Of a stretch of 50,641 nt of DNA, positions 1 through 50,641 are shown in pieces (the stretch's first letter is position 1; every line of letters starts with the position of its first letter). Where the stretch lies: the NCBI GenBank assembly GCA_902778855.1, contig CACYZM010000036.1, forward strand, positions 1-50,641. The letters run 5' to 3'. Made by a program: the position numbers and the translations under genes. The notes under the pieces are model-generated. The model saw only the letters and a program-made list of their open reading frames with translations, did not search any database and was not told the DNA's origin. The stretch is from an uncultured Bacteroidia bacterium (GTDB lineage Bacteria > Bacteroidota > Bacteroidia > Bacteroidales > UBA932).

Positions 1-1049
1 TTCGGATCGACGTCGCCCAGATACGGCATGGCCAGCAGGCTGGGCACGTTGGCGTCGTCCATCATCAGTTTGTTGCCGAAGCCGTCGACTTCAAAAGCAT
101 AGATCGTCCCGTACTTGGGATGTTCCACCGTCGCATATTCGAGCAAGGCCTTCTCCACCTCGTCGGCCAGGGCGCGGCATTCGCCGGCCAGGGCTTTCTC
201 GCCATTGACGGTTTCGAGGATCTCGGCCGCCTTGCGCAGCGAAGTCACCGCGAAGAAGTTGGAGGGGACCAGGAAGAGGAAGGTCGTGGCATCGTCGGAC
301 GGCCGGAAGGCCGAGGCGATGAGCCCCACCGGACGGACGGGGTTGCCCCATCCGTACCCGGCCTGGGTGTCGGTCGGGACGTGCGAATTGCGCTGGAACT
401 TGTAGGATCCGCGCCCTTCCTTGCGCTGCTGCTCCCGGAGCGTGGCGAGTACCTTGCGCATGGCTTCGAGCCAAGTGTCGCCGAAGACCGAGGTATCGCC
501 CGTGGTTTTCCAATAATGATAGGCCAGCCGGATGGGATAGCACTCGGAGTCGATCTCCCACTTGCGCTCGTGCAGGTTGGGGTCCATCTTCGTGTAGTCG
601 GTCTGCCAGCCGCCGCCGGTCGGTCCGTCGTTGAAGGCATTGGCGAAGGGATCGATGCAGAGCAGGCTGAACTGGCAGTTGATCACGCCGGCGAGCATGT
701 TCTGCAGATGCGCGTCGCCGCGGGCCAGCTGCACATAGGGCCAGACCTGCGCCCCGGAGTCGCGGAGCCACATGGCGTGGATGTCGCCCGTATAGACGAA
801 GGTCCGCCAGCGGCCTTCCGCGTCCTTGCCGAAGTGGACGGTCGTATCGAGGGTGTTCGGGAAACAGTTGGCGAACATCCAGGCCAGGCGCGGATTGGTG
901 AGCAGCTGCGTGACCTCGGCGATCTTGTTTTCCACGGCCTGGCTCACGAAGAGCCGGTCTGCAGGCGCGGGGCGCTGCGAGACAAAAGGCTGGGCCTTCC
1001 CCGCGAAAGCGGTCGCGAGGAAGGCCAGAGTCAGCAGGAGGCGCCTCAT
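1..1049 (-). CDS. GH125 exo-alpha-1,6-mannosidase, 3' part outside window
   Basis: Secreted glycosidase of family GH125, which removes terminal alpha-1,6-linked mannose, for example from N-glycan cores. Reading begins at ATG 1049 with a cleavable signal peptide (MRRLLLTLAFLATAFAGKAQ) and stays open to base 1, giving about 349 residues of a protein usually near 450-480. Family hallmarks are MWLRDSGAQVWPY at about residues 93-105, a following HLQNMLAGVINCQFSLL stretch and HERKWEIDSECYP near 160-170. The general base expected near the C-terminus lies outside the window. The start overlaps the stop of the upstream M3 peptidase by four bases (ATGA), so the two are probably translated together from the dcp promoter. 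Family call is from motif recognition; specificity for alpha-1,6-mannose is known of the family, not shown here. Confidence 0.88.
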   Translation of the reverse strand, partial: MRRLLLTLAFLATAFAGKAQPFVSQRPAPADRLFVSQAVENKIAEVTQLLTNPRLAWMFANCFPNTLDTTVHFGKDAEGRWRTFVYTGDIHAMWLRDSGAQVWPYVQLARGDAHLQNMLAGVINCQFSLLCIDPFANAFNDGPTGGGWQTDYTKMDPNLHERKWEIDSECYPIRLAYHYWKTTGDTSVFGDTWLEAMRKVLATLREQQRKEGRGSYKFQRNSHVPTDTQAGYGWGNPVRPVGLIASAFRPSDDATTFLFLVPSNFFAVTSLRKAAEILETVNGEKALAGECRALADEVEKALLEYATVEHPKYGTIYAFEVDGFGNKLMMDDANVPSLLAMPYLGDVDP

Positions 1050-3142
1050 TTCAGGCCGCGGTTTTCCAGCAGACCGTCCACCTGCGGCTGACGGCCCCGG
1101 AAGTTCTGGTACATGACGGTGCCCTTGTCGATACCGCCCGGCGTGAGGACATATTTGCGGAAGCGCTCTGCCACATCCTGGTTGAAGATGTCGCCCGTCT
1201 CCTTGAAGGCCTGGAAGGCGTCGCAGTCGAGCACTTCGGCCCAGATGTAGCTGTAGTAGCCGGCGCTGTAGCCGCCGCCGATGGAGTGGCTGAAGTTGGT
1301 CACGCTGTAGCGCGGGAGGATCTGCTTGGGAATGCCGCGCTCGGCAAGTTTCTTCGCCTGGAATTCCATCACGTCGAAGTTGGCGGGAACCGCGGTCAGC
1401 ACGTGGAGGTCCATATCCACATAGGAGGCGGCGAGATACTCGACCGTGGCGAAGCCCTGGCCGTACTTGCCGCTGGCTTCGATCTTGTCGATGAGTTCCT
1501 GCGGGATCACTTCACCCGTCTTGTAGTGCTTCGCATAGACCTTCAGCACCTCGGGTTCGAAGGCCCAGTGCTCGTTGATCTGGGAAGGCAGCTCCACGAA
1601 GTCGCGCTCGGTGCCCGAGACGCCGCTGTAGTGGACGTTGCGGAAGAAGGAGTGGAGGGCGTGGCCGAACTCGTGGAACATGGTTTCCACGTTGTCGAGG
1701 GTCTGGAGAGCCGGTTTGTCGCCGGAAGGCAGGGTCATGTTGCAGACGTTCGTCACGATGGGCTGCACGCGCTGCGCACCGTCGTAGGTCTGGCCGCGGA
1801 AACCGCCGCACCAGGCGCCGGCGCCCTTGCCGTCACGCGGGAAGTAGTCGCTGTAGAAGATGGCGATCACGTTGCCGTCGCGATCGATGACGTCCCACGA
1901 CTTGGCGGTCTTCTCGTACTGCGGATAGTCTTCGGTCCGCTCGTTGAAGGAGAGGCCGTAGAGCTTGTTGGCCACGTAGAAGATGCCCTGCTGCACCTGG
2001 TTGATCTCCAGATATTCGGAGACGAGGGCCTCGTCGATGTCGAACTTGGCTTTCTTGGCCTTGTCGAGATAGTACATATAGTCCCACGGCTGGGGTTCGC
2101 CCTTGACGCGGTCTTTCTTCATCATGGCCTTGATGTCGGCGATCTCTTCGCCAGCCTTCTTCACGGCCGGGGCCCAGATCTGGTCGAGCAGCGCATAGAC
2201 GTTGGCGGCGTTGCCGGCCATGCGGTCCTTGAGCGACATGGCGGCGTAGTCGGTGTAGCCCATGATGTTGGCCCGTTTCAGGCGGAGCTCGATGATGCGG
2301 GCGGCGAGGGCCTTGTTGTCGTACTCGTCGTTGTGGTTGCAACGGTTGTTGTACATCTCATAGACCTGTTTGCGCAGGTTGCGGTTCTTGCAGTACTGCA
2401 GTACGGGGTTGCAGCTGGGACGCTGCATGTTGAAGGCGTACTTGCCCTTCTGGCCGATGCGCTCCGCCAGGGCGGCGGCACGGTCGATGTTGTCCTGCGA
2501 CAGGCCTTCCAGTTCCTTCACGGTGTCGACGATCACATAGGTGTTGTTGGTGTCGTGCATCAGGTTCTGGCTGAACTGGAGCTGGAGTTTGGAAAGTTCG
2601 AGGTTGATCTTGGCGATCTCGGCCTGCTTCGCGGCATCGAGCAGGGCGCCGCCGTTGACATAGCCGTCGTAGGTTTTCTGCAGGAGGCGTTTCTGCTCTT
2701 TGTTCAGGTTATACTTGTCCTGATGGTCGTAGACATACTTGACTTTCTCGAAGAGTTTCTTGTTCATCCGCATCTCGTTGCTGTGGGCGGCGGTGAGCGG
2801 GTTCATCTCGCGGGCGAAAGCCTGGAGCTCGGGGGTGGAACTGGCGCTGTTGAGCGAACCCCACACGGAGCTGGTCTTGGACATCAGCTTGCCGCTCTTT
2901 TCGAGGGCCACGATGACGTTCTCGAAGCTCGGCTCTTCCGGGTTGTCCACAATGGCCTGAATTTCCTGCTTGTGCTGCTCCATACCCTTGAGCATGCCTT
3001 CGCGGAAATTGTCGATGGTCAGGATCTCGAACGGAGGAATCTCGTACGGGGTTTTGTACCTCTTTTGCAAAAGCGGGTTCTGCGCATCGACGGGGCTCCA
3101 GGCGACCAAGGCGAGCGCTGCGATCAGGATCAGTTTTTTCAT
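1046..3142 (-). CDS. dcp: M3 family zinc metallopeptidase (peptidyl-dipeptidase Dcp type)
   Basis: Oligopeptidase of 698 residues, the usual Dcp length, with a signal peptide (MKKLILIAALALVAWSPVDAQ) that places it in the periplasm. The zinc site HEFGHALH lies near residues 488-495 inside ETMFHEFGHALHSFF, and the C-terminal motifs typical of M3 (YAGYYSYIWAEVLDCDAF) follow. The family cleaves C-terminal dipeptides from short peptides, so a role in peptide nutrition is likely. A -7 box TATCTTTG on the minus strand (3180-3173) leaves a 30-base leader before ATG 3142. The stop overlaps the GH125 start, suggesting that glycoprotein sugars and peptides are handled together. Confidence 0.95.
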   Translation of the reverse strand: MKKLILIAALALVAWSPVDAQNPLLQKRYKTPYEIPPFEILTIDNFREGMLKGMEQHKQEIQAIVDNPEEPSFENVIVALEKSGKLMSKTSSVWGSLNSASSTPELQAFAREMNPLTAAHSNEMRMNKKLFEKVKYVYDHQDKYNLNKEQKRLLQKTYDGYVNGGALLDAAKQAEIAKINLELSKLQLQFSQNLMHDTNNTYVIVDTVKELEGLSQDNIDRAAALAERIGQKGKYAFNMQRPSCNPVLQYCKNRNLRKQVYEMYNNRCNHNDEYDNKALAARIIELRLKRANIMGYTDYAAMSLKDRMAGNAANVYALLDQIWAPAVKKAGEEIADIKAMMKKDRVKGEPQPWDYMYYLDKAKKAKFDIDEALVSEYLEINQVQQGIFYVANKLYGLSFNERTEDYPQYEKTAKSWDVIDRDGNVIAIFYSDYFPRDGKGAGAWCGGFRGQTYDGAQRVQPIVTNVCNMTLPSGDKPALQTLDNVETMFHEFGHALHSFFRNVHYSGVSGTERDFVELPSQINEHWAFEPEVLKVYAKHYKTGEVIPQELIDKIEASGKYGQGFATVEYLAASYVDMDLHVLTAVPANFDVMEFQAKKLAERGIPKQILPRYSVTNFSHSIGGGYSAGYYSYIWAEVLDCDAFQAFKETGDIFNQDVAERFRKYVLTPGGIDKGTVMYQNFRGRQPQVDGLLENRGLK

Positions 3143-3170
3143 ATTGGGAATAATTAATGATGAGTCTTCC

Positions 3171-3195
3171 TACAAAGATAATTATTATATTTGTA
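3171..3195. promoter_or_regulatory. Divergent promoter pair for dcp (-) and yqeY (+)
   Basis: Two Bacteroidetes -7 boxes stand back to back: TATCTTTG on the minus strand (3180-3173) and TATATTTG on the plus strand (3186-3193), with five bases between. Together they form a 10-base inverted repeat with one mismatch (TACAAAGATA / TATATTTGTA). The plus-strand box ends four bases before the yqeY ATG. No clear -33 TTTG is visible on either side. Confidence 0.65.
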
Positions 3196-3197
3196 TT

Positions 3198-3650
3198 ATG
3201 ATGACACTCGAACAACAAATCCAGGAAGACATCAAGGCCGCGATGAAGGCCCACGATGCCGTGGCAATGGCCGCCGTACGCGCCGTCAAGAACGAAATCC
3301 TCCTTTTCAAGACCGCCGAGGGCGGTTCGAAGGAAGTCACCGACGCCGACGTGCTGAAAATGATCCAGAAACTCATCAAGCAGCGCAAGGAAACCGCCCA
3401 GGTCTATGTCGACAACGGCCGGCAGGAACTGGCCGACAACGAACTGGCCGAAGCGGCCGTGATGGAACGCTACCTGCCCAAGCAGCTCTCCCCCGAAGAA
3501 CTGGAAGCCAAAGTCCGCGAGATCGTGGCCGAAGTCGGCGCCACCTCCATCCGCGACATGGGCAAGGTGATGGGCGTCGCCTCCAAGCGCCTGGCCGGCG
3601 TGGCCGACGGCCGCGCCATCTCCGCCGCCGTGAAAGCGCTGCTCGGTTGA
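3198..3650 (+). CDS. GatB/YqeY domain protein
   Basis: Free-standing YqeY-type protein of 150 residues, related to the tail domain of the GatB amidotransferase subunit that contacts tRNA. Cellular role is not established; tRNA-dependent amidation is the usual guess. Recognised by MTLEQQIQEDIKAAMKA at the start, the RYLPKQLSPEEL block and the DMGKVMGVASKRLAG motif near the end. ATG 3198 is followed at once by ATG 3201; either could serve, and the -7 box ends at 3193, so the mRNA is probably leaderless. The stop overlaps the start of the GH3 gene by one base (TGATG), so they form one transcription unit. Confidence 0.9.
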   Translation: MMTLEQQIQEDIKAAMKAHDAVAMAAVRAVKNEILLFKTAEGGSKEVTDADVLKMIQKLIKQRKETAQVYVDNGRQELADNELAEAAVMERYLPKQLSPEELEAKVREIVAEVGATSIRDMGKVMGVASKRLAGVADGRAISAAVKALLG

Positions 3651-4924
3651 TGAAACGCTTCCTGTCTCTCGCCCTGCTGCTGGCGGTCCTGTTTTCCGCA
3701 GCAGGATGCCACGACAATTCGGCCGACCTGCGCCACCAGGCCCAGGTCGACGCGCTGATGGAGCAGCTTTCCATCCGCGAAAAAGTGGCCCAGCTTTTCG
3801 TCATCGAGATCAGCCGCGAACCGAGCGACGCCACCCGCGCCCTGCAGGATTCCCTCATCCGGGACTATGGCGTGGGCTGCCTGATTCTTATGCGCGGGCC
3901 CATCGGTCCCTTCATCGAGCGAACCAACGAACTGCAGTCTCTGGCAAAACTGCCGCTGCTGGTGGCCACCGACGCCGAATGGGGCGCCGCCATGCGCTTC
4001 GCGGAATATCTCCCCTATCCCCGCCAGCGGATCCTCGGCCGGCTCGAAGGGCGCCGGAGCGAACGGCTGCTCTACCAGATGGGCCGCAATGTGGGCCGCG
4101 AACTCCGCGACCTGAACATCTATGTGAACTACGCCCCCGTGGCTGACGTCTGTCCCGATCCGTACGACGCGTCCGACGGTCAACGCTCCTTCGACAGCGA
4201 TCCGCAACTGGTGGGCGCCTACGCCACCGCCTATATGCACGGCATGCAGGACGAAGGCATCTACGCCTGCGGCAAGCATTATCCCGGACACGGCGCCACC
4301 ACGGTGGACTCCCACTACGAGATGCCCGTCGTGCTCTACGACCGTGACTGGTTCGACTGCGTCGCACTGAAGCCGTTCCAGATGCTGATCGACAGCGGCG
4401 TCGAGATGATTATGGTGGCCCATATGAGCATTCCGTCCATCGATTCCACCGGCATTCCGATGTCGATCTCGGCCCCGTGTATGAAAGACCTGCTCTGCGG
4501 CGAACAGGGTTTCCGCGGCACGGTCATCACCGACGCCGTCGGGATGCAGGGCGTGGCAGCCGGTCGTTCGCCGCTCGAAGTCAACACGGCCGTTTATCGC
4601 GCCGGCAGCGACATGATCCTGATGCCCGACGATGTGAAGCTTTCGATCGACGCCATCGCCGATTCCGTCGAAACGGGCGTCTGGCCCCTGGAAGAACTCG
4701 ATGCCAAGGTCCGCAAGGTCCTGGAGCTCAAAGCCCGCGCCGGTTTCTTCGACGAAGGCTTCGATCCGCAGGTCCGCGACCTCGACCGCAAGATAGCCGA
4801 AGCGCGCGAGCGCGATTCGACCTTGCTGGTCCAAATCGCCCGCGCGCTCAGGAAATCGTCCAAGCCCGAAATCGTTCCCGTGGGCGGCGACGCCACCCTG
4901 GTCCTGGACAAGGCCGGGAAATAA
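3650..4924 (+). CDS. GH3 beta-N-acetylglucosaminidase-like lipoprotein (NagZ type)
   Basis: Single-domain GH3 enzyme of 424 residues. The N-terminus is a lipoprotein signal (AVLFSAAGC, Cys about residue 21), so it is membrane anchored. The KHYPGHG...DSH block near residues 207-220 is the NagZ signature: these enzymes use a His-Asp pair on this loop as general acid. The nucleophile is the Asp of VITDAVGM near residue 294. Known NagZ enzymes remove terminal GlcNAc from muropeptides or chitin-type sugars; the precise substrate is not shown here. It lacks the C-terminal beta-lactamase domain that some Bacteroidetes GH3 proteins carry. It is translationally coupled to yqeY and ends three bases before the convergent permease gene. 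Confidence 0.88.
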   Translation: MKRFLSLALLLAVLFSAAGCHDNSADLRHQAQVDALMEQLSIREKVAQLFVIEISREPSDATRALQDSLIRDYGVGCLILMRGPIGPFIERTNELQSLAKLPLLVATDAEWGAAMRFAEYLPYPRQRILGRLEGRRSERLLYQMGRNVGRELRDLNIYVNYAPVADVCPDPYDASDGQRSFDSDPQLVGAYATAYMHGMQDEGIYACGKHYPGHGATTVDSHYEMPVVLYDRDWFDCVALKPFQMLIDSGVEMIMVAHMSIPSIDSTGIPMSISAPCMKDLLCGEQGFRGTVITDAVGMQGVAAGRSPLEVNTAVYRAGSDMILMPDDVKLSIDAIADSVETGVWPLEELDAKVRKVLELKARAGFFDEGFDPQVRDLDRKIAEARERDSTLLVQIARALRKSSKPEIVPVGGDATLVLDKAGK

Positions 4925-4927
4925 ACG

Positions 4928-6172
4928 TTATTTCTGCACTTTCTGTCCGATCAGGAAGCAGATGGCGGCGACGACCATACCGTTGATGGCGGGGAAGCCC
5001 CACTTCACCAGGTTGGCGACCACCGCGCCGATCACCACTCCCGCGATGGCCCACCAGTTGACCGTCTTTTCCGGAACGGTGCCTTCGGCGTACGCCTTGC
5101 GGTTCATGAAGTAGTGGAGAATCAGAATGATGCCCACCGGCGGAAGCGTGCAGTTGAGCACGTTGAGCCAGCCGCAGAAGTTCCAGTAGAGCCACACGGC
5201 CGCCACGGTGCCGATGATGCCCGAGATGATGACCATCGTCTTCTTGGTCAGGCCGGTGATGTTCGACAGGCCGAGGCCGCCCGAATACAGGGCGTTGTCG
5301 TTGGTCGTCCAGATGTTGAGACCGAGGACCAGCAGGGCGAAATAGAAGAGGTTCAGGTTGATCATCACGTCGAAGATGTCGTTGCCGCCGGCGTAGATGC
5401 TGGACACGGCGCCGAAGAGGAACATCAGCGAGTTGCCGATGAAGAAGGCGACCACGGTGGTCCAGAGGCCCACTTTGGCACTCTTGGCGAAGCGGGTGAA
5501 GTTCGGCGTCGCGGTACCGCCCGACACGAAGCTGCCCACCACCAGGCCGGCGCCGGCGATGACGCCGAGCGTCTTGGTACCCTGGGCGAACTGCTCGATC
5601 AGACCCACTTCGCCCTGACGGACGGCCATGATCATGGCCGTGGTGCCGAGGATGGCGACCAGCGGAACGGCGATGTAGCTGATGATCGTCAGGCTTTTGA
5701 TGCCGAAGTAGGCGCTCGCGGTCATCAGGATGCCGGCGATGGCCACCAGCAGGTAACCCTGCCAGGGCATATGGTCGGGCGTCACTTCCAGGCCCAGGAT
5801 CTGCTTGGCCACCGGGATGGCGAACATCGCCAGACCCACGCCGAACCAGCCGATCTGCGTGAAACTGATCATCGCGCTGGGAAGCCAGCTGCCTTTCGTT
5901 CCGAAGCTCCGGCGGGCGAGCATGTCGAGCGACAGGCCGCTCTCGGCGCCGATGAAGCCCAGGGAGCCGGTGTAGGCGGCCAGGATGAGGCCACCGATGA
6001 GGAGGGCCCACACAAAGTCCCACCAGTCGAGGCCGGCGGCCAACTGCTGGCCCACCCACATGCTGGCGGAGAAGAAGGTGAAGCCGAGCATCACCATGAA
6101 CATGCTCAGGTTCGATTTCCGTCCGGCACGGTCCACCGCGCGGTCGGTGTAGTCAACGTCAGTCTTTTTCAT
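4928..6172 (-). CDS. codB: Cytosine/purine permease, NCS1 (CodB) family
   Basis: Inner-membrane transporter of 414 residues with about twelve hydrophobic segments. CodB-like features include the N-terminal SMFMVMLGFTFFSASMWVGQQ segment, FIGAESGLSLDMLARRSFG and IWTTNDNALYSGGLGLSNI. The family imports cytosine or other nucleobases with cations. The start overlaps the end of the phosphoribosyltransferase-like gene by 14 bases, so both are on one mRNA and a base-salvage pairing is likely. Substrate is inferred from family only. Confidence 0.88.
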   Translation of the reverse strand: MKKTDVDYTDRAVDRAGRKSNLSMFMVMLGFTFFSASMWVGQQLAAGLDWWDFVWALLIGGLILAAYTGSLGFIGAESGLSLDMLARRSFGTKGSWLPSAMISFTQIGWFGVGLAMFAIPVAKQILGLEVTPDHMPWQGYLLVAIAGILMTASAYFGIKSLTIISYIAVPLVAILGTTAMIMAVRQGEVGLIEQFAQGTKTLGVIAGAGLVVGSFVSGGTATPNFTRFAKSAKVGLWTTVVAFFIGNSLMFLFGAVSSIYAGGNDIFDVMINLNLFYFALLVLGLNIWTTNDNALYSGGLGLSNITGLTKKTMVIISGIIGTVAAVWLYWNFCGWLNVLNCTLPPVGIILILHYFMNRKAYAEGTVPEKTVNWWAIAGVVIGAVVANLVKWGFPAINGMVVAAICFLIGQKVQK

Positions 6173-7244
6173 ATTGCTGTTTGAGATGGTTGATCGATGC
6201 GATGCGGCGGTCGGCCAGCGCTTTCAGGTCGAGCGGGCGCCCGAAGAGGGCCTGTTCGGCTGTCCAGAGGTCTTCCAGGCCGGGCAGCCCTTTCAGGTGC
6301 GTGACGGCCAGCCAGTCTTCGAATTCCAGGGGACCGACGTACCCGAGTTTCTCCTCGATCAGGGCGTGCGCGTCGATGCGGTCGGCCCGGTCCCGGATGC
6401 CTTCCCAGTATTCAAGCACTTCTTCGAAGTGGACGGGAAGCTGGTATCGGCGGGCGCCGCCGTCGTAGATGATGCATTTCTCCAGCAGGGCGTCGGGATG
6501 CTCCTGGACGATATGACGGCGGAATTCCGGCGTCACGACACCGCCCTTCCAGCCGAAATCGATGTCGGGGTGGTTGATGCCGCTCACGCCGTGGTCTTCA
6601 TAGACGGTGAAGGCGCCTTCGAAGAAGAAGCAGTCGATGCCTTCGAAACCGGCGAAGATGGCGCGGAGTTTCGCGGAAAGGTCTTCCATCAGCCGGAAAG
6701 CGCGCGTTCCGCCGATCGTGAAGAAGACGATCCGGCGGATGCTGCCGCCTTCCTGCAGGAACTTCCGCATCAGGTGCTCGAAGCAGTAGCGGAACGTGTC
6801 GCCGGTTGCCAGGATGTCGCCGACGGCCAGCACGCGGTCGCGCGAGGTGTAGATCTTGTCGTATTTGATTTTGAGCCCCTTGATGACGTGGTTCTCGGCC
6901 ACGCGCTCACAGGAGACGAAATGCATGTCGCGCACGCGGAGCCCGCAGCGGTAGGCCGCCTCTTCGAGCGGATAGTTGAGGCCGCCGCGAAGGATGGTGA
7001 AAATGTCGAGGTCTTCGCCCAATCCGTTGTCGATCAGGTAGCGGAGCGCGGAGATGGTTTCATCGAGGAGCGCGGTGTAGCAGGGATAGCCGACGATTTC
7101 CGGGAAAGCTTCCAGGTCGCGGCTGCCGGGGCCGCTCAACAGATAATACCGGTTGCGGAACTGCGGCACGCGCAGCTCATAAATGCTCGTAGCTCCCTGC
7201 AGGCCTGCAAACCGCAGGCTTGAGCCATCTAAAACTGTGATCAT
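6159..7244 (-). CDS. Phosphoribosyltransferase-domain protein
   Basis: Protein of 361 residues. The central RVLAVGDILATGDTF resembles the PRPP-binding loop of type I phosphoribosyltransferases, and TILRGGLNYPLEEAAYRCG fits the same fold. The C-terminal 130 residues match nothing I recognise. A longer reading from 7286 is excluded because the -7 box TAACTTTG (7281-7274) lies inside it; ATG 7244 gives a 29-base leader. It is co-transcribed with a CodB permease, which suggests that an imported base is converted to its nucleotide, but neither base nor reaction is shown. It could also be a regulator using a PRTase fold. Confidence 0.72.
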   Translation of the reverse strand: MITVLDGSSLRFAGLQGATSIYELRVPQFRNRYYLLSGPGSRDLEAFPEIVGYPCYTALLDETISALRYLIDNGLGEDLDIFTILRGGLNYPLEEAAYRCGLRVRDMHFVSCERVAENHVIKGLKIKYDKIYTSRDRVLAVGDILATGDTFRYCFEHLMRKFLQEGGSIRRIVFFTIGGTRAFRLMEDLSAKLRAIFAGFEGIDCFFFEGAFTVYEDHGVSGINHPDIDFGWKGGVVTPEFRRHIVQEHPDALLEKCIIYDGGARRYQLPVHFEEVLEYWEGIRDRADRIDAHALIEEKLGYVGPLEFEDWLAVTHLKGLPGLEDLWTAEQALFGRPLDLKALADRRIASINHLKQQYEKD

Positions 7245-7273
7245 TGAAATCCCGATTAGATTAAACCGGGATA

Positions 7274-7281
7274 CAAAGTTA
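7274..7281 (-). promoter_or_regulatory. -7 box for the phosphoribosyltransferase-codB unit
   Basis: TAACTTTG reads 7281 to 7274 on the minus strand, 29 bases before ATG 7244. It decides the start of the downstream gene. Confidence 0.6.
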
Positions 7282-7330
7282 GGCATTTTTCGCCGTCAGG
7301 CAAGAAAGAGATATCCCCAAGATTTCCACA

Positions 7331-7342
7331 CCCGGCGCCGGG
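7331..7342. promoter_or_regulatory. Perfect 12-base palindrome in a divergent promoter region
   Basis: CCCGGCGCCGGG is a perfect palindrome 14 bases upstream of the next plus-strand -7 box, where a -33 element would normally lie. It may be an operator or a short stem; no family of regulator can be named. Confidence 0.35.
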
Positions 7343-7356
7343 GCGAAAAAAATGAT

Positions 7357-7364
7357 TATCTTTG
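7357..7364 (+). promoter_or_regulatory. -7 box of the mutL operon
   Basis: TATCTTTG followed after four bases by the ATG at 7369. With transcription expected to begin about four to six bases after the box, the mRNA would have essentially no leader. No clear -33 TTTG is present. Confidence 0.6.
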
Positions 7365-7368
7365 TAGC

Positions 7369-7740
7369 ATGGCATTTGGATTCAAATTCTGGCACATACC
7401 CGAACACCGGGTATACCACTACGAACCGCGCTACTACGACGAGCGCAAGGAAAAGCTCGAGGAGCTCTACAAGAAGTACGGCAAGATCATGCCGGGCGAA
7501 GAAATCGACGCCCTGGCCAAACAGCAGGGTCTGACCGACGAGACGGGCAAGCGCTACATCCCCGGCATGCACATCCGCGGATCGTTCCGCCGGACGTATG
7601 AGGAAAAGCGTCTCTCCCAGGAGAAGGAGAACACCCCGATGTCGATCGTCAAGAAACTGATCCTGGTCCTGACGATCGCCGCCATCGCCTTTGCGGCCTA
7701 TTACCTGTCGAAAGGATTCATCCTGATGCTGGTAAGCTGA
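7369..7740 (+). CDS. Small tail-anchored-like membrane protein upstream of mutL
   Basis: Protein of 123 residues that I recognise only as a Bacteroidetes family often found before mutL. It has a conserved aromatic and basic N-terminus (WHIPEHRVYHYEPRYYDERKEKLEEL), an IRGSFRR motif near residue 74 and one C-terminal membrane helix (residues about 97-120), so it is probably a cytoplasmic domain anchored by its tail. Function unknown. It is the first gene of a five-gene operon and overlaps mutL by one base (TGATG). Confidence 0.75.
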   Translation: MAFGFKFWHIPEHRVYHYEPRYYDERKEKLEELYKKYGKIMPGEEIDALAKQQGLTDETGKRYIPGMHIRGSFRRTYEEKRLSQEKENTPMSIVKKLILVLTIAAIAFAAYYLSKGFILMLVS

Positions 7741-9527
7741 TGCTGCAAGTCCTTCCCCAGAGCCTTTCGAACCTGATCGCCGCAGGCGAGGTGGTCTCCC
7801 GCCCCGCATCGGTGGTCAAGGAGTTGATGGAAAACGCCGTCGACGCCGGCGCCAAAAGCATCCTGGTGACCGTCACCGACGCCGGCAAGACCCTCATCCA
7901 GGTCATCGACGACGGCTGCGGCATGACGCCCGACGAAGCCGTGCTCTGCTTCGCCCGCCACGCCACCAGCAAGATCGCCGCGGCGGAAGACCTCCAGCAC
8001 ATCCTAACCTACGGTTTCCGCGGCGAGGCCCTCGCCTCAATCGCCGCCGTGGCCGAGGTTACGCTCAAGACCCGCCGCCCCGAAGACGAAACCGGCACGC
8101 TCGTCGAAACGAGCCCCGTCAAACCGGCCGCCGCACAGCCCGTCGCCGCACCTTCCGGCAGCAACTTCGCCATCCGCAACCTCTTTTACAACGTACCCGC
8201 CCGGCGCAAGTTCCTCAAGTCGGACAACGCCGAGCTCCGGGCCATCATCCAGGAATTCCAGCGCGTCGCCCTCATCCGGCCGGAGATCGCTTTCAAGCTT
8301 ACCTCCAACGGCAAGGAACTCCACCATCTGCGGCCCGCCGCTTCACACAAGAAGCGCATTCTGGACATTTTCGGCATGAACCTCGCCCAGGAACTGGTGG
8401 AGGTGAAGGTCGACACGAGCCTGGTGCGGATCCGCGGCTACATCGGCAACCCCGAAGACGCCCGCAAGAGCACCGGCAACCAGTTCCTCTTCGTCAACAA
8501 CCGCTATTTCCGGTCGCCCTTCCTCCACAAGGCCGTCTGCAAGCCCTACGAGAAGCTGGTGCCCGAAGACTATACGCCCGCCTATTTCCTGTTCCTGGAG
8601 ACGGAACCCGACCGCGTGGACGTCAACATCCATCCCGCCAAGACCGAGGTGAAGTTCGAGGACGAAGGCCTGATCTTCGAAATCCTCACGGCCGCCGTGC
8701 GGGAGGCCCTGGGAAAGAACGACTTTACCCCGAGCATCGATTTCGATATGCGCGGCGCGCCCGACATTCCGGTTTTCGGGCCGTCCGACAAGGGATCCGG
8801 CGGATCCGGTTCCTGGCACCGCCCGCCCCGCATCGATTACGACCCGCTCTTCAACCCGTTCGATGAAACGCCCGGCTGGACGCCCGGTCTCCAGACGGAG
8901 CCCCGCCCGGCCGCCGATCCGGCGCCTGCGCCGACGCCCGGCCTGCTCTTCGACGAGCCGGCCGCACCCGCAGCTTCCGTACTCGTGCTCCAGCGGCGCT
9001 ATCTCATCACGCCCGTCAAATCGGGCATGATGGTCATCGACATCCGGCGGGCCCGGCAGCGCATCTTCTACGAACGCTATCTGGAGAAACTCGCGGAGAA
9101 GCAGCCGGTCCGGCAGCAGACGCTCTTCCCCGTGACGCTCACCCTCAACGCCGAAGACTATCTGACCCTGCTCGAGCAGCCCGACCTGACCGCCTCGCTG
9201 GGTTTCGACATCCAGGAATTCGGCGGAAACACCGTGGTCGTGAACGCACTTCCGGAAGGGTACCCGGTCGATGAAGCGCAGGTCCGCCAGGCCATCGACG
9301 GGCTGATCGCCGCCCTGCGGGACGACACCTCCCTGGAAGACTCCCGCCACCTGATGGCTGCAAAAATGGCAGAATCCGCCGCCGCAGGCGACCCGGGCAG
9401 CCTCCGCGGCCCCGAGGCACAATTGTTGGTGGACCAGCTGTTTGCCTGCCGGGAGCCCAACCTCACGCCCGACGGGCGCAAATGCCTGACCATCCTTACT
9501 TTTGAAGATTTGGAGAAGAAATTATGA
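7740..9527 (+). CDS. mutL: DNA mismatch repair protein MutL
   Basis: Mismatch repair ATPase of 595 residues that couples MutS recognition to strand removal. The N-terminal GHKL ATPase motifs are intact: ELMENAVDAGA near residue 36, DDGCGM near 59 and YGFRGEALASI near 93. A Pro-rich linker spans about 340-410, followed by the C-terminal dimerisation domain ending in ACREPNLTPDGR. The position where endonuclease-type MutL proteins carry DQHAxxE reads DIRRARQR, so nuclease activity is doubtful. The gene sits between overlapping partners (TGATG before, ATGA after), indicating one polycistronic message. Confidence 0.96.
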   Translation: MLQVLPQSLSNLIAAGEVVSRPASVVKELMENAVDAGAKSILVTVTDAGKTLIQVIDDGCGMTPDEAVLCFARHATSKIAAAEDLQHILTYGFRGEALASIAAVAEVTLKTRRPEDETGTLVETSPVKPAAAQPVAAPSGSNFAIRNLFYNVPARRKFLKSDNAELRAIIQEFQRVALIRPEIAFKLTSNGKELHHLRPAASHKKRILDIFGMNLAQELVEVKVDTSLVRIRGYIGNPEDARKSTGNQFLFVNNRYFRSPFLHKAVCKPYEKLVPEDYTPAYFLFLETEPDRVDVNIHPAKTEVKFEDEGLIFEILTAAVREALGKNDFTPSIDFDMRGAPDIPVFGPSDKGSGGSGSWHRPPRIDYDPLFNPFDETPGWTPGLQTEPRPAADPAPAPTPGLLFDEPAAPAASVLVLQRRYLITPVKSGMMVIDIRRARQRIFYERYLEKLAEKQPVRQQTLFPVTLTLNAEDYLTLLEQPDLTASLGFDIQEFGGNTVVVNALPEGYPVDEAQVRQAIDGLIAALRDDTSLEDSRHLMAAKMAESAAAGDPGSLRGPEAQLLVDQLFACREPNLTPDGRKCLTILTFEDLEKKL

Positions 9528-10126
9528 GAATGCTCCCTCCGGCAGTCAAGAATCTGCTGATCGTCAATATCATCGTTTTCCTGGGTACGCTCCTCATCGG
9601 GGATCCGATGTACCAGTATTTCGCCCTGTTCCCCGTCGGTTCGCACTATTTCCGCTGGTGGCAGTTCGTGACCCATATGTTCATGCACGGCAATTTCGCC
9701 CACATCTTCTTCAATATGTGGTCGCTCATCGTCTTCGGTCCCGTCCTGGAGCGGATGTGGGGCAGCAAGAAATTCCTGCTCTACTACTTCGTGTGCGGAC
9801 TCGGCGCGGCCGCCTGCCACGAGCTGGTGCTTTCCATGCAGCCGCTGTCCAACATTCCGACCGTGGGCGCCTCGGGCGCCATCTACGGTCTGCTGCTGGG
9901 TTTCGGCATGCTCTATCCCAACTACACGCTGACCCTGGTGTTCCCGCCCGTTTCGCTCAAGGCCAAATGGTTCGTCATCATCTTCGCCGCCATTGAAATG
10001 CTGACCGGCATCCTGGGGACGAGCGACGGCGTGGCCCACTTCGCCCACCTGGGCGGCATGCTCTTCGGCCTGATCCTGATTCTCTTCTGGAAGAAGAAAG
10101 GGCAAATGTATTCGGAATGGGAATGA
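9524..10126 (+). CDS. Rhomboid family intramembrane serine protease
   Basis: Six-helix membrane protein of 200 residues. The catalytic Ser is in VGASGAIYG near residue 117 and the catalytic His in VAHFAHLGG near residue 176; the FMHGNFAHIFFNMW segment of helix 2 is also typical. Rhomboids cut transmembrane segments of membrane proteins; the substrate here is unknown. Its start overlaps the mutL stop (ATGA) and its stop overlaps the next start (ATGA), so it is within the mutL operon. Confidence 0.92.
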   Translation: MRMLPPAVKNLLIVNIIVFLGTLLIGDPMYQYFALFPVGSHYFRWWQFVTHMFMHGNFAHIFFNMWSLIVFGPVLERMWGSKKFLLYYFVCGLGAAACHELVLSMQPLSNIPTVGASGAIYGLLLGFGMLYPNYTLTLVFPPVSLKAKWFVIIFAAIEMLTGILGTSDGVAHFAHLGGMLFGLILILFWKKKGQMYSEWE

Positions 10127-11232
10127 AAGTAGTCGAACGGCGCGGTCCCAAAAACAAGAGAAGCCCGAAACGGCGCGAGCGGAAGCATTCCTTCGGCTCG
10201 GTGTTGTTCACGCTGCTGGCCGCAGTGGCCGGGTGCGGACTGCTCCTGTCGTATCTCGCCCTGTTCTTCAATCCCACGCAGCACCCGGTCCCGATGTTTT
10301 TCGGGCTCTATTATATCCCGATCCTCCTGCTCAACCTGCTGCTCCTGCTGATCGCCCTGTTCCGGCATCCCCGGACCCTGCTCATCCCGGTCATCGCCCT
10401 GCTGCCGACCCTGCTGCTGGCCGACCGGTTCGTCAAGTTCGGCCGCGAGGAGCAGCAACTCGAAGGCAGCCACATCAAAGTGCTCTCCTACAACCTCGGC
10501 CGCTATGACGCCGGCGGGAAGCGTGTGACCGCGACCGAATCGGTCTCCGGCATCAAGCGCTATCTGGCGGAGCAGAATGCCGACGTGGTGTGTCTGCAGG
10601 AATTCGCCGTGAAGGACACTACGACGCTGAGCGTCTATCTGCCCGATTACCCGTACCGGGCCCGGCACCTGTTCAAGGGCGACCGCTATTTCGGCAACCT
10701 GACCCTGAGCAAGTACCCCATCCGCGAGGTCTCCTCGCTCACGTTCCCGGACAGCCGCAACCTGAGCCTGGTGACCGACATCGACGTGAACGGCCGTACC
10801 GTCCGGGTGTACAACTGCCACCTGGAGAGCTACAGCCTCTCGTTCACCTCGCTCATCAAACGGCTCTTCCACAAGGAGTCCTTCACCGACGAAGTGGTGC
10901 AGGTCCACGAGCGGGTGCACGAGGCGACGCGCCGCCGCTCGGCCCAGGTGGACGCCCTGCTTCAGCGCGAAGCGGAGAGCCCCTACCCGAACCTGGTGTG
11001 CGGCGATTTCAACGACACGCCGGTCTCCTACACCTACCACCGGCTTACCAAAACCAAGAAAGACAGTTTCGTGGAAGCGGGGAAAGGATTCAGCGGCACC
11101 TACTCCGTGCTCTGGCCGATGCTGCGCATCGACTACATCCTGCTGCCGCAGGAATATACGGCCGACCGGCACCAGACCGACCGCATCCCCTGGTCCGACC
11201 ACTACCCCGTGACGACGTACATTTATTTTTAG
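10123..11232 (+). CDS. Membrane-anchored endonuclease/exonuclease/phosphatase family protein
   Basis: Protein of 369 residues with a basic N-terminus, three hydrophobic segments (about residues 25-110) and an EEP catalytic domain. EEP signatures in order are VLSYNLGRYD, CLQEF, YNCHLESYS, CGDFNDTP and the closing SDHYPV; the metal-binding Asn, Glu, Asp and His are all present. This membrane-linked subfamily is common in Bacteroidetes and is often annotated as a phosphodiesterase of unknown substrate. An ATG six bases earlier (10117) is possible, but ATG 10123 makes the ATGA overlap seen elsewhere in this operon. Confidence 0.88.
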   Translation: MKVVERRGPKNKRSPKRRERKHSFGSVLFTLLAAVAGCGLLLSYLALFFNPTQHPVPMFFGLYYIPILLLNLLLLLIALFRHPRTLLIPVIALLPTLLLADRFVKFGREEQQLEGSHIKVLSYNLGRYDAGGKRVTATESVSGIKRYLAEQNADVVCLQEFAVKDTTTLSVYLPDYPYRARHLFKGDRYFGNLTLSKYPIREVSSLTFPDSRNLSLVTDIDVNGRTVRVYNCHLESYSLSFTSLIKRLFHKESFTDEVVQVHERVHEATRRRSAQVDALLQREAESPYPNLVCGDFNDTPVSYTYHRLTKTKKDSFVEAGKGFSGTYSVLWPMLRIDYILLPQEYTADRHQTDRIPWSDHYPVTTYIYF

Positions 11233-11234
11233 AC

Positions 11235-11813
11235 ATGGAAAAAGACATCGACCTCGAAGAAGTGAAAGCCGCCGTCGATACGCTCAAGGCGGGCGGTATC
11301 ATCCTCTATCCCACCGATACCGTGTGGGGCATCGGCTGCGACGCCACCAACGAAGCCGCCGTGGCAAAAGTCTTTGAACTCAAGAAGCGCTCCGACAGCA
11401 AGAGCCTCATCACACTGGTGGCCGACGCCGATATGCTGGGCAAGTATGTGAAAGTGATTCCGGAAGTGGCCATCAACCTACTGGAAGTCAATGATAAACC
11501 GATGACCATCATCTACCCCGGCGCCATGGGCCTCGCGCCCAATGTCGTGGCCGAAGACGGCAGTGCGGGCATCCGTATCCCGATGCACGAATTTTGCGTG
11601 GAGATGATCCGCCGCTTCCGCAAGCCGATCGTTTCGACCTCCGCCAACATCTCCGGAGAGCCGGCACCGGCCTTCTACGAAGACATCCCGATCGAAATCA
11701 TCGAAGCCGTCGACTGGGTCGCCGACCCCTATCTGGAAGAGGGCGCCACCGGCGAACCTTCCCAGATCATCCAGGTCGGCCTCCACGGCGAAATCAAGAT
11801 TCTCCGCGGGTGA
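11235..11813 (+). CDS. L-threonylcarbamoyladenylate synthase (TsaC/YrdC/Sua5 family)
   Basis: Protein of 192 residues made of the YrdC domain alone. ILYPTDTVWGIGCDA, FELKKRSDSKSL and the RKPIVSTSANISGEPAP block define the ATP, threonine and bicarbonate site. The family makes threonylcarbamoyl-AMP, the first step of tRNA t6A37 modification; YciO-type relatives of uncertain role look similar. TsaE of the same pathway is encoded at 26146. It is the last gene of the mutL operon, two bases after the EEP stop and followed by a terminator. Confidence 0.9.
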   Translation: MEKDIDLEEVKAAVDTLKAGGIILYPTDTVWGIGCDATNEAAVAKVFELKKRSDSKSLITLVADADMLGKYVKVIPEVAINLLEVNDKPMTIIYPGAMGLAPNVVAEDGSAGIRIPMHEFCVEMIRRFRKPIVSTSANISGEPAPAFYEDIPIEIIEAVDWVADPYLEEGATGEPSQIIQVGLHGEIKILRG

Positions 11814-11827
11814 TTGTCCGGTAGTTA

Positions 11828-11861
11828 AAAAGCGGGAAGAAGTTACCTTCTTCCCGCTTTT
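11828..11861. terminator. Bidirectional intrinsic terminator
   Basis: A perfect 15-base stem (AAAAGCGGGAAGAAG with its complement) and a TTAC loop. A-rich and T-rich ends serve as U-tracts in both directions. It lies between the end of the mutL operon (+) and the end of the S9 peptidase gene (-), so it can stop both. Confidence 0.9.
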
Positions 11862-11883
11862 GTTTTAAAACGGTCCGACCGAA

Positions 11884-14229
11884 TCAGTCGTTGTTCAACT
11901 CGCGGATGTCGACCTGGTCGCGGTGGGAGGTTCCGAGGAGCCATTCGCTGTACCAGTCGGCCATGCGCCAGAAGAAGTATTCGTTCATGTCGCCGAAGCC
12001 GTGACGCTGGCCGGGGAGGACGAGCATCTCGAAGCGTTTGTTGGCACGGATCAGGGCGTTGACCACACGGATGGTGTTGCTGGGGCTCACGTTGTCGTCG
12101 ATGTCGCCCGTCACCAGCATCAGATGGCCCTTGAGGTTGCCGGCGATGTCCTGGTTCTTGTCGATGCTGTACTTGAAGGTGGTATCGCCCGCGGCGGTAA
12201 TCTCTTCCAGGATGCCGTGATGCTGTTCGCTCCACCAGCGGTTGTAGATGCTGTTGTCGTGGTTGCCGGCGCAGGAGACGGCCGCCTTGAAGAAGTCGGG
12301 ATACTTGAGGATGGCTGCGGTGGACATGAAGCCGCCGCCGCTGTGGCCGTGGATGCCCACGCGGTCGATGTCGATGAACTTGTAGCGGGCGGCCAGCTGC
12401 TGGATGGCGTACTTCTGGTCTTCGAGACCGTAGTCGCGGAGGTTGCCGTAACCGAAGTTGTGGTACCACTTCGAGCGGTTCGGGTGGCCGCCGCGGTTGC
12501 CTACGGTGATCACGATGAAGCCGATCTGGGCGAGGCGGTCGGTGCGGGTGAAGCCGCGCGACCAGGCTTCGGAGTTACCCTCGACCTGCGGGCCGGGGTA
12601 CACGTAGTCGATGATCGGGTAGGTCTTCGTGGAATCGAAGTCGAACGGCTTGTACATATAGCCGTAGAGATCGGTAACGCCGTCGGCGGCCTTCACCTTG
12701 AACGGGGTCGGGAACTTGTAGCCGGCTGCGAACAGCAGCGAGAGATCGGCTTCCTGCAGCGGGGTCTTGCGGCCCGTGCCGTCGTAGAGGGCGCTCTGCG
12801 GCGTGCTGTCGACGCGTGAGAAGTTGCTCACGAAGAACTTCGCGTCGTCGCTGAAACTGATGGAGTTGGAGTTGAATCCGGGATCGTCGAGCTGTTTCAT
12901 GCCGGTTCCGTCGAAACCGATGCGGTAGACGTGGCCGTTGTAGGGATTCTCGTTCTTGTCTACGCCCATGGCCTGGAAGTAGATGACCTTGGCGGCCTCA
13001 TCGACGGCCAGCACATTTTCCACGTGGAAGGCGCCGTCGGTAATCTTGCGCTTCAGGGTGCCGTCGGCCCCGTAGAGATAGAGCTGGGCCCAGCCGTTGC
13101 GCTCACTCCACCAGATGAAGTCCTTGCCGCCGTTGACGAAGCGGGGATTGCGGGTCTCCACATAGGTGTTGAGGGTCTCGTGGACGATGGTGCGGGCGCT
13201 GTCGGCTGCCACATCGACGCGGAGCAGGTCGGTGCGCTTGAGGTCACGGCTGCGGCGGATCATATAGAAGCCGTCGCCATCGCCCATCCACACGCTCTTG
13301 CGCCAGTCGTCATAGCGGTCAGCGTTTTTCATCGTGCGGCGCAGCACGTCGGTGTCCTGGTCCTTGTAGGCGGCCACGTTGATCTCCTTGCAGCTGCCGT
13401 CGGCCATATCGAAGATGAAGAGATGGTCGACCGGGCCGGGCTCGCCGGGCATCTGGTACTTGTAGGTCTGCAGGGTCGGGCGCGGCTGGGCCACGGAGTT
13501 GATGACCCAGAGGTCCTTGACTTTCGTCATATCGTATTTCGTCACGGCGAAGCGCTTCGAGTCGGGCGACCAGAGCACGTAGTTGGCCGTACGCTTGGTG
13601 GTGTCCTTCGTATCGGCGCCGCGGTAGTTGCTGCCGCCCCAGTAGAAGTCTTTCGACGACGGTAGAGTCCTTTTCGTCCTCCATCAGTTTCTTCACGTCA
13701 TCGATGGTCATCCAATAGATGTCAAAGCCCTTGGAATACACGGCCTTGGTTCCATCGGGCGAGATGCAGGCCCAGCCCGGATAGTCTTTCTCTTCCTCGT
13801 TCTCGGTCACGTCGACCAGTTTGCCGCTGGAAAGGATGTACTCGAAGCGATAGACTTTCTTTTCTTTCTGGGGTTTCTTCGGGCCTTTTGCCTTGTCGCC
13901 TTCCTTGGCGTCATCCTTCTTCTTGTCTTTCTTCTCCACCATCTCGGTGCTCTGGACTTCGAAGGTGAACTTGCTATCGTCCTTCAGTTCGAGCTTGCGG
14001 AGCGGCAGATGCTTGGCGTCAAACGGATCCTTGACGATGGCGGAAACCTCCATCGCGAGGCGTTCCATGTCGAAATCTTGAACCAGTTGGGCCGGATGGC
14101 GGTGCTGAACACCATGTTGCCCACCTTCTTGGCGGAGAACTGGTCGGCCAGGGCGTAGTTCGGCTCCTGGGCCGAGGCTCCGGCACTGCAGAGCAGGGCG
14201 GCGAAGCAGAATATGAGCAGTCGTTTCAT
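11884..14229 (-). pseudogene. S9 family dipeptidyl-peptidase (DPP4-like), reading frame broken twice
   Basis: Secreted prolyl-oligopeptidase-family enzyme, beta-propeller plus hydrolase, starting at ATG 14229 with signal peptide MKRLLIFCFAALLCSAGASAQ. The frame changes near 14070-14085, right after AIRPNWFK, and changes back near 13645-13658, between EKDSTVVE and KDFYWGGSNYRG. Compared with remembered homologues, roughly 30 and 8 residues are missing at these points. The shifts imply losses of 3k+1 and 3k+2 bases, so the last 590 or so residues are back in the original frame. The hydrolase part is intact: nucleophile in GIHGHSGGGF, Asp in TGDIDDNV and His in PGQRHGFG. Either a decaying gene or an assembly error. 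It follows the phosphodiesterase gene by 22 bases. Confidence 0.85.
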
Positions 14230-14251
14230 ATAAGAAGTTGTTGATTTGTTG

Positions 14252-14749
14252 TCAGTTGTTGCGGGGCCATTCGCCCACTTCCATATCTTTGAGCTGGCCG
14301 TCCTCAATGCGGAAGCGGAGGGCGGTGCGGACGAGGTGGAAGCCTTGGATGCCGGCGGCGCCGGGGTTGAGGACCATCATGTCGTAGTGCTTGTCGCGCA
14401 CGACTTTCAGGATGTGGGAGTGGCCGCAGACGAAGATCTGCGGGCGGTAGGCTTCGATCAGGCGCAGGGCGCGGTAGTCGTAGCGGCCGGGGTAGCCGCC
14501 GATGTGGGTCATCAGCACGCTCATGCCGTCCTGTTCGAAGAAACGCATCACGGGATGGTAGTCGCGTACGTCGTAGCCGTCGCAGTTGCCGTACACGCCG
14601 AGCAGCGGCTTGAACGCGGCCAGTTCCTGCATGGTCAGCCCGTCGCCGAAGTCTCCGGCATGCCAGAGCACGTCGACCGGCTCCAGGAACCGTCGCACTT
14701 TCTCGTCGAAATACCCGTGCGTATCCGATATCAGCCCGATATAGGCCAT
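14252..14749 (-). CDS. YfcE/MJ0936-type metallophosphoesterase
   Basis: Protein of 165 residues with the full small calcineurin-like phosphoesterase motif set: GLISDTHG at residues 4-11, LWHAGDFGD near 33, VYGNCDG near 52, MTHIGGYPG near 80 and CGHSHI near 108. These form the two-metal site. Relatives hydrolyse phosphodiesters or phosphomonoesters; the natural substrate is unknown. It begins four bases after the acyltransferase stop and precedes the S9 peptidase gene in the same minus-strand unit. Confidence 0.9.
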   Translation of the reverse strand: MAYIGLISDTHGYFDEKVRRFLEPVDVLWHAGDFGDGLTMQELAAFKPLLGVYGNCDGYDVRDYHPVMRFFEQDGMSVLMTHIGGYPGRYDYRALRLIEAYRPQIFVCGHSHILKVVRDKHYDMMVLNPGAAGIQGFHLVRTALRFRIEDGQLKDMEVGEWPRNN

Positions 14750-14753
14750 AGGC

Positions 14754-15929
14754 TTAGAGTTTGATGATGATTTTCTTGCGGTAGAGGATCATCGCCATTC
14801 CCAGGAAGAGGGCGACATAGCAGAGGGCGAACATCAGGGAGGCGTATTCATTGTCGCCGAAGATGCTCACGCAGCAGTTGCGATAGAACCAGCCCAGGCA
14901 ATTGTAGGTCTTGCCGTCGGCCGTGGTCCAATGGATCACGCGGCCGAGGGTTTTGGTCAAAACGCCCGCCATCACGAAGGCGAAGAGCGGATTCATACCC
15001 ATAGCCCGGAAAGGCGTGAAGAACTTCTGCTTGCCCTTGACGTCGATGAACCAGATGAAGAACGCCAGACAGAGGGTGGCCCAGCCGCCGGCGTACAGCA
15101 CGTACGAGCCGGTCCAGAGCGGCTTGCTGATGGGGAGCCAGATGCTCCAGATGCAGCCCAGCGCCAGGCAGATGACGGCCGTCGTATAGAGTTTGGCCAC
15201 GGCTTCCGTCTTGTTTTCCGTGTGCCGGATTGTCTGCCCGATGAAATAGCCCAGCAGTACCGTGCCCGCGCCGGAGAGGGCGCCGAGCAGGCCTTCGGGA
15301 TCAAAGGGATGTCCCTGATAGCCGTGATACATATGGTTGTCGCCCAGCAGGGCGAGGTCGATTTTGCCCGCGATGTTGCCTTCCAGCGTCGACCAGCCCG
15401 GTTCCGTACCGAAAACGTAGAGGATCAGCCAGTGGAGACAGGTGACCGCGGCGATGCCCCAGAGAATGCGTTTGGGCTTCTTCAGGAGCAGGGCGAGGAA
15501 GCCGCCCAGGACGTAGCACATGGCGATGCGCTGCAGCACGCCGAACACGCGGTAGTGCTGAATCCACCAGACCCAATTCTGCCCGAAGGTCCACGAGGCG
15601 TCGTGCGGCGAAGTGGGATAGAAGGGGAACAGGTTCAACAGCGTTCCTACCAGGAAGATGAGGATGCCGCGCTTGACCAGTTTCCAGGCGCTTTTCTTAT
15701 TGAGGCTGTCGCCGTATTTGGCGAAGGAGAAGGCCATCGCCACGCCGACGCAGAACAGGAAGAACGGGAACACCAGGTCGGTCGGCGTGCAGCCCGTCCA
15801 GGGCGCGTGTTTGAGCGGCGGGAAAATGTGGGCCCAGCTGCCCGGGTTGTTGACCAGGATCATCCCGGCGACGGTCATACCGCGCAGGACGTCGAGGGCT
15901 ACATATCGTTGGGTTGTTGAATTTGCCAT
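14754..15929 (-). CDS. Membrane acyltransferase, NagX/HGSNAT-like (DUF5009)
   Basis: Integral membrane protein of 391 residues with about ten helices. The early RYVALDVLRGMTVAGMILVNNPG and KHAPWTGCTPTDLVFPFF match the family of heparan-alpha-glucosaminide N-acetyltransferase and bacterial NagX; the His in KHAPW corresponds to the acetyl-carrying His of the human enzyme. The likely role is acetylation of amino sugars across the inner membrane, by analogy only. ATG 15929 is chosen over an upstream TTG (15938) because the -7 box TATCTTTG (15943-15936) overlaps that TTG; only six bases separate the box from ATG. Confidence 0.82.
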   Translation of the reverse strand: MANSTTQRYVALDVLRGMTVAGMILVNNPGSWAHIFPPLKHAPWTGCTPTDLVFPFFLFCVGVAMAFSFAKYGDSLNKKSAWKLVKRGILIFLVGTLLNLFPFYPTSPHDASWTFGQNWVWWIQHYRVFGVLQRIAMCYVLGGFLALLLKKPKRILWGIAAVTCLHWLILYVFGTEPGWSTLEGNIAGKIDLALLGDNHMYHGYQGHPFDPEGLLGALSGAGTVLLGYFIGQTIRHTENKTEAVAKLYTTAVICLALGCIWSIWLPISKPLWTGSYVLYAGGWATLCLAFFIWFIDVKGKQKFFTPFRAMGMNPLFAFVMAGVLTKTLGRVIHWTTADGKTYNCLGWFYRNCCVSIFGDNEYASLMFALCYVALFLGMAMILYRKKIIIKL

Positions 15930-15934
15930 AATAC

Positions 15935-15965
15935 ACAAAGATACGTTAAAAAACCGTATCTTTGT
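15935..15965. promoter_or_regulatory. Symmetric divergent promoter for the acyltransferase (-) and rsmE (+)
   Basis: A perfect 11-base inverted repeat, ACAAAGATACG (15935-15945) and CGTATCTTTGT (15955-15965), with a nine-base A-rich spacer. Each arm holds a TATCTTTG -7 box. The ATGs follow after six bases (15929, minus) and seven bases (15972, plus). Confidence 0.7.
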
Positions 15966-15971
15966 CTTGCG

Positions 15972-16688
15972 ATGGAACTCTTCTATTCAAAAACGGTCTC
16001 CGACGGCGGCCGCGTCCTCGATGCCGAGGAATCGGGCCACTGCGTGAAAGTGCTGCGGCACCGCCGCGGCGACACCATTCACGTGGTGGACGGCCACGGT
16101 ATGCTCTACGACTGCACGATCACCGATGCCGATCCCCGCGCCGTGGCGTTCGAGGTCAACCGCTGGGTCGAGAATTACGGCAGCCACGACTACTGGCTGG
16201 AGATGGCGGTCTGCCCGCCCAAGAACATCGATCGCTTTGAGTGGTTCTCTGAAAAAGCCACCGAAATCGGCGTCGACCGCATCTCGCCCCTTTTCGGCGA
16301 TTACTCCGAACGGAAGGTTTTCAAACCGGAACGCATCGAGCGTCTCCTGGTCAGTGCCGCCAAGCAGTCCCACAAAGGCGCCATCCCCGAACTCGCTCCC
16401 GCCACGACGGTCAAAGAGTTCCTGCAGCAGAACCGGGAAGGTCTCAAACTCATCTGCTACTGCGACGAAGCTACGGGAAAGACGGATATCAAGGAAGTTT
16501 TATCCCAGGTCCCCGCACAGTCGAAGATTACGATCATGATCGGCCCGGAGGGCGATTTCTCGCGGGCGGAAGTGGCGCTGGCCATCGAGCGGGGCTGGCA
16601 GCCCGTGTCGCTGGGCGACAGCCGGCTGCGCATAGAAACGGCGGCCATCGTTGCCGCGGCCGCCGTCTATCTGCATTTCAGTCACTAA
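15972..16688 (+). CDS. rsmE: 16S rRNA m3U1498 methyltransferase RsmE
   Basis: SPOUT-class methyltransferase of 238 residues that methylates N3 of U1498 in 16S rRNA using S-adenosylmethionine. Diagnostic parts are CVKVLRHRRGD in the N-terminal PUA-like domain, FEWFSEKATEIGVDRI, AAKQSHKGAIPEL, MIGPEGDFSRAE and LGDSRLRIETAAIVA, the last two forming the knotted cofactor site. The -7 box ends seven bases before the ATG. It ends six bases before the stop of the convergent M64 gene. Confidence 0.95.
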   Translation: MELFYSKTVSDGGRVLDAEESGHCVKVLRHRRGDTIHVVDGHGMLYDCTITDADPRAVAFEVNRWVENYGSHDYWLEMAVCPPKNIDRFEWFSEKATEIGVDRISPLFGDYSERKVFKPERIERLLVSAAKQSHKGAIPELAPATTVKEFLQQNREGLKLICYCDEATGKTDIKEVLSQVPAQSKITIMIGPEGDFSRAEVALAIERGWQPVSLGDSRLRIETAAIVAAAAVYLHFSH

Positions 16689-16694
16689 TCCTTA

Positions 16695-19598
16695 CTACCG
16701 GACAATCACCGGAGGAGCCGTCGGGACGAAGGGCCGGCGGGCGCCGTTGGCGGCAGCCTTCATCGGCGGCCGGACGGTGTTGACCGAGGCCGAGCGGTTC
16801 ACAGCGTCGTAGGTGAGGAAGGCGTCGAAGCTGACGCTTTCGCCGCTGAGTTCCATAATCCGTTTGTAGATGGCCCAGCGCGAAGGAGCGTTGAAGAAAG
16901 GCGCGTCTTCGTTCATCATACTGTTCGCGGAAGGGCGCCAGACGCCGGTCGCATAGAGCGCACCGCCCTCGTAAATGCCGACTTCGTCCTTGTAGCGCGT
17001 GTCAGAGAGGAACGAGTTCCAGCGGATCTTTGACGGGTCGTTCGTGAAATCGACATTGGCGTACCAGCCGTAGGCATTGTAGAGGCGGTTGTATTCATCA
17101 ACGATTGCTGCCGGCACGGCGCTTTCGTAGGAAGTGTACTCATCGGCCAGGAAAGCAAAGCCGTGGCCGCCAGCCTCGTGCTGGAGAATGGCGCTGAATG
17201 CCTCCGCATGGTTGCCGAAGCTGGAGAAGAAGGCGACGCCGGACTGCAGCGATTCGGACATATAGGCCGTACCGGCATTCCGCCGCGTATTGACCATCAC
17301 GGGAATCAGCAGATTCTTCGTGTCGGAGATGCCCGGGACCTTCAGGGCGTATTCATAGCACTTGTCCAGATTGCCGTTGACGGCCGATCCGTTGCCGAAG
17401 GAGACGCCGAAGGCGGTAGTATAACCCTCACCGATCCGGTCGTGCTTCGAAACGGCTTTCACCGCATAGACGTTAAAGCGGTTGCGGAAGGTCTTGTAAG
17501 GCTCGATGGCGAAGAATTCCTCCATTGCCTGTTTCATCAGGGTCTCATACCTGCCGCCGCTGACCATATCCTTGTCGGAATAGCCATCGCCCAGGAAAAC
17601 GATGTTGATGCCTTTGCCCACAGAGGCTTTCTGCAAGGTCAGCACCTGTCCGTCCATCGAGAAATCGGTGGATTCATAGACCGGGGCGTCGGCCGGGCCC
17701 AGTACGGTCTCCAGGAATGGAATCAGGTCGTCAAAGGCAGACAGGTCACCTTCGCGCGTTCCAAAACGGTGGCGGACCGGATCCGGAGTATTGATGACCG
17801 AACTGAAGAGGATGTTGCCGTTCTTGTCATAGACTTCCGCGGTGGGGACAGAATGGCAGATAAACATATAACCGTCGTAGGGCTCGTAGAAGAAATTATA
17901 CCATTGGTCATATCCTTTCTCGTAGATGGTTTTTTCTTCCAGGGCCTTTTCGCTGTCGCTGAATTCGTGATTCTCTGGATGCCAGACCGTCGCGATGATT
18001 TCCAGGCCGTCCTGCCGATAGTTTTCATAGTATTCTTTCAAGGAAGGCATCAGGACAGCAGAATAAGGGCACCAGGTTGCCCAGTTGAGATAGACGGTAT
18101 ATTCGTTCTGGCTGACCACGTCGGCGAAAGTGAATGTCTTCCCGTCAAAACCGGTTATCGTGCCATACGGCCAGCATCCTGGAATGTCGATATCGCTGAT
18201 GTCGAAACCGTAGCCTTCTTCCTGTTGCAGAATGCGGGTAAGCCGCCATGCCAACTGCTCTCCTTTTGCCTGGAGAATGGTTGCGGGAATCTCTCCGGAC
18301 AGGCAGTTCATCCGCAGACTCGCTCCCTCCAGGTCCAGCAGCCTGGCCCAAGAGGCGGGAATTGTCCCGGTGAAGCCATTGTCTAAGATCGAGAAAGAGC
18401 GCAGTTTCTCGGAACTACCCAGGCTCTCCGGGAGCGGGCCGCCCATTTGTTTGTTGTAGAACACGAGCACGTAGTCCAACTCCTTCATTCCGTCGAACAA
18501 GTCCGGAAGGGAAGTCATCGATGTGTTCACCAGGTTAAGTTCTCTCAAATGGACAAGATTGCGGAAGGATTCAGGAAGCGTTCCGCTTACACCGGGTTCC
18601 TGACTTACAGAGAATCTAGTCAGGTTGACAAGCTCTCCGATACTTTCCGGGAATGCTCCCTTGAGACCGAATTCGGAGAAGGACAACAAGCTTAATTCCT
18701 CGTTTACGAACGAAAGGCCTTTCCATTCTCTCAACGGGGCGTCTGTTCCCCAACCGTTGGCTCCCTTCCAGTGCGGGCCGTCCATTTTCTGGTAGATTTC
18801 CATCAGGATGCGGCGGATTTTGGAGCGCTGCCGGAAGGTAATCGTCTGCGTTTCGAAAGTACCCTTTGCGCTTTGGATCATGATCTCGCCCGAACGGATA
18901 TCGTCCAGGTTCGCGGCAACCGAGAAGAGCTGCGGTGGGTGCGACGGTGACGGTATATTCCGTATTGTATTGGACGGGGATTTCGATCTGGCCGCCTTCT
19001 TCAGGAACTTCGACCAGCGAAGTGTCCACGATCAGCGTGGCTTTTTCTTCCTGCTCGAAGGTCAAAGTGATCGGAGCGACCTTGCCGCCCTTGTCCTTTA
19101 CCGTCACCTTGCCGGTACGGGTCTCGGGGTTCTTGTTCTCGGCGAACGTGAATTGCAGCTTGCCGCTCGAAAGCGCCTTCGTGCCGTTGAAAGTAATCCA
19201 GGAACTGGCGGCGCTTTCCACCTCCACGGAGTAGTCGGTGTTGTATTGGATGTCAACCTCAAAGGTTCCGCCTTCGGCCGGAATCTTCGTTACGGACCCC
19301 ACCGAAATCGTGGATTTGGCGTCCTGCTTTACCGCAACGGAGGCCGACAGCCCTTCGCTTTGGAAGGTGATGCTGCCGGTAGTCTCGGATGCCGTTCCGG
19401 CCGGCGCGGCCGTCACGGTGACGGTGCCTTCGCCTTCGCCGGAAAGCGGGGAGACGGTCAGGCCAGTCCCGCTGTCTGGGATCCGCCGTCCTGGTTAAAT
19501 GACAGACTGGTCGGGCTGACATTCAGGAACGGCTCGGGGTGGCAGGCCTGCATCAGCAGGAGTGCCAGACAGGAAAGAAGGCTGAGAAATCGTTTCAT
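16695..19598 (-). pseudogene. BACON-LRR-thioredoxin-like-M64 metalloprotease lipoprotein (paralog 2), broken frame
   Basis: Large secreted protease. ATG 19598 opens a lipoprotein signal (LLLMQAC) and the first strand of a BACON domain, then meets a stop near 19455 because the frame changes near 19474. BACON repeats continue in a second frame to about 18935, where it changes back near VTVAPTA / LFSVAANL. From there the frame is open to the stop at 16695: leucine-rich repeats (about 18750-18280), a thioredoxin-like domain with WATWCPYS (one Cys only), and the M64 domain with HEAGGHGFAFLADEY near 17150-17185. The catalytic region is intact. Relatives include IgA-cleaving metalloproteases; the target here is unknown. 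It lies 29 bases after the paralog stop. Confidence 0.83.
19054..19474 (-). repeat. Near-identical BACON block shared with 22292-22712
   Basis: This 421-base block aligns without gaps to 22292-22712 (offset 3238) with only some 15-18 visible differences. It ends abruptly at the base where the frame of both genes breaks. Confidence 0.8.
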
Positions 19599-19627
19599 GG
19601 CCAGGTAATTTGCTCTAAAGATAATCC

Positions 19628-22600
19628 TTACTTGTCGACGATCACCGGCGGAGCCGTCGGGACGAAGGGCCGGCGGGCGCCGTTGGCGGCGGCCTTCATC
19701 GGCGGCCGGGCGGTGTTGACCGAGGCCGAGCGGTTCACGGCATCGTAGGTCAGGAACGAGTCGAAGTTGTAGCTTTCTCCGCTGCGCTTCAGGATCTGCT
19801 GGTAGATCGCCCAGCGGGACGGCGCGTTGAAGTACTCGAGGTTCTCGCGCATCATGCTGTTGACCGTCGGACGGTAGGCGCCCTTGGCGTAAAGGGCGCC
19901 GCCTTCGTGGATGCCGACTTCGTTCTTGTAACGGTCGTCGGCGAGGAAGGCGCTCCAGCGGATCTTCTGCGGATCGTTCGTGAAGTCCACGTTGGCGAAC
20001 CAGCCGTACTTGTCGTACACTTCGTTGTAGTAGGCGATGTGTTCGGCCGGGGCCGTACCCTCGTACTGGCTGTACTCGTCGGCCAGGAAGGCGAAGCCGT
20101 GGCCGCCCGCCTCGTGGCGGAGCGTGGAGCCGAAGACCTCGGGGTCGTTGTCCATCGACGAGAAGTAGGCGACGCTCGTCTGGCGGTCGGCGAACAGGAA
20201 GGACGTACCGGCATGGCGGCGCGAGTTGACGGCGACGACAACCAGCAGATTGTCGCGCGACGTGATGCCCGGCACCTTCATCGCGTATTCGTAACACTTC
20301 TCGTGGTTGCCTTCCACGTAAGATCCGTTGCCGAAATAGGTGGAGAGGGCGGTTTCACAACCCTCGCCGATCCGGGCGTTCTTCGAGACCGCCTTCACGG
20401 CATACACGTTGAAGCGGTTGCGGAACGACTTGTACGGTTCGATGGCGAAGAACTCTTCCATCGACTGCTTCATGACGGTTTCGTAGAGGCCGCCTTTGCC
20501 CATATCGCGGTCGGTGTAGGCGTCGCCCAGGAAGACGATGTCGATGCCCTTGCCGACACTGGCCTTCTGCAGCGTCATCACTTCGCCGTCCTTCGAGTAG
20601 TCGGTGGATTCGTAGGTGTCCGGAATTTCCGCAGGCCCCAGCAGGGTCTCCAGGAAGGGAATCAGGTCGGTGGAAGCCGTCTTGCCGAACCGCTTCCTGA
20701 CCGGATCCGGATAAGTGCTCCAGGAACTGAACAGGACATTGCCTTGCTGGTCGTAAACTTCGGCCACAGGGACGGACATAAAGTATGCTTCCGCATATTT
20801 GGTAAAGTAGTAGTTGTACCACTGGTCGTAGCCTTTGTCGATGCATTCCTGTTTCTGCCTTTCGTAATCGCGGAAGAGACCGAAGTCATCACCGACCTGG
20901 ATGGTGGCAATAACTTCCAGGCCGTCCTGCCTGTAGCGGTCATAGTACCGCTTGAGGGCGGGCATCAGCTCCTTGGAGAACGGGCACCAGAGCGCCCAGA
21001 AGATATAGACCGTGTATTTGTTCTGGCTGACCACTTCCGGGATGGAGAAGGCAGTGCCGTCCAGGTTTTCCAGCAACCGGTCTTCGAACCAGTAGTCGCA
21101 GCCAGGAATATCCAAGTCGGAAATGTCGAAGCCATAGCCTGTCTGTTGCCACAGATTGCTGTGTTTGACAAAGGCTTTGACTTCGTCCGCATTGCGGAAC
21201 AGATGGGAAATCTTTCCGCTCAGGCAGTTGTTGTACAGTTCTGCGATCCCGATATAGGGCGCCCAGGTGTCGGGAATCTCTCCGGAAAACTTACATTCTC
21301 CGAACAGCAAGTGATTCAGGACAGGAGAATTGATATGCCTCGGCAAGGGACCGGCCATGGACCGGTTGACAGCGATATGGATATCCGTCAACTGTTTCAT
21401 ATCTCCGAAAACATCGGGAATCGAGGTCATGCCGGTGCTTTGGATGGAAATCCGCCTGAGGCCGGTCAGTTTGCGGAACGAATCCGGCAGCGTTCCCGTC
21501 AGGCCGGGTTCTTCCATAATATGCATTTCGCCAAGCAGATCGCCCAATTCTCCAATGCATTCCGGAATCTCCCGGTTGATTCCGAAATCATAGGACTGGA
21601 ATCCCATGGTTTGCTTTTCGTAATTGAAATAGAAGCCCGGCCAGTTCTCGCCCGGAACCCAGGGATAATTCTTCCATTCCCGGGCGCCCCAGGCTTCATA
21701 GACCCGTTCCATCATCCGGCGGGCTTTCCACTCCCGGCTCTGCGCTTCCTGCACAAAGGTCAGCGTCACCGGCTCAGCCTTGCCGGCCTTGTCCTTCACC
21801 GTCGCATGGCCGATGCGCTGTTCGCCTTCGTTGGCCTCGAACACAAACTGCAGGTAGTCATAGCTGAGTGCTTTCGTCTCGACGAACCTGGCCCACGATT
21901 GGGCGTCGGGATCGATCTCGACGGTGTATTCGGTGTTGTATTCAATAGTCACTTCCAATAAGCCGCCTCTTTCCGGAATCTGGAATTCATCGTCCTGTAA
22001 GTTCCGGATGATTTTCCTTTCTTCCTGTGTGAAGGTCAGGGTAATCGGATCGACTTTTCCGTTCCTGTCTTTCACTTTGACCTTTCCGGTGCGCGGATCG
22101 GGATCCTCGTTGGGCGCAAAGTTGAATTCCAGTTTTCCGCTCTTGAGCGCCTTGGTCTGGACAAAGGTGATCCAGGGGTATGTGACTTCGACGATGAATT
22201 CGGTATTGTACTGGATATCCACCTCGAAGGTTCCGCCTTCGGCCGGAATCAGCATCGTGTCGCCGACCTGAATGACCTTTTTCTCTTCCTGTTCGAAGGT
22301 CAAAGTAATCGGAGCGACCTTGCCGCCCTTGTCCTTCACCGTCACTTTGCCGGTACGGGTCTCGGGGTTCTTATTCTCGGCGAACGTGAATTGCAGCTTG
22401 CCGCTCGAAAGCGCCTTCGTGCCGTTGAAGGTGATCCAGGAACTGGCGGCGCTTTCCACCTCCACGGAGTAGTCGGTGTTGTAATAGATATCTACCTCAA
22501 AGGTTCCGCCTTCGGCCGGAATCTTCGTCACGGATCCCACCGAAATCGTGGATTTGGCTTCCTGCTTCACCGCGACGGAGGCCGACAGGCCTTCGCTCTG

Positions 22601-22752
22601 GAAGGTGATGCTACCGGTAGTCTCGGATGCCGTTCCGGCCGGCGCGGCCGTCACGGTGACGGTGCCTTCGCCTTCGCCGGAAAGCGGGGAGACGGTCAGG
22701 CCAGTCCCGCTGGGAGTGCCATCAGGCTGAGCGTGGCTAGAAAACGTCGCAT
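19628..22752 (-). CDS. BACON-LRR-thioredoxin-like-M64 metalloprotease (paralog 1), 5' end disrupted
   Basis: Multi-domain secreted protease. ATG 22752 starts a signal-like MRRFLATLSLMALP but runs into a stop 17 codons later; the main frame begins at about 22712, and its first usable start codon is a GTG at 22654 inside a BACON repeat, giving 1008 residues. So the end of the signal, the lipobox Cys and the first BACON half appear lost. Order after that: BACON repeats to about 21740 (three full copies), LRR region with PDSFRKLTGLRRISIQSTGM, thioredoxin-like domain with WALWCPFS (single Cys), then M64 with RHEAGGHGFAFLADEY near 20085-20125 and GGALYAKGAYRPTVNSMMR. First gene of the two-protease unit. 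Without a signal it could not be exported as written. Confidence 0.83.
22292..22712 (-). repeat. Near-identical BACON block shared with 19054-19474
   Basis: Partner of the block at 19054-19474, same orientation, encoding the start of the BACON array. Its high identity next to diverged LRR parts suggests recent duplication or gene conversion. Confidence 0.8.
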
Positions 22753-22769
22753 AGTTTCGGAATTTTGGT

Positions 22770-22777
22770 TAAAGTTA
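22770..22777 (-). promoter_or_regulatory. Possible -7 box for the M64 pair
   Basis: TAACTTTA, one base from the TAnnTTTG consensus, reads 22777 to 22770 and lies 17 bases before ATG 22752. No -33 element is evident. The rest of 22753-22867 holds nothing else I can name, and I see no good promoter for the serpin. Confidence 0.35.
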
Positions 22778-22867
22778 GCAAAAAAAAACGAGGAATCAGT
22801 CATTTAGCCCGCCAACGCGGCACGATATTCGCCGAACCATCCGCGTGTATCTCTTTTCGCCACGACG

Positions 22868-24088
22868 ATGAAAAAGTTAATTCTACTTGCCTTTATGATC
22901 AGTTTCCCTTTTTTCGGATCCTGCCTTGCGCAGAACAACGAGCGCAAGCGGATCGAGTTGGATGAAGCGCAACGGACCTATGTGGAGGCCGGCAACGATT
23001 TCGCCTTCCGTTTCCTGAAACAGATCGACGCGGGTGAACCGGGCAACTGGTTCGTGTCGCCGGTCAGCCTCCAGTACCTGCTCGGCCTGGTCCTCGACGG
23101 CGCCGAAGGCGCTACCGCCGACGAGATCTGCCAGACCCTCGGTTATCCGGCCGGCCAGTCGGAGGCGGTCGACGCCTACTGCCGCAAGATGCTTTCCGAA
23201 CTTCCCAATCTTGACAAGAAGACCAAGCTGACGCTGGCCAACGCCATCTTCTTCAACGACAAGATGACTATCAAGGTTCCCTATAAGAAGCGCGTGGAAA
23301 AATTCTACGATGCCGAGGTGGAGAGCCTCGACTTCTACCAGAAACGGGGTACGCTCAGGACCATCAACGGCTGGTGCAACAGACAAACGAACGGCCTGAT
23401 CCCCGCGGTGCTGGACGATGTCTCGCCCGATATGTTCGCCTACCTGCTCAACGCCCTCTACTTCAAAGGGACCTGGATGTATCCGTTCAACAAGCGCTAT
23501 ACGCAGGACCGGACCTTCACCCTGGAATCAGGTCAGAAGAAAGAAATACCGATGATGATGAAGGAGCGCAAGTACGGTTATGGTGAAAACGACGTCTTCC
23601 AGCGCGTAGTCCTTCCCTACGGCAACGGCTCCTACTCGATGATCGTGCTGCTTCCGAAAAAAGGACACACGGTCGCCGACGTGATCGCCAGTGTCAACGG
23701 GGAAAACTGGAAGGACATCCATTCCCGCTGGGGCTACGGCACGCTCATCAATGTCTGGCTGCCGCCTTTCGAGTCGAAGTACCACATCCAGCTCAACGAC
23801 ATCCTCTGCGATATGGGTATGCCGCGTTCATTCGGCCCGGCGGCCCAGTTCAAGCCGATGTCGGACGACGCCCTCTGGCTCAGCTTCGTGCAGCAGGACG
23901 CCGTGATCAAGGTCGATGAAGAAGGTACCGAAGCCGCCGCCATCACCAGTGCCGGCATGCTGGGCGCCACGGCAGTTCCCGAGCCGCCGCGCGTGATCGA
24001 CTTCCACTGCGACCACCCGTTCCTCTATCTGATTACCGAGAACAGTACGGGCACGATCCTCTTTGCCGGCAAGTTTTCCGGAAATTAG
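22868..24088 (+). CDS. Secreted serpin (serine/cysteine protease inhibitor)
   Basis: Serpin of 406 residues with a signal sequence ending FFGSC or LAQ, so either a lipoprotein or a secreted protein. Core serpin motifs are FVSPVSLQYLLGLVLDGAEG, LANAIFFND, LLNALYFKGTW and HPFLYLI near the end. The reactive-loop hinge EEGTEAAAIT (residues 351-360) is of the inhibitory type with small side chains. Counting 17 residues from the hinge puts the cut bond at about Ala367-Thr368, which would suit elastase-like enzymes, but the loop is a few residues longer than in alpha-1-antitrypsin, so this is uncertain. It lies divergent to two secreted metalloproteases and may protect the cell from host or neighbour proteases. 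Confidence 0.93.
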   Translation: MKKLILLAFMISFPFFGSCLAQNNERKRIELDEAQRTYVEAGNDFAFRFLKQIDAGEPGNWFVSPVSLQYLLGLVLDGAEGATADEICQTLGYPAGQSEAVDAYCRKMLSELPNLDKKTKLTLANAIFFNDKMTIKVPYKKRVEKFYDAEVESLDFYQKRGTLRTINGWCNRQTNGLIPAVLDDVSPDMFAYLLNALYFKGTWMYPFNKRYTQDRTFTLESGQKKEIPMMMKERKYGYGENDVFQRVVLPYGNGSYSMIVLLPKKGHTVADVIASVNGENWKDIHSRWGYGTLINVWLPPFESKYHIQLNDILCDMGMPRSFGPAAQFKPMSDDALWLSFVQQDAVIKVDEEGTEAAAITSAGMLGATAVPEPPRVIDFHCDHPFLYLITENSTGTILFAGKFSGN

Positions 24089-26073
24089 AGCAGCAGGCTT
24101 CCGATCCGGAAGACCAGGAACGCCACCACCCAGGCGAGCACCAGGGAATGGACGACCGAGAATGACGCCCATTTCCAACCCACTTCCTTCCGCAGCGTCG
24201 AGATCGTCGCAACGCACGGGAAGTACAACAAAACGAACAGCATAAATGCCAGGGCAACCGCCCGGTTCATTCCCTCCCCCTCGGTCATCGCCTGGGCGAG
24301 GGATTCGCTGTCTTCGGTGTGGTAAAGAATGCCCATCGTGCTGACAATCGCCTCTTTGGCCGGGAGACCGGTGAGGAGGCAGACATTCATCTTCCAGTCA
24401 AAGCCCAGCGGCTTCATCAAAGGCTCCATGCCTTTGCCGATGTCGCAGAGATAGGATTCTTCCTTATACTTGCCGTCCTGGGTCCGTTCCCGGGGAAAAT
24501 ACTCCAGCGCCCAGATAATGACGGAAGCGGCCAGAATGACTGTCGTGATCTTGTGCAGATAGTCCGAAGTCCGCTCCCAGACATGGTTCCAGGTGCTCCG
24601 CAACGTGGGTTTGCGGAAGGCCGGAAGTTCCGACACGTAGTCGTCGGCCTCTTTCCGGAACCACTTGGTCCGTTTCATTACGAAAGCGAAGAGGATCGAC
24701 AGCAGGATTCCCGCCAGATAGAGTCCGATCATCACCAGCGATTTGTAACTGACGAAGAAGGCGCCGACAAACAGCATATACACGGGGATCCTGGCCGAAC
24801 ACGACATGAACGGGATCATCAGCATCGTCAGCGTCCGGTCCTTCGGATTGTCAATGGACTTGGCGGCCATAATGGCCGGCACGTTGCAGCCGAAACCGAG
24901 CAGCATCGGCACGAAAGACTTGCCGTGAAGGCCGATCCGGTGCATGATCTTGTCCATCAGGAAGGCCGCACGGGCCATATAGCCGGTATCTTCCAACAAG
25001 GAAAGCAGAATGAAGAGGATGAAGATGTTCGGCACGAAGGAAATGACTGCGCCGCAGCCTTGCACGATTCCGTCGACCAGCATGCTGGACAGCCAGCCTG
25101 ACGGCAGAACGTCCGTAAGCCAGGAGCACAGGAGGTCCACGCCCTCCTCAATCCATTTCTGCGGCCAGGCACCCAGGGCAAAGGTGGCTTCGAAAACCAG
25201 ACAAAGCACTACGAGCAACAGCGGAAGACCGATCAGGCGATTGGTCAGCACGGCATCGATCTTCTGGAGGAGCGTGTGGTCCGAATTGTCGGAACTGTGA
25301 TGAAGGGTCTCGACCAGGGCGCCGTGGACATAACCGTGACGGGCCTTCCGGATCAGGGATTCCGGGCTCTCGCCGAGCTGCCTGGCCAGCGTCTCGGACT
25401 CCGTACGCGCCGCTTCGACGATTCGCGAAGCCAGGGGGTCGCCTTCCAGCGCTGGGGTAATATACTGGGGATCCTCCAACAGGCGTACGGCCAGATAGCG
25501 GTCGTGATACGTGTCCGAAAGACCCGGTGAATCGGCAATCAGGGCGGTAATGCGGTCGATGGCCTTGTCCACGTCCTGGCCGTAGGGCACGTGAACGTGT
25601 TTCTTGGCCGGCTGGCGCCAGGTTTCGACGATCAGGGAAAGCAGCCGGCTGAAACTTTCTTCGGACGCGTCGAGGAGCGTTGCCGGGAAGCCCATCATTT
25701 CGCCGAGGGTTTTGTAATCCAGGGAGTGCCCGGTAGCCAGGAGACGGTCGTAGCCGGAGAAGGCCAGCACGGCCCGGGAGTCCATGTCGATGAGTCGGGA
25801 GGTGAGCCTGAGGTTGTTTTCCAGAGACATCGAATCGATGATGTCCAGCACTACGGAAGGCTTGTTGGAGAGGATCTTCCGGCCCACGTGGACATGCTCC
25901 CCGCAATAGTTCACGAAACAGATCACATAGTCCCCGAACTCGACGGTGAAATGCGAACGACCTGCGAAGGACAGCATCCCGCCATTGGGCTCGTGGCCGA
26001 TGACATCGACCAGGATACGCGGCCTTTTTCCCGCAGCCAGCGCACATTCGCTGCAATTGAAATCACATTTCAT
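24085..26073 (-). CDS. feoB: FeoB-like ferrous iron permease with degenerate GTPase domain
   Basis: Membrane protein of 662 residues. The permease half (about residues 260-662) is typical FeoB: EDTGYMARAAFLMDK, GFGCNVPAIMA, IPFMSCSARIPVY, GLPAKEAIVSTMG and LLYFPCVATI, with both gate repeats. The N-terminal half still aligns to the FeoB G domain and helical insert, but the P-loop reads GHEPNGG (26-32) instead of GxPNxGKT, the DxPG site reads NYCG (55-58), and the NxxD base site reads SGYD (106-109). GTP binding is therefore not expected. A CX3CX2C motif (Cys 3, 7, 10) opens the protein. No feoA domain is attached or nearby. The stop overlaps the convergent serpin stop by three bases. Confidence 0.88.
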   Translation of the reverse strand: MKCDFNCSECALAAGKRPRILVDVIGHEPNGGMLSFAGRSHFTVEFGDYVICFVNYCGEHVHVGRKILSNKPSVVLDIIDSMSLENNLRLTSRLIDMDSRAVLAFSGYDRLLATGHSLDYKTLGEMMGFPATLLDASEESFSRLLSLIVETWRQPAKKHVHVPYGQDVDKAIDRITALIADSPGLSDTYHDRYLAVRLLEDPQYITPALEGDPLASRIVEAARTESETLARQLGESPESLIRKARHGYVHGALVETLHHSSDNSDHTLLQKIDAVLTNRLIGLPLLLVVLCLVFEATFALGAWPQKWIEEGVDLLCSWLTDVLPSGWLSSMLVDGIVQGCGAVISFVPNIFILFILLSLLEDTGYMARAAFLMDKIMHRIGLHGKSFVPMLLGFGCNVPAIMAAKSIDNPKDRTLTMLMIPFMSCSARIPVYMLFVGAFFVSYKSLVMIGLYLAGILLSILFAFVMKRTKWFRKEADDYVSELPAFRKPTLRSTWNHVWERTSDYLHKITTVILAASVIIWALEYFPRERTQDGKYKEESYLCDIGKGMEPLMKPLGFDWKMNVCLLTGLPAKEAIVSTMGILYHTEDSESLAQAMTEGEGMNRAVALAFMLFVLLYFPCVATISTLRKEVGWKWASFSVVHSLVLAWVVAFLVFRIGSLLL

Positions 26074-26077
26074 ATGA

Positions 26078-26085
26078 CAAAGGTC
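26078..26085 (-). promoter_or_regulatory. Probable -7 box of feoB
   Basis: GACCTTTG on the minus strand, one base from TAnnTTTG, four bases before ATG 26073. A TTG lies 20 bases upstream, as a -33 element would. Confidence 0.45.
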
Positions 26086-26131
26086 ACCGTTTTTCGGGGA
26101 AAAGGCAATACCAACAAATAGGGATTATTGC

Positions 26132-26139
26132 TAACTTTG
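26132..26139 (+). promoter_or_regulatory. -7 box of the tsaE-NamZ unit
   Basis: TAACTTTG ends six bases before the tsaE ATG at 26146, again leaving almost no leader. Confidence 0.6.
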
Positions 26140-26145
26140 TAGAAT

Positions 26146-26559
26146 ATGACGGAAATCATCATCAACGGAACGCAGGATCTGCCGCGTGCGGCGCGGGCTT
26201 TCCTCGACCACAAGGGCTCGGCGAACGTGGTGGCCTTCTACGGATCGATGGGCGCGGGCAAGACCACGTTCATCACGGCGCTCTGCGAAGCGCTGGGCGT
26301 GCGCGACGTCGTGTGCAGCCCCACGTTCACCATCGTCAACGAATACCGCGACGGGGCGGGTAACCCCGTGTACCACTTCGACTTCTACCGCATCAACCGG
26401 CTCTCCGAGGCCCTGGACATCGGGCTGTTCGAGTACTTCGACAGCGGGGCGCTCTGCCTGGTGGAATGGCCCGAAATGATCGAGGAACTGCTGCCGGAAG
26501 ACGCGCTCAAGGTGCAGATCCTGGTGGAAGACGCCGAAACGAGAACCTTGTTATTCTGA
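26146..26559 (+). CDS. tsaE: tRNA t6A biosynthesis ATPase TsaE
   Basis: Small P-loop ATPase of 137 residues that supports TsaB-TsaD in forming t6A37 on ANN-decoding tRNAs. The Walker A GSMGAGKTT is at about residues 30-38, with SPTFTIVNEY after it, HFDFYRI near 82 and the FDSGALCLVEWPE motif near 103, all typical of the family. First gene of a plus-strand unit; the next gene begins eight bases after its stop. Confidence 0.95.
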   Translation: MTEIIINGTQDLPRAARAFLDHKGSANVVAFYGSMGAGKTTFITALCEALGVRDVVCSPTFTIVNEYRDGAGNPVYHFDFYRINRLSEALDIGLFEYFDSGALCLVEWPEMIEELLPEDALKVQILVEDAETRTLLF

Positions 26560-26567
26560 CTGAAAAT

Positions 26568-27770
26568 ATGAAACGACTCCTCCTGCTGACCGTCCTGCTG
26601 GCATCGCTGGCCGCCTGCGGCGGAAAACCTCAGCCCCAGGCCCCCGTGTATGCTCCCACGCCCGAAATCCTGCCGGGCGCCACGGATCTCGAAGCCTATC
26701 TCCCGCTCCTGGAAGGCAAGCGGGTGTCGATCCTCTCCAACCAGACCGGTCTGGTCGCCCCGGGGCGGCACGTACTCGATACGTTGCTGTCGCTGGGCGT
26801 GAACGTGGTGTCGATCTTCTCGCCGGAACACGGCTTCCGCGGCACGGCCGACGCCGGCGAACTCGTGAAGAGCTCGGTCGACGAACCGACCGGCGTCCCC
26901 ATCCGCTCGCTCTACGACGGAAAGGGCGGCCTGCCCTCCGACGAGGCGGTCGACGAATTCGACGTCCTGGTGTTCGACCTGCAGGACGTGGGCTGCCGTT
27001 TCTACACCTATAATGTCACGATGGGCAAGATGATGGGCGTCTGCGCCGCACACGGCAAGCCCATGATCGTCCTGGACCGCCCCAACCCCATCGGCTTCTA
27101 CGTGGACGGCCCGATCCTCGATCTGAAATACAAGTCCGGCGTCGGATACTGGCCGATCCCCGTATGCCACGGCATGACGCTCGGCGAGCTGGCGCTGATG
27201 ATCAACGGGGAAGGCTGGCTGCCCGGCGGCGCGCACTGCGACCTGACCGTGGTCAAATGCCGCAACTACACGCACCAGTCGCACTACGTGCTCCCCGTCA
27301 AGCCCTCGCCCAACCTGCCCGACATGCGCTCCGTCTATCTGTATCCCTCGCTCTGCTACTTCGAAGCCACGCCGGTAAGCCTGGGCCGCGGCACGGACAA
27401 GGCCTTCCAGATGTACGGACATCCGAACATGAAGGGCTACAAGTACTCCTTCACCCCCCGCAGCATCGAAGGCGCCAAGAATCCCCCGCAGCTCGACCGC
27501 GAATGCTGGGGCGTGGACCTGCGCACCGAGCCGTCTGACGAAGTCGTCAACGCCGCAGGCATCAACCTCGAATACGTAATCGACGCCTACCGGAACCTCA
27601 ACCTCGACGACCATTTCTTCCGCTCGTTCTTCGAGCTGCTCATCGGCCGCGACTATGTGCGCAAGATGATCAAGGAAGGCGCTTCCGCCGACGAGATCAA
27701 GGCCCGCTGGGCCGATGACGTCGCGCAGTTCAAGATCCAACGCAAACCCTATCTGCTCTATGAAGAATAA
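26568..27770 (+). CDS. namZ: Exo-beta-N-acetylmuramidase NamZ-like lipoprotein (GH171, DUF1343)
   Basis: Protein of 400 residues with a lipoprotein signal (LASLAACGG). Former DUF1343, now known as NamZ/GH171, releases MurNAc from the non-reducing end of peptidoglycan fragments. The SPEHGFRG motif near residues 85-92 holds the presumed catalytic Glu; VFDLQDVGCRFYTY, LDRPNPIGF and CHGMTLGELA also mark the family. ATG 26568 is chosen because it starts the signal peptide. It overlaps the GH18 gene by 11 bases, which with the ROK kinase and MFS transporter points to amino-sugar scavenging. Confidence 0.9.
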   Translation: MKRLLLLTVLLASLAACGGKPQPQAPVYAPTPEILPGATDLEAYLPLLEGKRVSILSNQTGLVAPGRHVLDTLLSLGVNVVSIFSPEHGFRGTADAGELVKSSVDEPTGVPIRSLYDGKGGLPSDEAVDEFDVLVFDLQDVGCRFYTYNVTMGKMMGVCAAHGKPMIVLDRPNPIGFYVDGPILDLKYKSGVGYWPIPVCHGMTLGELALMINGEGWLPGGAHCDLTVVKCRNYTHQSHYVLPVKPSPNLPDMRSVYLYPSLCYFEATPVSLGRGTDKAFQMYGHPNMKGYKYSFTPRSIEGAKNPPQLDRECWGVDLRTEPSDEVVNAAGINLEYVIDAYRNLNLDDHFFRSFFELLIGRDYVRKMIKEGASADEIKARWADDVAQFKIQRKPYLLYEE

Positions 27771-28914
27771 GTGCTGGCTGTTTCTGGTGCTGGCAGGCCT
27801 CCTGCTGGGCGCCTGCGAAGACCCGATCGAGCCGGAGCCGGAACCGGAGCCGGAACCGGAGGTCGATCCGGAGATCGTGGAACCGTTCGTCCCCCGCAAC
27901 GAGGCGATCAACGACGGCCGCCACGTCACCGCCTACGTGACCTACTACGGCAGCCTCACGCCCGATCCCTATATCGTAACCCACATCAACTACGCCTTCG
28001 CCGAACTCTATATGGTGGACGGCGTGTACCAGGGATTCAAGATCCAGGGCAAAGAGTCCCGTTTCCACACCGTGCGGTCCATCAAGCAGAGCAATCCCGA
28101 CCTGAAGATCTGCCTGAGCTTCACCCACGGGGTGGCCAACGCCGACAACAAGCAGGGCGGCAGTTTCTCCGCCCTGGGCAAGAGCGAAGACAACCGCAAG
28201 CGCTTCGCCGCCGACTGCAAGGCCTTCCTCGAAAAATACGAACTCGACGGAATCGACCTCGACTGGGAGTTCCCGGGCCTGTCGTGGAGCGGCGCGGCCT
28301 GCGATCCGGCCACCGACTGCGACAGCTACATCGCCATCGTCAAAGACCTGCGCGAGGCCCTGGGCGACAAATATGAAATCTCCTACGCCGGCTACTGTAT
28401 GGACAAACAGCCGGCCACAGGCGGCTGGCGCTACGTCGACATCAAGGGCATGGACCCGTATGTCGATTATGTCAACATCATGACCTACGACCTCGACGCC
28501 GCCCCGCACCACCACTCCGCCCTGAAATCCGACCGGGCCTACCGCGACTGCGTCCGTTCGGTCCAGGCCTATCTCGACCTGGGCATCTCGCCCAAGAAGC
28601 TGGTGCTGGGCATCCCGTTCTATGGCCGCCACTCTTTCAGCGAGTCGCCCACGGCCATCACCTACAAGAACATCCTTAAACTGGACCGCTACAAGTATCG
28701 CCGAAACCAGTGGGACGACGTGGCCAAATGCCCGTATGTCGAGACCATGGGCGGCGTCTTCTACTGCGGATACGACAATCCCCGCAGCATCGCGGAGAAA
28801 GGCAAATGGATCCGGGAAAAAGGCATGCTGGGCCTGATGTACTGGGAATACGACCAGGACGATGCCAACGGCACACTCCGCAAGGCCGTCTGGAACGCAG
28901 TCATGACTCCTTAG
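27760..28914 (+). CDS. GH18 chitinase / endo-beta-N-acetylglucosaminidase-like lipoprotein
   Basis: Protein of 384 residues. Lipoprotein signal (GLLLGAC) followed at once by an acidic EDPIEPEPEPEPEPE stretch; acidic residues after the lipid Cys are typical of Bacteroidetes surface lipoproteins, so it may face outward. The TIM barrel carries the GH18 signature DGIDLDWEF at about residues 163-171 with the catalytic Glu, then VNIMTYDLD and LGIPFYGR, and ends MYWEYDQDD. Family members cut chitin, N-glycan cores or peptidoglycan-like chains; GH18 alone does not tell which. ATG 27760 lies inside the end of namZ, so translation is coupled. Confidence 0.9.
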   Translation: MKNKCWLFLVLAGLLLGACEDPIEPEPEPEPEPEVDPEIVEPFVPRNEAINDGRHVTAYVTYYGSLTPDPYIVTHINYAFAELYMVDGVYQGFKIQGKESRFHTVRSIKQSNPDLKICLSFTHGVANADNKQGGSFSALGKSEDNRKRFAADCKAFLEKYELDGIDLDWEFPGLSWSGAACDPATDCDSYIAIVKDLREALGDKYEISYAGYCMDKQPATGGWRYVDIKGMDPYVDYVNIMTYDLDAAPHHHSALKSDRAYRDCVRSVQAYLDLGISPKKLVLGIPFYGRHSFSESPTAITYKNILKLDRYKYRRNQWDDVAKCPYVETMGGVFYCGYDNPRSIAEKGKWIREKGMLGLMYWEYDQDDANGTLRKAVWNAVMTP

Positions 28915-28940
28915 ACTTAACGACAAAATACACATACGAT

Positions 28941-29849
28941 ATGGCTATCATCAGCATCGATCTGGGTGGAACCAAAGTGTTGGCAGCCCTGCTGACGCGC
29001 ACTGGTGAAACGATTTGCAAGACCTATAAACTGCTGGCCGGCGCCACCGGCTCCGCCGTCGGCGCGCTCGTGGCCGAAGCCATCCGGGAACTGCGCCGGC
29101 AGCAGCCGGACGTCCCGGTCGAAGGCGTGGGCGTCTGCGTCCCCGGCATCGTCTATTCGAAGAAAGGCACGGTGTGGGCACCGAACATCCCCGGGTGGGA
29201 CGATTATCCGCTGCAGCGGGAACTGGAAGCGGCGGTCAACGATCCGTCGGTCCGCATCGCGGTCGAGAGCGACCGCACCTGCTACATCCTGGGCGAAGTC
29301 TGGAAAGGCGCGGCCCGCGGCTGCACCGACGCTATCTACCTGGCCGTCGGCACGGGCATCGGGGCCGGCATCCTGCTCGACGGCCGCGTCATCCACGGGG
29401 CTTCCGACATTGTGGGCGCCACGGGATGGATGGCGCTGGAAACGCCCTGGCGCGACGAATACAAGCCCGTGGGCTGCTTCGAATACTACGCTTCCGGCAA
29501 CGGCATCGGCACCCAGGCCAAACTCCGCTACGGAGACCCGTCCAAGTCCAGCTACGACGTATTCGCCGGCTATGGCACCGATCCCGTCGCGACGGAAATC
29601 CTTGACCACGCCATCCAGCTGTGGGGGATGGGCACGGCCAACCTGGTGAGCCTGTTCAACCCGCAGAAAGTGATTTTCGGCGGCGGCGTCTTCGGCCCCG
29701 CCGTCCCCTTCATCGACCGCATCTACGCCGAGGCCTGCCGCTGGGGGCAGCCCATCTCGATGCGGGAGGTCCAGTACTGCGCCGCCGAAACGGGCGGCGA
29801 CGCCGCCCTGCTGGGCGCCGGCTACCTGGCAATCCGTGAAACTGAATAA
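28941..29849 (+). CDS. ROK family sugar kinase without the usual zinc motif
   Basis: Kinase of 302 residues, the normal ROK length. ISIDLGGTKVLAALL at the start and AVGTGIGAGILLDGRVIHGASDIVGATGW are the phosphate and sugar binding parts. ROK proteins usually carry CxCGxxGCLE for zinc; here the region reads DEYKPVGCFEYYASG, with only one Cys left. Family members phosphorylate glucose, GlcNAc, ManNAc or related sugars. Placement after NamZ and GH18 and before an MFS transporter suggests an amino sugar, by inference. It starts 26 bases after the GH18 stop and ends nine bases before the transporter. Confidence 0.88.
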   Translation: MAIISIDLGGTKVLAALLTRTGETICKTYKLLAGATGSAVGALVAEAIRELRRQQPDVPVEGVGVCVPGIVYSKKGTVWAPNIPGWDDYPLQRELEAAVNDPSVRIAVESDRTCYILGEVWKGAARGCTDAIYLAVGTGIGAGILLDGRVIHGASDIVGATGWMALETPWRDEYKPVGCFEYYASGNGIGTQAKLRYGDPSKSSYDVFAGYGTDPVATEILDHAIQLWGMGTANLVSLFNPQKVIFGGGVFGPAVPFIDRIYAEACRWGQPISMREVQYCAAETGGDAALLGAGYLAIRETE

Positions 29850-29858
29850 TCTCTGTCT

Positions 29859-31022
29859 ATGACTGCAAAATCCTATAACACGACTGCCGTCTTCGTCGCC
29901 GCCTGCGCGGGGATGGCCTTTTTCGGCGTGACGATGCTGTCGTTGGCGCCCATTCTTGGAAAACTCAACCTGGTGGTGGGTGAAGGAGCGCTCTCGCTTC
30001 CTTCCACGATGTCCATCGGCATCATCCTGGGCACCGTGATCTTCGGCCCGGTTGTCGACCGGTTCGGTTACAAATGGCTGCTGATCATCAGTTCGGTGCT
30101 GGCCCTCGCCGGCATCCAGGGCCTGGCCCGCTTCACGCAGCTGCCGATGCTGCATGGATCGATGTTCTGCCTCGGACTGGGCGGCGGCATCCTGAACGGC
30201 CTGACCAACGCCCTGGTCTCCGACATTTACGACGATGACAAGCGCGGCGGCCGGCTCGGCGTGCTGGGTGCCTTCTATTGCATCGGCGCCCTGCTCTGGA
30301 CCTTGCTCAACTATTTTATCCCCAATTACAGTCTGCCCCTGAACGCCGTTTCGGTGGTGATGGCCCTGTTCATCCTCTTCTTCTGCTTCATCGCTTTCCC
30401 GAAAGCCAAACCTTCGGGCAGCGTCTCCCTCAGCAAATCGCTGGGCCTGCTGAAGTTTCCGGCGCTGCTGCTCTTCGCGGTCGTGCTGTTCTTCGAGAGC
30501 GGCTTTGAAGGCTGCAGCGGCAGTTTCACCGTAGAATTCTTCAACCAGACCACCCCGATCGGCCAGAAGGCCGCCACGCTGGCTATGACCTGGTTCACGA
30601 TCGGCATGATGGCCGGCCGCTTCCCGCTGGGTGCCATCCAGCGGAAACTCGGCCCCTTGGGCACGCTCTACCTCTATCTGTCCGTCGCCCTGATCGGCGT
30701 GGTCCTCTTCACGCTCTGCAACGGTCCGGTGGGTGCCTACATCGCGATGGCCCTCATCGGTTTCGGCGTCGGTGCCACCTTCCCGGTCGTGCTCAACTAC
30801 ATCGGCGGCGCGTTCCGCAACCAGTCGGGCACGGCGATGTCGATCGCCATCTTCATCGCCCTGCTGGGCCAGTTCACCTTCAACCGCATCACGGGCAATG
30901 CATTTGCCCTGGGCAAATACGCCACCCTGCCCGCCCTGCTCTTCACCGCCGTCATCGCGATGATGGTCATCGTCCCGCTGGCACGGCGCGCCGCGAAAAA
31001 GGAAGAAGGCAAGAACGCTTAG
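29859..31022 (+). CDS. MFS sugar transporter
   Basis: Major facilitator protein of 387 residues with twelve predicted helices. The N-terminal half shows [18 protein letters not shown], matching the loop 2-3 motif, and [25 protein letters not shown]; the second half has [16 protein letters not shown]. It looks like the fucose/sugar branch often seen beside ROK kinases. The likely cargo is the sugar phosphorylated by the ROK protein. Its stop TAG shares bases with the comM stop on the other strand (TTAG). Confidence 0.88.
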
Positions 31023-32535
31023 TCAAACGGCCGGCGACGGTCGAGGAAGCGGAAACCTGCCGCTTCGAGGAGATGTGCCGGCTGAATGTCCGGCACATTT
31101 TCTAAATCGGCGATGGTCCGGGCGACTTTGAGGATGCGGGTGTAGGCGCGGGCCGAGAGGCCCATCCGGTCGAGGATCTTCTCGAGCGTCTGCCGGCATT
31201 CCTCCGATGCGCATTGGCGAAGATGCCTTCGCCGGCGAACCGCGCCGTCTGCACGGCCCGCGCCCGCGCCACCCGGCGGGCAATCTCCGCGCTGCTCTCC
31301 TCCGGCGGCAAAGGACCGCCTTTACCGGTGCGGCCCAGCAGTTCCGCCGCCGACAGGCTCTTGCAAAAAATCTGCAGGTCGAGGCGGTCCATCATAGGCC
31401 CGGAGAGCCGCGAGAGATAGCTTTCGATGGCACCGCGGGAGCAGTTGCAACGGCCCGAATCGTCGCCGTAATATCCGCAGGGGCAGGGATTCATCGAGGC
31501 TACCAGCATAAACGAAGCCGGATAATCGACTTTGTAGCGGGCGCGGGAGATGGTGACGCGTCCGTCTTCGAGCGGCTGGCGCAAAGAATCGAGCAGATTC
31601 CGGCTGAACTGGGCGATTTCATCCAAATATAAAACGCCATTATGCGCCAAACTGATTTCTCCCGGACCGGCCTGGGGGCCGCCGCCGATGAGCGAGACGA
31701 GGCTGGCGCTATGATGGGGCGAGCGGAAGGGGCGCTCGCGGGGCAGGCCGGCGAAGCCGCTTCCCCGCCCTGCCACCGAATAGACCTTCCCGGTCTCGAT
31801 GGCCTCATCGCGGGTCATCGGCGGCAAGATCGACGGCAGACAGGAAGCCATCAGGCTCTTGCCGCTCCCGGGGCTGCCGACCAGAAGCAAATGGTGAGAA
31901 CCGGCGGCGGCAATCTCAAAGCCGCGTTTGGCGACGTGCTGTCCCCGGACCTGGCTGAAATCATTCCCGGCGGGCTGGAAGCGGCCGTCATCGGCCTGAC
32001 GCCGGACCAGCAGGTGGTCGCACGCGTCCCGCGTGGCGAGCACCTCAATGGCCTCGGCCAGCGTCGAGACGCCATAGACGGCGAGGCCTTCGATCTCGGC
32101 CGCTTCGCGGGCGGATTCCGCCGGGAGAATGCAGCCTTCAAACCCTTCGGCCCGGGCCTGCAAGGCCACCGGGAGCGCTCCGCCTGTCGGCCGGACGCGC
32201 CCGTCCAGGGCCAGTTCACCCATAATCACAAATTTCCCGCAATCGGGCAGGGCCACCTGCTCCGAAACGGCCAGCAGGCCGATGGCAATGGCCAGATCGT
32301 AGGCCGACCCTTCCTTGCGGAGGTCGGCCGGTGCCAGGTTCACCACGAGTTTCCGCCCCGGAATGTGAAAACCGTACGACATCAGCGCCGTGATGACGCG
32401 AAGCAGGCTCTCCCGCACGGCACTGTCGGGCAAGCCGACCAGATGGATGCCGATCCCGACCGAAAGGTCGACCTCGACGGTGACGATGACTGCCTCAACC
32501 CCGAGGCAGGTGGCGCAATAACACTTGTTCAGCAT
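31019..32535 (-). pseudogene. comM: ComM/YifB Mg-chelatase-like AAA ATPase, frame broken near the C-terminus
   Basis: ComM-family AAA+ helicase linked to branch migration during DNA uptake. From ATG 32535 the frame is normal: lon-protease-like N-terminus (LVGLPDSAVRESLLRV), Walker A GSPGSGKSLMA, GEISLAHNGVLYLDE and the CNC-like CPCGYYGDDSGRCNCS zinc loop. Near 31203-31212, after GEGIFANAH, the frame changes; the true C-terminus, [17 protein letters not shown] followed by [11 protein letters not shown], continues in another frame to TAA at 31019. About 10-16 residues between NA and the C-terminal helices also look missing. Start 32535 is set by a strong ribosome site and by a -7 box overlapping the alternative TTG at 32565. 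Confidence 0.87.
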
Positions 32536-32540
32536 AATCC

Positions 32541-32570
32541 GTCCTCCTTTGGTTACTTTCTGCAAAGGTA
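32541..32570 (-). promoter_or_regulatory. comM promoter and strong Shine-Dalgarno site
   Basis: -7 box TACCTTTG (32570-32563), then AAAGGAGGAC (32550-32541), ending five bases before ATG 32535. A GGAGG site is unusual among genes in this window. Confidence 0.65.
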
Positions 32571-32590
32571 AGGCGGCCGATACGCAAGAA

Positions 32591-32620
32591 AAAAAACGGC
32601 TAAAAGATTAACCGTTTTTT
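32591..32620 (-). terminator. Intrinsic terminator after the beta-barrel gene
   Basis: AAAAAACGG (32591-32599) pairs with CCGTTTTTT (32612-32620); the inner bases extend the stem with one mismatch. On the minus strand it is followed by a T-run, 24 bases after the stop of the beta-barrel gene. Confidence 0.7.
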
Positions 32621-32643
32621 ATATAAGCTGAAAAAATCCGGAT

Positions 32644-33813
32644 TTAGAGCTTGAACCGCAAACCGACTTCGAAGCGCGCCTGCACGGGCTGCTGGGTGCG
32701 GATGCTGAGCGGCTGGTTGTTGTCGAAGTAATAGACCAGGCTGGGATCGAAATACAGACCCAGGCGCGGGACGAACCAGTATTCGGCGCCCAGGCCGACG
32801 CGGGCCGACCACTGGAGGCCGCCCACTTTTTCAGAGAGCGTATTGTTAGCGTAAACATAGCGCTGGGCCACGCATTTCTCGACGGCGCCGCCGGCCGAGG
32901 CGTAGAAGCCGAAGGTGGGCGTTTCGACGAAGCGGTATGACAGCGTGAGCGGGATGCCGAGGTAATGCAGCTGGTTGTAGGCATCCTCATAGCGGACTTT
33001 GTCGACGAGGATGTCGTAGCGGGAAACCAGGTAGGAATAACTCAGGCCCGTGACGGCCGACAGGCGGCCGGCGAGCGGAAGTTCAAGCTGAAGGCCCAGG
33101 CTCAGCGGCGCATAGAACTTCGGCGATTCGGAGAAGGGCTCCACGCGGGAGACGGCCTGTCCGCCCGTCTGGGAAGAGGCGTGCATCGGGCTGGCCTCAT
33201 AGAGCAGGCTGTTTTCAGAAGCGACGGCCGACAGGTTGGAGTGGAGGGATATGATGGATGTGTGTGTTCGGGAACGGGGCTCGGCGGGGTCCTGGCTATC
33301 CCAGAAGTCCGCAGGGAGCTGGTCTTCAGTCAGGCGCTTGTCTTCGGCCGGAGCAGCAGGTTCAACGGGTTCGCTGACCACGGGTTCGGCCACGACGGGA
33401 TCTGCCACGGCGGGCTCGGCGACCGTGGGCTGTTCAGCCGTGGCGGGAACGGACGGTTTGACGACCCGGGCGGATGCGGTGGTCTGCTGTTTTGTGAAAT
33501 GGGCGATTTGCGTGGCGATGGGAGCGACGTCCTGCACGGGGGCGGACGTTTCCGGAGCTTCCGGAGCGACGACGGCCCGGGCGATGCGCACCGGAGCGGT
33601 GCCGATGCCTTCGGGCACGCGGTCGCGGAAGACCAGGAGAGCCAGGGCCAGGCCGGCCGCGGCGGCGACGGCCCCCGTGGCGAAGCGGCGCATCACGACC
33701 CGGCGGTGTCGGCGTGCCAGCCCGCTGCTGATGCCTTCCCAGACATCCGGAGCGGCCTCCGTCACGCCCGATAACCGGTCGCGGATGACCCTGTCGAATT
33801 CATTTGCGTTCAT
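32644..33813 (-). CDS. Anti-sigma-like / outer-membrane beta-barrel chimera
   Basis: Protein of 389 residues. Residues 1-40 resemble the cytoplasmic start of Bacteroidetes anti-sigma proteins (MNANEFDRVIRDRLSGVTEAAPDVWEGI), followed by a basic patch and one membrane helix (about 42-62). A long Pro/Val/Ala/Glu linker with repeated AEPVV-type units spans about 70-160. The last 170 residues alternate aromatic and small residues and end in GLRFKL, as PorT/OmpW-type beta-barrels do. An ECF sigma gene overlaps its start by 14 bases, so a sigma-regulating role is likely. How one chain could be an inner-membrane anchor and a barrel is unclear; the barrel may be periplasmic or sensory. Confidence 0.75.
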   Translation of the reverse strand: MNANEFDRVIRDRLSGVTEAAPDVWEGISSGLARRHRRVVMRRFATGAVAAAAGLALALLVFRDRVPEGIGTAPVRIARAVVAPEAPETSAPVQDVAPIATQIAHFTKQQTTASARVVKPSVPATAEQPTVAEPAVADPVVAEPVVSEPVEPAAPAEDKRLTEDQLPADFWDSQDPAEPRSRTHTSIISLHSNLSAVASENSLLYEASPMHASSQTGGQAVSRVEPFSESPKFYAPLSLGLQLELPLAGRLSAVTGLSYSYLVSRYDILVDKVRYEDAYNQLHYLGIPLTLSYRFVETPTFGFYASAGGAVEKCVAQRYVYANNTLSEKVGGLQWSARVGLGAEYWFVPRLGLYFDPSLVYYFDNNQPLSIRTQQPVQARFEVGLRFKL

Positions 33814-34357
33814 TATATAACTTTTTTATCTTTTCTTGCAGCAGGCTTCTCGCACGGCTCACCTGGGAGCGCGACGACTGCTCGGTAATGCCCAGCAGCT
33901 CGCCCACTTCGGCGTGGGAGTAGCCATCGAGTACGAACAGGTTGAAGGTGCTTCGCAGGCCGGGGGGCAGTTCCGCCACCAGGCCGAGGATTTCACGGGT
34001 GCCGATCTGGTCGAGCACGCCGGGCTCGAGGGTGCCGCCCAGTTCGGGCGCTTCGACGATGTCTTCGGAATACCGGAGCGCGTCGGCCTTGCGGAGCTGC
34101 ATCAGGCAGGTGTTGACGAAAACTTTCCGCATCCAGCCCTCGAAGGAGCCTTCTCCCTTGTAAGTACCAATTTTGTCAAAGACCATGAGGAAACCGTCCT
34201 GCAGCATATCCTTCGCATCCTCCGAGCCCACATACCGGACACACACCGGATACATGACCGATGCATATCGCTCGTAAAGCATCCGCTGGGCGTTTCTGTC
34301 GCCGCGGATGCAGCCGGCAATCAGTTGGGCCTCATCCTGTCTGGAAGGTTCACTCAT
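33800..34357 (-). CDS. ECF-type RNA polymerase sigma-70 factor
   Basis: Sigma factor of 185 residues with region 2 (MLYERYASVMYPVCVRYVGSEDAKDMLQDGFL and WMRKVFVNTC) and region 4 (LPPGLRSTFNLFVLDGYSHAEVGELLGI with a helix-turn-helix ending SRSQVSRARSLL). Such factors bring RNA polymerase to a small set of promoters and are held by membrane anti-sigma proteins. ATG 34357 fits the family start; an upstream reading from 34411 adds residues unlike the family. It overlaps the chimera gene by 14 bases. Promoter not evident. Confidence 0.92.
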   Translation of the reverse strand: MSEPSRQDEAQLIAGCIRGDRNAQRMLYERYASVMYPVCVRYVGSEDAKDMLQDGFLMVFDKIGTYKGEGSFEGWMRKVFVNTCLMQLRKADALRYSEDIVEAPELGGTLEPGVLDQIGTREILGLVAELPPGLRSTFNLFVLDGYSHAEVGELLGITEQSSRSQVSRARSLLQEKIKKLYNERK

Positions 34358-34451
34358 CGCTTGCGAATAATAGATGCAAAATGGCGGGTAAATGTTGCAT
34401 CCCGCCCCCAAAAAATTTTATGGTTTGTTTTTTGCTTCCGTGGATATCCGT

Positions 34452-34459
34452 TATTTTTG
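34452..34459 (+). promoter_or_regulatory. -7 box of the TPR-envC unit
   Basis: TATTTTTG, 20 bases before ATG 34480, with T-rich TTTG-containing sequence upstream. It lies in the 122-base gap shared with the divergent sigma gene; I see no other element there. Confidence 0.5.
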
Positions 34460-34479
34460 TAACGAATTTAGAAAAAATT

Positions 34480-36126
34480 ATGGACAGTCCCAGATTTTTG
34501 CGCATCATTCTTTGCGGAATCGCCCTCCTGTGCGCTTCCGTCGGGCTTGACGCCCAATCCGCCAAGTACATCGACGCCCTGAAATACTATCAGCAGAACG
34601 ACTACCGGGAGGCCCTCGGCCTCTTCCGGGAAGAGGTTCGCGAAAACCCCGGCAACGACGCCGCCTGCTACTATATCGCCATGATCTGCACGGCCGACAA
34701 AACCCGGGAGGCCGAAGCCATCGAATGGTTCAAGCGCGCCGTCGAACTGGCACCCGACAATTTCTGGTACCGGTATTCCCTGGCCACCTTCTATATCCAC
34801 AGCGGCCGGCAGGAGCTCGGTATGCCAATGCTCGAGCAGCTGATCGCCGATTTCCCGAAGAAGAGCGACCTGTATTTCGACCTGATCAACGTCTATCTCT
34901 CCGAGAACGACGCCGAGAAGGCCCTGGCCACCCTCGACAAGATCGACGCCATCAAAGGCAAGAACGAGGCGACCGCCCTCACCCGCACGGAGCTGCTGCT
35001 CAAGAGCGAGAAAGCCGACCCGGACAGCGTGTACACGGCGCTGGCCGCTTACTACGAAGACTGCCGCTCGCCGCGCCTGGCCGCGGTCCTGGGCGATTAC
35101 TATGCGGGCACCTACCGCGACACCCTCGCCCTGCGCTATTATGACGAGGCGCTGGAACTGAATCCCGACTTCACGCCTGCCTGGCTCGGCAAGGCCGGCG
35201 TCTACCAGGTGCTCCGGCAGTACGACAATTTCTTCAACAGCTTCTCCCACGTGCTGCGCGACCCGTACGTCCAGCCCCAGGCCAAGGTGGGCCAGCTGGA
35301 ACAGATGATGGCCAATCCGCAGTTCGTGCACACCTTCGCCACGGAATTCGACCAGATGATGCTCGACGTGCACGCCGCCCACCCCGACGACAGCACCGTC
35401 AATACGATGCTCGGCGGCTACTACTACCGCACCGGACGGCCGCACCTGGCCATCGAAGTGATGCGGCAGAATATGGAGCAGCATCCCGAGAGCGCCGACG
35501 ACGCCCTCTCCTACCTCATCCTGCTCTACTACCAGGAAGCCTGGCCGCACCTGGCCGAGGAGGCGACAGTCGCCATCCAGCGTTTCCCGGGCAACCACGA
35601 CATGCTGCAGATGCGCGCCATCGCCAACGGCCAGCAGAAAAACTACGACGCCGCCCTCGAAGACTATGAGACCATCGTGCGGCTCAATCCCAAGGACACC
35701 ACGGTCGCCAAGGTCACCTACTCCTCCATCGGCGACATCTATCATCTGAAGGGAGACGTCAAGAAAGCCTTCAAATACTACGAAAAGGCCCTGAAGATCG
35801 ATCCCGATTACAACCCGGTGCTCAACAACTACGCCTATTATCTCTCGCTCGAAGGCAAGAACCTGAAAAGAGCCAAGGAGATGAGCCGCAAGACCATCAC
35901 CACCGAGCCCGATAATCCCACCTACCTCGACACCTACGCGTGGATCCTGCACCTGCTCGGGGAGGACATCGAAGCCAAGGCCATCTTCAAGCACGCGATG
36001 CTCTACGGCGGCAAGGAAAGCCGCACCATCCTCGAGCACTACGCCAAAGTCCTGGAGACGCTGGGCGAGAAGGACCTGGCCAACATCTACTACCAGCAGG
36101 CCGCGTCCATGCAGGAAGACAACTAA
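34480..36126 (+). CDS. Secreted tetratricopeptide repeat protein
   Basis: Protein of 548 residues with a signal peptide ending VGLDAQ and TPR repeats almost to the end; clear units are YIDALKYYQQNDYREALGLF (about 28-47), WYRYSLATFYIHSGRQELG, and YEKALKIDPDYNPVLNNYAY near 425. TPR arrays bind partner proteins; this family lies before EnvC-type genes across Bacteroidetes and may help an envelope complex, though its function is not known to me. ATG 34480 begins the signal peptide. Its stop is 13 bases before envC. Confidence 0.88.
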   Translation: MDSPRFLRIILCGIALLCASVGLDAQSAKYIDALKYYQQNDYREALGLFREEVRENPGNDAACYYIAMICTADKTREAEAIEWFKRAVELAPDNFWYRYSLATFYIHSGRQELGMPMLEQLIADFPKKSDLYFDLINVYLSENDAEKALATLDKIDAIKGKNEATALTRTELLLKSEKADPDSVYTALAAYYEDCRSPRLAAVLGDYYAGTYRDTLALRYYDEALELNPDFTPAWLGKAGVYQVLRQYDNFFNSFSHVLRDPYVQPQAKVGQLEQMMANPQFVHTFATEFDQMMLDVHAAHPDDSTVNTMLGGYYYRTGRPHLAIEVMRQNMEQHPESADDALSYLILLYYQEAWPHLAEEATVAIQRFPGNHDMLQMRAIANGQQKNYDAALEDYETIVRLNPKDTTVAKVTYSSIGDIYHLKGDVKKAFKYYEKALKIDPDYNPVLNNYAYYLSLEGKNLKRAKEMSRKTITTEPDNPTYLDTYAWILHLLGEDIEAKAIFKHAMLYGGKESRTILEHYAKVLETLGEKDLANIYYQQAASMQEDN

Positions 36127-36139
36127 CGACGACCGGACG

Positions 36140-37306
36140 ATGAAACGACTCCTCCTGCTCTCCGCCTTGCTGCTGCTGGGAACGTTCGCCTTCGGGCAGG
36201 ACGTTTCGAAGCAGAACGAGCGCAAACGCCGGATCGAGGAGGAAATCAGTTATATCGACAACCAGCTCAAGGCCATCACCGGCCGGCAGAAGGCCACCAC
36301 CGACCAGCTTCAGCTCATCCGCAAGCGCGTGGCCAACCGCAAGTCGCTCATCAGCGACCTCGACCACCGCATCGCCGTGATCAACGACTCCCTGACCGCC
36401 AAGCAGCGGGAGATCAACCGGCTCCAGAAAGAGCTCGACACGCTGGAGACCTATTCCCACAAGCTGATCTACAACACCTACAAGAACCGCGACACCAAAT
36501 TCTGGTTCATGTACATCCTGGCCAGCGAAGACATCGGGCAGGGCTATCGCCGCTTCGCCTTTTTCCGGAACCTGGCGAGCGAAGTGAGCGTCCAGGCCGG
36601 CCGGATCCGGGAGAAGCAGGCCGAGATCGCGGCGGAACGCGAGAAACTGGCCGCCATCCGGGCGGACGCCCTATCCACCAAGAAGGAAAGGGAGACCGAA
36701 TACAAGAAACTCGTGGCTGAGGAGAAGCAGTCGCAGGATGACATCAAGCGGCTGGCCAAGACGGAGAAACAGTACCGGCAGGAACTGGCCGCCAAGCGGA
36801 AGGAAGTCGAGCGGCTGAACCAGGAAATCAAGAAAGTCCTCAAGACCACGGTGGCCGAACAGAAGAAAGACCAGACCAAGGTCGACAAGGCCCTGTCGGG
36901 CCAGTTCGCCCAGAACAAGGGCAAACTCCCCTGGCCGCTGAAGCAGGGCGTCATCACCGAGCGGTTCGGCGTCCACAACCATCCGGTCTATACCAACCTG
37001 AAGCTGCCCGACAACCCCGGCGTCACCTTCTCGACGACCAAGGGCGCCGAAGTCTTCAGCGTCTTCGACGGCGAAGTCCGCAAGGTCGTCGTCCTGCCCG
37101 GCTACAACCAGTGCGTGCTGGTGCAGCACGGCGAATACTTCACCTTCTACTGCAAACTGGCCGGCGTCTCCGTGAAGAGCGGCCAGAAGGTCAAGACCGG
37201 CGACAAGCTCGGCACCCTCGAAATCGAAGGCAACACCTCCTCCCTACATTTCCAGATCTGGAAAGGCACGGACAAACAGAATCCCGAATCCTGGCTCAGG
37301 AAGTAA
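36140..37306 (+). CDS. envC: EnvC-like murein hydrolase activator
   Basis: Periplasmic protein of 388 residues: signal peptide ending FAFGQ, long coiled coil (about 22-270) rich in Lys, Glu and Gln, and a C-terminal LytM/M23 domain (about 280-388). The domain reads FGVHNHP, HGEYFTFYCKL and SLHFQIWKG; the metal ligands of active M23 peptidases are incomplete, as in EnvC and NlpD, which activate amidases rather than cut murein. Role in cell separation is therefore likely. Confidence 0.92.
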   Translation: MKRLLLLSALLLLGTFAFGQDVSKQNERKRRIEEEISYIDNQLKAITGRQKATTDQLQLIRKRVANRKSLISDLDHRIAVINDSLTAKQREINRLQKELDTLETYSHKLIYNTYKNRDTKFWFMYILASEDIGQGYRRFAFFRNLASEVSVQAGRIREKQAEIAAEREKLAAIRADALSTKKERETEYKKLVAEEKQSQDDIKRLAKTEKQYRQELAAKRKEVERLNQEIKKVLKTTVAEQKKDQTKVDKALSGQFAQNKGKLPWPLKQGVITERFGVHNHPVYTNLKLPDNPGVTFSTTKGAEVFSVFDGEVRKVVVLPGYNQCVLVQHGEYFTFYCKLAGVSVKSGQKVKTGDKLGTLEIEGNTSSLHFQIWKGTDKQNPESWLRK

Positions 37307-37328
37307 CCGACTAACGGTTCATCCGGCA

Positions 37329-38306
37329 TCAATAGTGGAAGCTGCTGCCGCCGATGAATTCCCGGATGATGGACGTCGGCGGAATGTGGCGCACGTCGAG
37401 CGGCGTAGTCGCGATGACGCTTCGGATGAGGCCCAGCAGACGCTGGGCTTCGCCTTGTGCGGGCGATGAGGCCGGCAGGATCTGCAGCAGCGGTTCCGCG
37501 TAGCATTTCAGCATCGGAATCTCGTAGAAGAGGGCCGAATTGAATTCGGCATCGGCCAGCGGCTTGAACGGAATGATGTACTTCTCCTCGCCGACGCCGA
37601 CGCTCGGCCAGCGGAGGATCGTGTCTTCGGCCGACATCCCGCGGAACTGGTGGTCGCGCACCATCCGGCGGAGGAGCCGGTAGTCGCGGGCCTGCATCCG
37701 GGTTTTTTCGTCGATGCGGATCGGCGTGAGCACCGAGACGTACAGCTTGTATTTCTCTTCGTCGGGAATCTGGGGCGTCAGGCCCGGATTCAAGCCGTGG
37801 ATGCCTTCCATGATCAGCACGTCGTTCTCGGTGAGCTGCAGGAACTGGCCCACGAATTTGCGGGTACCCGAGGCGAAATCGTATTTGGGGATTTCCACGC
37901 GTTTGCCGGCGAACAGCTCTTCCAGCTGCTGGTTGAGGAACGGGACGTCCAACGCCTCGAGGCATTCGAAATCGTATTCCCCGTTCTCGTCGAGCGGCGT
38001 GTCGACGCGGTTGCGGAAATAGTCGTCGAGCGAAATGATGATGGGGTTCAGGCCGTTGACCCGCATATGCAGGGCCAGGCGCTTGGAGGAGGTCGTCTTG
38101 CCGCTGCTCGACGGGCCGGCGATGAGCACGAGCTTCACGCCGGGGCGGGAGGCGATATCGTTGGCGAGTTCCGCGTAGCGGTGGTCGTGGAGGGTTTCCG
38201 ACAGGTTGATCACATAGCGGACTTTTCCGACGGCGACCGCCTGGTTGAGGGTCTTCACGTTGTTTTCGCGGAAAAGGTTCCGCCACATCGACATTTCTTT
38301 GATCAT
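37329..38306 (-). CDS. Uridine kinase-like nucleoside kinase, short form
   Basis: P-loop kinase of 325 residues. Walker A GPSSSGKTTSSKR is near residues 63-75, then ISLDDYFRNRVDTPLDE, VLIMEGIHGLNPGLTPQ, RLLRRMVRDHQFRG and the C-terminal PPTSIIREFIGGSSFHY. This matches the Bacteroidetes nucleoside kinase family, whose usual members are about 550 residues with an N-terminal TGS/ThrRS-like region. That region is absent: the start is fixed by an ATGA overlap with uvrA. The remaining part holds all kinase motifs. Substrate is probably uridine or cytidine, by family. Confidence 0.87.
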   Translation of the reverse strand: MIKEMSMWRNLFRENNVKTLNQAVAVGKVRYVINLSETLHDHRYAELANDIASRPGVKLVLIAGPSSSGKTTSSKRLALHMRVNGLNPIIISLDDYFRNRVDTPLDENGEYDFECLEALDVPFLNQQLEELFAGKRVEIPKYDFASGTRKFVGQFLQLTENDVLIMEGIHGLNPGLTPQIPDEEKYKLYVSVLTPIRIDEKTRMQARDYRLLRRMVRDHQFRGMSAEDTILRWPSVGVGEEKYIIPFKPLADAEFNSALFYEIPMLKCYAEPLLQILPASSPAQGEAQRLLGLIRSVIATTPLDVRHIPPTSIIREFIGGSSFHY

Positions 38307-41119
38307 AGTATCTCTTTTAAATATTGTCCGGTATAGGAGCCGGGGGTGGCGGCCACCTGTTCGGGCGTGCCGGCGGCCACGATCGTCCCGCCGGCGGCGC
38401 CGCCTTCGGGGCCGAGGTCGATGAGCCAGTCCACCGACTTGAGGATATCGAGATTGTGCTCGATGATGACCACGGTGTTGCCCCGGTCGACCAGGCGCTG
38501 GAGCACCCCGATCAGGACCTGGATGTCCTCGAAATGCAGGCCCGTGGTCGGCTCGTCGAGGAGGTAGAGGGTATTGCCCGTGTCGCGGCGGGATAGTTCC
38601 GCCGAGAGTTTGAGCCGCTGGCTCTCGCCGCCGCTGAGCGTGGTGGCCGGCTGGCCGAGCGTCAGGTAGCCCAGACCGACTTCTTCCAGCGTGCGGAGCT
38701 TCTGGGCCACCGACGGGATGGCGCTGAAGAACTCGGCCGCCTGCGCGATGCTCATATCGAGCACCTCGCTGATGTTCTTGCCCTTGTATTTGACGGCCAG
38801 CGTATCGGGCTTGTAACGCTTTCCGCCGCATTCCTTGCAGGTAACCTGGGCGGAGGGCAGGAAATGCATCTCGATCAGCTGCAGACCGGCGCCCTTGCAG
38901 GCTTCGCAGCGGCCGCCCTTCACGTTGAACGAGAAGCGGTTGGCCTTGAAGCCGCGGATCTTGGCGTCGGGCGTGGCCTCGAACAGCCGGCGGATGTCGG
39001 TCATCACGTCGGTGTAGGTGGCCGGGTTGCTGCGCGGCGAGCGGCCGATGGGGGCTTGGTCGATCTCGATGACCTTGTCGATGTTCGACAGGCCGTCGAT
39101 CCGGTCGTAGGGCAGGACGGGATATTTGGAACGGTAGATTTTGTTGCTGAGGATGGGCAGAAGCGTCTCGCTCACCAGCGAACTCTTGCCGCTGCCGCTC
39201 ACGCCGCTGATGCCTACGAGCAGGCCGAGCGGGAGGTCGAGCGTCACGTCTTTCAGGTTGTTGCCGCGGGCGCCCCGGAGGGTGATGAACCGGCCGTTGC
39301 CGGGCCGGCGGACGGCCGGCACGGGGATGGCTTTCCGGCCGAGCAGGTAGTCGATGGTCGGGCTGGCGCCCGCCGGCACGGCTTCGATGTCGGAAGGCCG
39401 GCCGTTGTAGAGCAGACGGCCGCCCTTTTCGCCGGCGCCGGGGCCGAGGTCGACCAGCCAGTCGGCGCTGCGCATCATCTCCTCGTCGTGCTCGACCACC
39501 ATCACGGAATTGCCTTCGTCGCGCAGGGTCTTCAGCGAGTCGATGAGCTTGCGGTTGTCTTTCTGGTGCAGGCCGATGCTTGGTTCGTCGAGTACATAGA
39601 GCACATTGACCAGTTTCGAGCCGATCTGCGTGGCCAGGCGGATGCGCTGGCTTTCGCCGCCGCTCAGCGTGCGGGTGGCCCGGCTGAGCGAGAGGTATTC
39701 CAGGCCCACGGCCTTGAGGAAGCCGATGCGGTCGGACAGTTCCTTGAGGATATCGTCGGCGATGGCCCGCTGCCGGTTCGTGAGCCGCGGCGGCAGGGCC
39801 TTCACCCAGTCGTACAGCGCGGAGATGTCCATATCGGCCACCTCGGCGATGTTCTTGCCGTCGATCTTGAAGTACAGAGCCTCCTTCTTGAGGCGCGTGC
39901 CGCCGCAGACCGGGCAGGGCATTTCCTCGAGGAAAAGCTCCTTGCGGGCCTGTTTCCGCTCGCTTTCCTCCTCGTCGCCCGTCGACAGCTGGGAAAGGAT
40001 GCCGGGGAAAGAAGACATCTCCATATCCGATTCGGACGTGCCGACGCGCAGCAGTTCCTCGGAACCGTAGAGGATCACCTGAAGCGCCTCTTCCGGGATG
40101 TCCCGGATGGGGTCGTGCAGCGAGAACTTGTATTTGCGGGCGATGGCTTCCAGGTAGCGGAACATCGTGTTGCCGCGCATTGGCCCGATGCTCTCGATGC
40201 CACCGTCGGCAATCGAACGGCCGCGGTCGGGGATGATCTTGTCGAGATCCACCCGCGCCACGGTGCCCAGACCGCGGCAGTGCGGGCAGGCGCCCTGCGG
40301 GGAATTGAACGAGAAGGTATAGGGGGCCGGCACCTCGAACGAAAGGCCCGTGTCGGGGCACACGAGGTTGCGGCTGAAATGCTGCAGATTGCCGTCTTCG
40401 AGCGTCAGGATGCAGAGCGAGCCCTTTCCCTGGCCGAGGGCCGTGTTCACGGACTCCCGGATGCGTTTGCGGTCGTCTTCGGAGGGAATCAACTTGTCGA
40501 CCACCAGTTCCACGAAGTGGACCTTGTAGCGGTCGAGCGGGCCCGCTTCGGCCAGGTCGGTCAGCTGCCCGTCGATGCGCACCTGCGTGTAGCCTTTGCG
40601 CTGCAGCTGGACGAACAGTTCCCGGTAGTGCCCCTTGCGCCCGCGGACGAGCGGGGCCAGCAGGAGCACTTTCTGGCCAGCGTACTGCCGGAGGATGAGG
40701 CTGACGATTTCCTCATCGGTATACCGGACCATCTCCTTGCCGCTCTCCGGCGAAAAGGCCTGCGAGGCCCGGGCGTAGAGCAGGCGAAAGAAGTCGTAGA
40801 TTTCCGTGATGGTGCCCACCGTGGAGCGGGGATTGCGGCCCACGGTCTTCTGCTCGATCGAGATCACGGGGCTCAGGCCCCGGATTTCGTCGATGTCGGG
40901 CCGCTCGAGGATGCCGATGAACTGGCGGGCGTAGGCCGAAAGCGTATCCATATACCGCCGCTGCCCTTCGGCGCAGATCGTGTCGAAGGCCAGGGAACTC
41001 TTCCCGCTGCCCGACAGGCCGGTCACCACGACCAGCGCGTCGCGCGGGATGTCCAGGTCGATGTTCTTGAGGTTGTGGACCCGGGCGCCGATGATGGATA
41101 TCTGTTCGCTTTCCGCCAT
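38303..41119 (-). CDS. uvrA: Excinuclease ABC subunit UvrA
   Basis: Damage-sensing ATPase of nucleotide excision repair, 938 residues, normal length. Two ABC modules: Walker [10 protein letters not shown] near residue 31 and GVSGSGKSS near 645, with signatures [16 protein letters not shown] and [16 protein letters not shown]. The zinc site CEACKGAG...CKECGG in module 2 is complete. In module 1 the first pair reads CPDTG, one Cys short, followed by CPHC; I believe related Bacteroidetes proteins share this. It starts one base after the MBL gene stop and overlaps the kinase start (ATGA). Confidence 0.98.
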
Positions 41120-41120
41120 A

Positions 41121-41762
41121 TTATGCCGGTTGCAGGAAAGGATTGGTGACGCGTTCGTAGCCGATCGAGGTGGCGGGGCCGTGGCCGGGGAGGACGTAGA
41201 CGTCGCCGTCGAGCGGCATCAGTTTCCGGGCGATGCTTTCCATCAGCTGGTCGTAATCGCCGCCCGGATGGTCGCTGCGGCCGATGCTGCCGGCAAAGAG
41301 GGTGTCGCCCGAGAAGAGAACGCTGTCGGCCTGCGAATAGAAGCAGACGCCGCCCTGCGTGTGGCCGGGCGTGGCGATGACTTCCAGCGACAAGTTGCCG
41401 AACCGGATGACGTCGCCGTCGGCGATGTCGGTGAATTCACCCCCGAAGGGCGTGCAGACCAGGCCCAGGCTTTGGCACCACTCCTGGCTGCGCACGATCT
41501 GCTCCCGGTCGGCCGGGTGCATCAAAACGGGAATCTGGTATTGGCGGGCCACTTCGTCGAGCGAGAGCACGTGGTCGAAATGGCCGTGCGTCAGCAGGAC
41601 CTTGACCGGTTTGAGCTGCCGCTCCTCGATGAAATTGTAGAGGCGCTGCCGCTCCCGGTCGCCATAGAAGCCGGGGTCGATGATCACGCATTCTTTCGTC
41701 TCGTCCCAGGCCACATAGCTGCACTCGCGGAGCGGATTGCAATAGAAAGTCTTAATCTCCAT
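41121..41762 (-). CDS. MBL-fold metallo-hydrolase, glyoxalase II-like
   Basis: Protein of 213 residues with the metallo-beta-lactamase metal motif THGHFDHV near residues 56-63, [12 protein letters not shown] near 133, [18 protein letters not shown] near 153 and LPGHGPATS near 197. This is the glyoxalase II-like thioester hydrolase group; substrate unknown. ATG 41762 is preferred to ATG 41780, because the latter lies one base after the -7 box (41789-41782) and would be untranscribed or at the very end of the mRNA. First gene of an MBL-uvrA-kinase operon. Confidence 0.9.
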
Positions 41763-41781
41763 AATTATCCCTTCAAACATA

Positions 41782-41810
41782 CAAATTTACGAAAAGATGT
41801 TGTAAATTTG
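41782..41810. promoter_or_regulatory. Symmetric divergent promoter for MBL-uvrA (-) and deoxynucleoside kinase (+)
   Basis: Perfect nine-base inverted repeat CAAATTTAC (41782-41790) and GTAAATTTG (41802-41810) with an 11-base spacer. Each arm holds a TAAATTTG -7 box; the two boxes are 13 bases apart, the same distance as in the 15935-15965 promoter. Confidence 0.7.
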
Positions 41811-41836
41811 CGAAGAAACAAAAACTTCAGCGCAGT

Positions 41837-42451
41837 ATGCATATCGCGATAGCAGGCAACATCGGCAGCGGCAAGACCACCCTCACCCGGATGCTGGTCG
41901 ACCACTTCCACTGGACCCCCAAATACGAATCCGTGGACTTCAACCCCTATCTGGCTGATTTCTACAACGACATGGAACGCTGGTCGTTCAATATCCAGGT
42001 ATACTTCCTCAACAAGCGCTTCCTCGACGTGGTCGAGATCAGCAAGCACGAAGAGATCATCGTCCAGGACCGGAGCATCTACGAAGACGCCTGCATCTTC
42101 GCGCCCAATCTCCATAACATGGGCCTGATGTCGACCCGCGATTTCGACAACTACCGTTCGCTCTTCTCGCTGATGGCCTCGCTCGTCAAGGCGCCCGACC
42201 TGCTGATCTACCTCCGCAGCTCGATTCCCCACCTGGTGGGCAACATCCAGAAGCGCGGCCGCGAATACGAAAGCAGCATCCGCCTCGACTACCTCAAGGG
42301 CCTCAACGCCCTCTATGAAGAATGGATTGAGAACTACACCGACGGCAAGCTGCTGATCATCGACGTCGACAAACTCAACTTCGAGGAAAGCCCCGAAGAC
42401 TTCAGCACCATCTGCGACCGCATCGAAGCCCAGCTTCACGGCCTGTTCTAG
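41837..42451 (+). CDS. Deoxynucleoside kinase
   Basis: Protein of 204 residues of the deoxyadenosine/deoxyguanosine kinase family for salvage of deoxynucleosides. P-loop [11 protein letters not shown] at residues 5-15, the [14 protein letters not shown] motif near 75-88 with the DRS signature, and LIYLRSSIP near 117 followed by RGREYE. The -7 box leaves a 26-base leader. It stands alone, ending 37 bases before the convergent PfkB stop; that gap holds one arm of a TGGGGCAGG inverted repeat but no clear terminator. Confidence 0.92.
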
Positions 42452-42488
42452 GCAAAAAGCTCATTCTGGGGCAGGTCCCCGACTGGCG

Positions 42489-43481
42489 CTATTCTTCCTG
42501 CCCCATCAGGCGGCGGATTTCCGCCTTGGCGGATTTCCAGCGGGGAATGTCGATCTTGGTACCGATGACTTCCACGACTTTGGCGGCGAGGGCGGATCCG
42601 ACCTCGCCGCAAGTTTTCAGGGACATCCCCTGCGCGTGGGCGAAGAGGAAACCGGCGGCGTAGGTGTCGCCGGCGCCGGTGGCGTCGACCGCCTCGCCCG
42701 GCCAGGGATCGATGAAGTGGAATTCGTCGCCGCGCTGGATCATCGACCCGTCCTTGCCGATCTTGACGATGGCCGTATCGACCATCTCCGACATGGCCTG
42801 AAGCGCCTGGCGGGGCGGCAGGTGCGTGAAGGCCGCAGCTTCCGTCTCGTTGGCGAAGATGATGTCGACGTAATTCTTGACGACATCCTGCAGAAACACC
42901 AGATTCGACTCCACGACATTGTAAGAAGCCATGTCGAGCGAGATCGTCATCCGGCGCTCCTTCCCCATCTCCATGGCCCGGCGGACCAGTGCCTGGTTCT
43001 GCACCAGATAGCCCTCGATGTGGAGATAATCGTAGCCCTCGAAGTATTCCGGCCGCAGGTCGTCGGGCTCCAGTTGCAGGGCCGCGCCCAGATAGGTGGC
43101 GAAGGTCCGGTCGGCGTTGGGCGCCGTGATGAAGACCATCGCCCGGCCCGAGGCTTCAGTGCCTACCAGCAGGTTCGACTTGATGCCGGTCTGCAGCTGG
43201 GCCTGGCGGAACAGCGAGCCCAGTTCGTCGTCACCCACCTTGCCGATGTATCCCGAGGGCATGCCCAGGATGGCCGTCGCGGTGACGGTATTGGCGGCCG
43301 AGCCGCCGGCCACGTACTGGACGCCGATCTCCTTGAGGTCGTTCCAGATGGTGTTGCCGGTCGGGGCATCCACGTGCTGCATGCTGCCCAGCGGCAGGTT
43401 ATATTTCTTGAGGAGCGAGTCGTCGGGTAGGACGGCCAGAATGTCGGTCAGCGCGTTGCCGATGCCGAGGATCGATTTCAT
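42489..43481 (-). CDS. PfkB family kinase, adenosine kinase-like
   Basis: Kinase of 330 residues. The N-terminal GIGNALTDILA, the AGGSAANT signature near 57-64 and the catalytic DATGAGDTYAAGF near 269-281 place it in the adenosine/ribokinase group, and the length and N-terminus fit adenosine kinase. It likely phosphorylates a nucleoside or sugar; the product is not proven. Last gene of a six-gene minus-strand unit, overlapping the UPF0104 gene by four bases (ATGA). Confidence 0.88.
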   Translation of the reverse strand: MKSILGIGNALTDILAVLPDDSLLKKYNLPLGSMQHVDAPTGNTIWNDLKEIGVQYVAGGSAANTVTATAILGMPSGYIGKVGDDELGSLFRQAQLQTGIKSNLLVGTEASGRAMVFITAPNADRTFATYLGAALQLEPDDLRPEYFEGYDYLHIEGYLVQNQALVRRAMEMGKERRMTISLDMASYNVVESNLVFLQDVVKNYVDIIFANETEAAAFTHLPPRQALQAMSEMVDTAIVKIGKDGSMIQRGDEFHFIDPWPGEAVDATGAGDTYAAGFLFAHAQGMSLKTCGEVGSALAAKVVEVIGTKIDIPRWKSAKAEIRRLMGQEE

Positions 43482-44497
43482 GCGGGAGTGTTGGTTTGTT
43501 TCAGTTTCTTGCGGTAGATGGCCCAGCTGGCGAGGGCGAGCAGGCCGCACAGGAGCATCTGTACGATCTGCGATTCGTGGGAAAGCGTGGCGAAGATCAG
43601 GCCGGTCTGCTTGTCGAAGCCGTAGATCGGCACGAGGGTCATCGACACGATGAAATGGTAGGCGCCGAAGCCGCCCTGCACCGGGACCACCCAGCCCAGG
43701 GAGCCGACCACCATCAGGAAAAGCGCGTCCAGCCCGTTCAGGCCGTCGGCGGAGGGGAAAGCGCGGATCGTCATCAGGCTGGTCAGCCAGTAGCCGACCC
43801 AGATGAGGACCGTATAGGCGAAGAACGCCCATTTGCCCTTCATCTTGAAGGCCGCGGAAATGCCGTTCCCCAGCCCCTTGAAGAACTTGAGGAAGGCGGC
43901 GCCCGCCTTGGTGCGGGCGATCTGCTCGCGCCGGGCCCGGATCACGAAAACGGCTGCGACCAGGACCGCCACCACGATCAGTACGATCCAGAACCAGCCG
44001 ATGCCCATCGCCCCGGCGGCAGGACGGAACATCTTCTCCACCAAAAAGTCGCGGAAGTGGCCGAAGAACAGGAGCGGCACCACGGCCAAAACCATGCAGA
44101 GCAGGTCCCAGGTGCGTTCGATCACCACGGTGCCCAGGGCGCCTTCGAAAGTGGTCTTCTTGGTCTCGGCCATCAGGCCGCAGCGCACCACTTCGCCGGA
44201 ACGCGGGAAGACGATGTTCGCCAGGTAGCAGATGGCATAGGCATCGTAGGTTTCACGCTGCGTGATCGGGCGGTCGCCCGTCCGAACCGGCTCGAGCTGG
44301 ATCCGCCAGCGGTTGCCACGGAGCCAGGTGATGATCCACATCACTGCGATGGTGCCGATGATCCAGCCCCAGCGGCAACTCTTGAGGCCGCCCACGAAGT
44401 CGGCCCAGCTCACGCCGCGGAACGCGAAATAAAGAAGCACTGCCACCACCAGCAGCAGCAGTGCATACTTCACGGCTTTCTTGACGCGCGGGTTCAT
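43478..44497 (-). CDS. UPF0104 / lysylphosphatidylglycerol synthase-like membrane protein
   Basis: Integral membrane protein of 339 residues with about eight helices. CYLANIVFPRSGEVVRCGLM and VVPVQGGFGAYHFIV are the two conserved loops of the LPG_synthase_TM (UPF0104) family. Members resemble the flippase part of MprF, but in Bacteroidetes their cargo is unknown. There is no aminoacyl-transferase domain. The gene lies three bases after the nucleotidyltransferase stop and overlaps the PfkB start. Confidence 0.87.
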   Translation of the reverse strand: MNPRVKKAVKYALLLLVVAVLLYFAFRGVSWADFVGGLKSCRWGWIIGTIAVMWIITWLRGNRWRIQLEPVRTGDRPITQRETYDAYAICYLANIVFPRSGEVVRCGLMAETKKTTFEGALGTVVIERTWDLLCMVLAVVPLLFFGHFRDFLVEKMFRPAAGAMGIGWFWIVLIVVAVLVAAVFVIRARREQIARTKAGAAFLKFFKGLGNGISAAFKMKGKWAFFAYTVLIWVGYWLTSLMTIRAFPSADGLNGLDALFLMVVGSLGWVVPVQGGFGAYHFIVSMTLVPIYGFDKQTGLIFATLSHESQIVQMLLCGLLALASWAIYRKKLKQTNTPA

Positions 44498-44500
44498 CGC

Positions 44501-45415
44501 CTATCCCCAGAGATTGCGCGGATAGACACCCTTTTCGATGAGTTCCCCGATCTTGGCGACCACCGAAGGACGGTCTTCCTTGTAGGTGACGCCGAACCAC
44601 TTGGCGTCGCAGTTGAGCACCTTGAAGGAGGCGTCACCGCGGCGGATGAGGACATCGGCCACATAGGGGATGAAGAACTCCGCCTTCGGATTGACCTTCA
44701 CGTCGTCGGAATCCAGGAACGTGCGGAAGATTTCGGCCGAATAGTCGAAATAGTCGGGCGTGAAGCCCCAGAAGTTCATGGAGACCACGCTGTCTTCCGA
44801 GACCTCGAAGTCCTGGCCCTTGTCGGTGAAATACACCTTGCCGTCGTCCTTGCGGGCGATGGAAGTGCGCTCGACCACGCCGGTCAGGCAGCCTTCGGCA
44901 TCGGCGGCGCAGACGCCGCGCGACACGGTACCGAAATCGGACAGGGTGTTCTTGAGGTAGTAGCCCACCAGCGCGTATTCGCCTTTCTTCCCTTCCACGC
45001 CGCGGAGGAAATCCGCCACGGCCGCGAAGCCTTCGCGCCCGTAGAAGTCATCGGAGTTGATCACGGCGAACGGCTCGTGGATCACGTCGGCGGCCATCAT
45101 CACCGCGTGGTTCGTGCCCCAGGGCTTTTCGCGGAACGAGGGGACGGTATAGCCTTCCGGCAGGCAGTCGAGTTCCTGATAAACATATTCCACTTCGACC
45201 TTGCCGCCGAAACGCTCTTTCGAGAAGATCTTCTTGAACTCCTCGGCGAAGGAATGCCGGATCACGAAGACCACTTTGCCGAAGCCGGAGAGAATGGCGT
45301 CGTAAATCGAATAATCGATGATCGCCTCGCCCGAGGGGCCGAGACCGTCCATCTGTTTGAGGGAGCCGTAGCGGGATCCCATCCCGGCGGCGAGCACCAG
45401 CAGTGTAGGTTTCAT
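44501..45415 (-). CDS. Sugar-phosphate nucleotidyltransferase family protein
   Basis: Protein of 304 residues. The start LLVLAAGMGSRYGSLKQMDGLGPSGE is the nucleotide-binding signature of the NTP transferase family, and FAVINSDDFYG near residue 120 gives the metal-binding Asp. The family joins a sugar phosphate to a nucleotide. No left-handed beta-helix follows, so it is a plain pyrophosphorylase-type enzyme; sugar and nucleotide are unknown. ATG 45415 lies one base after the amylase stop. Its place behind three GH13 enzymes suggests use of glucan-derived sugar phosphate, by inference. Confidence 0.85.
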   Translation of the reverse strand: MKPTLLVLAAGMGSRYGSLKQMDGLGPSGEAIIDYSIYDAILSGFGKVVFVIRHSFAEEFKKIFSKERFGGKVEVEYVYQELDCLPEGYTVPSFREKPWGTNHAVMMAADVIHEPFAVINSDDFYGREGFAAVADFLRGVEGKKGEYALVGYYLKNTLSDFGTVSRGVCAADAEGCLTGVVERTSIARKDDGKVYFTDKGQDFEVSEDSVVSMNFWGFTPDYFDYSAEIFRTFLDSDDVKVNPKAEFFIPYVADVLIRRGDASFKVLNCDAKWFGVTYKEDRPSVVAKIGELIEKGVYPRNLWG

Positions 45416-45416
45416 A

Positions 45417-47261
45417 TTATCTGAATTGCAGGATGGCGGCGGTTCCGGCAGGGACGACATACGGCTCGTCGACCCGGACCCGTTCGCCGGTTATTACGTT
45501 TTTGCCTCTTTGCGCAAATTTAGCGGTTATTTCAAAGAAATGTTCCCAGTCCACCGTGTAATCCTCCTTGCCGGCATTGAGGATGGTCATGACGGACTCC
45601 CCTTTCACGGTGCGGAAATACACGTACACGTTGCGACCGTCCGGACGGAAGTGTACGAAGTCGCCCTGCGTCACGGCCTTGGAAGTCTTGCGCCAGGTGA
45701 ACAGGGAGGCTACGTAGTCGCGGAGGTCGGACTGGTTGCGGGTGAACTTGCCCCAGGGCATGTCGACGCGCTCCTGGGAGTGGCCCACCGTGCCGTCGGC
45801 GCTGGTCAGGCCATATTCGTCGCCGTAGTAGAGCTGCGGCGTGCCGCGCATGGTGGCTAGCAGGGCATAGGCCAGCTTCATCTTCGCCGCATCGCGGCCC
45901 AGCTCGTGGGCCAGGCGCGGGGTATCGTGGTTGCCCAGGAAGATGAGGATGTCGGAAGGATCATCGTACAGGCGGTCGAGCGACAGGGAGTTGTAGATGC
46001 GCAGCATCGACGGCTCCCAGGACGTTCCGTCATCGTTCAGCGCCGAAAGCGTCGAGAACATCAGCGGGAAGTCCATCACCGAAGGCAGGTGGGAATTGTA
46101 CCCGTCTTTCTGACGGACGCCTTCCCAATAGGCGCACGAAGCCACGTCGCCGAACCAGACCTCGCCCACGATGTTCAGGTTCTTGTACTCGTCGCGGATG
46201 GCTTTGGTCCAGGCGGCGATGCCCTTCTTGTCGGAGTACGGGAACGTATCGACGCGCAGACCGTCGAGATCGGCCCATTCGATCCACCACACGGCCATCT
46301 GGACCAGATACTGCCGCACCAGCGGGTCAGTCAGGTTCATATCGGGCATCGTGGTGTCGAACCAGCCCTGGACGCAGCTCTCCAGGTCGACCTGGGCCGC
46401 GTGGGGATCGGACTGCGTGCTCATCGCGGCATTGGTGCGGATGAAGCGGTCGCCGGTCCGTTTGAGGTTCTCGGGATAGTTGATCCAGGTCTGGGACGGG
46501 AGGTCCTGCATCCACCAGTGGGCGGTGCCGCAATGGTTCGGCACCATATCCATCAGCACCTTCAGCCCCTTGCCGTGGGCCTTGTCCACGAACGTACGGT
46601 AGAGTTCGTTGGAGCCGTAGCGGGGATCGATGCGATAATAGTCGGCACAGGCGTAGCCGTGGTAGGAATAGGCCTTCTCGTTGTCGAAGAGCAGCGGCGT
46701 CGGCCAGATGGCCGTGGCGCCCAGGGAGGCAATGTCGTCGAGGTGGTTGATGATGCCCTGGATGTCGCCGCCGTGGCGGCCGCCGAGATTCTTCGGCGCC
46801 GCCTTTTCGGCCGCTTCCTTCACGGTGTCGTTCTTCTTGTCGCCGTTGGCGAAGCGGTCGGGCATCAGCAGGTAGACCACGTCGGCCGGACCGAAAGACG
46901 TCCGCTTGGCGGAGCCTTCGCGGCGCTTGGCCAGTTCGTAGTCGAAGTCGAACTGACGGCCGTCGGTCGTCACCACGTTGAACGCGTAGGTGCCGGGAGC
47001 CAGCCGCGAACTGACCTTCACCTCGACGAACAGGTAGTTCGGGTTGTCGGTCGAGGTGATCTTGCCGATCGACAGCCCCTTGACGGAAGCGTCGACCGAC
47101 ACGTTCGATCCGGCGATGTTGTCGCCGTGGAGCATCAGCTGCAGGTCGGTGTTCATGCCGACCCACCAGCAGGGCGGTTCGATCCGGTCGATGCCGGCCG
47201 CCCGCACGACCGTAGCGCAGAACATGGCCAGGACGACGATCAGCAGCTTACTCCTTGACAT
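45417..47261 (-). CDS. GH13 cyclomaltodextrinase / neopullulanase (SusA-like)
   Basis: Periplasmic alpha-glucan hydrolase of 614 residues with a signal peptide ending ATVVRA. The N-terminal immunoglobulin-like domain (about 22-110) begins with EPPCWWVGMNTDLQLMLHG, as cyclomaltodextrinases do. The barrel shows DMVPNHCG, nucleophile Asp in GLRVDTF, acid Glu in GEVWFGD and FLGNHDTPR, so it should be active. A C-terminal beta domain ends VPAGTAAILQF. Likely cuts cyclodextrins, pullulan or maltodextrins. Its start lies inside the end of the previous amylase (14-base overlap). Confidence 0.93.
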   Translation of the reverse strand: MSRSKLLIVVLAMFCATVVRAAGIDRIEPPCWWVGMNTDLQLMLHGDNIAGSNVSVDASVKGLSIGKITSTDNPNYLFVEVKVSSRLAPGTYAFNVVTTDGRQFDFDYELAKRREGSAKRTSFGPADVVYLLMPDRFANGDKKNDTVKEAAEKAAPKNLGGRHGGDIQGIINHLDDIASLGATAIWPTPLLFDNEKAYSYHGYACADYYRIDPRYGSNELYRTFVDKAHGKGLKVLMDMVPNHCGTAHWWMQDLPSQTWINYPENLKRTGDRFIRTNAAMSTQSDPHAAQVDLESCVQGWFDTTMPDMNLTDPLVRQYLVQMAVWWIEWADLDGLRVDTFPYSDKKGIAAWTKAIRDEYKNLNIVGEVWFGDVASCAYWEGVRQKDGYNSHLPSVMDFPLMFSTLSALNDDGTSWEPSMLRIYNSLSLDRLYDDPSDILIFLGNHDTPRLAHELGRDAAKMKLAYALLATMRGTPQLYYGDEYGLTSADGTVGHSQERVDMPWGKFTRNQSDLRDYVASLFTWRKTSKAVTQGDFVHFRPDGRNVYVYFRTVKGESVMTILNAGKEDYTVDWEHFFEITAKFAQRGKNVITGERVRVDEPYVVPAGTAAILQFR

Positions 47262-48621
47262 CGTCCAGCTCGGTTTCATCGCAGTCGCCGAAGCAGTCGC
47301 CCACACTGAAGATGATGTGGTAGCCGTGCGCCGGGAGCGTAAATTCGCAATCCTTGGTCACTAGATGGTTCTCCACCCGATAGGAGACTTCGGCATCGGA
47401 GAAGTTGAACATGGCCAGGCACATATCGCCTTCCGCCTCGCGTTCGAACGCGAAGATCTCCTTCGGATGGTCGGTCGGCAGCACCGACATGTCGCCACCC
47501 CACGGGGCGATCCACAGGCAGGAATGCTCGTCGCGAAGGGCGATGAGTTCCTTGTAGAAGTCCGTCATGCCGAACGGGTCTTCGGACCAGTCGATCGGGT
47601 CTTTCTCGAAGAATTCCAGCCGCTTGGGCAGGCAGACCTCGTCGCCGTTGTACATCATCGGTATGCCGGGCAGCATGAACGTGAGCACGGCGTACTGCTT
47701 GACGGCGTCGCCGTACATTTCGGTATTGGTACCGCTCCAGGAGTTCTGGTCGTGGTTGGAGACGAAGTTCATGGCCAGGGTGCCGGCAGGCATGCCGGTC
47801 TCGTCGGCGTAGTTCACATAGAAGTCGGCCAGGTCGTTGGCGTTCTTCTCGCCCTTGGCCAGTTCATACCACAGATGCATCTGGCGCCAGGCATAGTAGG
47901 CGTCGAAAGCGTTCTTCTGCAGCGCCGGGTTCTCGGCCTCGGCCAGGAAGAACAGGGCGTCGGGATGCGCCTGACGGAAGTCGCCAAAGGCCTTCTCCCA
48001 GAAATCGGTCGGCACTTCGGAGGCCACGTCGCAGCGGAAGCCGTCCACGCCGCGGTCGATCCAGAATTTCATCTGGGCTTCCATCGCGTCATAGAGGGCG
48101 GGGTTGTTCTCGTAATTGAGGTGGGCGATGTCGGTCCAGTCGTACTGCGTAGCGAGATTGCCCAGGGAATCGAGGAAATACCAGTCCTTGTGGTCCACCG
48201 TCCAGGCGTGGTCGCGGCCGGTGTGGTTGGCCACCCAGTCGAGGATTACCTTGAAGCCCTTTTCGTGGGCGGCGGCCAGGAAGTGGTCGAAGTCTTCGAG
48301 CGTGCCGAATTCGGGGTTCACGGCGCAATAGTCCTTCACGGCATAGTAGCTGCCGAGGGTGCCCTTGCGGCCTTCCACGCCGATGGGATGGATGGGCATC
48401 AGCCAGAGGATGTCGACGCCCAGGTCGGCGAGGCGGTCGAGCTGTTTTTCAACGGCGGCGAACGTACCTTCCTCCGAGAACTGGCGGACGTTGACCTGAT
48501 AGATGACGGCCTTCTGCGCCCAGTCGGGGTGCTTGACGGTCGTGAGGTTGACTTCCGGTGCCGTCGGCTTGCAAGCGGCCAGGCAGCAGAATAGAAGCAG
48601 GAAAGTCAGGATCTTTTTCAT
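47248..48621 (-). CDS. GH13 alpha-amylase lipoprotein
   Basis: Compact GH13 enzyme of 457 residues with a lipoprotein signal (LLLFCCLAAC). Barrel motifs in order: LDWVANHTG, DGFRCDVASEVP with the nucleophile, FLAEAEN with the acid Glu and FVSNHDQNSW with the transition-state Asp. There is no N-terminal carbohydrate-binding module and only a short C-terminal beta domain. ATG 48621 starts the signal peptide. Likely acts on starch or maltodextrin at the membrane. It lies 11 bases after the upstream amylase. Confidence 0.93.
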   Translation of the reverse strand: MKKILTFLLLFCCLAACKPTAPEVNLTTVKHPDWAQKAVIYQVNVRQFSEEGTFAAVEKQLDRLADLGVDILWLMPIHPIGVEGRKGTLGSYYAVKDYCAVNPEFGTLEDFDHFLAAAHEKGFKVILDWVANHTGRDHAWTVDHKDWYFLDSLGNLATQYDWTDIAHLNYENNPALYDAMEAQMKFWIDRGVDGFRCDVASEVPTDFWEKAFGDFRQAHPDALFFLAEAENPALQKNAFDAYYAWRQMHLWYELAKGEKNANDLADFYVNYADETGMPAGTLAMNFVSNHDQNSWSGTNTEMYGDAVKQYAVLTFMLPGIPMMYNGDEVCLPKRLEFFEKDPIDWSEDPFGMTDFYKELIALRDEHSCLWIAPWGGDMSVLPTDHPKEIFAFEREAEGDMCLAMFNFSDAEVSYRVENHLVTKDCEFTLPAHGYHIIFSVGDCFGDCDETELDDVKE

Positions 48622-48632
48622 AGGGCTATAAC

Positions 48633-50641
48633 TTATTTGATGATTTCGAAGGAAACGGGCGCGACCTCGACCGACACGGTGGCTTTGCCGTCGCAGGTCA
48701 GGCCGCAAGGCAGGGTCAGTTCCACCGTGCGGGACTGGGTGCCTTTGTTGAGCACGGTCACGACGGTTTCACCCATATAGGTGCGGCTGTAGGCCAGTAT
48801 GTCGGCGTCGGCCAGAAGGAGTTTATAGTCGCCATAGAGCAGCGGCATCGAAGCGGTGCGCAGATGGGCCAGTCGCTCCGTCGTGGCGAGCACCTCCTGC
48901 TCGGCGGGCGTGAGCTCGTCGCCGAACTGCATCCAGCGGCGGTTGTCCGGGTCGTTGGCGCCGGGCTGGCCGAATTCATCGCCATAATAGATGCACGGAA
49001 CGCCCGGCAGCGTGAAGTTGAGGGCGTGCAGCATCTTCAGGTACTGATAGCCGACAGGGTTGGTGACTTTAATGTCGCGGTGCCAGCCGGCCAGTTTATG
49101 GTCTTCGTCCATACCCACATCGCCGCTGGCCAGGCACACGTAGCGCGGCCGGTCGTGGTTGCCGGTGATGTTGCCCATCAGGTGGTGGGAACCGTAGACC
49201 GAGAGGTCCTCGGTGATGCGGTTGGCCAACTGACTGAACGAGCGGCCGGGACGCAGGGTGGCGTCGATGAAGCCGTCGAACACGTTGAAGTCGAACTGGG
49301 CGTCCTGCATGCCGGGCTTCACATAGGAGTTGATCAGGGCCGTGGAACCGTAGGTCTCGCCGATCTGGTAGAAATGACGGCCCGGGAGGCTGTCGTAGAG
49401 CTTGCGGGTGAGCATCCGCCAGTACTGTTCGGGCACGTGCTTGGTCGCGTCGTGGCGGAAACCGTCGAAGTCAAAGTGCTGCACCCAGAACAGGGCCGAG
49501 TCGGTGAGCTGGGCGCAGATGTCGGCGCGCTCCAGGTCGAGCGTGGGGATATGGTCGTCGAACCAGGTGGTCAGGCGGAATTCGTCATAGAGCTGGCGGT
49601 TGGGACGGCCGTCCGGCGTGTCGGAGGGCGTGGTCCAGTCGGGATGGGCGGTCAGCGTCGGGCTCTCGATGTGCATATGGTTCGACACATAGTCGAGGAT
49701 GACGTTCTTGTTGTCGGCGTGCGCTTTGTCGAGCAGTTCGCGGAGTTCCGCTTCGGTACCGTAGCGGACATCGACGGCCGTGGCGTAATACGGCCAGTAA
49801 CCGTGGTAGCCGCTGAACTGCGTCTCGGGATCGTGGATCTGGCCCCAGGCGCTGAAGGGGTTCTGCGTGATGGGCGACAGCCAGATGGTGGTCACGCCCA
49901 GCGTGTCGAAATAGCCGCTTTCGAGGGTTTTCACCACGCCGGCGAGGTCGCCGCCCCAGTAATCGACCTTGGGATGGACCCGCGGGCTGTTGAGCGGCAT
50001 GTCGTTGTCGGTGCGGCCGTTGACGAAGCGGTCGATCATCAGCGAATAGAGCACCTGGGCGTGGTAGTCGGTGCGTTTCAGCGCTTTCGGATCGCGGATG
50101 ACCTGGCCGTATTCGAGCGGGACAAGGATGTCGTTGCCGATGCCGGCGGCATTCGCGCTGAAGGCGCGGATGTAGGAGCGCTCGATCTGGCGCGCGTTGC
50201 GCGGAACCGTGATTTCCAGTTTGCTGCGGTCGATGACCTTGATGCCGTGATCCTTGTCGAGGATGGTGTTCTGCCAGAGCACCAGCACGTCATCGGCCGG
50301 GTTCTCGATCAGGATATAGAACTTGTCATCCTTTCCCGGGACGGGCGCGGTGGTGATGTACGGGGCCTTCGCCGGGTCGGCGCCGGCCAGTTTTTCGGGC
50401 AGATGGTTCTTCAGCACGAGAGCCGCTTTCTGGCCGTTCGCATCGATGTCGAAGTACTGCAGCCAGGGCGTCGATACCGACGCCTCGAGCACCAGGGTGT
50501 CCATCGAGGGCAGCGTCGGGAAATAGTCGCGTAGAATCACGGTGTTGGAGGCCTGCTCCAGCAGGCACGGGCTGGCCAGCGGGCCGCCGTCGAACTGCGG
50601 CGCCGGCGTCACTTTCACTTGGCCGCAGGAGGCGGCCACGA
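48633..50641 (-). CDS. GH13 amylase lipoprotein, N-terminus outside window
   Basis: Third GH13 enzyme, 669 residues visible. The first residues read VAASCGQ, which looks like a lipobox, so the start codon probably lies about 15-20 codons beyond the window; a GTG at 50639 is inside this lipobox and is not a credible start. An unrecognised N-terminal domain of about 170 residues precedes a barrel with DYVSNHMH, FDGFRHDATKHVP, YQIGETYGS and ITGNHDRPRY: all three catalytic acids are present. C-terminal beta domain from about 590. First visible gene of the minus-strand glucan operon. Confidence 0.92.
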   Translation of the reverse strand, partial: VAASCGQVKVTPAPQFDGGPLASPCLLEQASNTVILRDYFPTLPSMDTLVLEASVSTPWLQYFDIDANGQKAALVLKNHLPEKLAGADPAKAPYITTAPVPGKDDKFYILIENPADDVLVLWQNTILDKDHGIKVIDRSKLEITVPRNARQIERSYIRAFSANAAGIGNDILVPLEYGQVIRDPKALKRTDYHAQVLYSLMIDRFVNGRTDNDMPLNSPRVHPKVDYWGGDLAGVVKTLESGYFDTLGVTTIWLSPITQNPFSAWGQIHDPETQFSGYHGYWPYYATAVDVRYGTEAELRELLDKAHADNKNVILDYVSNHMHIESPTLTAHPDWTTPSDTPDGRPNRQLYDEFRLTTWFDDHIPTLDLERADICAQLTDSALFWVQHFDFDGFRHDATKHVPEQYWRMLTRKLYDSLPGRHFYQIGETYGSTALINSYVKPGMQDAQFDFNVFDGFIDATLRPGRSFSQLANRITEDLSVYGSHHLMGNITGNHDRPRYVCLASGDVGMDEDHKLAGWHRDIKVTNPVGYQYLKMLHALNFTLPGVPCIYYGDEFGQPGANDPDNRRWMQFGDELTPAEQEVLATTERLAHLRTASMPLLYGDYKLLLADADILAYSRTYMGETVVTVLNKGTQSRTVELTLPCGLTCDGKATVSVEVAPVSFEIIK

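What the first reader, a model, noticed from the sequence alone, without database searches (positions are those of the whole stretch)
24085..26073. FeoB with its GTP-binding motifs erased and a new N-terminal Cys motif
The permease half is textbook FeoB, yet the G domain reads GHEPNGG at the P-loop (no GKT/S), NYCG for DxPG and SGYD for NxxD. Surrounding residues still align (LENNLRLTSRLIDM, LDYKTLGEMMG), so this is motif loss and not a frameshift. A CX3CX2C motif at Cys 3, 7 and 10 could bind metal. FeoB transport is thought to depend on GTP binding, so this protein may move iron or another metal by a different trigger, or serve as a partner to a second FeoB.
Basis: partly seen in the sequence, partly recalled or inferred. 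Interest (0 to 1): 0.75.

Follow-up and report, generated by a model that had tools for sequence, protein, structure and literature searches.

The report
FeoB iron transporter without its GTPase
A gut bacterium carries an iron transporter whose supposedly essential GTP-burning motor has worn away, and relatives have deleted it completely several times over, which suggests the transporter can run without GTP.

Summary
Window 24085-26073 (-) encodes a 662-aa FeoB homologue with a conserved permease but no G1, G3 or G4 motif. It is the only FeoB found in its genome, where FeoA and Nramp were not found. Close orthologues (60-94%) share the loss, and all parts are under purifying selection: a living gene.

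It belongs to a set of Bacteroidales MAGs, many from ruminant and horse gut, that form a natural deletion series: P-loop kept; motifs erased (window); half the G domain gone; whole cytosolic part gone, sometimes keeping the CX3CX2C. Three or four further lineages became permease-only (~380-470 aa). None of the G-less-only genomes tested showed a detached FeoB G domain.

New finding: the permease loop PFVMELPPYR (window DYVSELPAFR) is in 81 of 83 G-domain-bearing FeoBs tallied and 0 of 82 without. Its F and M are the only near-invariant permease columns lost in every G-less lineage, so this loop probably couples GTPase to permease; one more divergent intact FeoB type lacks it.

Best explanation: a nucleotide-independent, gradient-driven Fe2+ permease. 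Metal, driving force and transport itself are inferred. New variant of a known kind; "partner of a second FeoB" is not supported.

The parts
24085..26073 (-). G-less feoB, 662 aa plus stop
26044..26067 (-). CX3CX2C motif, residues 3-10 (CDFNCSEC)
25885..26022 (-). first half of the G-domain remnant (residues 18-63): no P-loop; the AF2 model has three strands but no helix directly after the first
   Evidence: (dN/dS 0.20)
25975..25998 (-). G1 (P-loop) equivalent GHEPNGGM, residues 26-33
25900..25911 (-). G3 equivalent NYCG, residues 55-58 (placement soft)
25618..25884 (-). second half of the G-domain remnant (residues 64-152), still conserved
   Evidence: (dN/dS 0.077)
25747..25758 (-). G4 equivalent SGYD, residues 106-109; Y108 is 48 of 48 in G-less rows with letters there
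25303..25584 (-). FeoB_Cyto helical domain (residues 164-257)
   Evidence: 7.5e-14
24091..25278 (-). permease (residues 266-661): Gate (2 stretches), FeoB_C
   Evidence: dN/dS 0.058
24613..24642 (-). altered loop DYVSELPAFR (residues 478-487; PFVMELPPYR in nearly all tallied FeoBs with a G domain), proposed GTPase-coupling loop
24886..24888 (-). Cys396 (GFGC motif), conserved in 105 of 105 rows
24799..24801 (-). Cys425 (SCSAR motif), conserved in 105 of 105 rows
24214..24216 (-). Cys620 (YFPC motif), conserved in 105 of 105 rows
26146..26559 (+). tsaE, divergent neighbour; marks the locus where some congeners carry intact FeoAB (synteny marker only)

Best explanation
The gene is a working ferrous-iron (or related divalent metal) permease derived from a FeoAB-type ancestor that has lost FeoA and the GTPase. 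The permease, with a nucleoside-transporter-like fold, moves metal without nucleotide, driven by the metal gradient and membrane potential or a coupled ion. The cytosolic remnant is at most a structural cap, since relatives have deleted it. The N-terminal CX3CX2C probably binds iron or senses redox at the cytosolic mouth. With no GTPase to listen to, the permease loop that normally couples G domain to pore (PFVMELPPYR) diverged to DYVSELPAFR. Shown: motif loss, sole FeoB found, no detached G domain found, selection, permease conservation, recurrent whole-domain loss, loop co-loss. Inferred: transport, metal, energy source, coupling role of the loop, Cys function.
For: No G1/G3/G4 motifs. dN/dS 0.20 and 0.077 for the two remnant halves, 0.058 for the permease. 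Cys396, Cys425, Cys620, Lys573 and Glu574 are identical in 52 of 52 intact and 53 of 53 G-less rows. One FeoB permease in the own genome; of its 10 other FeoB_N places, 7 (in 6 proteins) were named: Der, Era, MnmE, Obg, YchF, HydF; 3 weak ones were not. 47 of 50 decay-clade genomes show one FeoB and no detached FeoB G domain at E<=1e-20. Of 28 genomes searched for FeoB_N at E<=1e-20, the two intact controls and G062 (second, intact FeoB) ring; the other 25, among them three contig-edge cases, do not. FeoA in 0 of 13 G-less versus 21 of 21 intact congeneric genomes. Nramp above cut-off in 0 of 40. Whole-domain deletions in several lineages. Loop co-loss: 81 of 83 versus 0 of 82; F479 and M481 are the only columns lost in 6 of 6 lineages, P(max>=6)=0.0004, in 5 of 5 when the decay rows count once (P 0.0013), and in 4 of 4 when g80 and g214 are also merged (P of at least one such column 0.0099, of two 0.00002). 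Top 12 PDB fold hits of a permease-only model are all concentrative nucleoside transporters.
Against: No transport, metal or nucleotide assay of these proteins is known to me. E. coli FeoB G-domain point mutants D123N and T37A fail to restore Fe2+ uptake (passage in PMC8980893), so an ordinary FeoB does need its GTPase. The nucleoside-transporter match is weak (best E 0.0074, none under 0.001, query TM 0.39-0.53 over the 12 hits). The independent-pairs sign test has only 5 supported pairs, all in the same direction in most pairings (p 0.0625). Whether the His-rich group and the rest lost the G domain together is unsettled: they are one clade (96/88) but congeneric intact FeoABs come between them once the loop columns are left out (98/90, long branches). 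In intact congeners FeoA is fused to FeoB, so its loss is largely one event with N-terminal loss. Three intact FeoBs lack the strict loop motif: L026 and L146 of the 83 tallied, and L172, of a more divergent type, outside the tally, so the motif is not universal. F371 (lost in 5 of 6 lineages) lies outside the loop. Other iron importers were not searched for.
Confidence: 0.65

Rival explanations
1. Same protein type, but the metal changed: it imports Mn2+, Zn2+, Ni2+ or another divalent ion, and iron enters by another route.
For: The clearest clade-wide permease change (residue 478) lies in a loop that PMC11920956 treats as a putative Fe(II) site in E. coli; the change adds Asp478. FeoA is absent.
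Against: Cys396, Cys425, Cys620, K573 and E574 are unchanged. It is the only FeoB found, and Nramp was not found. The loop peptide binds Fe(II) only weakly in vitro (PMC11920956, conclusions passage). The loop changes to different residues in each lineage, which fits release from a partner better than a new metal site. Other iron importers were not searched for.
Confidence: 0.17
2. The protein still depends on nucleotide, through a non-canonical site in the remnant, a trans-acting GTPase, or hetero-oligomers with an intact FeoB.
For: The second half of the G domain is conserved (dN/dS 0.077); AF2 keeps an NFeoB-like shell; three of 50 genomes hold both types, L044 with the two genes under 2 kb apart.
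Against: 47 of 50 genomes show no second FeoB and no detached G domain. Relatives lack the whole cytosolic domain. No P-loop in the window.
Confidence: 0.08
3. A non-transporting relic or metal sensor that uses the permease fold and Cys motif for signalling.
For: N-terminal Cys motif; loss of the catalytic motifs, as in pseudoenzymes.
Against: The pore cysteines are invariant, permease dN/dS is 0.058, and the genome shows no other FeoB.
Confidence: 0.06
4. Assembly or frameshift artefact.
For: The relatives named are nearly all MAGs; contig-edge truncations that mimic the effect do occur (L153, L166, L169, L171, L173, L176), as do frameshifted genes (L170, L175).
Against: The same architecture recurs in MAGs from different hosts and projects (goat, buffalo, yak, reindeer, red deer, horse) with intact frames and purifying selection. 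Most edge or frameshift look-alikes keep PFVMELP (L153, L166, L169, L170, L171, L175; L176 has PFIMEMP; L173 is of another type and lacks it) as broken intact genes should, while the G-less genes do not.
Confidence: 0.02

Closest known systems
Canonical FeoB (TIGR00437; E. coli, V. cholerae and P. aeruginosa FeoB)
   Same: Permease with Gate and FeoB_C domains, conserved cysteines, FeoB_Cyto; the window scores 418 bits against a 315.65 cut-off, and permease-only L211 and L085 also pass (343 and 380 bits).
   Different: No nucleotide-binding motifs, no FeoA, altered PFVMELPPYR loop, extra N-terminal CX3CX2C.
FeoAB fusions of Bacteroidales (B. fragilis type, PMC8980893, passages read)
   Same: Nearest intact relatives; some congeners carry FeoAB at the same tsaE-namZ-GH18 locus.
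   Different: They have FeoA and the G motifs; the window has neither.
FeoB-associated Cys-rich protein (PF12669) and FeoC (passages in PMC8749426 and PMC10710835)
   Same: Short cysteine motif; the spacing CX3CX2CX8C in L085 fits the Cx3-5Cx2-3Cx6-8C quoted for PF12669.
   Different: Fused at the FeoB N-terminus; no Pfam match to PF12669 in the four Cys-motif proteins scanned at E<=1 (L085, L097, L109, L058). The window has only three of the cysteines.
Concentrative nucleoside transporters (vcCNT, CNTnw)
   Same: The 12 best PDB fold matches of the permease-only model L211 (probability 0.97-1.00).
   Different: No significant sequence relation shown here, different substrate, E-values of 0.007-0.13.

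Membership tests
FeoB | Permease with Gate domains and FeoB_C | tested here: met
   Gate 3.6e-49 (2 stretches), FeoB_C 4.2e-14
FeoB | Conserved pore/gate cysteines | tested here: met
   C396, C425, C620 in 105 of 105 rows
FeoB | FeoB_Cyto helical domain | tested here: met
   7.5e-14, residues 164-257 (not matched in permease-only relatives)
FeoB | G domain with G1 (GxxxxGKS/T), G3 (DxPG), G4 (NxxD) | tested here: not met
   GHEPNGGM, NYCG, SGYD
FeoB | FeoA, fused or separate | tested here: not met
   no PF04023 match at E<=0.001 in G000
FeoB | Loop PFVMELPPYR (described here; typical of, not universal in, G-domain-bearing FeoBs) | tested here: not met
   DYVSELPAFR
FeoB | NTP hydrolysis and Fe2+ transport | not testable with these tools
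   needs biochemistry
Concentrative nucleoside transporter | Fold similarity | tested here: inconclusive
   all top 12 hits are CNTs, best E 0.0074, TM up to 0.53 (model of L211, not of the window)
FeoB-associated Cys-rich protein (PF12669) | Pfam PF12669 match | tested here: not met
   no match for the window at E<=0.001, nor for L085, L097, L109, L058 at E<=1

The most novel reading that the evidence does not exclude
The FeoB permease is at heart an ion- or potential-driven, nucleoside-transporter-like metal transporter, and the GTPase is a dispensable regulator plugged in through the PFVMELPPYR loop. In Bacteroidales the regulator has been unplugged at least four, probably five or six, times, each time releasing that loop and leaving GTP-independent iron importers as short as 380 aa that databases still name FeoB; one clade then added a cysteine sensor at the N-terminus.
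Probability: 0.4. Interest if true: 0.9.

Novelty: new variant of a known kind. Interest (0 to 1): 0.76.

Why it matters
What the slow GTPase does in FeoB is a long-standing question (active transport, gating or sensing), and papers whose passages I read treat it as needed or essential (PMC8980893, PMC10353542, PMC4847171). Natural FeoBs that work without it would show that the permease alone is a transporter. They supply minimal ~380-aa proteins for structure and liposome assays, and point to a specific loop as the coupling element. They also show that the NCBIfam equivalog TIGR00437 accepts GTPase-free proteins as FeoB.

Tried and rejected
Second FeoB or detached G domain as partner: rejected for the own genome and for 47 of 50 relatives; three genomes do have a second intact FeoB (G065, G067, G081), and in genus g1 G062 has two FeoBs and G024 holds a FeoAB fragment at a contig edge that may be strain mixture, since it also has a second tsaE.

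Set aside as contig-edge, partial or frameshift cases: L004, L111, L144, L154 (before), L153 (before), L208 (before), and L166, L169, L170, L171, L173, L175, L176 (not in any tree or in the tally; their loops are). In one search L111 and L144 count as intact, and L153, L154, L208 were put apart. L172 and L174 (intact) are also outside that tally: L174 has the motif, L172 does not.

The midpoint-rooted tree was distorted by L146 (branch length 10) and was replaced by an outgroup-rooted one. On re-check, the loop-masked tree (shown) does not keep the 57-row clade together; I report both and lowered two odds by 0.01-0.02.

Rows dropped as near-duplicates, truncated or long-branched before trees: 22 names; 39 plus 6. 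Before the tally 6 duplicate or partial loci were dropped (L004, L177, L202, L213-L215); L167 and L168 are the same genes as L202 and L177, so they are not in the 82, and both also lack the loop motif.

A metal-site reading of the loop was considered and ranked lower because each lineage changes it differently. Paper searches for a G-domain-less or permease-only FeoB gave none among the listed titles and abstract openings; only open-access PMC text was searched, the listings were capped and few papers were opened, so prior description elsewhere cannot be excluded.
Full report
WHAT IS THERE. Window 24085-26073 (-) is one open frame of 662 aa. It matches Gate (2 stretches), FeoB_C and FeoB_Cyto, but only positions 71-146 of the FeoB_N profile. 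It passes the NCBIfam FeoB equivalog cut-off (418 versus 315.65 bits). In alignment A1 (100 sequences) the G1, G3 and G4 columns read GHEPNGGM, NYCG and SGYD where the 46 G-domain-bearing rows read mostly GNPNCGKT, DLPG and NMYD. The start codon lies 72 bp from the divergent tsaE start, so no missing FeoA or P-loop segment can sit upstream. AlphaFold2 on A1 (pLDDT 87.2, pTM 0.63) gives a beta-alpha shell without a helix directly after the first strand, where the P-loop helix would be (that position is recalled from G-domain structures). Its best PDB fold matches are NFeoB structures (target-normalised TM 0.63-0.79 over the 50 listed).

IT IS A LIVING GENE. Over 10 window-clade sequences (45 pairs) dN/dS (Nei-Gojobori, own script) is 0.22 for residues 1-17, 0.20 for 18-63, 0.077 for 64-152, 0.084 for 153-257 and 0.058 for the permease. 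Cys396, Cys425, Cys620, Lys573 and Glu574 are identical in all 105 rows tested, 52 with and 53 without a G domain. Glu361 is lost in 4 of those 53.

ONE FeoB PER GENOME. The own genome (98% complete) has one FeoB permease. FeoB_N matches at 11 places, one of them the window; 7 of the other 10 lie in six proteins that I named: Der (two places), Era, MnmE, Obg, YchF and HydF. Three weaker places were not named. Of 50 genomes holding a decay-clade FeoB, 47 show no second FeoB and no detached FeoB G domain at E<=1e-20; G065, G067 and G081 also hold an intact one (completeness not given, so absence in any one MAG is soft). A FeoB_N search at E<=1e-20 of 28 handles rang only in the two intact controls (G425, G374) and in G062, which has a second intact FeoB; the silent 25 include the contig-edge cases G023, G063 and G382. 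In the 40 genomes of the genus, FeoA is present in 21 of 21 genomes with intact FeoB only, 0 of 13 with G-less FeoB only, 2 of 2 with both, 0 of 2 contig-edge cases and 0 of 2 without FeoB. Because FeoA is usually fused to FeoB there, this is not an independent event. Nramp is above cut-off in 0 of 40. Other iron importers were not searched for.

SAME LOCUS, TWO STATES. In congeners the tsaE - namZ - GH18 - ROK neighbourhood carries either the G-less FeoB (window and L010-L015; L039-L041 and L045-L047 are the same genes) or an intact FeoAB (L132, L133, L134, L137, L139, L140, L144, and the edge fragment L155), as far as each fetched stretch reaches. Against the FeoAB-bearing loci the window's flanking proteins are 62-95% identical while the FeoBs are about 30-37% identical.

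A NATURAL DELETION SERIES. The outgroup-rooted tree of 106 permease domains puts 57 rows with decayed or missing G domains in one clade (96/88), core 53 rows (98/99), sister to the congeneric intact FeoABs (91/96, long branch). With the loop columns left out (105 rows) the intact congeneric FeoABs fall between the His-rich group and the core (98/90), and the core has 90/68. So the core is one group with fair support, but whether the His-rich group shares its loss is open. Within the core: P-loop GKS kept but DxPG gone (L070, L071, L075, L076, L078, L096; also L216); P-loop degenerate (L072-L074, L080, L058-L060, L062, L064, L065); all motifs gone with N-terminal CX3CX2C (window and others); first half of the domain gone (L079, L082, L084, L086, L089-L092); whole cytosolic part gone (L105), or gone but with the Cys motif kept (L085, L097, L102, L109, L113). 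The His-rich group (L036, L038 and kin) has lost the whole part too. GenBank titles name goat, buffalo, yak, deer, reindeer and horse samples, Candidatus Cryptobacteroides, Limimorpha, Colimorpha and Paludibacteraceae.

RECURRENCE. An even draw of 119 Bacteroidales genomes gave 109 with a FeoB at E<=1e-70. Apart from the window only G164 and G168 showed complete genes without a G domain; G042, G138, G147 and G173 lie at contig edges, G052 is frameshifted, G037 and G172 are partial matches that cover the G domain and were not read, and a second gene in G170 (match from position 34) was not read. An even draw of 158 Bacteroidota genomes gave 131 with FeoB at E<=1e-60; no further complete G-less gene was found among the listed rows (the list was cut; G259 is frameshifted, G297 is at a contig edge). 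Looking around G168 and G164 revealed permease-only FeoBs in genera g80, g210 and g214 of one family, beside intact relatives (including intact members of g214), and in g76 of another, whose neighbour genus g217 is intact. On the loop-masked tree the fewest changes of state are 6 and 5 independent pairs stand on supported branches; g80 and g214 are kept apart only by forks of 92/85 and less, so three or four of these lineages are independent.

THE COUPLING LOOP. Comparing conserved permease columns between the two states in A1, residue 478 is a near-complete switch: Asp in 54 of 54 G-less and Pro in 45 of 46 G-bearing rows; the only other column passing the same filter is the conservative 576 (Ile/Val). 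Residue 478 begins the loop PFVMELPPYR, here DYVSELPAFR. Across the collected genes the motif PFV[ML]ExP is present in 81 of 83 FeoBs with a G domain (exceptions L026, QFVMELPPYR, and L146, LIMELPPYH) and in 0 of 82 without one. Outside that tally, intact L174 has it and intact L172, a more divergent FeoB type, does not. Of 86 permease columns at least 90% conserved in intact FeoBs, F479 and M481 are lost in 6 of 6 lineages, V480, E482 and F371 in 5 of 6 (the decay core, with the window, keeps these three); permutation P(max>=6)=0.0004. Counting the decay rows once, F479 and M481 are the only columns lost in 5 of 5 (P of at least one such column 0.0013); merging g80 with g214 as well, again the only ones in 4 of 4 (P 0.0099 for at least one, 0.00002 for two). 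Losses concentrate in the 10 loop columns in each lineage (hypergeometric P 0.0002-0.014). No intact row deviates at more than 1 of the 10 (45 rows at 0, 7 at 1), whereas G-less rows deviate at 2-7. The independent-pairs test goes the same way in 4.9 of 5 on average (p 0.0625, the minimum for five). These tests treat conserved columns as equally free to change, which is a simplification. The loop is the longest and most lysine/arginine-rich inter-helix segment (8 K/R, 4 D/E), so by the positive-inside rule it is probably cytosolic. PMC11920956 (abstract and passages read) studied the same E. coli segment as a putative Fe(II) site and found weak binding. I read it instead as the element that transmits G-domain state to the permease.

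CYS MOTIF. CX3CX2C in the N-terminal region is in 33 of 34 members of one subclade (100/99 support), 0 of 24 other decay-clade rows and 0 of 83 intact FeoBs. Most simply it arose once and outlived the G domain in five sequences. PMC8749426 (passages) describes a similar cysteine motif in a FeoB-associated protein; PMC10710835 (passage) describes an oxygen-sensitive Fe-S cluster in FeoC that controls FeoB turnover. A redox or iron sensor is a fair guess, untested.

MECHANISM. An AF2 model of the 380-aa L211 (pLDDT 88.3, pTM 0.84) finds concentrative nucleoside transporters as its 12 best PDB matches (probability 0.97-1.00, TM up to 0.53, best E 0.0074). These are Na+/H+ symporters (recalled). 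P. aeruginosa FeoB is reported as a trimer and proposed as a GTP-gated channel because hydrolysis is too slow for active transport (PMC4847171, passages). I conclude that the permease is probably a gradient-driven transporter or channel on which the GTPase is a regulator, and that these lineages removed the regulator. That the protein moves iron, and what drives it, is inference.

LIMITS. The relatives are nearly all MAGs; I know of no biochemistry on them. I read passages of PMC4847171, PMC8980893, PMC8749426, PMC10353542, PMC11406355, PMC11920956 and PMC10710835 (and the outline of PMC8749426), and search listings otherwise. The E. coli D123N and T37A results (PMC8980893 passage) show that an ordinary FeoB does need its GTPase, so the G-less forms must be altered, and the loop is the visible alteration.

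Noticed in passing
L142 and L143 (G006, G021): FeoAB with GNQDSGKT and DLPG only 23 residues apart instead of about 46, as if switch I/G2 were deleted; possibly an early step of the same decay, although the PFVMELPPYR loop is intact.
   Followed up: partly
L044:3998-5989 and 7850-9964: G-less FeoB and an intact FeoAB on the same strand under 2 kb apart, one of three genomes of 50 with both.
   Followed up: partly
G005 and G025: Two congeneric genomes (76% and 80% complete) show no FeoB permease at all; incompleteness or total loss.
   Followed up: no
L036, L038, L147, L150-L152: Permease-only FeoBs with a His-rich N-terminus (MAKRRHDHTRGIHNMGG) beside a gene that reads like EF-Tu (name recalled from its sequence); the His stretch may replace the Cys motif as a metal binder.
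   Followed up: partly
window 22868-24088 (+): Bacterial serpin (Pfam 3.5e-98) convergent with feoB; the two ORFs overlap by 4 bases.
   Followed up: no
window 18616-19416 (-) and 19628-22654 (-): A BACON-domain ORF repeats the start of the neighbouring BACON / IgA-peptidase-M64 protein nearly word for word, then diverges: a partial tandem duplication (by eye).
   Followed up: no
TIGR00437: The NCBIfam FeoB equivalog is passed by proteins with no G domain at all (L211, 380 aa, 343 bits), so such genes are probably annotated as ordinary FeoB.
   Followed up: yes
L172 and L173: A more divergent FeoB type (L172 has an intact G domain and a separate small gene upstream; 643 aa) reads LIMPMPDYKTP where the loop should be, so G-domain coupling in that type would need a different sequence.
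   Followed up: partly
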